A stretch of 64,000 nucleotides of DNA, from NCBI RefSeq assembly GCF_020921035.1, contig NC_063160.1, positions 2,190,501 to 2,254,500 of the forward strand. The letters run 5' to 3'. The notes beneath the pieces are model-generated. The model made no database searches. It saw only the letters and a list, made by a program, of their open reading frames with translations, and was not told where the DNA came from. This document shows, in pieces, positions 1-64,000 of this stretch (positions within the stretch are counted from its first letter, which is position 1; each line of letters opens with the position of its first letter). Position numbers and translations under genes: made by a program. Source of the stretch: Rhodamnia argentea. Its lineage: Eukaryota; Streptophyta; Magnoliopsida; Myrtales; Myrtaceae.

Positions 1-689
1 TTATTCAAAATTAAATTTTGGCCAATTAGAGATTCATTATCAGAGCTTGCATCGTCATCAACACCTTCATATTCATATGGAACGATAGCAGCCCCCTAAT
101 TTGATGATCTTAAAGAAATTTGGACATGTTGGAAGATTTGTAACTAGAGTAAAAGTTAGGTATTTTTTATGAGACAAAAAAAGTTAGGGGCAGAATTAAG
201 ACTAGAGCTAAAATTGCGATTTTTTTAGGGAATTAGACCTTTACTTTATAGATATTGTTTGGATTTTTCACTATCCAATCTTTGACCCTTATGATTAGAC
301 ATGTTAAAATAGGTCGTAAGCTCATTTCTTAACCCCTATATGATGTACTTAGTTGTTATATAGATTAGTTATATTTTATGACTCTCTCTTCATTTTCTCT
401 CTCTCTCTAACCCTCACTCGATCTCATGCTCACTCACTCTACACTCTTACCTCAGTATGGGCATGAGTTTTTCTAGATTGAGTTAAATATGGAAGTGTTT
501 TAGAAATGTGGAGTCAAATATGGATAACTAGATTTGCATTGCATGTAAATGGATCAAAACATGTTACATAGGTCTATTTAGCTTAGACCATCTTCAACCC
601 AACTCAAACTCAATTCAAATCCAACTAGATCCATCCGTTTGACGGGTCCACCGATGATTCTCATGTCGAAGCTCAAGTTAATGATTATT
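1..689. other. AT-rich intergenic, no gene seen
   Basis: No ORF with coding character and no recognisable repeat boundary on either strand. A short CT-rich stretch lies near 383-412. Probably degraded repeat DNA. Confidence 0.5.
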
Positions 690-1053
690 GGGATAAATGT
701 ACTTGAAGTTCTAAAACTTGTATTAAAATGCAATTGAATCCTAAAACTTTCAAAAAGTGCAACAAGTTATGAACTTATAGCGAAAATGTCCTAAAGTTTT
801 CAAAATGTACAATTAAGTCCTAAAATTTGACACGAAAGTGTAATCGTTTCCTAAAATTTTTAAAAAAGTATAATTAAAGGAAGGACTTGATTTCACTAAT
901 TTGGTAAGTCTTTGGACTTAATTACACTTTTTGAAAGTTTTAGGACTTACTTATACTTTTTTGATAGGTTTGAGTACTTAATTACTTTTTGAAAGTTTTA
1001 TGACTCAATTGCACTTTAGTAATAAATTTTAGGTTTTCCAACGTGCTTATCCC
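690..1053. mobile_element. Inverted-repeat MITE-like element
   Basis: The left end begins GGGATAAATGTACTTG and the right end, read on the other strand, begins GGGATAAGCACGTTGG. Inside, phrases such as 'cctaaaactttcaaaaagtg' occur in both orientations, so the whole block can fold on itself. No coding capacity. I infer a non-autonomous DNA element; no clean target duplication was found. Confidence 0.55.
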
Positions 1054-2090
1054 GTAACTTGGATGATAGATGGAACAAGCTGACTGTAATAGAATCAAAC
1101 GTAAGCCACGTATCATTTGTAATGTATTCTCACTCTATTTTTCAATAACCGATTCTTGTCTTAGACCCATACAAACTTGATTTTTCAAATGCTATCGTCC
1201 TTGATAGAGTATTCAAGGTACTAAATGCTTGGATTGATTCGACTAGCTTTGCTGAGCTCAACTTGACTAGAAATTTCAGCTTCTTTCTTTAATTGCGTGT
1301 TCTATTTAATGTGATCTATCTGCTAACATTTGAGAGAAAAGTGAGGATGACTTTTATTTTTGACTTTTTGACAATCCGTCATTATATTATTTTTATTTTT
1401 TGAAATTCGAGAAAAGAAAGCAAGAAATTGATTGGAGTAAGATCCAATATTTTGCCTAGATACCAGCGGGTAGTCGAGCCATTATTTAATTTATAAAGCT
1501 TAAATGCAAGCAAACAAGCCACACCGTGCATTCTAAAAGTTCTCTCCCCACGTGTGAGCTCATGTTTGGTTCTTTCCTTCTTCTTTTTTTTTTTTTTTTT
1601 TTGCATCACATCTCAAGTTGATTCCATCAAGCCCAACTTCATAGCCATGAAATCTAATAAATTGGGACACCAATACGACCAATACCATTTGATGGGAGTG
1701 AAACAAGTTTGTCAAGCCCGTTAACATACTGTAAACCCCTTCCTCAAAAATTTAGGCTAATGACGTTTCATATCGATTCTCCAGTGTTTTTTTCATCGGT
1801 GTATCCTAATAGAAGTAGATATAAATGCAAATAAGCCCATTTAACATAATATCATAGCCATTGATACATTGTCTCAGGTCTTTAACTTTTTTTCTTCACT
1901 CAAAGATGATTTTGCAATGGGTAGGGCAGGTGAGCAACCAGGCCGGTTAAACTTAGGAATCGAATCGCATTGGCCTACACAACCATTTCGTGCAGGGGCT
2001 AGCTAGGTTTTTGCATAAAGAATCCGGAAATTGGCCTTAACCGATACGGTTTCTGATTTCTTGAAAAGCTTAGGAGATCCATTAATCCCA
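1054..2090. other. Intergenic, nothing recognised
   Basis: AT-rich DNA with short poly-T/poly-A runs (about 1585-1603). Short ORFs here look random and lack introns or motifs. Confidence 0.4.
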
Positions 2091-3333
2091 AGTTGTGTTT
2101 GGTTGTTCGAATTTCTAATCATGATAGGACTGGATAGGATATGATAAAAAAATTTAGGGATTTGATCATATCCTATCTCCCCGTTTGGTGAACTGCAGAT
2201 TTAAAGTTAGATATTTTTATATCTTATTATATCCATTGTTTGGTAGAAACTGAATATCAATATAATAATTCCAGACTTACACCATTCGAAAGCTCTTCTC
2301 CGGAGCTGATGTGGCGTAACTCCGGGTGCTTACCAAGGCCGTCGGGTTGGAGCTCAAGGGGACGGCGGCCAGGAGCGGTGCGATTCTGAGACATAATAGC
2401 ATAAGTAGCATAAAAACAACATTAATATTTATGTCTATAAGCTTGTTGAGATTTCAGATGACCAAAATTGGAGCAGTTGCCAAAGATGAGCAGCTGATAT
2501 CAAAGCATTTATGTGTGTCTATAGAAAACGCATTTTCTTTTTCTTTTTTGACCTTTTGTCCAAGATTAGAAAAGACAAAAAAAAAAAAATTTCATAAGAC
2601 AAAAGTAGAAACCAATGGTATAAGAGAGAAGACAAAATCTTAACGGAAACCAGTGCTGGAAAAAGAAAAGATGAACAAGCGAGTGACAGAGACGGAGGAC
2701 AAGAGAACAATGAAAAAGCACAGCTCCCAAAAAAGGATGACAGCAGCAAAACTTGCTAACAGAGAGTCGTCCCCCAGATGATTGGTAGAGACCATTGGGA
2801 TATAGGCTGGAGAGATGAGGAACTCGACAGCCAAGAGAGGGGCAAAGGAGATGACTTAGGTCGAGCAACTGGATATGGCAAGCCAAAGGTTGCTCGAGAC
2901 AGTGGAAGAGACTGTCAAGATGAGGACAACAGGGGCTGCGGAGGGGGTTGTACTAGAGAACCAACAGAGATCACAAAAAATGACTCTACAGAGCTTGAAT
3001 GTACAAATGACCCTCACCTGCAACCTCGCCTCCGCCGGAGCTGCCCGTCGCCACATCCAGAGAGGCGGCTCGCATAACCGGAGGGGGTCCCTATCGCTGG
3101 AGAGGCGGCTGGGTGTGGCGAAGAGGCGGATGGGGCGTGGTGGAGATGGCCTGGATTGAGCGATGGATACAAGAAGTCCTATGCGGCTGGGTCCCGTGCC
3201 CCTAGGATTTTTCATTGGCGGATTGGGACAAGTAAAACACATGGAGATGATAAGCTATTCTAGCATAAGTTTTAGTGATACATGATAAGACATATCCGAT
3301 CATGAGTTTAATCCAGACGACCAAACGTAGCCT
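2091..3333. mobile_element. Candidate DNA transposon with GC-rich cargo
   Basis: The left end (AGTTGTGTTTGGTTGTTCG) and the reverse complement of the right end (GGCTACGTTTGGTCGTCTGG) are related, and both continue into CATGAT and GGATA(G/T) phrases, giving imperfect terminal inverted repeats of roughly 50 bp. The interior changes from AT-rich to GC-rich at about 2770-3240. That block has overlapping ORFs on both strands but no domain I recognise. The superfamily is not determined and no target duplication is certain. Confidence 0.35.
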
Positions 3334-5397
3334 TAACTATTATGCCACAAATTGCTAACATGAAGTCTTTTCCTAATATTACAGTTACATTACTTAAAGT
3401 AAGGCTTAGTCCCAGTGTTGATCATGGAACCTGTAGCTTTGGGTTCCAAGCTGGTTCTTAAGAGAACCGATCTGCTGGGTGGCTGCTACATTCTTAGTCT
3501 AGAACCCGCTTACTCTAAAATCGAATATCCCCAGCAGTAGGCATAGGTAAGAAGAAGGGTATAATGGGAAAGAAGAAAAGGGGAATTGTGTCTTCTGACT
3601 CCGTTTATTTTGGAAAAATAAATAATTTGGAAAATATTTTCCTAAAAATAATTGCCTTGTAAATATTTTCATTATAAACAACAATCTATATCTCCCCAGT
3701 TTTATGGACGGCATAAATTTTTTGTTCAATCATTTTTATAAGCGATATAAGTGGTCAATTTTACGAATTTTTTTTTCTAAATTAACAACTTTTCAAGAAG
3801 CAAACAGAGCTAAATTCGTATTAATACAATAACCCCTCGAAAAGAGGAAATCAATAATGTAAATTTAGTCTAATGCGAAGCGATCTGAACCTCTATAAAG
3901 ATAGCTACCCATCCAACGGTATAGGTTTTTTTGATATTTTTATTTAGCAGGGCAAGTTTTGCCAACAAGGGTTAGAGGGGAAAATTATCCAAAAAGTCCA
4001 TATTGCACCTTTACTAATTCAGTTCCAAACCTATGTTGACACCTAAATTTTGGCCATCTTGTTTAGTCATTTACTTTTGCATAAAAAATAAGTTGTTTTA
4101 GTTCTAAAAAAAAATTAATTATTCATATTTAATTTTGTCGGGTGCTTTTTTTTTTATTTAAAAAAATTAAAAGGACTTGGCTGTTGGCTTTTTTATATTA
4201 TGGTCGAGATTGATGGTTAATAAATTATATAGGTGGTTAAATCAAACGTAGAAGTTAATTTTGGAGCTTGAGTTTGTTGACCAAGATCTGGGGAATCAGT
4301 CGATATTCGTGTGACCGTTTACTTGGGGAGCAAAGCGGGAAAATAAAAAATTGATTCACAATCACATGAAAAGAGGGGGGGAAAAGGGGGGGGGTGAAGG
4401 GAGCACCACAAAAGAAGATGCCCACAAAGAAAAAGGGGATAAAAAAAAATTAAAAAAAAAAAAAAAAAAGGGAATTTTGGTCAGTGAGGTCGGGAAAAGC
4501 GAGAGATTGAGTGAGAAGGAGAATGAGATCAACCACGAGAAGTTTTTCTAGGCGTCCGATGATTGCTCCCTTTGTTCTTCACCATTCGTTTTTAGATATT
4601 TTTTCGGCAACGAGTGACGAGGTTCGGCATCCGTGTCGTTGTAATCCCTCAGCTAATCGATGTTCACCACCGGTCATTACCGCAACCTTGTCGTGACATG
4701 AATACGGCCCCGAGACCAACGAGCGAAATCACCGAGCACTTGACAACGTCACGAGAGGACACGAGAGGAGAGGGGGAAAAAGTTGCTTTTTTTTATGTGC
4801 AGGTAAGATAAAATTCCTAGCGGTGGTCAAGATGGTTAGGCTTGATCTAAATTGAGGAACGTCCGCCGAAGATAGCCAAAAGTCCATTGGAGGTTGGTTT
4901 GCATTGACATCCTAGACAATCAGCCGTAGCTTTTTAAAGGCTACTCAGTACCTTGCCAAAAGTCAAGCCGATCTTCCTCCATCCAAAGGTCTTGTGGTTT
5001 TGTTTTTAATTCACTTAGAAAGGTTTTGGTTTTTTTATCTTTAAATATTAATTTGTTTCCTTGGATTATTGGATGAGCATATCTGCTTGATAAAGTGGAT
5101 ATTTTAAAAAAAAAAAAAAAAAAGAAAGATTTGTTAAGATTACGGATTAAAGTTATATTAAATGTTTTCAAAAGTTGAGATATCCCTTTTTGATTGATTT
5201 GATTGGCATAATATCTTTAGAATGAATATTTTTCGTGATATTTAAAATTCTAAAAGATTTGCATTGCATTTTTAGATAAATTTGCATCATTAAATTAAAA
5301 CTTGCACTTTTATTTTTTTTTAAAAAAAATTTATTTATTTGCATTTGATAAAATATGATATTAGTTGTTTTCATGTCTAAATAATTTATCTTTAATA
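3334..5397. other. Intergenic, AT-rich with one MITE relic
   Basis: Apart from the repeat at 3595-3790, only homopolymer-rich sequence is visible (poly-A near 4441-4469 and 5106-5123). ORFs near 4351-4811 are short and of low complexity. Confidence 0.4.
3595..3790. repeat. MITE family 1, copy A
   Basis: Similar along its length to 8421-8640. Both start CTCC(G/A)TTTATT and share 'aaataaataatttgg/aa', a central TTATGGAC/TTATGTCC and a final 'ttttataagcgatataag' / 'ttttgtgagcgatctaag'. Short, AT-rich and non-coding. Confidence 0.5.
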
Positions 5398-5875
5398 TGT
5401 TAGGGATTAGAAAATTGAACCCTAAAATATGTAAGATATTATCTTTAGGCTTTTTATCAGAAATGCAAAAAATAAATAAGCTTTATATGTCTTTGCTGCT
5501 AGGTTTGGTCGTGAATTTGCTGTTGCTGTTTCGTCTTTACGTCATGTAGTCAATTTAATTAGTGTAACATCTTTGTACATTAGTTTCTTTAATTGCATGT
5601 CATCCGGTTAGTCATGTGGTTATTAAATTAATTTCTTGTGTTAGGATTTCCTTTTTGTTTAATTCATTTGCATCTTAGTTAAATTTTTGTTGTTGTTTTA
5701 TCCCATTAAAAGCAAAATTCAAATTGGAACATTTGTCTTGGTGTGTTTCCTGATTACATTGATTTATGGATGTTCATTATTGATTGTGCATGCATGATAA
5801 CCTTTGTTAGTGACTTGGGTTAAAATCATTAATGTTGCTTGCAAATTCACTTTCTGAATAAAATGGTATCAGGGC
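5398..5875 (+). mobile_element. LTR-retrotransposon end with primer-binding site (degenerate)
   Basis: TGGTATCAGGGC at 5864-5875 is one base from TGGTATCAGAGC, the usual initiator-Met tRNA primer site of plant copia and TRIM elements. The upstream stretch starting TGTTAGGGATTAG (about 5398) could be the LTR. No gag or pol follows and no second LTR was found, so this is a relic. Confidence 0.35.
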
Positions 5876-6039
5876 GTTAGAGTGACTTGATTTTGGCTCT
5901 GAGTATTTGTTTTGCTATTTACTTGGTTTCTATCCTCCAAACGTTGGATAATATTTTGTGTTGTTGCGATTTGGTTGGCTTGGGGTGGTTGGTTGTGATT
6001 TGGTACATTCGTTTTGGCCTACCATTTTGCCAATTAAAT

Positions 6040-7060
6040 GTAAATATTTTCACATTTTACTAATTGAGTCGTCCGGCCAATTTTAATTTAAAATCGCTGA
6101 TATAGGCACCGGTTGTCCTATATAGCACAACCGACACCGACGTAGATAATTTTTAATAATATTTTAATATTTTTCAAATTTTAATTTTTATTTTCCTATT
6201 TTTCTTTGCTTCTTTTTTCAGTGCTTTTTTGCTACGTTGGCAAGGGTCATGGACGACCCTTGCTGGCTACAAAGGCCTCGTCCAATCTACGTGAGGGTCG
6301 CCTTTCTTGCGGCTAAGCAAGACCATCAAGGCCTTGCCAATGGCGGATGAGGGCCTTTGCGGCTGGTGACCCCAAAAAAAATTGCAATCAAAATCAAGAT
6401 AAGATAGAAGAAATGGTTGATATATATTCAAGAATCCCATTCTCCTGTAAATAGAAGAGTTGTCTTATGGGCAGATAATCTATTTACCAACCCCTTCTTC
6501 TCCTTGGAAAAGAAAGGGTGATACAATGTTAGAGAATCCAAAGAAAGTGATTGACCTCTTGACTCTTTGAATAGCTATCTTTTTGGCCTAAACAAGCAAA
6601 TAAACAACTTGAAAGCCCTTGTTGATCAATCCCAAATTATCATGCAAGACTTTCTTCACCAAGGGAAGGGGATTCGATAAAGTCTCCTGTGGCTGACTCC
6701 TATTTCCTTGATTCAATTTAGTAGGAATGGGAAATATCTTCCCCTTGTGCAAGAGTTTGAAGATGACCATTACTATCGGAAGAGGTTAGTGTTTTGGTTA
6801 ACAAAACCATTAGATTAAAAAGGAAACTCTTTTTCTTTGCACTAGAGATGCAAGGAATTAAAAAGCATCCCACGTTCCCACTCACTAGCATAGAGGAAAA
6901 AAAGAAAAGAAAATTTCAAAAAATATTAAAATATAATTGAAAATGTCCTCGTTAGCGCCGGTTGCGCCTCATAGGAAGGCGGACGTCCACGTCGGTGATT
7001 TTCGATGGACTCAATTGATAAAATATGAAAATGTTTATGACTCAATTGATAAAATGAAAA
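6040..7060. mobile_element. Long-TIR (Mutator-like) element, about 1 kb
   Basis: About 130 bp at the left (6045-6185) is found inverted at the right (6905-7050). Shared phrases include TAATTGAGTC / CAATTGAGTC, an ACCGACGT(A/G)GA core, and 'tattttaatatttttcaaa' / 'tattttaatattttttgaaa'. Inside is a GC-rich block (6235-6370) with repeated GAGGG/CCTTGC motifs. No transposase ORF. Long TIRs are typical of Mutator-like non-autonomous elements; the family assignment is inference. Confidence 0.5.
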
Positions 7061-8420
7061 GATTGAGGATTGAATTGACAAAAATGAGATAAATCTATAA
7101 TTTTCTGGACAATTTTCTTGGGAGCGCTCGACGGCAGATTTTCATCAATTAACAAAGCACTACTGCACTAGGAGTCCCTTCAACGCTCGTGGGCTTTGGT
7201 AAGTAACGTCGATTTGCAAGGTCTGATCAAAGTTTCAAAGCACATAGTTTTCCTTGTGCTTTATTTATTTGTTTATTCATTGTTGAAAAATGAGAGTCTT
7301 TATGTAATTTGTACCCTAAAGTTTTAAAATCCTGAGAACGGAAAGGAAAAAACATTTCGTGCCCTTTACTTTTTGCCCCCAGTTGTTTAGACTGCAGAGC
7401 GCGAAGCGCGTTTTTTGAAATATAAGGTTGCAAGACTAAAGAAAGCAATTCGTATATGAAATATTTTGTGGGATTACAGTTAATTGTTCTAAAAATTTAA
7501 GCGCTTAAGTTGTGCTATAATGCAATGTGAGAATTTTTACCACAACAATCCGAGTTTTTAAAATAGTCAACATTAATTCCACATAATTTTACACTGTATC
7601 AAAATATGAGGTATTTAATTCAAATATTTCCAAAATCCCTTATTTTCCTTTCTCACAATATATTTCCACGCTTTATCGTAGACCAAAATTCAGCCTATTC
7701 ATGAGAATTGTTAAGTAAGGAAAGGTTAGACCATTCCTCCATATAAAAGCACAGGCTTTTTAAGCTAGAAAAAATTATCCAATCAATCATAAACTTATTG
7801 TACGAATGCCAATTCAGTCATAGAGTTTTTGAGTTTGTGGATTTAGTTCTAGACCTTTACGTGAAATTTCAATGTATCCCTTTAGATCAATTTTTGCATC
7901 ATAGCGGTATTGTCATTGCCAACCATCCTATGTTGACGATCTCCGAAGGAAACTCATAGGAAGGACTAAATTGGAATTCCTCACGAAGGTGCAAAGACTA
8001 AATTGGCAAAATAAAAAAGTCTATAACTAAACTGGCATTCATGCGATAGGTTTAGGATTGGCCCAACAATTTCTCCACTTTTAAATAAGGCTTGCTAACA
8101 CACCATACGTATCCTTTGATGCAATATGATTTTTCCCTTCTCTCCTTTGCAGAACCGTGGTCAAATTTCCAATGTCCACCGGTCGAGGAAGACGAGCTTG
8201 TTGGAAGTCAAACTTAAGCAAAAATGTATGGGCCGGAGCATAGTCGGATGCGTCAACATCGACGGTTGTCGAGGTATATCCATCGGAGCTCGAAGGCATC
8301 TTTCCAAGCACATCGAGACGTGAACGGGACAGCTTGAAACCACTGGACTCGTGAACCGCCAAGGTCAATTCCTAAATCATGTCAACTTCGCAGTTCAAAT
8401 ACGTAACACGAGTTGTGCTC
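7061..8420. other. Intergenic; half-copies of long-TIR repeats
   Basis: 7790-8060 has the phrase pattern of long-TIR ends ('aattcagtc', 'gactaaattgg', 'ccaattcagt'). A minus-strand 95-codon ORF at 8081-8368 has no intron signals and no motif I recognise. Confidence 0.35.
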
Positions 8421-8640
8421 CATTTATTCCGTAAAAAATAAATAATTTAAAAAGTATTTTCTTAAAAATGATCATTGGTATCGTTTGAAATAATTAATCA
8501 ATGGACAAATATTTTCATCATCGACGATAATTTATGTCCAAATATTTTCGTAAATAATAAAAATACTTTCGTTTATCCATTTTTGTGAGCGATCTAAGCA
8601 ATTTTTTTTTATGAAAATATTTTTAAAATTTTCTTCATTT
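8421..8640. repeat. MITE family 1, copy B
   Basis: Second copy of the AT-rich repeat at 3595-3790, same orientation, with the same start and the same 'gcgat..aag' end. Non-coding. Confidence 0.5.
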
Positions 8641-8894
8641 GGATCATTGATGGAGCTGAGGTCAACGGAGTTATGGAGTTAATATGATCTGACTTTCTAA
8701 TGACAGATTCTCATGGTCAAGCTGTAAAAGGTTGATGAGGAAGTCATATGAAAGGACCATTCACCGCAAGTCACACGCTCTCATTCCAGAAATGCAGAAA
8801 CAAAACGAAGAAATAAATCTCACCGTCGAACCGCTAATGAAAACTTAATATAGTGAGATAAAAATACGGATTGAGTAAATAAAAATTTAGTTAA

Positions 8895-9581
8895 GGGCTC
8901 GTTTGCTCGAAGAAAAACTATTTTCGAAAAACTATTTTGCGACAGATTTAAAACGAAAAACTTAAATTGAAAGGGGACGGCTTCTCATTCTGACAAAAAA
9001 AAAAGTCACTTTTCCCGAATCACTAAAGATTTGAAAAGCTAACTCGATTCAAAAAAGTGTTTTTGTTTCAGAATGTTTTCCACTTTTGAAAAAAAAAAAA
9101 TATAAAAAAAAATTGTTTCAAAAGTGTTCGAGAATACTTTTGAGAAACAAAAACACTTTTGGAGCAAAATGAGAAAAAAAATTGTTTATTTTGGAAACTT
9201 TTTAAGGGCGGCTTGTGGCCCCCGCCCCATCTCGGCGGGGTTGAGCGGCCGCCGACCACCTCGGTCGCCACCCGCGTGCGGCCAGCGTCCTCCGCTACCG
9301 GTGCGGCCCCACCCGCCGCCAGCCTTCCGTCCAGGACTTCGCCCCTGCTCGCCACCTGACCATTATAGACCTTCCTTTGGTAAAAAATTTTTTTATACTC
9401 ACCAAGGCGTTTATGTTCTCAAATCGTGAGCAAAAAAAAAAAAATTTTCCCCAACTTGTTCCACGAAGAAATGTCACTAAACAAATCCTAAACAAATTAA
9501 AGCTAACTATTTTCCTTGAAAATGATTTTCATGGATCATATGTTCTTTTATCATGAAAAATTCAGTGAAACAAGCGCACCC
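8895..9581. mobile_element. Candidate Harbinger/Tourist-like element
   Basis: Begins GGGCTCGTTTGCTCGAAG after TTAA and ends with the complement of GGGTGCGCTTGTTTCACTG, so short terminal inverted repeats are visible. The flanks are TAA and TGA, an imperfect 3-bp target duplication. The interior holds AAAGTGTT / AACACTTT palindromic phrases like those in the elements at 31767-33581, and a GC-rich core (9205-9360) that creates spurious ORFs. Confidence 0.4.
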
Positions 9582-9584
9582 TGA

Positions 9585-12179
9585 GTGCAGAATTAACCAA
9601 TAAAGATGGTAATATGCTAATAGCTAATTGTAATTGTGTTCATTTTGGTTGCAACACGATAATTTGGACTTCAAAGACCGATCAACTGATGTCCAAACGT
9701 GGTCATCCACGTGCCGTGAGGTACCATGGTTTGATATTTGAGGTTGTAGCATGTCGTACTTGCGGTAACAGTTGTTTTTATCCGTAAGCTAACGGAAATT
9801 TTGGTAACAGCTTTTCGATGAACAGGTCTATAACACATCTCATTTTGTCCTTTAATACTTTCTTTTTTTTTATATATTTTGTCCAATCTCCAAGCATTGA
9901 CAAAATTACTAATTCAATTATAATCCTATTACGCGGATGCCAATTCGATCCTAAATTTTTCAGCATGGAGAATGTACGTTTAAACTTTTTTTGTACAAAG
10001 ATCTAATGAAGTCCTTTCGACCAATTACCCTTCTAGCTAATTGCCATCGAAAATCTTTGATGTGACTATCTATGTAGGACTTCATCTCAAGTAAAGTTGT
10101 CCATTTTAATATGTTATGTAGGACGGCCAGCGATGACTATGCACTACTTAGTAATTTCTGATGGCAACTGACAAGAAGGACTATTTTGAAATTTCACGTA
10201 GGACTCCATTAAAAAATTCAAAAATTTTAGTTATGAATTGACATGATTTATTATCCACCCAAGCATTTGTCAACCATTCTTTAACTTTTTCGACCAACTT
10301 GATTTGATATTGTCTTCATGACATTTGCAAATATTTGAAATTGCCCTCATGGTCTTTGAGGTCGCATCACGTCGTTGCAATTGTATAATGATAGGTAAAC
10401 AATTGCGCATCGGACTTGGGTGATGATATGAGTATTGAAAAACTCATTTTGATGAGTACGACCCCGAAAAATTGTTCCCAGTATTGCATCTCGTCGGTCA
10501 AACCTTGGTTAGCTAGATCAATGTTGAATAAAATATCTACGGCGATACGACAAGCCAATCAAGGTCAAAGATGTTTTGGAGCTCGAATATGATCATGAAG
10601 TGGTTTCTCCGCACAAGACATCGTCGCAACTCAATTGAAAAATGATTGACTTACTTCTTCGAATATCATTTATGTGGCAGTTAATTTCAAAACTAACTCC
10701 TATATGTGGATCTTACAGAAGCACATTGCATAGCTCTTTCACCTAATAACTTAAGTTTTCGAATTAAAACATATGAGTTTTATTGACAAGCCAGATGCCT
10801 CAAGTCAATCCTCTAACATAACCGGTAGACTATAATAAAGAGAAGGAAAAGGTCAGACATTTTGAAAAGAGAAGATCAAGCTGAGAATTAATTAAACACG
10901 CCTTTCAACATCAGGCCACGTCGTCAATGATCTCATTCATTCTCTTCATGTTGTCGTTCAGTGTGAACCCTAAAACGTTGACTGTTGACTTTCCCTGCGA
11001 TCACATCAACGTGTACCTCCAGAACATCAAGAGAATTAATTAGATGTTTTACCTAATTGTTGCAAATAATTTATAAATATGTGGGTCAGTGGGTGTCCCA
11101 TAGTTCGTGTTTGCGCTACGGCGGGTCTAATGCCTCTTTGCATGAAATAAAACCTTAACATCGATTTTGTCGATGTTGCGGTTTGACCATGAGGTATTTT
11201 AGGTTCGTATATACATGTATATGGATGGCACACTTGTATAGTTTTGTCCTTAATCATCGTTTTTCACAAAGGGTCAAATATTTATGTTATTTTTTTGCAA
11301 CGGATATAGGAATTTTTTGGTAATTTTCCCCATGCTTCAAGTACTCAAGTCAACCTAGTGAGAAAAGTCCAGTCGTATTTTGAAAAGTGCCTTCAATTTT
11401 TTGGAAAACAAAGTCATTTGTTTTGAATTTCCGCATAAGTTTTCCGTTGATTGCGAAAAGATTTTTCGTTAGCTTATTTTTCTAAACGAACCGAATATTG
11501 AAAAGATGAGGAAAACATTTTTCCGACGATGAACACTTTGCGAAACAAGTAGACTCTTGAGATAAGTGATCCTAACGCCATCTATCATTTAGCTCTAATC
11601 ATTTAGTATGTTCGAATGCAAATCATTGTTATGGTTATCCAATCTCGATTTAATTAGCTCATTACCAAAACTAATATTAATTGAGTTATCTTAAAAGGGC
11701 TTGTTCTGTAGTAGAAATTAGAATTGACACTAGTGGTCCTACCCCGTTAGGATCGGTTCCATGTTCCAACATTAGATTTGACCCCGTGAGGACCATGCTA
11801 TTCCTAGTTTTGGCACTAATTCTTCCTCTTTGATAGGTCACCCTCGTGGAGACGTGTTGCGCTTGTTATGAATCGCAATGCCACCATTCGATAACATCCT
11901 AACCATGTAGAGAAACATGATTATTCTTAACCAAAAAGATGGGTGCGGATCATACTTGATTTAATGTTTGATAACACGAAAAATCTCTCAAGAAAATACC
12001 CTACCGGCCTCATAAATCAAGTTAAGGATGATTTGTGCTTGGAATATGAATCTTTACTTCTACCTTTTTGACTTGTACTGTCATTCTTGCATGCCGATGT
12101 AGACGCCGACCCTTAAATTCTTCGAACTCTGAAAACAATGTCGAGACCGATCTCATGCCGTTTGACTGTTTCATGCGGC
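9585..12179. other. Intergenic with repeat relics
   Basis: About 9890-10170 has long-TIR phrasing ('ccaattcgatcc', 'gtaggacttcat'). 11361-11560 is a MITE. The rest shows no coding exon. A 63-codon minus ORF at 10367-10558 is not recognisable. Confidence 0.35.
11361..11560. repeat. MITE family 2, copy A
   Basis: Matches 53505-53690 in order: GT(C/T)GTATTTTGAAAA, TTTTCCGTTGATT, a central 'tcattttcctaacc' / 'ttatttttctaaac', 'gatgaggaaaa', and a GCGAAACAAG / GCGATACAAG end. Short and non-coding. Confidence 0.5.
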
Positions 12180-12380
12180 CTTCGTCCACCTATCGGCTCA
12201 AGCTTTTGTAGTTGGGCTTTTTTAACATGGTACCGGAGCTAAGTTCTTTCGCGTGTGGGTGAGAAGGGGAGGGTTGAAATATCCCGCATCGCCCGACTAT
12301 GGAGGCGTATATGCTTTTTATATACACGTGTTTCTTGTTCGCTTATTAGCTTAAGTCTTTGGATTGGACTTTCGGATAGT
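12180..12380 (+). mobile_element. LTR end, primer site, purine tract and LTR start (TRIM-like relic)
   Basis: TGGTACCGGAGC (12228-12239) resembles the Met-tRNA primer site. Only about 20 bp later comes a purine tract (12261-12273), then TTGAAATATCCCGCATCGCC, a common plant LTR start. Sequence before the primer site (12191-12222) resembles 12340-12372, as expected for the two LTR ends. The tiny internal region suggests a TRIM or a deleted copia element. Confidence 0.4.
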
Positions 12381-14400
12381 TCCGACGGAAAAGTTGAACA
12401 AAACTTTTTTTTCCCCCACTTGTTGGAACCAAACTAGCGCACGCCATGTTCTAAACTTCCTCGTTACGAAACGAAACTCTTATTCCCTAGTTCAGCACGC
12501 CACGCTCAACTCAAATTCGTCCCCATCCTGAGGCTAGGGGGATAGCACCTAATGAAAACCGCGTGAACCACAAACCCAAAAGGATCCTAGTGGTTTGACC
12601 AAAGTCAACGTTGACCGCCGCTTTTCTTAGATCCTGACCACACGCCGGCCGTCCACGTCAGCACGCATCCGGCGAGCCCTCCCACTCCTAGCGCGTGAAG
12701 GTCCCTTGTGACCAAAGTCTAGCTATTTGGCTAAAAGGATATGCTCTTGAATATCCTTAATATCATGTCAAAATATATAACACAAACATTCTCACAAATG
12801 CTCACGAGCAGCCTTTTGGCCGAAAATCACCGATGTGAACATCGGCAATGCCATATAAGATGGTCGGCATCCACATCAACGATTTCAAGTAAAAATTGAG
12901 CAAAATGGCGAAATTGGAAAATCGTCTCAAAGTTTATAAATTTGTCAAATTGAAAGATTTATGATTGAATTGACGCAACTGCAGCAAGTTCGGGGACTTT
13001 TTTTTTGTATAGTTTACTCGGAAATTATATCTACTCGATTCGGCTTGATTAAACCATTACATTATCGACCCCGCAAAAAAAAATTCCTAGCTCCAACCTC
13101 GACTTAAGGTTTCCAAAAATCTATCAAGCTGGTTTATATTATTCTAGCTAGCAATTAGGAGCTCGTGACTATGTGCACTTCGAACCATGGTGTTTTGGAA
13201 CTATACTTTTCAACAATTTGACCAAATTAAAGCAAAGTCTTATGTCGGGGATTACCTAATTGACTCACGTGGCACCATAAGACTCAAGAAGATTCGGCAA
13301 TAGCTTACATTTTGTTTTTCGTAACCAAGAGATAGTATAAGTATATCTAATCATGGACGTGATATCAATTCTTTTGACCTTTAGAGACACCATGTACGTT
13401 TGAAATCGGAATTTCAGATTAGAAAAGTTAAGAACACAAATTCATGACGAGCAATTAGACGGGAAAGAACCACCGGCCTTTGCTCTCCGGACAAAAATAC
13501 CCACCCGACAACTTTTCCGCCCAAGCGAGCTCGCGTGCCGGTCGACAAGACAAGTGGTTTGACATGTGCAAATTACATGGTGTCTAAAAGAACATTTAGG
13601 ATGCTGACTCATACAGAATAACCCTTTTTCCAATTGTCAATCGAACTGCAATAGCTCGGTTCTGCCCTCCGACAAACGAAACGACAATCCATGAGGTCCC
13701 CCCGGGGACTTCCCTCGCCGTTCGTACGCACCGTCGCCGTCTGCCAAGCTGACCGCCAAGTAAGCTTATTTGGACGGAAAAGCTGACGTGTCTATACTAT
13801 AAAGCTTATCGGTCGTCAGAGGAAATGATGGCGGGAATGTCGGCGTTGAGCCAAGGGTTGGCACCGACGTCTGGAAGCCGGAAAAGCGGTCCACATCCGA
13901 CGGTTCCTTCACAGCCACAACTTGCCTTGCGACCTTTATTCGCCCTTTGACTTTCAAACCAAATCTTTGACCGAACATAAATATAATATGCATATTATAA
14001 AACCTTTTTTTTTTTTTACCCCATACAAGATTTATGGATTTTATTATTTGTGGCCACGTGTCAATGGCCCGCGGGATCCCCACGTAAAAGAACTCTACTT
14101 GATGATCATACCTCGTCTCTCCCTTTTGTTGTTCAATCAATGGATTTATAAAGAGAAAGTGATTGATCTCTGAATTTTGATGGTACGTGCAAGATGGTCA
14201 CTCAAATTTTTAACTTGTCTAATACAATTCCTAAACTTTTAATTTATGTCTAATTTTTGAACTAAATATTGTTTCTAAATTTTGATTGATATGATTATTA
14301 TATTGAATATTTTCATATAATTCAGGGACCATATCGCATATTTAGGAAAAATTCATGAATTACATTACACGTTAAATCAAAATTTATGGATCATGTTTGT
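12381..14400. other. Intergenic upstream of the ERF gene
   Basis: 12820-13010 carries one long-TIR arm ('gccgaaaatcaccgatgtg', 'attgaattgac'). Several CACGTG-type cores occur (for example near 14055). No coding exon found. Confidence 0.35.
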
Positions 14401-14412
14401 CATTATCTCATT

Positions 14413-14420
14413 TATAAATA
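14413..14420 (+). promoter_or_regulatory. TATA box candidate of the ABR1-like gene
   Basis: TATAAATA lies 225 bp upstream of the start codon. A plausible core promoter if the 5' UTR is about 190 nt; a weaker TTATATTAG is at about 14585. Confidence 0.4.
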
Positions 14421-14628
14421 GTATTTTTTTTTTGTCAAAACATTTATAAGTAGTATTAAATGAATAAGTTTCTTTAGGCGCGTGAAAAAAATACTATTTT
14501 TCTGCCGACGGATATCGAGAACTCTCAAAGCTTAAGGCGGCGTGCGTTGAATTGTTCGCAAAGCAACGGCTTTGATCTTCTGTCCTTATATTAGACTTGC
14601 CAAAACTTAAAGAGATTTGTCACACGCG

Positions 14629-14634
14629 CACGTG
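14629..14634 (+). promoter_or_regulatory. G-box/ABRE-like CACGTG
   Basis: CACGTG inside CGCGCACGTGAAGG, 11 bp before the ATG. ABR1-type genes respond to ABA and stress, and ABRE cores share this motif. Its position in the 5' UTR makes function uncertain. Confidence 0.3.
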
Positions 14635-14644
14635 AAGGAATTGG

Positions 14645-16048
14645 ATGGTACTTTTGCTCGGTTATGATCTGAAGGTGGCGAATCCAAGCGGAAAGGGCAG
14701 CAAGGAGGACGGCGTCGAGGCGGAGGAGGAGGAGGACAGAGACTTCCATGCATGGCTCAACTACCGGCTGCCGTCTCCGCCTCTTGAGCCCTCTCTTGCT
14801 TCCGGACCTTCAGCTTCATCGGCGTTCAGCAGACAGCGAGAAATGTCCGCAATGGTTTCCGCTCTGCGCCGCGTCGTTTCTGGAACAGTATTGCCAGGCG
14901 ATGATCAGCAGCAGCAGTTGGATTTGGGGGAAGGGTATTGCGGCGGCGGCGGTTCGGCATCGTTGCTCGGTCGGTCCAGCTCTTTGGATTCCGTCGGTGC
15001 TGGACAGAAGAGAGGAAGGGAAGATTCGACCTCGTCGTCTGAGTTCTTGGTATCTGAGCTTCCGCGAGTTCGTGGCGATCATGCGCAGGCAGGCTCGTCG
15101 TCATCATCAGGTGCCAGAGGTAAAGCTTATTAAGGGAATCACGAATTAGCTTGCCTGTGATGTTTAGATCAGGAACATAATCTCCCATCTTCACTAGCTC
15201 TCCATGCTAAAAATAAGTGAAGAACTTTTCAGCAGGTTCATACGAAAAAAAGTTCGTAGAATTTCGGCGGCGCGTGAATTTCACGAATAGCTATAGTACG
15301 ATTCGATTTCGATACAAGATCCTCTTTCATACCTCATGATATGCACAGCTAGAAAAGCGAAAATGGATTCTATACGAACGGGCCGCAATCACCAAGAGTT
15401 TTTTCTAGCATAAGATTATGAAATTGATCTTCTTCCTTCAGTTGCAGAAGGTCACGCAGGCTCAACAACTGTTCAGACAGCAAAAGCAGATCAACCAACA
15501 CATGGTGCTCCTCCAACGTATGAATACACCTACGAGGCCCCGACACCGGCGGCAGTGACATTGAACCCGACTCCAAGGAGGAAATACAGAGGAGTGAGAC
15601 AGCGCCCGTGGGGGAAGTGGGCGGCCGAGATACGAGATCCATTCAAGGCCTCAAGGGTGTGGCTCGGCACATTCGACACGGCCGAGGCGGCCGCTCGGGC
15701 CTATGACGAGGCCGCCCTCCGGTTCAGAGCCAACAAAGCCAAGCTTAACTTCCCCGAGAACGTCCGACTCCGGCAACAACCGGCTCCTGCAGCCTCTGCG
15801 GCCAATCCCCCAGAAACCCACTTCGCCGTTTCCCATGAGTTGCCGGCTTCTGGCAATCCCAACCCAGTTGGCTGCGACGGGCAGACTTCTTCGCAGTGGT
15901 ATCTTGAAAATAATTTCCACGATGTCCATCAAGAGCGAGCTGAGAGACGACCCATGAGTTTGTATGAGCAGATGTTGTGGTCCAACTCGTTGCTGGGGAT
16001 GCAGCTTCCGCCATCTTTCTCGCTCTCTCCTCCTCCTCCTCCTCCTCT

Positions 16049-16085
<37 letters not shown>

Positions 16086-16241
16086 AGTTCAGTGCTCGCG
16101 CCAGCTCCGAGCTCTTCTCTTTTCACGTCTTCTCGGCTGATCGCGACGGACTCCCAAGAGGGTCGGACAGGTGGCGGAGCGGCTGTTTTTCATCTGCCTC
16201 CATGGTCAGATTCTAGCCATCGCAGTTCTTCTCCTGGATAG
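14645..16241 (+). CDS. ABR1-like AP2/ERF transcription factor (group X)
   Basis: DNA-binding transcription factor acting in the nucleus. ABR1 and its relatives bind GCC-box or related sites in ABA, stress and wound responses. Proposed exons are 14645-15119 and 15442-16241, 424 residues. The donor AGAG|GTAAAG and acceptor TTCCTTCAG|TTG join in phase (1 nt + 2 nt). Exon 1 is acidic (EAEEEEDRD) and carries [10 protein letters not shown] and GQKRGRE, both ABR1-like. After the intron come a YEYTYE motif and one AP2 domain from about residue 206 to 264, with [19 protein letters not shown] (Ala14/Asp19 of the ERF subfamily) and LNFPENVRL. The tail has LYEQM, a Pro run and a Ser run, and ends [15 protein letters not shown] damaged second copy lies 5.5 kb downstream. 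Family assignment is firm; the exact orthologue is inferred. Confidence 0.9.
16026..16086 (+). repeat. Coding microsatellite (CTC)n(CAT)n
   Basis: A CTC/CCT run followed by about eleven CAT/TCA units inside exon 2 of the ABR1-like gene. It encodes six prolines, Leu-Pro, then thirteen serines. It also makes misleading Met-, Ile- and Asp-rich ORFs in other frames. Length polymorphism would change the protein without a frameshift. Confidence 0.85.
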
Positions 16242-16734
16242 GATTCTTCATCGTCTTTTCTTCTGTCTTTTTTGAATTTACAGTTTGTATTTAGTATCCA
16301 TTTTGATTAAGCACAGACATGTCGACAGAACATTGAAAAGAACGATAGAATCTGAGAGAGATTTATTTTTATTTTCTTTGCTGTTTTGTTGAATCCTCCT
16401 ACGACACCCTTCCGAGGTATGAACACGAAACCATTCTTCGGAAGTCTCTTGCTGAGGAAGCTGTTCTTTGGCATCGATCGCTTATCCAGAATTATCGTCG
16501 TCGTATGGAAAGAGGCCGTTTTTTGAATTTGAAAACCGTAAAAGCGCACGTGACGTTCTTCTCTCCCCCGGCTCTCGCGGATCATGTCAAACTCTTAGAA
16601 TGTCAGAGAGATTGAGTTGAACGGCCGTGGAATCTTCGCATGCACGGTCAAAAGAAGGGAGTTCCCTCTAGAAAGTCAAACCTGTTGCTCAATTTGGATA
16701 ACGCACCGTTTCCAGCTCGTTGAATTGTGGAGAG

Positions 16735-16910
16735 GATTGCCCCATGGTCACTTTTCCCATCTGGAAAGAGAGAGATACCCCACTTTTGGAGGAATTAAGA
16801 GGGAATGGGGTGGGAGCCCGTAAGGAGAGAGCAGGGTTTCGCAACCTACACACGACATATAGCATGCACAGTGTGTATTGTAGAGTAGAATAGGATAGGA
16901 TAAAACCAGA
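16735..16910 (+). mobile_element. SINE-like element, copy A
   Basis: Shares 'gaatggggtggga', 'gtaaggagagagca', 'tttcgcaacctacacac' and 'tgtattgtagagtaga' with the reverse complement of 44640-44825. The partner has an intact B-box-like GGCTCGAATCC and an A-rich tail, which suggests a tRNA-derived SINE. This copy has a degraded B box. Confidence 0.45.
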
Positions 16911-16911
16911 C

Positions 16912-16976
16912 AAAGAAAAAAGAACGAGGAAGAATTCTACTAACAAAGAAAAAAGAACGAGGAAGAATTCTACCAA
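16912..16976 (+). repeat. Tandem duplication, 33-bp unit x2
   Basis: Two adjacent near-identical units built on AAAGAAAAAAGAACGAGGA followed by AGAATTCTAC. Directly after SINE copy A. Confidence 0.8.
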
Positions 16977-17089
16977 TAAATAAAATTGTGGTACAGAAAC
17001 ACAACTAATTTTTTTTTGGGTCGAAAGAACACAACTAATTGAAGATAGAGCAATTACCCAAAATTTATATTTTTGTCAAATCAATTTTA

Positions 17090-17290
17090 GACCTTTTTAA
17101 TTTTGTTAGTTGAGTCATAAATCTTTTGATACTTTGTCAATTGAGTCCAATTGATCAATTTTAGCCGAAAATCGCTAACATGGACACCGAATGTCCTACA
17201 TGACACAACTTGCGCTGATGTGGACAGTTTCTTATAATTTTTTAGCAAACGAATTTCTTTATTTATTATTTTTATTTCTTTTTTTCCCCC
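17090..17290 (+). repeat. Solitary long-TIR arm (Mutator-like family)
   Basis: Shows 'gtcaattgagtcc', 'gccgaaaatcgctaacatgg' and 'gctgatgtggaca', the same phrases as the arms at 6040-7060, 12820-13010 and 37090-37150. Only one arm is seen. Confidence 0.45.
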
Positions 17291-18317
17291 TTTTTTCAAT
17301 TATTAAAAAAAATCCGACAGAGTTTGTGGATTTATGACCGGGAAACTTGATATCCATATCCGAAATATATCACTATTAAGAAACCATTTTTCTCCATTAT
17401 GGATCACGGACCATGGATCGTGGTGGAGGATCGATCGCGGGTCGGGTCATGGATGGGGATCATATGGATTGTGGCAGAGGATCATGAGGTCCTCGCATAA
17501 TTACTAGCTCTATTAGGGTTAGCAACGGTTTTCTAGGATTCTTGAAGTTGCCCTTGCTGTGTAAAAACTATTGAGATTACCAAGAATAAGTCTTCACATG
17601 ACACAACGATCACAATTTCATACCTGGCTTCTAATAAGTAATAACTGCTAAGTCTTTATGATTTTTATGATCCTTTGATATTGAGTGTTTTTTCAATCTT
17701 ATGTTTGAGACTTCGGAGCTTTATGATCGGAGATTCGCAATGCATAAAAGTTTCGAATAAATGGTTACCGCTGTGAATTTGGGATTATCTAAGAAAACTA
17801 TTGTTTATCGCAAAATAACATAATAACAGACTTTACAAATACCCGATGAGAACCTATCTGCTTTAGCGGGGCGGGTTTGGGATACTGTATATATCAGAAC
17901 CGACAATAAGTCTAGGATGAGCCTGTGAAGTAGCCGAAAATGCGATCGAATTGGGACGACATTGGACCTCCCAAACCCATTTTGCTTCCATCTCAACGTC
18001 GGAGCGGTCCATGTTTGCGGTGTTTTCCGATTCGGGCAAGTTCGATCCGGGTCGGCACGAGAAGTGAGACGCATCGAGTTGGCCTTGTGGCAAGACCACA
18101 AAGGCTATTGGATTTATGTCTGAAAAGGGAAATCTTGAAAAGTTGTCGAGAGCTGCATAGCTTGATCTTGTTCGAGCTCACTCGGGTTTAGTGCGCGCGC
18201 GATTGTTTAACGGGTTGCAAGTCTATGCGGAATGCATTTTGAGTATTATTCTCTCTTATTTGTATATCCGTGTCATCTTCCCACCAAAATCTTCAAAGTT
18301 CATAGCCTTCTAGTTCC

Positions 18318-18593
18318 AATAATTGGTATTAAAGCTAGCAATGGTATCCATCAATTCCATTCAACGACAACTTCCAAAGTTGAACGGAAGAAATTTCAAT
18401 AACCGGTCCGTCCGGATGAAAAATTCTTTCCGAATCGCTAAGATTTGTGGAACTTGATGGAGACTGGTTATACCAAAGTGGCCGATGCTGAAGCACTCAA
18501 TGCTTTGAAAAAGAATGGGAAAGATTCGTTGGTGAAGTCCTAAAAGAAGGATCGAAAAGCATTGTATGCAATCTTTCAAGCCACTATTGACAT
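18318..18593 (+). pseudogene. Copia retrotransposon gag start, frameshifted
   Basis: A primer-site-like TGGTATTAAAGC (18324-18335) is followed by ATG at 18341 and a copia gag beginning: LPKLNGRNFNN.SVRMK, then after a frameshift DLWNLMETGYTKVADAEAL, a stop, and KKDRKALYAIFQATI. These are hallmarks of the UBN2-type copia gag N-terminus (LNG.NF..W, LW.L.E.GY, KKD.KA). At least one frameshift and two in-frame stops are visible and nothing of pol follows, so it is dead. Confidence 0.75.
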
Positions 18594-18904
18594 CTAAATT
18601 TTGACCAATTCATTTAGACAATTATTGCATAGCAAATTTGATGGAATTAATCCCGCGGCGGTGAAGAGTTGCCAAGCCCATTATCCTTTTCTATTTTGGT
18701 CGAGCAGTCAGCAGCCCATTAACCTTGGAATGGCCAAAAATCCATGAAAAATTCCGGGGTACCACTGAAGGTTTCGGATGGGGGAATTTGGCACTTTGCA
18801 CGTATTCTTTGAACAATATGTCTTTATTTTAAAACAGGAAGAGGGCACCTTTTAAAGATCTTCACGCGTCAAAAGAAAAGAACCTACAAGGGTGAGTCAA
18901 GAAC

Positions 18905-19760
18905 AAAATCATAGGGCTCGTTCATTTCGCAGAAAATAGGTATTTCTGAATCTAGAAAGTCTTTTTCGGGAAAATGACAATATTTTTCGGTGTTCGATTG
19001 AAACCCGAAAATAGCTTGGAAAATATTTTCCGCCGCTCGGTACGAAAAATCATATTTGATTTTTCTCCATACACTCCTTTTAATAAATTTGATTTTTGTT
19101 TTTATTTGTTTATTATCTTTTTCATTTTTCTTTTTTTAAACTATTCTATATTTTTTTGCTTTTTCTCTTTTCTTTTAAATTTTTTCCTAATTCCTTTTTT
19201 CTCTTTTTTTTTTTAATTTTTCCTCTCTTCTTTGGCCTGTTGCCGGTCATGGCCTTGGCCAGAGACCGGCCTAAGAAGAAGGAAAAAGAAAAGAAAAAAT
19301 CAATAATGAGAAAAAGATTTTTTCTTTTTGAGAAAAGAAAAACATTTTTCCTCATCTTTCCTTCCTCCACTCTTTCACATTTCTTTTCTTTTTAAGCATT
19401 TCTTATTTTATTTTTATTGTTTATTTTACAAAAATTGGAATTTTTTATCTTTATTTTTTCATTTTTCCCCTCTTCTTCGGCTAGTCGCAAGCCGTGGTCA
19501 GAGATCGGCGTAAGAAGAAGGAAAAAGACAAGAAAATTTTATTTTTATTCAAAAAAAGAAAGAAGAAAAGAGAAAACATAAAAAATTTCCTAATTTTTTA
19601 AATAAAAATAAAATAATCAATAATTAAAAGGAAAAGAAATGTGAAAGATTGAAGGAAGGAAAGATGAGGGAAAATGTTTTTCTTTTCTCAAAAAGAGAAA
19701 TCATTTTCTCATTATTGAAGATTTTTAGCTATAAAAGAAAAGATGGCTCCAAGACTTCAA
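18905..19760. repeat. Foldback element with long inverted repeat
   Basis: About 90 bp at 19304-19397 recurs inverted at 19630-19718 with few mismatches (AGAAAAGAAAAACATTTTT, CTCATCTTTCCTTCCT). The spacer holds two direct copies of a GC-rich block ending AAGAAGAAGGAAAAAGA (19230-19290 and 19480-19530). Strand asymmetry is extreme, pyrimidine-rich then purine-rich, which creates Phe/Lys-rich false ORFs. The RNA would form a long hairpin. Confidence 0.65.
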
Positions 19761-20019
19761 GTTCTAACCCCCTAAAAGACCACAATAAGTATGACTACTC
19801 AACATTAGTTTTAAATCATAATTACTAGAATTAAACACAAATAATTAATGAAAAATCTCACCACACGTATTCCCATCACTTCAACTTGTCAATTGCATGC
19901 ATTGTTAATCTCCACATTAACATCCTCCATATCTAACAAAAAGAAGATATTAAATGGAACATTCATTCACTCATTAGACATAGGAAAGAATTACAAGACG
20001 AAAATATATGGACTTACCT

Positions 20020-20625
20020 AACTCAAACTTTTCTGCATTCTTGTTGCACTCTTCAACATTAATGGGCTCAAGAACCGCTCTCAACCAATTTTGTGTAAAT
20101 CAAAGCTTCCATGACTCTTAAGAGTCAAAGAACTTCGAAAGCCATCAAGCATACGACTTGAGTATAAAGCAAAGGTAGTTACAAGAATAGACAAAATATA
20201 CCAAGACATTAAAGATAGGATTTTAAATTTTTGGCCAACAGTGTTCCACCACATCAAAATGTCGAGCTCACGAGTATCCTCACGTTCGGCTTTAAGATAT
20301 TGATCAAGCTCAAATAAGTTGTCATCATAATTGTTTTTTTCTCCTCGTCACCAAAGGCATCATATCGCTCTTGCACATAGAAATCCAAATCGAATTCTTT
20401 CCCTTGGTTTCCCTAATTGAAATCAAGATCAGAACTACTAACGTTACTAGTACACTCACAAGTTCACCACCCGAATTTTTGTCACAAGAACCAAGAGAAG
20501 ATTTCTCATAAAATTTAAAGGAACGTTCTGGGGCAAACTTCACCTTATCAAACATCTCATCAACTTTCTCACTATCATCATAAATGAGTCTATAACAATA
20601 CCTCACATACTTCCAACTTTTTTAT
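20020..20625 (-). pseudogene. hAT transposase C-terminal fragment
   Basis: Read on the minus strand: WKYVRYCYRLIYDDSEKVD and MFDKVKF, then LDQYLKAE, EDTRELDILMWWNTVGQKF, ILSLMSWYILSILVTT, MLDGFRSSL, and finally LEPINVEECNKNAEKFEL. This is the order of the hAT (Ac/RICESLEEPER type) C-terminal dimerisation region, whose hallmark is LD.YL...(EFDIL.WW)..N...FPILS.MA.DIL.IP.ST. Frameshifts separate the parts, and the upstream two thirds of the transposase are absent. The fragment ends exactly where the duplicated ERF segment begins (20626), so it probably marks a rearrangement junction. Confidence 0.85.
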
Positions 20626-20900
20626 GGTGCCATAGGTAAATAGAATCACAAGTTAGCTCCCCTATGATTTCTAGATTAGAACATAATCTCTCAACTTCAC
20701 TAGCTTCTATGCTAAGAAATTAGTGAAGAACTGTTCTTAGCTTTCATTCCAAAAGCATAGCTGGAGTGGTCTCAGGTAAACAAATGAGTTTTATTAACGT
20801 CATAACAATCAAGAAGATGAGCACAAGGGGACAATGTGGACGTGCACTTCAAGAGACATGGGCTTTTTAAGTTCTGCTTCTCCACGATCAGTCCTAGCTC

Positions 20901-20909
20901 TATTTATAG
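20901..20909 (+). promoter_or_regulatory. TATA-like box upstream of the truncated ERF copy
   Basis: TATTTATAG within AGCTCTATTTATAGTGGAAT, 158 bp before the likely ATG at 21067. It lies in the stretch that has no counterpart in the intact gene, so it could be a newly acquired promoter. Confidence 0.4.
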
Positions 20910-21066
20910 TGGAATTCCTCCTTTTCTGCAGCAGCCATTCTGGACAGTCCCTTCCATCTTCAGCCCACCAATCATGACTCAGCCAACCATTCTGACTATT
21001 TTCTGGAGACTTGCGAAGCAGCACATCCGCTCTTCATCTTCTTCTTCTTCCGGTTAAAAGAAGGTC

Positions 21067-21681
21067 ATGCAGCCTCAACAACTGTTCAGACAGCAAAAGG
21101 CATTGACAATGGACCCAACTCCAAGAAGAAAATACAGAGGAGTGAGGCAGAGGCCGTGGGGGAAATGGGCGGCCGAGATAAGAGACCCGCTGAAGGCCTC
21201 GAGGGTGTGGCTTGGCACGTTCGACACGGCCGAGGCGGCGGCTCGGGCTTATGACCAGGCTGCCCTACGGATCAAACGCAACAAGGCTAAGCTCAACTTC
21301 CCCGAGAACGTCCGGCTCCCGCCACAACCGCCTCCCACAGCCTCTGCGGCTGATCCTGCACCGACCTGCCTCGCCGTTCCTGACGAGTTGCCCGCTTCTG
21401 GCAATTCCAACGCCGCTAACTGCGACGGGCAGACTCCTGTGCAGCGGGTTCTTCAAGAGAATTTCAGTGAATACCACAGCGATCTTCTTCTTCTTCAAGA
21501 ACGAGGGCAGAGACGAGCCTCGAGTCTGTATGAGCAGATGGCGTGGTCCGGCTCGTTGTTGGGGACGCAGCTTCAGTCATCTTTCTCGCCCTCCTCCTCT
21601 TCTCCTCCACCATCATCATCGAGTTCAGGGCTTGCACAAGCTCCAAGCTCTTCTCTTGTCATGCCTTCACGGCGGATCTAG
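21067..21681 (+). CDS. ERF paralogue lacking exon 1, C-terminally truncated
   Basis: Tandem copy of exon 2 of the ABR1-like gene, 204 codons from ATG 21067. The AP2 domain is complete from about residue 22 to 80 ([29 protein letters not shown]), with FRA changed to IKR near its end. Exon 1 is absent. The acceptor CAG of the parent is changed (CCGGTTAAAAG), and a net 65-nt loss before the domain means the leader is read in another frame ([10 protein letters not shown]). LYEQM is kept. A TAG at 21679 stops translation 33 codons early; the downstream frame remains open to the parental stop at 21783. It could act as a short DNA-binding competitor of the parent, or be a recent pseudogene. Expression is unknown. 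Confidence 0.55.
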
Positions 21682-21783
21682 ATTGTGAGGTCACGAGAGG
21701 GTCAGATAAGTGGTGGAGCAGCTGAGTTTTCTCCGCCTCCATGGACAGGTTCTAGCCATTGCAGTTCTTCTGGTTCTGGATAG
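21682..21783 (+). pseudogene. Former C-terminal tail of the ERF copy
   Basis: After the early TAG the same frame reads on for 33 codons with PPPWTGSSHCSSSGSG before TAG at 21781. This aligns with the [14 protein letters not shown] end of the intact gene. The tail is preserved but untranslated, so the stop looks recent. Confidence 0.75.
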
Positions 21784-21899
21784 GATTTTTCTTTTCCTTT
21801 TTCTTTCTGTTTTTTTTTTTCATTTGCAGTTGTATGTGGCTATTTTAAATTTTGATTAGCTCAGACATGTTGACAAAAATTGAAAAGAATGATGGCAGC

Positions 21900-23380
21900 G
21901 GAGACATTTTCATTTGTGAGGATTTGGCAACAGGAGCTTGGGAAAGGAAGAGATATTTCGAAGACCACAACTCCATAAACATCCAAAAATAAATTCATGG
22001 GGCATTATAATTCGATTTGGAATGACAAAACTTGAAAAAAAAAAATTCAAATAAAGGCCTATCATGTCATTATTTCCTCAAATAAGGGTTCGAACTGAAC
22101 CGTATTTTAAATAAGAGTTTGAAGTGATCATATAATCTAAACTAAGGGTATGAAGTTACTAAGACCCTTTCAAATAAACGCCTGCCTCTTGTTTTTTAAT
22201 TTTTTTTAATCTTTACCTTTTTTCTCATTTCCTTTTTTTTCCTTTGAAGACGGCTGTTGACAAGGGCCAACGAGGGCTCGGCAACCCTCGCCAATTACTT
22301 CGAGGGGGCCTCACTCAGGGCGAGGGTTGCTGGTGGCGGCCTTCTAGAGAGGCTTGCCATCGGTGAAAAAGAAAGAGAAAAGGAAAAATATAAAAAAAAA
22401 AGTAAAAAATGAACATGCCCTTTAGGTAAAGCTCTTATTTGAGACTAATATTGCCGCTTCGTATCCTTAATTGAAACGATGTCCATTTTTGGCTATTATT
22501 TGAAAAAAAGGAGGGCACTTTAGTCCTTTATTTGAAACAATGTCCATTTCATGCCTTTATTTGAGAATACTAGAGCATTTCATGCTCTTATTTAGAATTT
22601 TTCCTTTTTTTATAGCTCTTTTTATCGGCATTAAAAATGTTTTTTTTTCTTATAATAGTCGCGATCGATTCCCGAAAATAGAAATTCATGGATTACATTT
22701 GAGACAAAATTGAGGGATAATTTTTTTTGGATCATTTGAAAACTGAGGATAATTTTGTCTCAAGTGTAACCCAGCGTTAAGTTTTCCATCCCTACAAACC
22801 GGTGAATTCGCTCGAAGCCGGTTCACTAACGCAGGCTCTTTCGATTTGGGCCTGCCAATTTCTTTTCTATTTCTATTTCCTCGTTGGAACGTACAAGTTC
22901 TTGATTGAACATTAAAAAAAAAAAAAACAAGTGAAAATTGCACCAATGCTGTTGCTAATAGTAATTTTGCATTTATTTTCTCTTGAAATAAATAATTTTA
23001 AATCTGTGTTTTTTTTGCACTTAAAGTGAAATTTCTTTTTTACCCTTATTTTTTATTTTTGGCTTTTTTTTTTTCTAATATGAGAAATCCCATTTGGTGG
23101 GTTTGGTAACATTTCTATTTTTCTATTGTGTTATTCTCGAAATAGAAAAAGAACATGAATCTATTTGCGTATGCTAGTTAATTTTTCTATTCCTCGAAAT
23201 AGATCCATGGCCAGAGGATAGATTTGAATAAGAAAAAAAAAAATAAAAATATATGCTCTTTTGTTCCAAAGAACAAAAAAGAGAAATAATGTCATTTTAA
23301 AGAAACAAACTCAGCATAACTCGGCCCGACTCATATCTGACCCTGGTATGCCTAAGTAATCGGGTCAAGGCTGGGTACAA
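21900..23380. other. Intergenic with one inverted-repeat relic
   Basis: About 22031-22607 looks like a transposable element. 'aaataaaggcctatcatgtc' phrases on the left reappear inverted on the right ('atttcatgctcttatttag'), around a GC-rich core (22250-22370) with repeated CAACCCTCGCC-type motifs. The rest is AT-rich with no gene. Confidence 0.4.
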
Positions 23381-24204
23381 TTTCATGGATGATCGCAATT
23401 TCATACCTAGCTTCCAATGACCATTATATATATTTTTTTTCAATCTTATTTTCTAGGACTTTGGTAGGTCTTCAATTGGGGATTTACAATGCATAAATTT
23501 TTTAGAGAAGATTTTTGTTTGTAAATTTGAGGTTTCATATCTGTATATTTAACATAGAATTATTGTTTACAATACTATAACGGATGCGAGTACCCGGATA
23601 GGAACCCGGCTACGTGTTGGGACAGGTCTGGGGAGTAATCGAAAAAGGTTAATGGGATGGGCTTGAGACAACGCCAGTTTTCTCAAACCCGTCTTGTGTC
23701 CCTGCGTACGTCGGTGGTAGCGCTAAGCATAATAGATTTACCGAATCGAGAATCGCTTGGATCGATTGATTTGGTCCGATTTTAGGAGGCTTCAGTCCAA
23801 TTTCCGATTCCATAAAGGTGAAACCGAGGGAACTGGACAGACCGAATAAAATCTTTTAACAAAAATTTCACAAATGTAAACTTAAAGCTAAACATACGAC
23901 TTTTAAGATACTTAGTATGCCTTCTAGGTTTAGCGACAACACGATGCAATTAACGAGAAGTGGTCCGGTGGACATGTCATTAACGAGAAAAATTTGACAA
24001 CAAATCACAAAAAAAAAAAAAAATACAAACGATCTAATAATTGGACCACCTGAGAATCGGACTGGACCAGTCTTCTAGTCTGATTTTAGGGTAAGATTGG
24101 ATCGGAAATCGATCACACCCTAGCCGGTGCATTTCAAGTTTGCGGTGTTTACGGTTAGGCCTGGTAAGTTCGATTCGGGTCGATTGGATTGGCCTCGCGG
24201 CTGG

Positions 24205-24370
24205 ACCATGAAGGCTATTGGGCCCATACTTTTGGGCCCCGCAACAACGCGAAACCAGCCCAAGAAAACAAAAAACCCTAGACACTCCTGTAATTTCAGA
24301 GCATAAACCCCCTTCAAGAAAGGAAAGATAAACCCTAGCGAAGCTCTTCTTACTTTATTTATAGCCCATC
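24205..24370 (+). promoter_or_regulatory. snoRNA cluster promoter: site II and telo-box motifs
   Basis: Contains TTGGGCCCATA (about 24217), TTTTGGGCCCC (about 24231), telo-box-type AAAACCCTAG (about 24270) and ATAAACCCTAG (about 24329), then a TATA-like CTTTATTTATAG (about 24353-24364). In plants, paired site II (TGGGCY) and telo-box (AAACCCTA) elements mark promoters of ribosome-biogenesis and snoRNA genes. A polycistronic Pol II precursor starting near 24390 is the natural reading. Its leader has a CT microsatellite at 24432-24450. Confidence 0.7.
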
Positions 24371-24805
24371 CATTCTCTGCTCCGCCGGCTCATTCAGCAA
24401 TTAACCAAGCTTCCTCTGTTTTCCTCTTCATTCTCTCTCTCTCTCTCTCTTTTGAATCTGCAATTCCAGAACGCGGCCGTTGTTTTCTTCTGCTGGGTTG
24501 TGTCGGTTCTTGATGGCTCGATCTTCGTTGTGCTTGCTTGCTTGTGGAATGCCGTGCTTTCGGCACTTGTTTCGAGGGGAATTAGGGCTTTTGGGCATGT
24601 CTGATGTGGTTTCAATCGAGGGAGTTCTTGATAATTTTTGGACTGCACGTCTGTCCCTCAAGCGTCGATCTTGATTGTTTTTAGGGATGAGCGTGTCCTT
24701 CACATTGGTTTTTGGTGTATATGAAGTTATGTGGGCGTGCGGGATTGATTTGAGGGTTAGGGTTTCATTCGCGTGATGATTGGAATGAGATGTGGGTTTT
24801 TTTCA

Positions 24806-24930
24806 TGTCGATGATGATACATCCGAAGGCTTGTTTCTCGGAAAACATTCGCAGTGGCCGCCTAAGAGCTTTCGCCTTCGCCGGGCTTGAGAGCTGATGC
24901 TGCTATAATCCTTCCTTGGATGTCTGAGAC
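24806..24930 (+). ncRNA. SNORD14: U14 box C/D snoRNA, copy 1
   Basis: C box ATGATGA (24811-24817) and D box CTGA (24924-24927), with a short terminal stem GTC/GAC. Domain A contains AACATTCGCAGT, complementary to the ACTGCGAATG segment near the 5' end of 18S rRNA. Domain B, CCTTCCTTGGATGT, sits directly before the D box and pairs with ACATCCAAGGAAGG of 18S rRNA. By the +5 rule it guides 2'-O-methylation of the C in ACATC. U14 is also needed for 18S processing. It acts in the nucleolus with fibrillarin, Nop56/58 and 15.5K/L7Ae proteins. Confidence 0.93.
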
Positions 24931-25101
24931 TTTTACTATCTTGTACTTGCTATGTTGACCTCGATTTCAATAGCTTTGGATTAGGATTTGGTCAGTCTTG
25001 TGATGCGCATGCGATGTTACATTGGCTGTTGACAAGTCATTATGGAATTTTTGTTCTGTGGAAAATTTGTTGTGAAGACTGATTATTTTGGTAATAATGT
25101 T

Positions 25102-25226
25102 CGCCGATGATGACAATTTGAAGGCTTGTTTCTCGGAAAACATTCGCAGTGGCCGCCTGAGAGCTTTCGCCTTCGCCGGGCTTGAGAGCTAATGCTGCTA
25201 TAATCCTTCCTTGGATGTCTGAGACC
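25102..25226 (+). ncRNA. SNORD14: U14 box C/D snoRNA, copy 2
   Basis: C box ATGATGA (25107-25113), D box CTGA (25219-25222). Both 18S-complementary domains are unchanged. Differs from copy 1 at a few places (GCCTGAGAGC for GCCTAAGAGC; GCTAATGC for GCTGATGC). Flanked by GCC/GAC-type short stems. Confidence 0.93.
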
Positions 25227-25416
25227 TTGTTACCTTGTACTTGCTATGGTGACCTCGATTTGGGTTGCATTGGATTAGGATTTGCGCAGTTTTGTGATTT
25301 GCATACAATTTTTACGTTTGTTGCTGATGCGTGGTCATGATTTCTATGGCAACTGTATGGAGTTTTTCTTCTGCGGAAAATTTGTTCTAAAGAGTGATTG
25401 TTTTGGTTATAATGTT

Positions 25417-25541
25417 CGCTGATGATGACAATTTGAAGGCTTGTTTCTCAGAAAACATTCGCAGTGGCCGCCTAAGAGCTTTCGCCTATGCCGGGCTTGA
25501 GAGCTAATGCTGCTATGATCCTTCCTTGGATGTCTGAGGCC
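25417..25541 (+). ncRNA. SNORD14: U14 box C/D snoRNA, copy 3
   Basis: C box ATGATGA (25422-25428), D box CTGA (25534-25537). Guide domains intact. Most diverged of the first three in the middle: CGCCTATGCCGGG replaces CGCCTTCGCCGGG, and TATGATCC replaces TATAATCC just before domain B. Confidence 0.92.
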
Positions 25542-25664
25542 TTGTCATCTTGTACTTGCTATGGTGACCTTGATTTCGATTGCTTTGGATTAGGATTTTG
25601 GTCAGTCATGTGATGTGCGTACAATGTTACATTGTTAAGAGTGACTCTTTTTGGTAACGATTAA

Positions 25665-25789
25665 TATCGATGATGACAATTTGAAGGCTTGTTTCTCAAA
25701 GAACATTCGCAGTGGCCGCCTAAGAGCTTTCGCCTTCGCCGGGCTCGAGAGCTAGTGCTGCTTCAATCCTTCCTTGGATGTCTGAGATC
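25665..25789 (+). ncRNA. SNORD14: U14 box C/D snoRNA, copy 4
   Basis: C box ATGATGA (25670-25676), D box CTGA (25782-25785). Both 18S-complementary domains intact. Has TCTCAAAGAACATTC where the others have TCTC(G/A)GAAAACATTC. Last of the array; the repeat spacers end here. Confidence 0.92.
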
Positions 25790-26034
25790 CCTTCTTGTGA
25801 ATTCTGAACGCATATCATCCTTTCTGGATGCTCGCATGCTTTTTATTATAGATAAGTAACGAATTCCATAACCTGATCTGTTACTTCATTTGTGTCTGAA
25901 CAGGGGAATTTTGAAAGCTGTTGATAGGTCCAAGGTTTCATTGTTGATCTCTGTGGTGTCATTACAGGCGTATTGTTAGTTGTTCCGCGTCCGTGCGTCT
26001 GTGTAATTCAGCGATTTTGTTCATTGGTTGATGC

Positions 26035-26185
26035 AGAGACTACCGAGGTCTCAGATTGGAAGCCCGTTCAGGGCGGGGCGATGAATCAGCAGGAGCTTAT
26101 GAGAATCGGTGGAAGCTTAGTTGAGTTTTATGGCAAGATTGACAAAGAAATTGTATGCTATAGTTATCAAGTCACCTTAGTTTGA
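26035..26185 (+). other. Unrecognised exon-like stretch
   Basis: After an acceptor-like GGTTGATGCAG the open frame reads TTEVSDWKPVQGGAMNQ followed by ELMRIGGSLVEFYGKIDKEI, with a possible donor ATT|GTATGC. The composition looks protein-like but I do not recognise the family and found no partner exon. Could be the 3' end of a snoRNA host transcript or a gene fragment. Confidence 0.2.
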
Positions 26186-26626
26186 AAAGGTATATGCATT
26201 TTGTTTCTTACTTAGAATAGCAAAAGGGTGGTCTAAGCCTATATAAGCTCATGTTTAGATTAGGTGAAAAGCAACAATTAAGATGAAGGGAACCATTAAA
26301 AAAATTTTCTCAAATACAATACTATCATTTCACAATTTTCACCCCCTTATATAGAAAAAACCGGAAAAGAATTCGATGCGAAAGATTGTATCGGTTTTGA
26401 AAATGAAATTTTTTGGATTCTATCTTGAAGTTGCAATTCGTTATTCTATCTCGATTTTAAGCCAATTTCTTAATTTGTTTTCTGTAGTTTTCTAATAAAA
26501 AGAAAACGAATCATCTTTCTATTTGCAAAAGAACATATGACATATTTTTGGTTTTTTCCCAAGTTCAATCGATCAAGCCATCATAAAGTATTCTATTTCC
26601 AAATGAATATATAGCTATAAAAATTC

Positions 26627-26800
26627 ATGTCAACTGGCTTAATGGTCAAAGTATTAATTTGAAACTATGTATATGAGTTACTCGGGTGTCGTCGGTTCGA
26701 CTCTTGAAGTGTAATGATGGATCGCTCGAGCCTTGGCTAGCAAGATACTCGATCAGATTTCTTGATCACCTCCGGTAGTCCAAGTTACTCTTCGCGGTTG
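26627..26800 (+). mobile_element. tRNA-derived SINE candidate
   Basis: TGGCTTAATGGTCA (A-box-like, about 26636) and CGGTTCGACTC (B-box-like, about 26693) are about 58 bp apart, matching an internal Pol III promoter. No cloverleaf with a plausible anticodon arm is apparent, so it is a SINE or tRNA relic and not a tRNA gene. It lies at the truncated end of the kinase relic array. Confidence 0.4.
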
Positions 26801-26870
26801 CTTCCCTCGGCAATGAAATGTATGACATTATTTTTGTATTTGTTCAACTTGTCTGAATTGATGCGGAACA
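26785..26870 (-). pseudogene. WAK/ZRK-like kinase N-lobe fragment, copy 3
   Basis: On the minus strand reads LNKYKNNVIHFIAEGSNREE then a stop. Homologous to ELSKHKNNFKHFIAEG of the next copy. Truncated soon after, next to the SINE-like element. Confidence 0.6.
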
Positions 26871-27468
26871 ATCAAACTAATTCAATAGGACACGTCAAAT
26901 GATTAAAACACTGATCTATATTTTCTTTGGGGGAGAGGTTTGTTGACACGACCAACTACTTGCGATCATGCAAATGCATGTTTCATTTTTTTTCTTATGG
27001 CGCCAAATGGTCATCGCTAAATAGATAATTGTGTTAAAATAATTATTGGCAAAAGCCACATACTGCATGAATCATTCCAAGTGAATTCATTTGGCACCAG
27101 AACACTCTTTAAATTTGAAAGTATGGTAGTGTAATTAGAAAGTACAGTAGTGTGAGTTCGGTCCAATTGCCAGAAATTCTCCCTATTACATTTTTTAATC
27201 GACTATACATTTTGGACAGTTGATGCGAAAATCGAATTAATAGAACATAATAGAGAATCTTATACTGATGATACTTCGGCCAAACTTATGCTTTGCCGGA
27301 CCATCAGTCGTGGATATGGCTTTTCAAAGCTTCGTGACCTTCTTTGCCAACATCGACGTGGTTTAGCGGGTATGGACAATTAACTTCTTGTCCTAATCTC
27401 CAAATCAAGCTCACTTTATTAACATTTTTGGCACAGTATAAGCTCGAATCTGGTCAAAGTTTAGACTT

Positions 27469-28194
27469 TTAGGCATAAGTGGTGTCCGTGGTGCATTTGA
27501 TTCGCCTTGTAGAGAAACTAATAACAGATTCCCACTTTACAAGAGGGGGAAAAAAACTACCATCTATATAATTGTAGCCGTATCGAGGGTCACCTTTCAG
27601 TTCATTTGAAAACACTCTGGGTATATACTCTAGCACGATGACTCTATTGCTCGACGAGTCGGTGAAGCCAAAATTGTTGACGATGTTTGTGCCGAACAGT
27701 CGATAGTAATTCTTTGCTTGCAAGATTTCTATTTAGAAAATGAACTTTACTACTATAACAATCTTTGGTGATTATGAGAATAACAACATGTACTGTGAAA
27801 TGCTATCTTAGTATTTAATGTTTGGATGCTACTGCTTGTTCACCTGCCAGTATATTCTTTGGTCACTTGCATTTTTGTATTTCTTGATTGCAAGAACACT
27901 GTAGTTATCCAATAGTCCACGATACACTTCGCGGGTGCTTCCTTCAGCAATGAAGTGTTTGAAGTTATTTTTGTGTTTGCTCAACTCGCTTTCGTTCCAT
28001 ATTTCCTTTTTCATAGGACAAATTTTGACATTCAGATTATGTGTTGAATGTCCTAATGCCCTATCATATCCATCTAGAAATCTTGGTTCAAATCCTTCGC
28101 TATTGGGTGAGAGATGCCTCTTCTTTGCGTTTATTACTTTCTTTCTCCACGAGTATTGGAATAGTCTTATTCCTCCAAAGAAAAATATTACCAT
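27469..28194 (-). pseudogene. WAK/ZRK-like receptor kinase relic, copy 2
   Basis: Two exon-like pieces on the minus strand. The first (about 28194 to 27842) reads [58 protein letters not shown] then a GTGAAC donor. This matches the juxtamembrane region and N-lobe of wall-associated or ZRK kinases. The catalytic Lys (AIKK) is present but the glycine loop is degenerate. The second (about 27716 to 27469), after a TTGCAAG acceptor, reads KNYYRLFG, RVIVLEYIPRVFSNEL, PPLVKW, i.e. kinase subdomains IV-V. Nothing equivalent to the catalytic loop (HRD) or DFG was found. ZRK-type pseudokinases are naturally degenerate, but the length here argues for a pseudogene. Confidence 0.65.
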
Positions 28195-28934
28195 TTTTTG
28201 AAAAGGTAATCCAAGATTATTCTTGTTCCTATATAATTCTCATATGTGTGAATTGATGCGGAACAATCAAACTAATTTTTTTTCCCACTAAACAATCAAA
28301 CTAAATCAATAGGACAAGTTAGATGATTAAAATAGTGATCTCCTTTTTCTTTGGGGAGGGATTTGTTGACACCACCAACTACTTGCAACCTTGCAAATGC
28401 ATGTTTCACTTTTTCTTTTTGGTGCCGAATCCATATCGCTGAATATATAATCGTGTTAAGATGATTATTCGCAAAAGCTACGTACTCCATAAACCATTCG
28501 AAGTAAATTCGTTTGGCACTAGAACACTATTTAAAATTTGTACTTAGGAAATTTGGTAGTGTAAGTTCGGTCTGGTTTGCAAACTCTTTCTAACACTTTT
28601 TATTAATCGAACTATAATTTTTGGATAATTGGGCTGGGAATGTTTTGTTGATGCGAAAATCGAATTAATGCAGCGTAAGATGGTATCTTATGCGGGATCA
28701 TACTTCGGCCAAACTTATGCTTTCCCGGACCACAAGACATGGATCTACCTTTTCAAAGCTTCACGACCTTCTTTGCCAACATTGATGTGGTTTAGCAGCT
28801 ATGGACAAATAACTTCTTCTCAAAATCTCCAAATCAAGTTCGCTTTTTCAACATTTCGGCATAGTATAAGCTCGAATATGGTCATATTTCGGATCTTTAG
28901 GCTTACTGTTTGGTTATTCATATGGCTGTAGGCT

Positions 28935-29395
28935 TGGTGTCTGTGGTGCATTTGATTCGCCTTGTAGAAAAACTAATATCTGATTTTTACCCTAAAAAAG
29001 CTACCATCTATGTAATTGTAATTGTATCGAGGGTTACCTTTAAGTTAATTTGAAAGTACTTTGGGCATATACTCTAACACGATATCTCTATTGCTCGACG
29101 AGTTGGTGAAGTCAAAATTGTTGATGATATTTTTTGCCAAATGGTCGAAATAAATTCTTTGCCGTCAAGATTTCAGTTTAGAAAATAAATGCAATGTAAG
29201 CAAGGTGAAATGTTGTTTTAGTATTTAATTTTTGGATGCAATGTGAAATGTTGTCTATATTCTTTGTTCACTTGCACTCTTGTACTTCTTGACAGTGTAG
29301 TTATCCAATAGTGCACCATACACTTGGCAGGTGATTCCTTTGGCAATGAAGTGTTTGAAGTTATTTTTGTATTTGCTCAACTCTTCTTCGGTGAA
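28935..29395 (-). pseudogene. WAK/ZRK-like kinase relic, copy 1
   Basis: N-lobe piece on the minus strand (29395 to 29268): ELSKYKNNFKHFIAKGI, QVYGALLDNYTVKKYK, SEQR. Further down (29175 to 28935) lies a decayed copy of the subdomain IV-V exon seen at 27469-27716. Frame breaks and stops are present. Same orientation as copies 2 and 3. Confidence 0.6.
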
Positions 29396-29739
29396 TTGTG
29401 CGGAACAATGAAACTAATTCAATAAAATATGTTAGATGATTAAAACAATAATCTACATTTTCTTTGGGGGATAGATTTGTTGATACCACCAACTACTCGG
29501 AATCTTGCATATGCGTGTTTGGGTTTTTTTTTTGGTGCCGAATGCACATCGCTGAATAGATAATCGTGTCAAGATTATTATTGGCAAAAAGCTACATACT
29601 CTAGGAATCATTCGAAGCAAATTCATTTGGCACCAGAATACTTTTAAAATTTGTAGTTAAAAAGTATGGTAGTGTGAGTTCGCTCTGGTTTCCAAAAATT
29701 CTTACTAACACTTTTTCCTAATCGAATTACATTTTTTGG

Positions 29740-30300
29740 ACGATTGGATCATCAACTTTTCGTTGATGCGAAAATCGAATTAATGAAACGTAAGATGGAA
29801 TCTTATGCCGCATCATACTGCAGCCAAACTTATGCTTTCCGAGCCTTGAGGCGTGGATCTGTCTTTTCAAAGGTTCGTGACCTTCTTCGCCAACATCGAT
29901 GTGGTTTAGCGGATACGGACAAATAACTTCTTGTCTTGCAAAGTCGAAGGTAGAGAACACTGGGAGATAGGGCCTCTATATGCATCGGAGATCCAGCATG
30001 CGATAGAAGACAATGAAATAAATGGAGGAGGATGAGGCAATCCTTGAAAGTCAAAGGCTGAGAACAAGACATGTCTACATGTGCTGGCTGTCTTGTTCAA
30101 AATTCACACTCTCACCACAAGTGGAGAAATGATTTGCCGCAAACCCACATATGTAAGCGTGCGCAGGAAGCATAAGTTTGGCCAAAGTATGATCGAGGAT
30201 AAGATTCCATCTTATGCTCAATTAATTCGATTTTCGTGGATAAGATTCCATCTTATGCTCCATTAATTCGATTTTCGCGCATATGAAAAGGCCAATGATT
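29740..30300. repeat. Foldback pair with GATGCGAAAATCGAATTAAT motif
   Basis: The segment around 29755-29850 recurs inverted at 30150-30310 (ATTAATTCGATTTTCGC, TTGGCCAAAGTATGATC). The right arm also has a 41-bp direct tandem duplication (30203-30283). Confidence 0.55.
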
Positions 30301-30406
30301 CCATTATCCAAAAAATATAATTCAATTTAAGAAAAAAGTGTTGGCATGAAAATTTGTGGAAATCAAATCAAACATACCGTACCTTTGTTAAAAATTTAGT
30401 ATGATT

Positions 30407-31763
30407 AGAGAGTTCTCAACCTCGCAATAAAGACACTACTGAACTTATCCTGCTAAAACTGTGATTATCAACTAAAGAAGTGGAGAAGGACCTGCAAAAA
30501 ACACCGTTTTACTCTATTTTGACCCATGCAAGGGGGTTATTCATATCCTCGGAGGCTTTCACATATTCCTTAGAAGAAGAAAAAGCTGCTATCGTTATAT
30601 CTCTTTCAACTTTTTGGGTAGTGGGGGAGCGGAATGGGAGCTGAAGAAGAAAGCAGAATCAGCATAGTTATTGCATGTGCTTAGCACTTTGTTGTGCTGA
30701 TTGTGTTGCTATTCTGTGAAGATACATGATGGCCATTGAATTTTTAGCATTCTTTCTTTCTTCATTCTCAGTTTTCTATTGGGTGCCAGCAACTTTAACT
30801 TTTTAGGGCTCTTAGATTAAGAATTTGATAAGCCTCTGTCTGTGCAAAAAAAAAAAACTTACAAACCCAACAAAGAGGAGATGGAGATGGTTGATGGCTG
30901 TGGACCAAAGGACCAGCAAGCCGTAGACATGCCTAGCCACGAAAATGGAGGAGGAGGCCTTTTTCTTTCTCCAAAGTGCAAGGCAGAATACTCTCCATGT
31001 GCGCTGGAGGCCCGTCATCATGTCATGGACATGTGTGAGATAATGACAAAGAAAACTGGGAACAAGCTTGAGATAGTGGGCACCGAGATAAGTGGAGGAG
31101 GAAGAGGCCTTTCTCTTTCTTCAAGGTCCAAGGTAGAATACTCTCCACGTGCGCTGGAGGCTCGCTATCATGTCATAGAAATTCGTGACATAGTGACAAA
31201 GAAAATTGGGAACGAGCCTGAGATGGTGCATACCAAGATGAGTGGAGAAAGAGGAGGCTTGAAGGCTAACAACACTACAACAGTGGACAACGACATAATA
31301 GCAAAAGGAGGAGGAATCTGTAAACAACACTGGCATCCAGATTGAGATAGGAGGAGGCTAGGCAAACAACACTGAGAAAATGGATAGCGAGATAAGTGAA
31401 GGAAGAGGGAATCCTGTAAACGACATTGAGATCTAAACTAAGACAGAAGGACGCTTGAAGGCAAACAACTCCGAGAAAGTAAAGAGCCAGATAAGTGAAG
31501 GAGCAAGAAATCCTGTAAACAACACTGGAATCCAGAGGGCAGAGAGATAAACGGAGACGAGACTGATATAGTGGGCAACAAGAAGGAGGATGTCTTTCTC
31601 TAAAGTCGACTCCCTCCGCCCATCCAACCCCCGGACGGCTCCCAAGAAACGCCCTCTAGAAATGCCCGAGAAGAACACTTGGAGAGGAGGAGTCCTATAA
31701 GCTGACATATAATGCCACCTCTTTTAGGAGCTACGCCAGTAGCCTATTTTGGGGTTGAAAGAA
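30407..31763. repeat. Large repeat unit A (left part)
   Basis: Begins GTTCTCAACCTCGCAATAAA and ends GTAGCCTATTTTGGGGTTGAAA. The same borders occur at 34490-34780 (unit B) and 35547-35900 (unit C). The unit continues after the Harbinger-like insertion at 33585-34340. Contains the 147-bp tandem repeat and CAACACTG(A/G)GATCCAGA phrases. Confidence 0.65.
30881..31345 (+). other. 154-codon ORF over a 147-bp tandem repeat
   Basis: Two 49-codon repeats (about 30948-31094 and 31095-31241) read LFLSPKCKAEYSP.ALEARHH and LSLSSRSKVEYSPRALEARYH, each followed by a TKK.GN.(L/P)E stretch. Because the unit is a multiple of three the frame stays open on both strands. No known domain, and it sits inside a dead repeat unit, so translation is doubtful. 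Confidence 0.25.
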
Positions 31764-31766
31764 TAA

Positions 31767-32186
31767 GGGTTTGCATGGTAACGTTTTTGTTCCTGGGAAC
31801 ATATTTGGAACATAAATATTTTTTTGTGTTTCTGTTCCCGGCTACGATTTCTGGGAACAGAATCGCGTTTGGCAAGTACCAAAAAAAAAAAAAAAATTTC
31901 ACCAAAAGAAAGGATCTACAACCGGTGGCCGCTTCAACTCCTCGCCGACGATGGTGAGCGATGGTGACTTGCACAAGCTCGCCCTCAAATTATTTCTAAA
32001 AAGTGTTTCAAAACCCGGAAACAAGTTTTTTTGTTTCTTATTTTTTTCCAAAAGTGTTTTTGTTTCTCAAAAGTGTTCTAGGAATACTTTTGGAACAATT
32101 TTTTACTATACGCGTTGCTGTTTCCAAAGTGTTTCGGGAACACTTTGGGAACAAAACACTTTTTCTGGAGTGTTACCATACGGACC
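31767..32186. mobile_element. Harbinger/Tourist-like element a
   Basis: Starts GGGTTTGCATGGTAACG after TAA and ends with the complement of GGTCCGTATGGTAACA. The interior is full of GTTCC / GGAAC and AAAGTGTT / AACACTTT palindromic phrases. Non-coding. The 3-bp TAA site and the GGG-type terminal repeat are typical of PIF/Harbinger MITEs. Confidence 0.65.
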
Positions 32187-32190
32187 TTAA

Positions 32191-33581
32191 GGCTGCGTAT
32201 GGTAACGTTTCTATTCCCGGAACAACTTTTAGAACAAAAACATTTTTTTCTGTTTCTGTTCCCAGCAACAATTTTTGGGAACAAAAACACGTTTGGTAAC
32301 CTGCAAAAAAATCTATTCCCGGAACAAAAAAAGAACAGAAACACGTTTGGTAATTGCATAAAATTTCTGTTTTGGAACAAAAAAGAAGAAGAAAAGAAAT
32401 GCGTTTGGTAATCGCAAAAAAATTGTTCCTAATTTTTTTCATTTAATTAAGGGGACTATATATATTAAAATTAAAATGTCTTTATCTTTTTAACTTACTA
32501 AATCAAATTAAATTGCATTTTTTCAATTTACTAAATCAAATTGGACCAATATATGTAATATGTATAAGTAATTTATGCACAATTTTATCAAATGATGATA
32601 TGGATGAGATCAACTATAAAAAAAAAAAAAACTCAAAGAGAAGACGAATTTGAATTAGACAACGAGAACATCAAATATGTTTTCTATAGATAGGAAAAAT
32701 TACAATTATGAGTTACACGTAAATGTTCCCAAGTAGTTAAAAATATGATTACCTTTAAACGGGGACCCTAGAAAAATATTAATTGCACTTTGAGTAAAAT
32801 TGGGGACTAACATGAAAAATATTTATGCATTTAGGTCCTTTTAGTCCAATTGTGCAATTTTTCCAAACATGAGGACTGAAATGAGATGCAAGGTATCAAA
32901 AATCTCATGTCATGACTCTAAAAGTAAAAATTTTGGCTAAAATGATTTAAAATGAAAATTTTTAGTCAATTTAGGATTATGTTCAATGAAAAGGCATGTG
33001 GTCCCAAACTGATTTTTTTTTTTTAAATTTAAGAGACCAAAATGAAAAGGGAATTAAAATAAGAATATGGACTATTTTTGCACATTTTTCTGACCACGAA
33101 TACTATTTTTCCTTATTTTCGGATATTTTTATAATTAAAATAAATCTGCAAAATGCCAATTATCACAAAAAATATTTTTTGTTCAAAATTGGTTGCTAAG
33201 GTTAGGCCAAAGCTTCCAAGGTTGATTTTGTAATTTTATGAATTTTTTCATATCTTTAATTAATTTTTTAAAATAAAATGATCAAAAATCAAGTGTTAAC
33301 ATCATGCAAGAACAAAAGAGAAAAAAGTGTGTTCAAAAACAAAATTGTTCCTAATTGTTTCTACAAAATGTTCCAAATGTGTTTCTAAAAAGTGTTCTAG
33401 GAACACAGAAACAAGTTTTTCTTGTTTCTTGTTTCTTCTCCAAAAGTGTTTCTATTTTTCAAAAGTGTTCGCGGAACACTTTGGGAACACTTTTTTACCA
33501 TATGCATTTTTGTTCCCAAAGTGTTCTGAGAACACTTTGGGAACAGAAACACTTTTTCCTGGAACGTTACCATACGGACCC
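32191..33581. mobile_element. Harbinger/Tourist-like element b
   Basis: Starts GGCTGCGTATGGTAACGTTTC directly after element a and ends with the complement of GGGTCCGTATGGTAACGTTCC, followed by TAA. The ends repeat the GTTCC/AACACTTT palindromic phrases of element a. The middle (32440-33300) is AT-rich with no recognisable transposase. Confidence 0.65.
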
Positions 33582-33584
33582 TAA

Positions 33585-34490
33585 ATGCCTGGATTGGTTC
33601 AGTTTAGTCTACATGGTTTTTCTAACAACGACATTGGCACTAGTAATCTCTAGAAAGCTAGTTAAGTCAAGGGGATTGATGAGGTGGGGTGGCCATTTTT
33701 CAAAACTAACCACTCTTCTGGTGATAACAAGTGCTAAAACCATTGAATCTGCCTAAAAAGCTCGGGCGACATCACCAGGAACAAACATCCAGCTCGGGAA
33801 AGAAGAAACAATAAGGAAGAGGAGAAGATTTACACATATTAGGACACCGAGTTTCTTATCATTGCCCAAATTTTTTTATTACATTGCATAAACTTACATA
33901 GACAAATGCACATTGCGAAAAAGAAAATCTAAAGACATCTAATAAGTTTTTCGCATTCCCACATACACATCCACAAAGCATAAGTTTGGACAAAGTATAA
34001 TCCGACATAAGACGCCATCTTACGTTCCATTATTTCGATTTTTGCATCAATGAAAAGCCAATGACCCGATTATCCAAAAAATATATTATGATTAAAAAAA
34101 AGGACTTTGTCGTCGCATTGGACTTTTGGCCTGGTTTCAAAAATTTCTTCCTAACACTTTTTTTAATCGAACTATACCTTTTGGACAATTGAATCATGAA
34201 CTTTTTGTTGATGCAAAAATCGAACTAATGGAACCTAAGATAGAATCTTCAGGATCATATTGTGGAAAATCGAATTAATGGAGCGTAAGATGGAATCTTC
34301 AGGATCATACTGCGGCCAAACTTATCCTTTCTTGGATCTTAAGCCGTGGATCTTCGCACATACGTAAAGCCCATGACTGCATTGACCAAAAATACAATTA
34401 TATTTAATAAAAAAGTGTTGGGATGAGAATTTGTGGGAATCGGATCAAACGGATCATACTTTTGTTAAAAATTTAGATGATTAGAAAGTT
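33585..34490. repeat. Large repeat unit A (right part) with foldback
   Basis: Continues unit A after the insertion. 33585-33760 matches 34781-34960. 33960-34100 and 34145-34320 form imperfect inverted arms around the CGAACTAATGGA motif. A 50-bp tandem duplication lies at about 34213-34310. Confidence 0.6.
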
Positions 34491-35546
34491 CTCAACCTCG
34501 CAATAAAGACACCACTGAACTTACCTTTTAAGAATAACTGATCCTGTTGAAACTATTATTATCAACCAAAGAAGTGGAGAAGCATGAGGCAATTCTGCAA
34601 ACAACACTGGGATCCAGATTGGGACTCTCTCCGGCCATCCAGCCCCTGGACGGCTCCCTAAGAAACGCCTCCCAAGAAACGTCGAAGAAGAACACTTGGG
34701 GAGGATGACTCCTCTAAGCTGATATATAACATCACCTTCTTAGGGGCCATGTCAGTAGCCTATTTTGAGGTTGAAAATAAATGCCTAGATTGGTTCAGTT
34801 TAGTCTACATGATTTTCCTACAACAGCACTAGCATTAGTAATCTTAGGGAAGCTAGTTAAGTCAAGGGGCCTGATGAGGTGGGATGGGCATTTTTCAAGA
34901 CTAACCACTCTTCTCATGATAACAAGAATTAAAAGCATTGAATTTGCCTAAACAGCTCAAGCGACATCACCAGGAACATTTCTTATCATTGTCCCAATTT
35001 TTTTTATTACATTGCATAAATCTAGACAAACAAATGCACACTGCGAAAAAGAAAATCTAAAGACATCTAAGAAGTTTGTCGCATTCCCACATACATATTC
35101 AGAAAGCAAAAGTTTGGACAAAGTATAATCCGACATAAGACTCCATCTTACGTTCCATTATTTCGATTTTTGCATCATCGAAAAGCCAATGATCCGATTG
35201 TCTAAAAAATATATTACGCTTCGTCGCATTGGATTTTCGATCTGTTTTCCAAAAATTCTTCCTAACACTTTTTTTAATTCATTTTTTTAATCGAACTATA
35301 GTTTTTGGACAACTGAATCATGAGTGAAAATCGAACTAATGAAACGCAAGATGGAATCTTCCGGACCATACTGCGCCCAAACTTATGCTTTCCCGGACCT
35401 AGTGCCGTGGATCTTCACACATATGAAAAGCCAATGACTCCATTGACCAGAAAATATAATTGTATTTAAGAAAAAAATGTTGACATGAGAATTTGTGGAA
35501 ATCAGATCAAACAATCCGTACTTAAATTAAAATTTTAGATGATTAG
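34490..35546. repeat. Large repeat unit B
   Basis: Same order of landmarks as unit A, without the Harbinger-like insertion: GTTCTCAACCTCGCAATAAA, CATCCAGCCCCTGGACGGCT, GTAGCCTATTTTGAGG, AAATAAATGCCTAGATTGG (the empty site), then the inverted-arm segment (35090-35220 and 35250-35400). Confidence 0.65.
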
Positions 35547-36000
35547 AAAGTTCTCAACCTCGCAATAAAGACACCACTAAAGTTACTTTTAAGAATAGCT
35601 AATCCAGCTGAAACTATGATTATCAACCAATGAAATGGGAGAAGCAGGAGGCAGTCCTACAAAGAACACTGAGATCCAGACTGAGATAGTGGACAACAAG
35701 ATAAGTGGAGAAAAAGGAGGCCTTTCTCCAAAGTCGACTCCCTCCAGCCATCCAAGCCCCTAGACGGCTCCCCAAAAATGGTCCAAGAAAAACACTTGAG
35801 AAAACGTCCAAGAAGAACACTTGAGGAGGAGGAATCCTATAAGCTGACATATACCGCCACCTCTTTAGGGGCTACATCAGTAGCCTATTTTGAGGTTGAA
35901 AAGAATAGCAGCACTTGTTTTCCTTGGGGGTTACATGGTTTTTCTTCCCTTCTTCTTCTTCCAGCCGATCACCGAGGTCTGAATATTGGCTAGAGGCCAT
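35547..36000. repeat. Large repeat unit C (partial)
   Basis: Starts GTTCTCAACCTCGCAATAAA and keeps similarity through CATCCAAGCCCCTAGACGGC and GTAGCCTATTTTGAGG to about 35910, then diverges. Confidence 0.6.
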
Positions 36001-37357
36001 TGGCGAAGTAGGGCGGGAAGACAAATGATCTAATTAATGATATGATTGCAACATATTATTGATCCGATTGCAATATTTTTATTAATCTTATGACTTTCGA
36101 CGGAACTTGTCGCATTAAACTTGGCACCTAGCGCTTGATTTGAAGGCATCGCGTAAGGTAACTACACAATACAAGTAAATATATCTTGGAAATTTGAAGG
36201 CCCTAATAAAATCTTCAGGCTCTATGCTTGCAGATGGTAACTGCATGTTGGCTAGAAAGAAAAAAAAACCCAAAAATTTAAAATGGGAGTAAAGTTGAAA
36301 TTGGAAAAATTGACCTCAATGATCTGCCTTGGCACATCAAACAAAAAAAAAAAGCAAAACAAAAATTTAATTAAAATACTGTTATTGTGGAAATTTTGTT
36401 TTGTCGAGTAAAACATATTAATGTTTTAAGCTCCTTGAAGAAAAAGTGGAAAATCACATAGAGGGCCTCATCGGCCAATTACTTTTAAAATCCCAACCAT
36501 CTTATCTTATACTCTATAAGTATTATATTTGTAATTGTTGTTTTTGTCGTATCTGTAACATTAAACGAACCATGAAACCCTACCATATTTTTCCAGGAAG
36601 TGCTTTGCACCATGCCCATAACAATATATAGCCGTTCAAATAGGATCCTGCAAAATTTCTAAAAGTTTAACCCGTCAGAGAATGACCAAAAATATATCTG
36701 TATTTCAATATTCCATCTATATATAGAGAGATTGAGGCATGTTTAAAAAAGAGCATTGGGGCTCGAATTCATAAGCTTTTAACTCCAACACCTCCTTAAG
36801 ATCGAGGAGAGTATACACAATTTGTATGCAAAAGTGTCAAAATTTTTTAAACTTATTATATTGGCATCAATTCAATTATAAACTTTTTAGTTGGATAAGT
36901 TTAGTCATAATCTTATTGCATTGGTGCCAATTGAGTCCCATCCAACTAGGGTCGGTTGACGGCCATTGCACTTAGCAAAAAAAAAAAAAAAAAAAACGAG
37001 TGTAAAGAACAGAAAATGAAAAGAAAAAAAGAAAAAAAACAACAAAAAAAGTTAAAAGATATTATTAAAAGTGACAATGCCGGTGTTGACCGTGTCACGT
37101 GTGATGACAGACATCCACATCAGTGATTTTCAAGAGAGATAAACCAACTTGTTGCAACTTTTTCTTTTTTGCCTCCGATGCATGCTATAATGACTCAAAT
37201 TATAATATGATGTACGAGTAATCTGTCCAGCTATCATACCCTTCTTTAGCTGCAAATGCTTAAAGCTTGACTTCTTCCTTCCTCAAGTTTTTAGTAACAA
37301 CAACTGAATACTCAATATCAAATATGCATTTGCCTATTATTGAGATATGTGATTTAT
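36001..37357. other. Intergenic; long-TIR repeat at 36850-37150
   Basis: 36850-36960 and 37075-37140 look like two ends of one long-TIR element ('ccaattgagtcccatcc', 'catccacatcagtgattttc') with an A-rich centre. No gene. Confidence 0.35.
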
Positions 37358-38374
37358 GTTAGAAAAGTCTCACATCAAAGAATTACTGATGTGGAGTGTT
37401 GAGAAATTCTATTAGATTGAAGTTGACAAAACTGCTATTATATCTTGAAAATACTTTGTGAAGTGCTTTGAGGACACTTTACGAATATATCATTAAGTGT
37501 TATATATTTAATCTGCAAATTGCTAATATTCTAATAGATTCAGCTCACTTGGACAGAAGCACATTCCCTCGAGACATATTCGTTCATTTGCAGTAAGATA
37601 TATGTTGAATCTTCATGCAATCCTCATAGTTTTTACAAAATCAATCTTAATTGCTTTTATGGTAAAATATCCCTCACTAAACGGCTCATGATCTATCACA
37701 TCGAAGATAATTTCCTTTATTAGAAGCTTGATTTGCGGATTCAATGATTTGATTATATGGGTGAGCAAATCCTCTCAAATCTCCGATCTTTCAAACTCTT
37801 TGCTATGTGATCTTTGTTCATCAATCTGTCAACGGCTAGTTTGGAGATTTTTCCTTGAGGTGATTCTATCCAATGGGAAGCTTGGATGTCAAGGAGTTTA
37901 TAAGGAGCACAAGACGCTATATGGTAGAGAGACGATCAAGAGTTCATAATCCATATTTTGAGAAAGCTATAAATAATCTAAATCATCTTCTTCGAGCTTA
38001 TCATTGAGATCTTTTGAGAGGTGTTGTATGAAGTGAGAAAGCTTTGAGTAGAAGCAGCACTCGCTTCTGTTGAAGTGCTTAAGTATTAGCCATTACAATT
38101 TTTCCGTAATCACTCATTTCATTACTCGGTGGAATACGGTTAGTAGATCGTTAGTGTGGGAGAGTGGATATAGGCTTTAGCAAAAGCCGAACCACTATAC
38201 ATTATTATGCATTGCTCTCTATTCTCTTATTTGCATCTATCTACAGTTTAATAAAAACACTTCACTATTCTGTTCTTTACATCCGCTCCTATCAAACTTG
38301 GAGTTTTTTTGCTGCGTTATTTTATCAATTTTGATTATAATCACCTATTCACTCCCTAGTTGATAGTGTTAACA
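37358..38374 (+). mobile_element. Probable solo copia-type LTR
   Basis: Begins TGTTAGAAAAGTCTCACATC followed by GATGTGGAGTGTTGAG, a frequent plant copia LTR start. Near the end it has GCCGAACCACTATACATTA and 'cacctattcactccctag', then GTTAACA. No primer site, gag or pol lies on either side and no exact 5-bp target duplication was found, so the limits are approximate. Confidence 0.5.
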
Positions 38375-39292
38375 AACAACATGGAATAATTAATATTTTC
38401 TAGTTGTCTTATAATTCATTGACTTAAGTTTTTGAGTGAAAGCATGTTTAACTAGACATGTTGATAGACTTGGAATTGGGCTCCTTTTATGCGATCTCCT
38501 CGGATGAAGGTTCTGAACTTCTATTGCGCTCTCTTAGCACCTTTTGCACTTCCTCCTTACGACCAAATCGTCGGTGCCCACGTCTAGACTAATGAGCACG
38601 TGTTTCAGCTTCATAGTTTGAAACCCTTTGGCATCTAAAAGGCGTGTATGGTGATGGAGATTCATTTTGAAGCAAGTAATGATTCAAATTTTCCAATTCT
38701 TGATTCGGGATTCACTTTCGTTTTAACTGGAATGACTTCGGTCGGGCATGATTTGCAATATAAATGAAATGAAAGAATGGGATTGTCATTAGTGAGCTTT
38801 TTGCAAGCATTCCCTGAAAATTATGCTTCGCGGTCTCGGACTTGGACTTCAAATTTGGCCGGACAACTACAAAACGATGCAAGGATGTTTGGAGCGAAGA
38901 CCGCGGAAAAGGCATGGGACAAACTATGGAAGGAGTAGCTTGGCTTGTCATTCAGCCCGATTTTATGGTAATATTCCAGCAAAACTCTTGCATGTATAGT
39001 GTATTTAACTGAGGTATATATTTAACCTAGGTAATATTCCAGCAACTAGGAAGAGAAAACACCTTACAAGTATTCGCCCCCGTCATTAAAGAAAGATTCT
39101 GCAAAATTTTAGTGTACATGCCCTAAGAAACTTCTCTATTCTCATTGCTGCTAATTTTTTCTTGGTTACTCTCTTAACTGAATTATATCTCGCATATGGT
39201 AATGTCTTTCTATGTACATTAAAATGGGTTGGATGGTGGTTGTGGAGATGAATGATTCAGCACCAGAAAACCTTCACCAGTCTCCGATAATT
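38375..39292. other. Intergenic, 3' of the GOLVEN-type gene
   Basis: No repeat border and no coding exon seen. A 79-codon minus ORF at 38712-38951 is unremarkable. Confidence 0.35.
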
Positions 39293-39489
39293 TCATAGGT
39301 TATGTATGGGCGGCTTCTTTCGCACCGGAGTATAATCCATTGCAAACAAGTCATTTGCGTCGGCCGGTTGCCCTTCTTTCGCCACAAGCGTTTCCGCGTG
39401 ATTCGTTCCTTCTCCACCGATGCTCTCCCGCAAGTTTCGAGCTACAGAACAAGGAAAGATTAACACTCAATGATCCAATCCAACATCTC

Positions 39490-39549
<60 letters not shown>

Positions 39550-39629
39550 CCGGTAGTAGCCGTAATGGAGGCAAAACAAAGGAAGACGAGCACGAAGAGG
39601 ACGAGATGCTTGCATGGAAGTTTGGCCAT
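39293..39629 (-). CDS. GOLVEN/RGF/CLEL secreted peptide precursor
   Basis: Two-exon gene on the minus strand: exon 1 39629-39551, exon 2 39441-39293, total 75 residues. Exon 1 encodes a signal peptide (MAKLPCKHLVLFVLVFLCF, then ASITA). The donor ACCG|GTAATC and acceptor TTGTTCTGTAG|CTC join in phase (1 nt + 2 nt). Exon 2 gives a short polar propeptide and ends LFAMDYTPVRKKPPIHNL. DYTPVRKKPPIHN (residues 62-74) fits the 13-residue RGF/GLV/CLEL consensus: an Asp-Tyr pair for tyrosine sulfation, central prolines, and a PPIHN end. Such peptides are secreted and sensed by RGI/RGFR leucine-rich-repeat receptor kinases in root meristem maintenance and gravitropism. Precursors are usually 75-120 residues. 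The intron contains a GA microsatellite that obscures the gene. Confidence 0.88.
39494..39546. repeat. (GA)n microsatellite, intronic
   Basis: About 26 uninterrupted dinucleotide units starting 56 bp from the exon 2 border and ending 5 bp from the donor splice site of the GOLVEN-type gene (minus strand CT repeat directly after GTAAT). Expansion could affect splicing. Confidence 0.95.
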
Positions 39630-39705
39630 GTCGACTCTTTTCGATTTTTCTAAGCTATAACATGGCAATCACCACCAGTTCGATCTTTCTTTGGGTTTTC
39701 ACTGC

Positions 39706-39711
39706 TTTATA
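39706..39711 (-). promoter_or_regulatory. TATA box of the GOLVEN-type gene
   Basis: On the minus strand CCATATAAAGCAG, with TATAAA 77 bp upstream of the ATG. The position fits a short 5' UTR of about 45 nt. Confidence 0.55.
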
Positions 39712-39719
39712 TGGACTTT

Positions 39720-42640
39720 ATCAGAGGAGCGATATAAGGGTAGACAATAGACAGGTTCTTTCAGGTCGACTGAGACTCAGGTTTTTGTATGCAAATGAGA
39801 GAGTCAACATCAATGTCTGCTCATGTTTCTTGCCTGATAATGCGAGTATGGGCCTCTCCGGGCGTTTGTGAGGTTATTGTTATCTTCTTTCCAAGTGGCC
39901 TCACTGTCTGTTCCCACCTCGCAATCCACCTTTTTGTGTGTACGCATTCTCAAGAAAGAAGAAGAAACTAATGCGTTCATTCTCCCCCATCTTGAATTTC
40001 TCTTTTATTGACGAGAAAAATCGACCTAAGTCTTTTCACTCTTATCTTCGAGGTCAGTAGGACCTCCGATTCCTGATCATGTAAATAGTACAAGGCAGAA
40101 GGAACCGATAGATTCTTACCCTAATGATCACCGTCGCAAAATGTGGAACCAGAGTAATTTCCCGTGCTCCGCGAACGAAACAGCTCGGGGAGAAAACCTC
40201 CGAGCCGTCTCTTCTTTCTCCTTGCCTTGCACCGTTCGTGGCCCATACATTTTAGCCGTCGACCTAAGTTAAGGCCGTAATGAGGATGAGAATCCTATCA
40301 AAAGCCAATCTCTTTGTGGGAAATCTTCTTTGAATTTAGGTTCCTTGGGCTTCATCAGATTCAAACTTACTGTCAAACTCAATTAGCACGAGTAAATGAA
40401 CCCTTGATAGATGTTACTATCTGTCTAGTTTGGATCTTTGACCGTCAACATAAAGCTCAAGTTGAAAATAACCCTAATCCTATTACATGGTGTTCTAATT
40501 AACAACGAGATGCGCCTCCATCTCATGGATCTAAAGAAGACCTAGGGTTTTCAGACAGCTCAGACTGTTTGGACTCCGTTTAACCACGAACACGTGGATA
40601 AATGTCGTTCATCCGAGCAATCCAATGACGTGTCTCGCTGTGGTTGGTCGCCGGACTTGTACCGAGACAAAGAGACCACACAACAAGTTCGAGCAGTGCG
40701 CAAGATCTGCGGGCCTCAAAGTTGAGGATCTTGCTTAGCCGAGCATCCATGGCCCTACAATTTGCAATCCCTCATAATTGACCTTGTCCCTCTTTTGAAC
40801 ACGACGTGTTTGTCCTCACTTGGGCAATTATGATCGACTTGATTTGATCGAAAACCATGCTTTGGTTGATTAAATTAGCAACTAACCATATCTGTATTCT
40901 AGGAAGAATGCCAAGGCAGAATGGTGGGGCTACTATCGTTTTCGAGCGAGGCAGTCGAACAATACGCAGAGCATAATCACATGGGGCACGTCGATGATTG
41001 TCTACTAGGTGGCCCCGACCTTGTCCTCAGATTTGAGCGCGTGATTTGTCGGCGATTATAGCTTGAGATAGCGACGCTAATGGAGAGGGTGTCATCAACT
41101 AAAGTGGCCTATCGTTTCGTGATTGTTGAGTTTTAACCTTGTAAATATGGTTTAGAAGTCATTAGGGCACCCGTCAAAACCAAAAAATTGATAATGTCAA
41201 ATTATTTTTTCTAAGATGGAATCCTCTTTTAAGTACTTGAGTTCAATAGATGTCCAACAAGTTTCAAATTAATGGTCAGTTACATTGTAATGAATCATAT
41301 AGTAAATCAATTTAAGGTATCACCGATGTTACTGCATCGACATATGTCACGTTCTTATTGAATGAATGATTCAATAAAGTATCACCGAGTTGATCGACCC
41401 GTTGGATGACGCCGAACAAGTTCGGAACTTGTTACGTTACAGTTCATCCTCGGGAAAAAATAAAAGAGGGTCGAGCCAAGTGATGGTGAAGGAGGAAGGA
41501 TTTGATATGACTCGGTTCCAAAAGAGATTGCGCCCAGTTTAGGAGCCATGGGCTCCATGGTCGCCCTAGGATAGCCGACACGAACCAACAAACCCCACTT
41601 GCCAAAATGACTTTGGAAAGGTTCCTTTTTTCTCTAAAATGAACTTTGGAGAGGTTCTTCTGCTTGTCTGAACTCCCGATTTAGCTGCGAGGTCGCCGTC
41701 CGAGCACGACCCGATCACGTGCCGGGGAGCGGGATTGGCTTGAGCCGAGACGGCAATGCCCAGTTCGCTTCGCGGCACGTGATTCGCTTGGACTTTTGGT
41801 AATTGGAGAAAGGGTAGAGAACCCCCCGAAAGATGGGGGCAACTCAATTATTGCTGTCTTGTCTGGTTTTTTCTCCTCTGCGCGTTCTTCTGATTCTTCG
41901 TACTTACGTCGGGTTGATGTGTTTTTGAGTCACTACCTTCTCAAATTATCACGTGAATGTGTTGGCTCTTGTAGCATGCTCATCGGACTCCAGATGGTAA
42001 TGCATGTTGAATTAGTGAGCTGGACTAAGGGTAAGCATGATTTCATGGTAGCACTTGAAAATTAGAAACGGACCGATGGAAAACCCATCCAATTCTAAGT
42101 TTTAGTATTTGCAGGGGAGGTTCTAGAATCCGGGTAGGTGAAACCCGTAACGTACAACAAGTTTTCATGTTTCTCTTGGTATAAGTCTTCACACGATCCT
42201 GCGATATGTTATGGCGTTCGATGATAAGTTTGTAATATGAAACCACTAGTTTGAGTTTCCATTCTTAGCAATATTCATTACTAAGATTTTCACTTTATTA
42301 ATGTTTCATATTTATTTATGTGTCTAAATATAAATTGTGATCAATGTTGATTGTAGCAACAAGTGATGATAATTAAAGGTGATTCACTGTAATGTTTCAA
42401 TTAAGAATACAAGTTGAATCGGGTAAGACAATGGAACCGCCCTAGAACTTGTGACAAGGAAGGTTTCATGTTTAAGGGCATGTATGGTAGGTTTCGGGTT
42501 TCAAAAAATTAGGAACATGTTTTGACGAATAGATTTCGGGCTTAATGTTTAAAGTGAAATCTATACGGAACTTGAAAACGTTCATCCCTTAACCGAACTA
42601 ATGAATTGATCCTCGAATGAATGTTTGGATTTAAAACCCT
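39720..42640. other. Intergenic, no gene recognised
   Basis: Upstream region of the GOLVEN-type gene. It is more GC-balanced than the surroundings and carries CACGTG-type cores (about 41716, 41776), but no spliced coding signal or repeat border was found. Short ORFs at 40314-40502 and 41382-41847 have no motif. Confidence 0.35.
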
Positions 42641-43350
42641 TTGATTAGTGGTATCGGACAAACTTACATGATTTTGACATAGCAAAACCCGGTTACTCTT
42701 GAGAGGTTTTTTTGGGGATTCGACCAATGATTATGAAATTGACTGAGTGAAAACCGATTTCGTACATGTAATCACCGTTCCTAAAACAAAGGTTTGAGTC
42801 ATTTCTAGAATACAATACAACAGAGCCGCTAAATAACGAGAAAAGGAAAACACTAGCGATTTCGTTTAAAATACAGCACACGGGGTTGAAATTGAAGCTT
42901 CGAAAACGAATGCCCTTTTATTAGCCATGATGAACAAACTTACATAAAATCAACATAGCAAAACTCGGTTATTATTCATAGTTTTCTTCGAAATTTGACG
43001 ACTAAATATGGGATTTTTTTTTTTGGTCGGAAAAGAACAAATATGGGATTGATTGAGTGAAAATCGAGAATCGAGGATTTGAATACGTTTAATTACAGAG
43101 TTTTTGAAATAAGGTTAATTAATTTTCAGGACTCAGCAGAGAGAGCCACTAAGTAATGAGAAAACAAAAACACTTGTTATTTCACTTTAATATACATCAC
43201 ACAGGTCGAACTTGTAACTTTTGACAGCGAAAACCCTTTTACTAGCCACTTTGAACAAACTTACATAAAATCACCATAGCAAAACGTGGTTATTATTCAT
43301 AGTTTTTTTTTTTTTTGTAATTCGACGAACAAATATGGGAATGATCCATT
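42640..43350. repeat. Tandem repeat, 276-321 bp unit
   Basis: ACAAACTTACAT recurs at about 42658, 42934 and 43255, each followed by CATAGCAAAAC(C/T/G), GGTTA(C/T)T, a T-run, TTCGACGAAC-like and AATATGGGA-like phrases, and preceded by GAGCC(G/A)CTAAATAA / GAGAAAA..AAAACACTTG phrases. A weaker fourth copy lies at about 43925-43985. Non-coding. Confidence 0.65.
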
Positions 43351-44276
43351 GGGGTGTGGTTCTGCTCCCATCGACAGTGGGCAGCCCACCCATGGGGGTT
43401 GTAGGGGAGCAGCCCTGAATGCCAGAGAAAATTTACAGTTTGAACTTATATTTTATTAGTAATTTGAGTTTGGGTTCATGAATAATTAGTGTTATATATA
43501 ATATCTTTTCACTTATAATTAAGAGTTGTAATAGAACAGTGGAATGTGCTAATTATAGTGTAACGGAGCCTGCTTCTATTGTAACAAAAGATTCTCCTCT
43601 TATATGGAAATGGCCCGTATTAACAATTATGATTTTACATATATAAAATTCCTCAATATTTTATCCATTTGCAGCAAAATATTTTCTTTATGCGGCAGTA
43701 AAAACAAATACGTTTTTTCGGAGAGAGATACTATTTCCCCAATCGAGTCACATGAATCTAACATATTTTAAGAGTGGACTATGATAAATCTGGTGTTTCG
43801 ATTTTCTTTTTCTCGTCTTTACTCCTCTATTTCATTATATTTGTACGCCTAATTCCAACACGATAAAGGAAAAACCGATGACTTAGAAATTTGTAATCAC
43901 TACCTTTTTAAATATGGTTAAGTCATTTCAGTATACAACGGAGCCTCGAAATAATAAGAGAAGCAAAACACTTGTATTTTCATATCTGATGTTGTCATGA
44001 AGAATTTCATGAATGGTTCGAATGAAAAGAAACCCTATGATAGATGAAGAGAGAGACTCGAGATTTTGTCAAATCTCAAATTGATTAAATGAAAGTACCG
44101 TTTACTTGATATGAGGAGGCTTTTCATTGCGATTAGTAATTTATCTACTGGCAACTAGTAAATTTTCAAGACCATTAGTAGGCTTCAGTGAGGTAATGTT
44201 GTTTTCTATTAGGAAAAATTCAGTAACTCCTTCATGTGAAACAGTTACTTTCCCGAGTGATTAGTAAATTCCAATG
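43351..44276. other. Intergenic AT-rich, no gene
   Basis: Contains the degenerate fourth copy of the previous repeat and nothing else recognisable. Confidence 0.35.
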
Positions 44277-44284
44277 GTGAAAAG

Positions 44285-44485
44285 TAGACATGGCCAAAAT
44301 GAACCGGGAACCGGAACCGGCCCGTTGACCGGGGCCACAGTTCCGACCCGGAACTAGCTCTCAAGGGCCGATTCCAACCCGGTTTTTTTTTTTTTAAAGG
44401 AGGAGGCCTAGGAAAAAATATCCGTTGGGCCTAGGAACCGGAACCGGCCCGGAACTGGAACCGGAACCGGAACCGGCCACGTCTA
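44285..44485. mobile_element. hAT-type MITE (201 bp) with 8-bp target duplication
   Basis: Ends are TAGACATGGCC and, inverted, TAGACGTGGCC (one mismatch in 11). The element is flanked on both sides by GTGAAAAG (44277-44284 and 44486-44493), a perfect 8-bp target duplication as made by hAT transposases. The interior is a run of GGAACC/CCGGTT hexamers. No coding capacity. Confidence 0.88.
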
Positions 44486-44639
44486 GTGAAAAGTGACTCA
44501 TACATCCTACACAAGATTAGTAACTTTTCATAGAAGAAAAATATGACCACCCAATATACCCATAATTCAAAATTTTATTATAGTAATAAGTGTTGTGCCG
44601 ATAAAAAAGTGGAAAAAGCATGGACCCATGTATTTATTA

Positions 44640-44825
44640 TTTTTTTTTGGGGATCGGGTGTTATCTTATCACAATCTACTATACAAGTCACACTATATGG
44701 ATTATGTACCGTGTGCAGGTTGTGAAATCGTGCTCTCTCCTTACGCATCCCCACCCCATTCATCCCGAAGGTGTGGATTCGAGCCCCCTAACCCCCTCTT
44801 CCCAAATGAAAAGAGTGTATTCACG
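44640..44825 (-). mobile_element. SINE-like element, copy B
   Basis: On the minus strand GGGGGCTCGAATCCACACC contains a B-box match (GGCTCGAATCC). The body then matches the element at 16735-16910, and the element ends in an A-rich tail (CCCCAAAAAAAAATAA). Inserted 150 bp from the hAT MITE. Confidence 0.5.
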
Positions 44826-44829
44826 TATT

Positions 44830-46404
44830 CACTCTAGGTGTATATAGAGTGTAGCACATATGAAACCCTCATAATAATACGCACGGAGAATAGTCGCGCC
44901 GGCCGCCGGCCCCCATCACCTTTTGATTACCGAAGAAAGGGAACTTTATATGTTCAGATAAGTGTGTGTCCATATAGTGCAACTAATAATTGCTCCAAAA
45001 CGTTTAGTATGTATCAACAGAAAATTAAAAAAGTATTCAACTCATCCGAAATCACTAACCAGTTTCTGGAGAATTTTTTTTTTTTTGATCGTTAGAATTT
45101 CTTGATACAAGATTCCGCGAACCCATTTCAAGTGCCAATAATTTGGTTTTGTTGGGAATTGTAGCAAATTGAAGAAAGGCCTCCGAGCGACCCCTTTTTC
45201 AACTAGCCATGAGGATGTTTTTTTTTTTATAGGGTTAATATTACGGCAATCCCAAATTAATACATATATAATAATTTTACTCTTAAATTAATTTTTTCAC
45301 TATAAAACATTCGAAACTGGTACAATTGTGTCAAATTTATCATCCCTTAATTTTCTTTAAATTTCACTATCAAATTGCTGACTTGAATATCACGTGGCAT
45401 TTGACGGGTGTACCAATTTAGAGTTTTTACCCTCCTTTTGTCACTCGTGTTCTTGTTTGAGATTTTTTGTGGTATTAACTCAATTTAAATAAAAACTACT
45501 GGAGGTAAATTTGCTATAGGTATATTAGTTTGAGGTTTTTCGTGATGAAAATTTTTAGTTTGAAGTAAATTTATCACACCAGTATATGATTTTTTGTGGT
45601 AAAAGATTAATTTGAGGTAAAATTTACACAAGTGTACCTGTTTGAGAATTTTCGTGGTATTAACTCTTGTCATAATAGATAGGAGCAATTACTTCCGACT
45701 TATTACATTAATAATTTCGATTAATAAGTTTACATACGGAAGAATATTTCTCAATACATTTATGGCTATAACAAGTTAAAATTTATTTTAATGCGGTAAT
45801 TAAATTTTTAAGTTTTGTTTGGTTGATATTAAAATTTTAAGTTGTAAAATTGTGTGTTTTTTTTTCTTTCTCATGAACTAGTAATTATTTTTTGACAATG
45901 TCTTTAAAATTAGGGGTACGTTGCCGACAAATCTGTTAAAAATTCTTTGCGAAACACAGGTCGACAACGCGGGAGCCAAAGTTCCGATGATTCACCTCAA
46001 GCACGGAAAGCTACTATACGACCCTATCCAGTGGTAACCAATGATGTGGAGTCTACCTTTCCCACTATCACTTTCTTAGGTTAAGGGAAAATATTTTTCT
46101 TCCCTTCATTTTAGAGAATACCTCCAAATTTTACATTCTAGAGTTCGGACGAAGCAGTTTAAGGACTTTACTCATGTTTGAACTAATAATTGTTTTTGGA
46201 CCAAAAAAAAAAGAAGAAGAAGAACTAGTAATTGTTTCATTTGTTCAGTGCGTCTAAACTAGATTTACATATTTATCCCCGAAAATGAGAGGTTATTTGC
46301 AAACTTGCCACAGCGTCTCTCTTGGCAATTTCGCGCTCGAAGAGATCACCGTTCGATTTCAAGCTCTGCAATCTCAGTTCGCTTCGGTGGAAAACCCCCC
46401 AAAA
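44830..46404. other. Intergenic and 5' flank of the EME1-like gene
   Basis: AT-rich. 45240-45680 has repeated 'tttgaggt.ttttcgtgat' and 'gaggtaaatttac/gc' phrases in tandem (45500-45650). The frame before the EME1 ATG is open from 46285, but the conserved start is at 46405. Confidence 0.35.
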
Positions 46405-49400
46405 ATGTCCGACCCGATTCTTCTCTCCGACGAGGAAGACGACCGCATCGTGCTCTGCACCCCCACGCCGGTCCACTCCCGGAAGCGCCGCATCGTCCAC
46501 GACGCCCGCTCGGAGCCGACGGTCCTGGTCGTCGAGGATGACCCGACGCCGCAGAAACCGGCCTCCGCCTGCGCCTCCACGCCCACCTTCGTGGCCGAGA
46601 CTCCCATGTCGGGCGTCGCCATCGTGAGGTGCACTGCGAAGACGGATTCCTCGGGCGACCAAGCTAGGGCTCCGGAGGCTCCTCCGAAATGCTCCGGTTA
46701 GTCCCTTAGTTTGCTCAAATCGCTTTGGAGTTGTTGTTTCCGTAGGGGACTCGTGGTTGGTGCAGTGTTAAAGTTGATTACGTCTTGTTTTTTTTTATGC
46801 TATTCCAGCTATGTGGGATAGATGAACAGTGATCCTTTGGAGTGATTTTTTTTTTCGTCTGTAACTGCAAGCGGAATTGAACTGACATTGACATGTAACG
46901 TAATCTGTTGGTGTTTTCAAATTGTAAGTTTTGTTTGATGGCCCGTTTTACTGGTAAAGGTAGAACTTTTAGATCTTAATCCTATCAATTGGACCAATAT
47001 GCAGTACAGACCAGCGAATCTATCTGAGTAAACTTCAAAAAGAAATTGTTATTATGAGAATGAATGGAGGAAAAACATAGTATTAGAGGTTCTATTTGAG
47101 GGTGCTGGTATTTGAAGAGCTTTGATCTCAGCAACAGCTTTAGCACTTTTGGTCTTTGATAGAAGTTTCTGCATTGACATCTAGAGCACTCATGCAATGG
47201 CTTTGGCCCTCTCCTTGTGTTGAAATTTGTGTATTAAGTAATAATGCACTCTCAGTCTTATTCATAATGAATTTGCATACCAACAAAACAAGTTGCATCA
47301 AATCTGTCATTGCAACGGATGGTGGATATGGTGCTGGTCAGCAGTCACAGAACTCCCACAGAACATGATGATAGAAATGCTTTCGGAGTAAAATTTTGAT
47401 TTGTAAAAGCCATACTAACAGGATTTTGTTCTCTTATATTCGTTTGTTCTCTTTGTTTGAAGTTTGAGGAATATCACAGCAAGGATCTTTTCGTATGAAG
47501 TAATGGTAAGTATGTTTGGAATTGATGTGAGGATGGCAACTGCAATTCCTCTCAAAGCTACTTTGCCCCTGGTTACGGATTTTCTGGCTCATGTAATCAT
47601 TCATCTAGTGATGCCAATGCCAAATGTAAATATTAAGTAAGGTGCACAATATTGCAAAGGATTTACTGCAAAGTACACTTATAAACTTGTGTCACTGTTG
47701 CTAATCTCCACTGGCGTGCTAATAATCTTCTTCTTTGGATATTATAAAATGTAACTTGGGCTACCTCTATTGACATTCTGTTGATTTGTCTTAGAATACA
47801 CGGAATTGCAATGGAGAAAGTTAGGTTCTCTCGAGTGATGCTCAAGACCTCTCTGGGGCAACCTATGGGACAGTCTCTTTTACTCTTATAGTTGTTGCAA
47901 TTTCGAGGAGTAACCTGAGATAGATGAGGTCTTTTGCATCATGCTCATGGGATTAAAATTTTCTTCATCGTATTCTTCATCGTAATTTCGTTCTATGTAA
48001 ATTGACAAAATGTCATTAAAAGCTATCTCTGTGACAGTTTGCATCAGTAACAGAAGTACATTATTATGATATATATTAGTGGAGATAGCAATTGTCACAG
48101 AAGTGGAAGAGTTGAATTGTACTAGACCTTCTTCCAATGTCATGCATGTTACAAACACTTGGCACTGTCATTGCTTAGAATGATTTCCTTAGTCCAGCAA
48201 TCTATTATCGTGGATGGAAAAATTTTGGGATGAATATGAATCGTACCTCCTTGGGAAAAGCGATCAGAACAATTCTAATCATATGAAGCTATCACGTTTG
48301 ACAAGATCATTATCGTAGTGTGATGAAGAACTTCAAGCAAAGAATGAAGGAGTGTTACCTTACGCCCTTTTTGGTGCGGTTTTTTTTTTTTTTATGATGA
48401 TCGATTCCAATTATTGAAATCCACGGACTCAAATGCTACATTGGGAGAGATTTAAGATAGCATTATTTTGCATGAGGTGACATAAAGTGACAATTATGGG
48501 TTCTTACACACAGATAATGTTGGCATATGAATAATCATGAATTTGTTTTTGATGGCTCATTTGACTAGCCTTTTAGGTCTAAATACTATCAGAAAAGCAA
48601 TCCGCTATACTAACTAGGGAATCCATTTTACTACACCTCCAAAGAAATTGTCATCATCAGATTAAATGCCGAGAAATTATAGTATTGAAAGTTACATCTA
48701 ATGATGCCTATAATCAAAGAGTTTCTCATGTAACGGCTTTAACGCTCTGGGTCTTAGATACAAATTTCTGCTTCGATATGTCAATCATTCTTTGATTGTT
48801 GTTACACAAGTAGCTGAACACATCTTTCTCTGTGATCCTTTCTAATGGCTTTGCAGTGAGAATTAAATTTGGCTCTAATTCTTCTTGTACCACAGAGTAG
48901 CTGAACTCTACATTATCTTCAAATTCAGTAGTACATAATCCTTCATTGCATGTCCGCTGGCATTGGTTGTGCATGCGCATGCTTATGATGTGTTGGCCTT
49001 AGGTTTGTCCTGTTGGCTTGTACTAAGTTTAGACTTAGGCTAGGCATTTTTAGTGGCTAATGCTAATTCCTATTTTATAAATTATTTGTGATATCTACAT
49101 ATCTGTGCTCTGAAAGCCAAATTCATGTATCATAGTTGCATTTTCTTTGTTCAGTTCTGATATCATTCTTCATGTTCTCGTTGTCTCATGCATATTTAAT
49201 CTAGGTATTAGCGGACTGATTTTTTTGGAATCTGATAATGAGTCTGATGGCTTTCTCGGAAGTGAGCTATGGAAGGCAAATGGGGCCAGTTTCGCTTCTC
49301 ATGCAGTAAAAGCTTTTGGGCATGGCATAAATTTTGTAGATTCCGCAGATTCTCATGGTAAGTAATATTCATATTGGATGTTGTTGTTCTTTCTTATGAC

Positions 49401-52400
49401 CCACATTTTATGTTAAATTATTAGTAAACTAGGAACGTCACTTCTCCTTGGTGCTAAAATGTATTGCACATGGATGAATATGATCATTAGGGAATGATGA
49501 TCTAATTCAAACATCTGAAGGTGGTGCGTGTCCAGCACAATTGCCATGTGATGTGCACACTTACCAGGTAACTTGTGGTGAGGTGGTATCAAGTTGGTTT
49601 TCCTTTCCTTTTCACATTGTAGTTACTATTGGTATTGATATGCACTAAAAATTGATGTTGACTCTTCACCTATTTAAGGATTTCATGGGGAGATATCACT
49701 GATGGGCTGCGCTGGTTCATGATTTTGATTAATAGCTGGTTTTTAGTTGCTAGGTCATCGATTGTTTCTCCTATCATGCCAAAACCATTATTGTTATTAC
49801 TATTAATGTTATGTAGATGACAAAAAAAGACATTAAGTTCTTGTTTAAAGTAAAAATACGCGCAAAAAAAAAAAAAGCCGAGGATTTTATTTTCTCATTT
49901 TGATTATCTTTTGATTTTTAATTAGGCACATGATTGTCCAGACAAAGAAAATTTTGGCATGGAGCAGGTGGACGATGAGCCAAAACACCTTAGTGGAAGT
50001 AAATCATATGCTCAGAGGAAAGATAGTGCTCAGCAGATGGATTGGAAGTCAAATTGTCAAAGCAAAGCAAAACAAAATGCTCAGAAGAAGGACGTTGCAA
50101 ATAAAGCAAAAAACAAGAAGAATGATGAGGAGAAGATTAGGATGAAGGAAGAGAAGAAACGGAAGCAAGAGGTCAGCAAATGGTTGATTATTGCTAATTT
50201 TCTGTGTTTAAGGCTGATTAATTGACCTCAATCAATTGTGCAGGAAGCAAAATTGCAACAAGCCATCATGAAGGCTGAAGCTGCAGAGTTGAAGAAGTTG
50301 CACAAAGAGAAGCAGAAATGGGAGAAAGGGAAATTCGCATTAAAGTCCATTGTAGCGGAAATTGATGCAAAAGTGGTTGAAATGGGTTCAATTGGAGGTA
50401 AGGTGATAAAAAAACTTCCTCATCGTCATGTTATTTTCTTTAATCATGTATAAAAGTCATAACCTCACTATCTTAATCAAACAAATTTTGGCTCCAGGTC
50501 ATCTTCTTTCTGGGTTTACTGATAAAGGACTTACGTTCCGCATAAAGGCGAATCCGATTGAAAGATCAATCTTGTGGACCATGACAGTTCCAGAACATTT
50601 ATCACAGGTGAATAGTGATTAAAGCATATATATATTCTGTGCTCCAATTTCTTACGATTTCTATATTTGAATGTTTTATGATCCCTAATAGCTTCTTCTT
50701 CATTGTTAAACATGAGTTTGCATTAACTTCAAATTACTATATGGCTTTAAAAGCCTTATCTTTAAATGTGGTAATACCATCAGCATAATATAGACACATT
50801 ATAATATAGACGTTATTTGGTGTGCTATAATTGAATTAGCTCATATGTCATGGGATTATGGAATTATGGATTCAGTATGATTTAATACATATCTCAACCA
50901 ATGTGAATAAGGTGCACAATTTTGAAATCTGATTAATTGCAAAGATCACTTCTTACACGCATCACTGTTGCTAATTTCCACTGGCAAACTAATGAATCTT
51001 CTCCTTTTAATATAGAAAAATCCAACGTTTGTACTCTAATGACATTGTGTTGATTTTTTTTTTTTTAATATGGATGGGAGATACAATGGAAGAAATTAGA
51101 ATGCACAATCACCTTCTCTCTTGGGATACCTTTGGGATAGTGTTCTTAAGTGCTACAATTGTTGGAATAATGAAGAATAAGCTAGATAGAAGAGGGTCCT
51201 TTGCATTCTGCTCAAGAAAAAATTTCGTCATAGTAATCTCTCTTGCATGATAAATTGACACAATGTCATTAGAAATTGTCTTTGTGACATTTTGCATCAG
51301 TCTAACAAGTAGAATCTTCTTCCAATATAATGCATGTCATAGACATTGGGCACAGTTGTTGCATTGAATGATTTCTTCAGCACGTCAATCTTGCCATGGG
51401 CAGAAAAATTCTAATCGTATGCACTATTAATATTGAAAAGATAGGAGTTCTAGTTAGTGTATTGAAGAGTGCCAAGATAAAATGGACAATGAGTTTGCCC
51501 TACATTTTTTGTCTAACAAAAGTCAATGACCATGATGCTGCATCGTTCAGAGATTTTAAGTTATCAATAGGGCACTGATTTTGTTGGTATACGATGATGT
51601 TGATTTGGAACTAGCTATAATCTGTTACTCCTTTTTTCCTGTAATCTTGGCCGGTGAGTTGTCTTGGTTTCCATTGCCTATCGATGTTGATCTTTAGCTG
51701 TTAATGTTTTCAATCAATTTGTCTCCCTCTATGCTTAATTTGAAACCGACGACCTAGGAGAAGGAGCAAAGTTGAGAGCAATGGTTATAAGAAACTAAAC
51801 TGTAAACAACCTGTGCAATATATGTAATTTGATGTCTTTGGTGCATGGCCAGCTTGTCTGTCATTGAGGTGATCATTACAATTTTTTTTTTCATTGGTTT
51901 TGTCTTGTTATTACGTGCTTTTCCTAACAAGAGGAGCCTACCTGTTTTTGCCCTTCTTCACGTTAAATGTTATGTAAACGATTTACTTAACTGCAACATC
52001 CATTTTGAACCAAGAAAGCTGTACTTATTAGTTATTTTCCCTGAATTTTCTCTGAAGAAAGTTAACATGGAAAGTTATCAGAAAATTATGAAATAGATGT
52101 TTGACAATAATATTAAAGCAGAGTCCTGAGAACCTTGTGCTGGTGCTGAAGTCCCGGTTCAGGACTGCCAGCACCTGAGGACTGGCGATGGGGTCCTGGG
52201 GTGAACCCCAAGTTTTGGGTTCAGGGGTGAAACTGGGTCCAGTAGTCAAGATCTCAAATAATGGCTATGAGATCCAAGTTCGGGTCACAAGGGACCCATG
52301 TGCGGGTGCTAGAGTATCGGGTTCAGGTTGGTGGGATTGGCCAGGTCTAGTGCCGGTGGCTCGGGCGTAGGCCTTCAAGGAACCGTCGGGGGCACTTAGT

Positions 52401-55400
52401 GGAAAATTATAGCTGACTGCTCAATGAGAAATGAACCATTACATCATGAGATTTTAAAGCAAAAGTTATACTTCTAAATGTACTTTGAAGAGCTTGCCAA
52501 ACATGTCATCCTCGACTAGCACATCAATTTCCAGATCCTAATTTGGATTGGTGTCTACATATTAATCTGCACTTCATCTTAAAGTAGATGAGAACAAAAT
52601 TTTTTTTCCTTGACTCTTCAAATTGGAGGAGCATTGAACAAAGTGAGTTCGTCGAAGCTTAGAGCTTCACGATGTAAATGAAAAGACGTAGAATTATAGC
52701 TATGGAAGCTATTGAGGTTGCACTGCGTGGTGCTCATTTGGCAGCAAGTGCGGGAGCGATGTAGGCAAATGAGGTTCAACTCAGCGGGGACACGATTGAG
52801 GTTCAAATAAGCAGTGGCGATTAGATGGAGATGACGGAGCAAGTGATGGAGAGCCCTAAAATGTCAAGGAATGAGTAACTGATATTGTTGAGAGAGAATT
52901 CAGAGAAATTGCGATTGATGAGTGGTAGCTTGGAATGTATCTTCTGAGAGTGAAGAGTCAAGGTCGTTTTTGCAGTTGAAGGCAGGGATATAGCTGTGAA
53001 GTGAGAGAATCGTGAACAAATGTTTTGTTCTCAGGCGGAAAGGACCTTATTCAGAGCTTTGACGTTCTGGGTCTAGACTTCAGGAACCTAAGACTGGGCC
53101 ACAGGGGACCCGGGTCCGTGCACCTGGGTCTCAAGTCTGGGCTTTGTGATCTCTGGGTTGAGTGGTTGAGGTCTTGGTGGCAAGTGGACGGGTCCCAGTG
53201 GCTGGGGTCTTCCTGAGTCCAGGGTTCTAGGTTTGGGTGCTGGTTCTCGAGTCCTAGTCGCGGCGATCCAAGTCTGGGCTGCAGGGGTGTGTTTGGGTGC
53301 CAAGGTACCTAGTTCAGGCCTTGACGACCCGGTCGAGTCCAGCACTTCGTCAAGGCCCGAACTGGGGTCTCGGCTGCTGGCTGCTAGGGACCTGTGTCAA
53401 GGTGAGGTCTTGAGTTCAGGAGCTAGTGTCCCAGGATTCAGTTGAGGGGATACGGGTGGGGCTGTGAGGACCCTGACCCAAGATGGTCTTATGATGTCGG
53501 AGGTCGAGTTGTATTTTGAAAAATGATTTCTGAATTTTCAAAGGGTAAGTCATTTTTGTGAAATGAAGTATAGATTTTCCGTTGATTATGAATAGAAATT
53601 TCCTTTACTCATTTTCCTAACCAATTCAAATGCGGATAAATGAGGAAAATGTTTCCCGATAGTCTATTTTCCGCGATACAAGCGGTGTTGTAATGTGTTA
53701 AGTAAGAAAGGGGTTAATTTGTTCAGTACATGTAATTAAGGGGAATTGTCTGAAAGAAAAGGTATTTAACGGAATTTGGAATATTATTTACTACATTATT
53801 AATAGTTTTCGGTACATGATTATCAACTATTATCAAACGGTTTTTATTTCTAAACTCAGCACTTAAGGTGGTCCACTCGTAAAACTCAGTCGCCGATACT
53901 TTATTTTTGTCAAACAAATGTATTGTTAGCACTTCTATTTTATCCAATATTCCCATTTCAGTTATCTATGTAGCGTTTGATGTAGACATAAAGCTGCTGG
54001 ATAAGAAACTTTGGTGTCTTCAACATTCTTCGAAATTACTAAAATCTCCAACTTATGTATCCCATAAGAGCGATTAGTAATGCATCCCAACTCGTTAAAA
54101 TACATCGCTTAAACTTAAGACTTAAAATTATACCATCATCTTTTATTTATTTATTTTTTACCCACAGTATAATTGTTTCTCAATTCCAAAACTTTATTCT
54201 AGGAGTCCACTTTGCTAAAACTATTTTACAAGATCTTACAAAGCAACAAGAGAAAAAGAAAAAAAGAAAAAGAAAATTTTTATGATTTGGGACAAATTCC
54301 TAAATAATATAAATAATTATACATCAATTTTTCAATCTGTTCTGGTACATACTGTGTGCTGGTACTGGTATAATGTGCCATCCATAATGAATGAAAGTCT
54401 AGGTAATATTGGTCTCACTAACTCGTCAATTGGTTCTAGGGCTCTCATTCTTATATATTCATTCATTTCTTTTGATGCATTTAATACTTGTGCTTTTGTT
54501 ATGATGTTGCTAGAAAGAATTTTGGCTACACAGATTCATGTGAACATATGTGAAATGGTGTTGGACTGTCCTCTTTCTGCATTAGGTAGATCATAGAGAA
54601 TTATTATCCACACCATCATCATTTCCTAATCATCTAATGTTCAAGCTGTATTCCAAGATGAAATTAGCTGTTGCCCCCATAGTTCTTCCTAGGCAATCGG
54701 AATATTAGGGGATCAACCTGCAGACTGGGCGTTTATTTGCAAAATTCTCAATTGTTTTTCTTTTCTGTTCCATGCCATCTTTTGCCTTGTTTGTCAGTTG
54801 TTTGGCATGTGTTTTTTTACGTACTCTCTTCTGCTTCTTTAGATGCGATACTAATGTATTGATCTTTCTAAATCATGCAGCTTTGTCCTAAAGAAACAGT
54901 TATTTCATACATAACAATTGTATACGAGGCAGAAGAATTCTGCAATCTCGTTTCAAGTGGGTCCCTTTTTGATCATTTAAATGGAATCCGTTGTCTTTAT
55001 CCGTCTCATACGGTTTGCTACCTTACAAATAGGTTGATGGCATACATTAACAAAAGGTAAGACGTCTTTTTTTGATCATGCTAAACTTTGTTTTTTCATG
55101 TCTTTCCCTTTTTATCACTTAGTTCTGCAAAGTCTCTTGTAGTGTCATAAAATTGAGATCGAACATCAATCCATAGTTTAGGTTTATAAATGGTACAAAG
55201 AGCTAATATCACGTCCACTTCCAGTTAATGAAGAAAAATGACTCAATCCACCCTCACCAACTAAGACAAAGAGCTTATCAAAACTAGGCTTATGTCCTGG
55301 AGTCCTAGATTCATTGTTGTTTTGGTCGATTTTGGAATTTTTAAAATCTACAAAAACATTCTAGGAAAGTGCCAACTCACTCAGGGCTATTCATGCCACT

Positions 55401-58400
55401 AACCTTAATGTCATGTTGTCTAGGCATGCTTTGCATGATGAAATTCTCGGAATAAAGGATGGCATGCAAAAAGCGTATAGCCAATTTTGAAATGCTTTTT
55501 GCATGTGGAGGCATACTAAGGCAAATGCTGCAAATGATTATATTCAATAAAGTGGTGTGGCCCCAATTACAGAATAGATGAATGGATTTAGGTTTGGAAA
55601 TTGAGACAACTTAACTGATGGAAGATGCTCATGGTGAAGTGACTTCACCATGAATTATAAGGAATAACTTAAAAGACACAATTATGCTTAAAGGAACTAC
55701 AATGATGTAAAAGAATCCCGTAGGCTACCTTTTTTGTTGATCGGTTCGGGTAGGCTACCTACTCTAAAAGTGTAGCCTACCCTTTCTTATGTTGCAACAG
55801 ACTGTAACTATGCATATCCCTCAGGGAGAAAAACAGAGGTCGTCTCTCTCTGAAGGCAGATAGGCTTTAATAGCTTTAAACTTGTGGAAAATTCCCACTC
55901 AAGAACATGTTTTCCTTATAAGACATAGCATTTTGCTCATTGGTGATCACACTTAATTTAGCACATCCTAAACACTTGTACTGTTTAAACATTCTTAGAG
56001 AGTGGGAATTCTGTGTCATAATGTTCTCAAATGTAATACAGTAAAAGGAAAGGTTCTTCTCTATCTGGCGCTAGTGTTACTTGCACCAAAATGAAATCCT
56101 ACTTGAATCACTTTTTTCTTTGGTCAGATTTGAATCACAATATCTACTTAGCATTATTAGCCCCCGCAAAATGGAAGTTTTTCTAGCTTTCCCATAAAGA
56201 AGATGCAAGTTGATTCGGCAACTACACGTTTGGGATCTGTTATATCTATTAGAGTTATTCCCCCATGCTTGTAAGTCAGAGGTAGTCTACATTCTGGAAA
56301 CTTTGGATGTTGTGTATGATGAGTTTTGGAGGGATGAATAGGTCTATGGTATACTAGCGGACGATTAGTAGCAAATCTCTACTGAGAGCATGCACAAGTT
56401 CCACTAGATCAGTTGACACCGTGTCTGTGTAAGAACTGGAACAATTTGAGTCTAGTTAACCAGAAAGAGAAATCTGCTTTAATTACTGCATCTGTTAGAT
56501 GAATGTTTGTACAAAACTGTACATTTTGCAGTTTATTTGATTCAAACAATCTGTAGTTGTCACTATTCTTTATACCTTTTCTTCTTTTTCTGGTTGGCAT
56601 AATCGTGTCCCACCTGAAGTGCTCTTTTGCTGTCATTAACATCGGTAACTAGTTTCTTGTGGCGATTATTGCTGGAATTTATTATTATGAATATGAATTG
56701 CGGTTGCTGGTTTGAACAAGGCTGTCTAGATCTTGCTGGATTTAAGCTTTATGAGTGCTTATTTATTATGTATATTGATGCATAGGTTTTTGCATCATAT
56801 CTTAGGGAGCAGCAACTGTACAAGAATCCAGCCAGTAATGGTTGGCAACGACCACCAGTTGAGGAGGTGATTACTTTTCTTTTTCTAACATCTTGCAACT
56901 TTGAACATTGTGTTTACTTGCCTCTGCTTGATAAGTCCTTGTGCAGTGCTGTTATTATCTTTTGGATATTAAGAGAACGCTTCAAATTTGACTTGCAGGC
57001 GTTAGCCAGACTGGCAACGCATTTTGCTAGGGTACACTCCAGGCAATGCATAGATGAACCTGAAGTAGCTCAGCACATTGTTGGTCTAACATGCAGTCTA
57101 GCCTCCTGCCAAAACAGGTAAGGATTAGGAAGCTACGCTATTGAAGAATAAGATAGGCAGCCCTCCTTTTGTCTTGCACAAGGCATAAACTTATGATTCT
57201 TGATTCTAAGAACTATAAGTGAATTCGAGTTAGAACCCAAGTATCTCTTTCTGTTCTTGATCTAGGAAGCTATACTCAGGCAGCCTTTGGGGAGCCCATA
57301 TGGGATAGAAATATCATATCCGATGTTTAGGGGTGCACTTGGATTGGAGAAACCTAGATAAGTTCATATATAACCCCTAGGTATAGTTTTTGGGCGGGAC
57401 AAATTCTATCCGACTTGGTTTGGATAACATGAAAGATGAAGCCAAAACCTAAAGAAAAGAATCAAAGTTTCCTTGCCGAGCAAAGATGGTAAAGCAGTGG
57501 TGCCACAGCTGGTAGCAATCATAACGCGGTGGTCGTCTGAGATTCGCTTACGCACATGGCCCTCGTTGTGGACACTCTCTCTCCCCTTGGCTATCCTAGA
57601 TCTATTTAACACTTAATATATTTATTGTTTGTTCTTTTCTGATCTTCTGATTTTTTTGGGGGTGGGGTGAGGAGAGAGTGGGGATGGGGGCACTAGAATT
57701 GAACTTCTTATTTGTTTAATCGACAAATTTCCCATCCTTGTTTGAACAATTTGTATAGTTGTTCAGGGTCTTTGCCAAATTTGCCAATTTATTAATTGTA
57801 AGACTTGATAAGATATTGGAAATCATGACTGCAACATGATAAATTTTGTCCGGAGTTTCCCACCAAAAGTTATATATTTATGAAAAAAATGCACATTATA
57901 GATTGGGATTCATCAGCCAGAATCTTGTTTTTTGTTGGGGGTGGGCATATGAATTACACTTTTGATTAACTTGCTCTGTCAACTTCCTATCTTTTTTCTT
58001 TCCTTTTAAATAATACAAACAGTCACGCACTCTACACAACAATGAGTTAATTACATAGATGTGTCTGGATTGACTTTAACTTCTTCTTCTTTTTAAAAAC
58101 AGGGATGGGAACAAGGTAGAGTTATAGTTGTTGCTAATTAGGTGGGAACAAGGTAGAGTTATAGTCGTCGCTAATTATTTATAAAGTCATTTTAGAACAA
58201 TTGCAGTATTGCTCCGGACTACCAATATGCCTCTTGTTTTTGAATGTATGTCGGCAAATTAATTTAGCTATTTAGCCTGTTAATGTCCTGACATTTTGCT
58301 GTATCTTGCCATGCAGAAAGAAGTTAACAAGGCTTTCTGTTAATGCTAATGGATCCATCATTCCTAAGGGTTCTCTTGACGGGAGCTTAATTAAAAATAA

Positions 58401-61400
58401 CTGCTGGTAATTACCCTTTCTACTGTCAACAGGTAGTTGCAACAAAGATGCGCACTATGCATAGCATATCAATGTGAAAGGGTTGTAAGAGATGCCTTTT
58501 TCCCTTAGCCTAGACTTATATCGCGTTTTGTATTGTTTCCATGAACAAATAGAGGATAATAACTCTCAGATTCATCTAAGATGGGGTTTTAATTTGTATA
58601 TTTCTCAAATCCATATGGTTAGTGGGAGAATTTCATGAATGTTAGGTTTATCTACTTAAGGGTGAATTCCACGTCTTAGAAAAGCTTTTAGTTACATCTA
58701 AAACCACTATTCATTCAACCGGGTCTAATTACTCAGTAAGTAGTATAACTACAACTACTATATGACTGGTAGTATTGAGCATAATGCAATTCATTAATGA
58801 ATGATGGACTTGAGTGATGTATCAAAATATTAAATGCACCTTTGACAGCCAAGATTACAAATTGTGATGCCATCAACTCCAGTAGCAAGCAAAGGCTACA
58901 GTTGACCATAGTCAAGAATGAGCGGATCCTAACAGAAACACATGCTCTTTCCTTTGGAGCTGTTGTGCAGCAAGTCGAAACCATAAACCCATCACTGAGA
59001 ATTACGATTTTGGTTGCTGGCATTCATGTGGCCTACACTAGAGAGGAGTTTGAAAATGATTTAAGGGAAGAGGTTCAGAGGTTGCCTGGGGGGACTTTTA
59101 TTGCTCAGTACAAATGTTGCGGCATGCATACTTTTTTTTTTTCCCTAATTTGAAGCATCCAAAACTTTCAGAATATACAAATGTTTACAGTTTGATTCAT
59201 CTATGAACACTTGAATAATGTTCTAATTTCTTGCAGGCAAGTAAGAAAAAAACGCCTTTTCCTTTTTAGAAGTCAAAACTAACAACCCTAGACTTAGATG
59301 TATGATTCAATTTGGTGATTACAACCAGAAAATGGAAAGTGCAGTAGAAAATGAGCTGCACTTTGCTCTTATCCTAAATCTTGAATGACCCGACATCATC
59401 CTTTATTAACAGTATTTGATAGGGACATTATCCCTTTTTCTTGGATCAAATGCAATTTTATGATTAGGGATTTTTCTCTTAGATCCAATACGATTTTGTG
59501 ATTGCAGATTTACTACGAGAAAGGCAATACCTTGTTCAGGAGCTTTAGCAACTCTTGTTAGATTAGGAACTCCAGTAACCAAAATTCACCTTTCTTTGTC
59601 CACGTTGTTTTGTTCATTGTGCTTATGCACTCCACATTCATTGTGCTCCTCTTCTAGTGCCTGAAACTATGTAGTTCTTCTTTTTTTTTTTTTTGGTTCC
59701 TTGATAAGGAATTAGCCATTCAGAGGAAAGAGTAGTGCATTTTGCTCTGTCCCGGGACTGTCCACATGAGTAAGATCTAGTTGAGGCCTCCCCCACCCCC
59801 CCAGCCCAAACCCCAAAAGAGTAAAAAAAAGGAGAATAATGTAATGTTAGACTTGCTATTGACTTACACATTTAGGAAGACTCCTCTTTTGCATAGGAGA
59901 GTAATGAGAAAAAAAAGAAGAGAGAAGACTCCTTTGCATGCTCTATCTTTATCAGAAATGTAGCGACTTGCATGACACCTTATCTAGGGCAGTTCTCATG
60001 TCATATTTTTTCTGGGGTTTCACCACCAGGTTGAAAGCGTTGATGGCTATTCCAAAGGTTCAGCCACGATTTGCTGTGGCTATATGGAAGAAATACCCGA
60101 CCATGAGATCTCTATTGATTGTCTACATGGACCCAGGCAAAACTGTAAGCATCTTCTCAAGCAATTTTTACCTGTCATTGATTCTGACAGTGAACCATCA
60201 CGTTTGATGACTATGACTATGGCAATGTGCTAGCCTAGCATTTTAGGTTTAAAGCTCTCATTTGGTTGAAAAATTGCATAATATATCATTGGTTTAGCAT
60301 TTGAGGTGCTGAAATCAGACATACAAAATGCTGTTTCTAGACGAGTATCCAAACTGTGATGTTAACAATTTCCACTAAAAATAGGAATTATTGGGAAATT
60401 GGTGTAGGTTTGTAAAGCTGGTTTCATTGAAAGCATTTGTGATGGAAGCAAGAGATGGTAAAGGGAAAAAGGTCAAATTTCTTTAAGCGTGACCAATAAA
60501 GTTCCCTCCATCAGTTGTAGCAAGAAATCGCATCGCAGGGTTCAAAAGCAAACAATTGTTGAAAATCGATAGCAGTGACTTATACATGCCATGGCACATC
60601 TTTGTCAAAACTTGGTAATTTGTGTCCATCTTTTAATTGCTATAAGCCTGTTGATTTGGGGGGCTCCATCAACTTCATGTAGCAGGAAGCCAAAAGGGGT
60701 GCTGATTTTCTTGCTCGTTTGCAATCGTCCTCATATTAGTAGCTGATCATACTGAACCATCTCTGTTATTTGTTTTATTTCCTGTTGGTTGCTTCACTGC
60801 TTAATTTTTTCAGTATTGCTGATTCTTCTGTTGCACGGCCTTGAATCAGCAGTTTCGATTGTATTGGATACTTGCGGAGATTGCTAGCTTTTGCAATTCT
60901 GGTTCATAACTATCAAATTTATACCAATTAGTTTAATTAAAAAGATTATAATATGCTTATCTATCTTTCATGATGCATTTTTGCTTAGTTCCAGGAGTTT
61001 GTGTTGTTTTACATGTACCTTAGCGAACAATATCTCAGGAGTTAAGTAATGGACAAGAGGGCTCTTGACGATGGCCCTGTTCATGAGAACTGAATTGTCA
61101 GAAAGAAACAAATGCCTCCATTGAAGGATTGAGGAATGCTTAGATTGGGAGCTGAGCATAAACTTCTTCCCATGTTTTCCGGAGCATTGCATCCTGCATA
61201 TTATGCTTACAATTTGTTTTTTTTGGTATAGGAGGACTTCTTTTTAGTCTCTTTGTACTCTGGAAATCCTTTTCTCTAGACCTTCATCTGAATAGACCAG
61301 AAATCCATGAGATAAGTTTTGAATCTTTTGTTTTTTTTTTTTTTGCCTCGGGATAATTTTTTTCTTAGGATGATGAAATACTAGTTAAAAGGTAAATTTA

Positions 61401-61931
61401 CATTGGGAATGAAAGGAAGGAAGACTTTAATTTGTTTTTAAGTTACCAAGTGTGGAAGGAGAAGTTGAGGAGCAAAAGTGGTAGCATTCTCTTTAATGTG
61501 GGGGCAGGGTCTGGTGGAGAGTGGTAGGAAAATTTCTTTATAATTTAGTTAAAATGACCTAAAAACAGATGCTGTGACTCCGTTGCATTTTATAAAGATG
61601 TTGTTCGTCATGGTCTACAGGAATAATAAGTGTCCAACTTGTCTCGACAGCTCTACACTTGTAGCTATTTAGAAGAGAAAGTGATTTGTTTTTGTTTTAG
61701 TTCTTGGCCAATGAAGCTTTCTGATACCATGCTTAAATGCGTCTACATCTCTGATCGCAGGTACATGAAAAGGAATTTTACCTGAAGGACTTGACAACAG
61801 AAGGTTTACTTGGTGAAGACAGAAGATTAGGCGAGGTGTGTTCTAAAAGAGTGTACAGAATACTCATGGCTCAAAGTGGCAGCATAAGGACTGATGATGT
61901 GGAGGACGGTGCTGATTTTTTCGCAACGTAA
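46405..61931 (+). CDS. EME1: EME1-type subunit of MUS81 crossover junction endonuclease
   Basis: Twelve exons: 46405-46696, 49205-49357, 49491-49567, 49926-50171, 50244-50397, 50498-50607, 54881-55056, 56806-56866, 56999-57117, 58317-58406, 60030-60144, 61761-61931. Every junction is GT-AG and all phases agree, giving 587 residues. The start MSDPILLSDEEDD resembles EME1 N-termini. Residues about 175-300 are Lys/Glu-rich and likely coiled coil (KKEEKKRKQE-type, KLHKEKQKWEKGKFALKSI). The ERCC4-like fold follows (ERSILWTMTVPEHLSQ, IVYEAEEF, YPSHTVCYLTNRLMAYINKR), lacking the catalytic GD..ERK motif, as in EME1. The C-terminal helix-hairpin-helix contains IPKVQPRFAVAIWKKYP, and the end is LGEVCSKRVYRILMAQSG. 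With MUS81 it cuts branched DNA in repair and minor-pathway meiotic crossovers, in the nucleus. Large introns carry repeats. Confidence 0.93.
47640..48980. repeat. Repeat in EME1 intron 1 (partner in intron 6)
   Basis: Phrases such as 'ggtgcacaat', 'cactgttgctaatctccact', 'gacattctgttgatttg', 'gacaaaatgtcattaaaagc' and 'tttgcatcagt' occur in the same order at 50910-51400. Two minus-strand ORFs (48158-47886 and 48980-48726) lie inside. A further related pair is 46980-47190 and 48600-48770. The source is unknown; an old element carrying minus-strand coding sequence is one reading. Confidence 0.5.
50900..51420. repeat. Repeat in EME1 intron 6 (partner in intron 1)
   Basis: Second copy of the intron 1 repeat, same orientation, more decayed. 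The minus frame at 51297-51109 begins MQNVTKTISNDIVSIY, which parallels MQTVTEIAFNDILSIY in the first copy. Confidence 0.5.
52130..52400 (+). repeat. GC-rich minisatellite-like block 1 (EME1 intron 6)
   Basis: Irregular repeats of GGGTTCAGG, GGTGCTGAAG, GGGACC and GGGTCCAG phrases in otherwise AT-rich intron DNA. ORFs here are by-products. Confidence 0.5.
53030..53480 (+). repeat. GC-rich minisatellite-like block 2 (EME1 intron 6)
   Basis: Same phrase set as 52130-52400 (GGGACCCGGGTCC, TGGGTCTCAAGTCTGGG, GTCCAGGGTTCTAGG), irregularly repeated. The two blocks are split by about 630 bp of ordinary sequence. Confidence 0.5.
53505..53690. repeat. MITE family 2, copy B (EME1 intron 6)
   Basis: Matches 11361-11560 (GTTGTATTTTGAAAA start, TTTTCCGTTGATTATGAA, GATACAAGCGG end). 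Non-coding. Confidence 0.5.
58104..58182 (+). repeat. Tandem duplication, 37-bp unit x2 (EME1 intron 9)
   Basis: GGGAACAAGGTAGAGTTATA followed by GT(T/C)GT(T/C)GCTAATTA occurs twice in a row. Recent duplication judged by the few differences. Confidence 0.8.
58849..59107 (+). other. Unrecognised exon-like ORF inside EME1 intron 10
   Basis: Open for about 100 codons on the same strand as EME1, preceded by an acceptor-like CCTTTGACAG and followed by a donor-like CTCA|GTACAA. It reads KQRLQLTIVKNERILTETHA, ALSFGAVVQQVETINPSLRI, then REEFENDLREEVQRLPGGTF. The composition is protein-like but I know no matching family. It is absent from EME1 of other plants, and splicing it into EME1 would shift the frame. 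Likely a fragment of another gene or element. Confidence 0.3.
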
Positions 61932-62483
61932 TTCCTTGTTGAACCTCCTAGCAATTGTACCGTTGGTGCGCATACTGTCTTGGCAGAGCAATCCTCGTCT
62001 GTTGCATAAGTTTTGCTTTTTCAAATGGTGGGCAACAATTTGTTGCTAAAGTGTATTTGGTTGCATTTAGTCATTCTTTTCGCTCTTGGGATTTGTGTTC
62101 TCATTTAATAGGTCTTGCAATGGTCCATGTGTACAGTTTTTGTCCCCTATTAATGTGTTCAAAGGGAGCTCTGCCTACCTCTTCATCTTATTCTTAGTGT
62201 ATGCCAGATTGAAATTTATAGGTCTTTCCTGAACTATTTGAAATTTGGGTTATCCATGTCGATCTTCTTTCAGTGCTGTATCTTTTGACTGTTTATGTAC
62301 CTATCGGCTTATTCATAGACCTGTGAAACACACAATTTACTATTGAGTTATTCAGACTCGTTGGATTTTAGAGTATGATCTGGTAGGTAGGTGGTCATTG
62401 TGAACAACTACGAAACAGGCTGGAAAATATGGTGTCTATCAGGAAGTGTAGAAAGAATTATCGGAAACTTCTAATCTAGAACT

Positions 62484-62663
62484 ATGGCGCCTTCAATCTA
62501 TTTTAAACAACCCAAGAAATCCGTATTGCTGCTTTCAAAGCCAGTGTTTTACCCAAAGGCAAAGGAAAAGAAAATCACACGCATTGCTCGTAATCCTGGA
62601 AGGGTCTCAGCTCCTTCAGATGTAAGTTCATTTTCTGGTTATCCGATTCAAGAAATTGAATAG
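62484..62663 (+). other. 59-codon ORF with a possible splice donor
   Basis: ATG GCG context, basic protein: MAPSIYFKQPKKSV, VFYPKAKEKKITRIARNPGR, VSAPSD then GTAAGT, a near-perfect donor. The frame also stays open to TAG at 62661. Could be a small basic protein or a first exon. No family recognised, and no second exon found before the DUF3511 gene. Confidence 0.3.
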
Positions 62664-62767
62664 ATGCCAAACTTCAAAGGGGCATCTTTGTTGCTGCATT
62701 TATTGACGACAGTTGCCTCAACTTCCACTGCACTTATATTTGACTTGGATGAGATGCTATTTGAACA

Positions 62768-62772
<5 letters not shown>

Positions 62773-62804
<32 letters not shown>
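62773..62804. repeat. (TC)n microsatellite
   Basis: About 16 TC units in the intergenic region between the EME1-type gene and the DUF3511 gene. Confidence 0.95.
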
Positions 62805-62806
<2 letters not shown>

Positions 62807-62809
62807 GCA

Positions 62810-63567
62810 CATGGGACATCCTTGTCTTCTCAGACAATGAGCCACAATTTGCAACCAAGTGTTGCTCCCCAAAGGACAGGACAGGCAAGGTGGAAGTTGC
62901 ACTCAACTAATCAATATGAAAGTGTTTGGTGCAGAGTCTGAATATGATTGGGCCTTGTGGGCCTCGCCTCCAATTTACCCACTTGTGGCAGTCAAAATCA
63001 CTGGCCAGAACTTGCCCACTCCTATCTTACAACAGCTCTAGCCACCAATGCCCATTTCTATCCACATGAATCCTTCTTTCCTTTTGATCAAGGGAATAAA
63101 TAGAGCCCCCTGCTAACACATTTCTACATTTCCTATGTTGGCCTTTCTTGATTCTCTTGGATGCACATGAAATTCGATAATTCTCATCACAATTTGACTT
63201 TCTACTCAACAGACTTTTAAACGATATCAATTTGCATTCGAAGTGGTAACGTGCGTGGTTTAGTTTAGTTAAATCGACTTTCCCCTCTATTCGGATGATG
63301 CATTTGTCTCGAATCCATCGTTGTCTCTCCACTTAACCCATTAAATCTAATCAACAGATACCATATCTCATCCCATCACCACAAACGGCCCCTCCTCTTG
63401 CTGTTGCGCGATCCAATAAAGTCCTGTCCTGTCGATGCCAACACATGCCGCATTATAGAGCTAATAGCACTGAAATAGGTATGCACAGGGTGTGTGGTGC
63501 ACTACATTTCTGTCTCTATATTAGACGTGGTAGAGTCTGCCAATTCCTCCACAAGGTCTCTCTGAAC
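62810..63567. promoter_or_regulatory. Upstream region of the DUF3511 gene
   Basis: Holds ATTGGGCC and GTGGGCC (site II-like, about 62949-62965), a TATA-like AATAAATAG (about 63096) and CTCTATATTAG (about 63513), the latter 55 bp before the ATG and the better core-promoter candidate. No coding exon found. Confidence 0.35.
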
Positions 63568-63834
63568 ATGGAGAAAAGCAAGTCATTCAACGGCTACTCA
63601 GCATCTTACTCAGAAATAAGGCTCGAGTTCGAGGACCGGTCCAAATCGTATAGCTTCAATGGCCCGAGCAATGTGCCCCACGGGTTGGAGAATTCCGGCA
63701 ACCCGGAGCTCAAGAGGAGGAGGAGGGTGGCCAGCTATAACATGTACACGATGGAGGGCAAGCTCAAGTCCTCGCTGCGCCACAGTTTCAAGTGGATCAA
63801 GAGCAAGTTCTCCGACGATATCTACGACATGTAA
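63568..63834 (+). CDS. DUF3511 domain small basic protein
   Basis: Single exon, 88 residues. An upstream frame is open from 63445, but the conserved family start is MEKSKSFNGYSASYSE at 63568. Family hallmarks follow in order: RLEFEDRSKSYSFNGPS, then NPELKRRRRVASYNMYTMEG and KLKSSLRHSFKWIKSKFSD, ending near the C-terminus as usual for the plant-specific DUF3511 family (80-110 residues). The C-terminal half is strongly basic and could be amphipathic. No signal peptide or membrane segment. The molecular function of the family is not established. Complete and apparently functional. Confidence 0.93.
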   Translation: MEKSKSFNGYSASYSEIRLEFEDRSKSYSFNGPSNVPHGLENSGNPELKRRRRVASYNMYTMEGKLKSSLRHSFKWIKSKFSDDIYDM

Positions 63835-64000
63835 AATGCAACAGATTCTACTTCATTCCTTCTTTCTGTTGCACATCAGAAGCTGGAGAATTTCTGAACG
63901 TGTATAGGTTTGACGGGGAATGCGATGTCATGTCTCATAAACTTGTGTATCAACTAAGAATGGTCGTCGCTTAGAATCTTCTCTTTTTACTCAGCAAGAG
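63835..64000. other. 3' flank of the DUF3511 gene
   Basis: Probable 3' UTR; no canonical AATAAA before the window end. Confidence 0.4.

Follow-up and report, generated by a model that had tools for sequence, protein, structure and literature searches.

Arabidopsis CLEL6/GLV1/RGF6 is one of the closest described systems for the locus studied here. Its mature peptide is DYPQPHRKPPIHN, and its precursor has two S1P sites, RRLR and RRAL (PMC7162652); the same paper describes the biogenesis of both CLEL6 and CLEL9. Introns are present in most CLEL/RGF genes (PMC8708909, PMC4016512). The Pfam family PF21529 takes its name from GLV1/2, GLV2 being the same gene as CLEL9/RGF9.

Our locus lies in a stretch of 64,000 nucleotides of the Rhodamnia argentea genome (C11:2190501-2254500), which we call the window. 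Its predicted peptide DYTPVRKKPPIHN is like that of CLEL6 in the DY start, the basic centre, the PPIHN end and the Met before the Asp, but unlike it in the central residues. The CLEL6 precursor has two S1P sites, while the window precursor has one candidate found by eye, RNLR. Two other relatives are compared here as proteins alone. The uncharacterized guava (Psidium guajava) protein J3R85_002740 is 89% identical over the whole length and has the same 13-mer and trailing Leu, but one Thr fewer at the splice junction. The Eucalyptus globulus protein ACJRO7_033986, named Root meristem growth factor 9, is 79% identical over the whole length; it ends in DYTPAQKKPPIHNL and shares the trailing Leu, but its 13-mer differs at two residues.

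Our analysis suggests that an intact nuclear gene lies at this locus, split by a phase-1 intron and encoding a GOLVEN/RGF/CLEL precursor that belongs to the GLV1/2 subgroup and is of the Group R type; we put the probability of this reading at about 94%. The gene looks real, and it would add one GLV1/2-type member of a well-known family, with paralogues, for Rhodamnia argentea.

Family identity of the predicted precursor

The predicted 75-aa product matches Pfam PF21529 (GLV1-2) over residues 10-74 with an E-value of 5e-17 and 63 bits, the cut-off of the family being 28.1 bits. An earlier note, made from the DNA letters, had read the locus as a two-exon RGF/GLV/CLEL gene and had proposed a profile search of the product against the family, which gave the match above. 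That identification is now supported by this curated family model, by predicted relatives that are unbroken over the junction and by two paralogues that share the position and phase of the intron in their top-scoring models. The note had also named broken peptide codons in close relatives as evidence that would count against the gene; at the protein level none was seen, the guava 13-mer being identical.

A search of 5.8 billion proteins returned three matches, from guava, Eucalyptus globulus and Carpinus (41% identity over 92%), each of them carrying PF21529. We then found 123 homologues at E up to 0.01 using an alignment-profile search. Among the matches listed, all 120 homologues (of 123 found) have PF21529 in precomputed annotation; their labels are often Root meristem growth factor 9 and in some cases GOLVEN 1 or 2. 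One PF21529 precursor from Actinidia chinensis (79 aa) bears the name "Ankyrin repeat domain-containing protein", probably a misname.

The residues DY and PIHN are conserved in 121 of 121 aligned rows, counting the query, a figure that is biased upward because the candidates were chosen by shared words. The window has a single occurrence of the pattern DYx7PxHN. Among 200 base-shuffled windows two contain it, and among 200 windows generated with the same dinucleotide frequencies none does. Positions 7-8 of DYTPVRKKPPIHN are KK, which agrees with the description of Group R as having R/K at 13-mer positions 7-8 instead of His at 8 (PMC8329595). According to the same paper, the peptide of lycophyte Group R precursors is followed by 9-18 residues; in the window precursor a single Leu follows it. 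We do not take such a tail as defining in seed plants, because the description concerns lycophytes and most GLV1/2 rows end at the 13-mer (112 of the 121 aligned rows have a gap at the last column).

The precursor had been placed at the short end for the family, a claim that does not hold within the subgroup. Its 75 aa are ordinary against a median of 77 among the 120 matches listed, where 28 of 120 are shorter with fragments counted, in a comparison that admits only proteins of ~41-131 aa (0.55 to 1.75 times the query length). Precursors across the family are reported to be typically 79-182 aa (PMC11939866) or to range over 39-277 aa (PMC8708909).

Gene structure

The features of the locus are collected in Table 1. 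Joining exon 1 to exon 2 on the minus strand gives the 75-aa precursor MAKLPCKHLVLFVLVFLCFASITATTARNLRESIGGEGTNHAETLVAKEGQPADANDLFAMDYTPVRKKPPIHNL, whose C-terminal end is DYTPVRKKPPIHN-L. The exon and intron coordinates given in the earlier note proved exact (junction 39551/39441, 109-bp intron, 75-aa product).

Table 1. Features of the predicted GLV1/2-type gene, in window positions
Feature	Positions	Strand	Description
Exon 1	39551-39629	minus	79 nt; ATG, signal-peptide-like region, first base of the junction codon (MAKLPCKHLVLFVLVFLCFASITATT + G)
Intron	39442-39550	minus	109 nt, GT-AG, phase 1; top-scoring of 153 candidate splicings
Exon 2	39293-39441	minus	149 nt including the stop TGA; has the ARNLR stretch, then a variable pro-region and the peptide with its trailing Leu
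Codons of the predicted mature 13-mer DYTPVRKKPPIHN	39299-39337	minus	from translation and alignment
TATA-box-like TATAAA	39706-39711	minus	pattern match; ATG 77-82 bases downstream; putative promoter element
Branch-point-like TTAAT	39459-39463	minus	pattern match; A 18 bases before the intron end; putative
TGA in the exon-2 frame, within the intron	39467-39469	minus	from translation of the unspliced message
Microsatellite (TC)26.5 on the gene strand, (GA)26.5 on the plus strand	39494-39546	minus	starts at intron base 5

The signal-peptide region and the peptide occur together in none of the listed single ORFs. The ORF bearing the peptide has 57 aa and a GTG start inside the intron, and the ORF with the signal-peptide region reads on into (Ser-Leu)n. 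The gene had been called hidden, which is true of single-ORF views and limited to them; relatives are already predicted in guava and eucalypt. Intron-split genes for small peptide hormones are easily overlooked in a single-ORF reading.

The N-terminal region has a strongly hydrophobic stretch that may be a signal peptide, the highest 12-residue hydropathy mean being 2.99 at residues 10-21 (window starts sampled every third residue). One additional Thr codon (39551-39558) lies at the donor edge beside the repeat, which guava and E. globulus do not have in the alignment; it puts a different residue at position -3 of the likely cleavage site of the signal peptide. The donor consensus is AG|GTAAGT. 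The donor of this gene, ACCG|GTAATC, fits it at 5 of 8 bases, and those of the C1 paralogues described below at 6 of 8. An Rfam search at the gathering threshold and a tRNA scan gave no match at the locus.

The splice junction

The splicing proposed in the earlier note scores best among all the models that we considered. We enumerated the two-exon GT-AG models ending in the peptide within a 2.3-kb stretch, with exon 1 of at least 40 nt and an intron of at least 60 nt, and scored the resulting 153 products against a profile made without the query, from those 95 of the 120 homologues that begin with M and have 65-100 aa. The proposed splicing ranks 1 of 153 with 89.1 bits, compared with 78.2 bits for the runner-up, which uses the same ATG and donor. 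The other in-frame splicings inside the gene itself were rejected: of the 16 GT-AG pairs within 39293-39629, the proposed pair scores highest.

The homologous precursors are continuous over the junction site in the alignment, so the intron is strongly implied even without RNA. As is usual in the family, the model places the intron between the region of the signal peptide and that of the peptide. Two isoforms of a Diospyros lotus protein named GOLVEN 2, X1 and X2, differ by one Ala exactly at the junction, a difference that a tandem acceptor in this intron could explain.

Splicing is obligatory for the peptide because of the intronic TGA in the exon-2 frame. We tried 41 repeat numbers (0-40 units) for the unspliced message and rejected intron retention as a source of the peptide, since the exon-2 frame is interrupted in each case by the TGA at 39469-39467. 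The sole ATG in this frame after the TGA is that of Met61, which adjoins the peptide. As the unspliced message is without the peptide at any length tried, the number of repeat units cannot change the spliced protein.

Related loci in the genome

We searched the Rhodamnia argentea genome (346.66 Mb, 74 contigs) and found that both exons map to this single locus, with no second one at an E-value of 0.001 or below. Fourteen matches came from the family search. Five of them are above the cut-off, namely this locus, two loci on C1, one peptide exon on C4 and one on C3. Among the nine matches below the cut-off we inspected one, on C6, which carries DYSQVRRRRPIHN. The same search in a control set gave a match in one of 14 genomes, a methanogen, and none above the cut-off.

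The two C1 paralogues, L026 and L027, have peptide exons above the PF21529 cut-off and the peptide DYTPARKKTPIHN, which differs from that of the window gene. In their top-scoring models the intron agrees with that of the window gene in place and in phase (phase 1), but it is 381 bp long and its longest TC or GA run is 4 bases at most. The two introns are identical at 378 of 381 bases. These near-identical GLV-like copies lie ~200 kb apart on G000:C1, at 35.35 Mb (L026) and 35.55 Mb (L027), which could mean either that a segment was duplicated recently or that the assembly contains it twice. For the loci on C4, C3 and C6 (L023, L024 and L025), no convincing model of a first exon was obtained within 4 kb upstream, so for the conservation of the intron within the genome we rely on the C1 copies, a single recent pair. 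The peptide exon of L024 (G000:C3, 31.04 Mb) encodes DYAQPHRKPPIHNEEP, which resembles the Arabidopsis CLEL6 peptide.

Predicted processing of the precursor

By family likeness, splicing would join the signal peptide to the peptide-bearing exon, and the precursor would then enter the secretory pathway and, by analogy with CLEL6 and CLEL9 (PMC7162652), lose its signal peptide. The site-1-type subtilase SBT6.1 might cut the pro-region, possibly at RNLR, which directly follows the junction and resembles an S1P site by eye. In the first alignment ARNL is found in each of the four rows, and the Arg that follows it in the two Myrtaceae but not in Carpinus. Sulfation would fall on Tyr63 (of DY), with hydroxylation of a Pro as a possible further change. 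Release of DYTPVRKKPPIHN could come from a cut before Asp62 by an aspartate-dependent subtilase, for instance SBT3.8. The Asp62-Tyr63 context and RNLR are compatible with sulfation and maturation by subtilases. Mature peptides of this family are perceived by RGI receptor kinases, on which the released DYTPVRKKPPIHN would be expected to act in growth control.

The intronic repeat and other readings of the locus

In general, two kinds of other reading can be considered, one that concerns the gene as a whole and one that concerns the repeat. A chance join of two unrelated ORFs would be extremely improbable, given that homologous precursors run on over the junction, that the joined product matches PF21529 at the E-value given above, and that the join ranks at the top of the 153 splicings. 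It is also very unlikely that the locus is a decayed or unexpressed copy whose frame has been kept by chance. The additional codon at the junction and the weakness of the donor at +5 would fit such a pseudogene, but both exons are intact, the 13-mer is the same as in guava with 89% identity of the whole precursor, and the genome has no second copy at E up to 0.001 that could serve as the working one. An intact gene is the reading that we prefer. The family match, the junction score, the introns of the paralogues and the many similar tracts across the genome suggest a real gene with an old intron, to which a repeat of a common kind was added locally.

The repeat is a perfect AG/CT array of 53 bp with 26.5 copies. 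The earlier note had described the intron as nearly half GA repeat, and the array indeed makes up 53 of its 109 bp, or 49%. Four bases, GTAA, precede the repeat, which fills donor positions +5 and +6. We think it most likely that the array is a chance microsatellite, which adds length to the intron and encodes nothing in the spliced message. The simpler history would be that the intron predates the repeat; alternatively, one lineage may have lost it.

Tuning of splicing by the length of the repeat is possible, though with low probability. In its general form, the proposal is that the TC array controls the gene post-transcriptionally by setting donor strength, intron length and the binding of polypyrimidine proteins, so that the spliced fraction and the peptide dose depend on the allele. 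Dicot introns have a working minimum of roughly 70 nt. Without the repeat this intron would have 57 nt, below that minimum, and this speaks for the proposal together with the repeat bases at +5 and +6 and with the finding that a retained intron gives no peptide at any of the 41 repeat numbers. On the other side, (TC)26 tracts are common across the genome, with 8009 exact matches counted as overlapping positions, so the distinct arrays are fewer; the reversed-pattern control is uninformative here, being itself a TC/CT tract. GGTAA beside (TC)9 occurs at 20 sites (this one counted) versus 12 for the reversed pattern, and the arrangement of a donor plus TC is therefore not singular. The C1 paralogue introns, moreover, have no TC or GA run above 4 bases. 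We consider post-transcriptional control of this kind unlikely. A more specific version makes the TC array a length-variable dial, in which the number of units would set the spliced fraction and thus cause heritable, fast-mutating differences in GLV peptide dose between individuals; this we regard as quite improbable. If the repeat does alter splicing, the gene would offer a simple natural model for microsatellite control of hormone dose. The RNA fold of 301 nt around the intron is not unusually stable (z 0.89; equal or greater stability in 82 of 100 shuffles). In a literature search covering the starts of abstracts, no study of a GLV intron with a GA repeat came up, which is weak evidence of absence.

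Another proposal leaves splicing aside and takes the GA/TC tract as a docking site for the plant GAGA-binding BBR/BPC factors, which would affect transcription or chromatin. Transcription is assumed to start ~30 bases after a TATA-like element. The tract lies downstream of such an element, roughly 130-185 bases from the presumed start, and GA motifs are bound by BPC proteins (PMC11666369). As such tracts are common across the genome, we find this role for the tract doubtful, and a chance microsatellite inside an intact gene remains our preferred reading.

Other genes in the window

We scanned 20 of the 76 open frames of at least 90 aa in the window against Pfam. Two AP2-domain open frames ~5 kb apart on the plus strand (15414-16238 and 21058-21678) are probably ERF-type transcription factor genes, and an open frame with DUF3511 (E 1.7e-22) lies at 63337-63831 on the plus strand. 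Four consecutive SNORD14 (U14) snoRNA genes were found at 24806-25789 on the plus strand, with 70.7-75.7 bits each; clustered U14 genes are known in plants.
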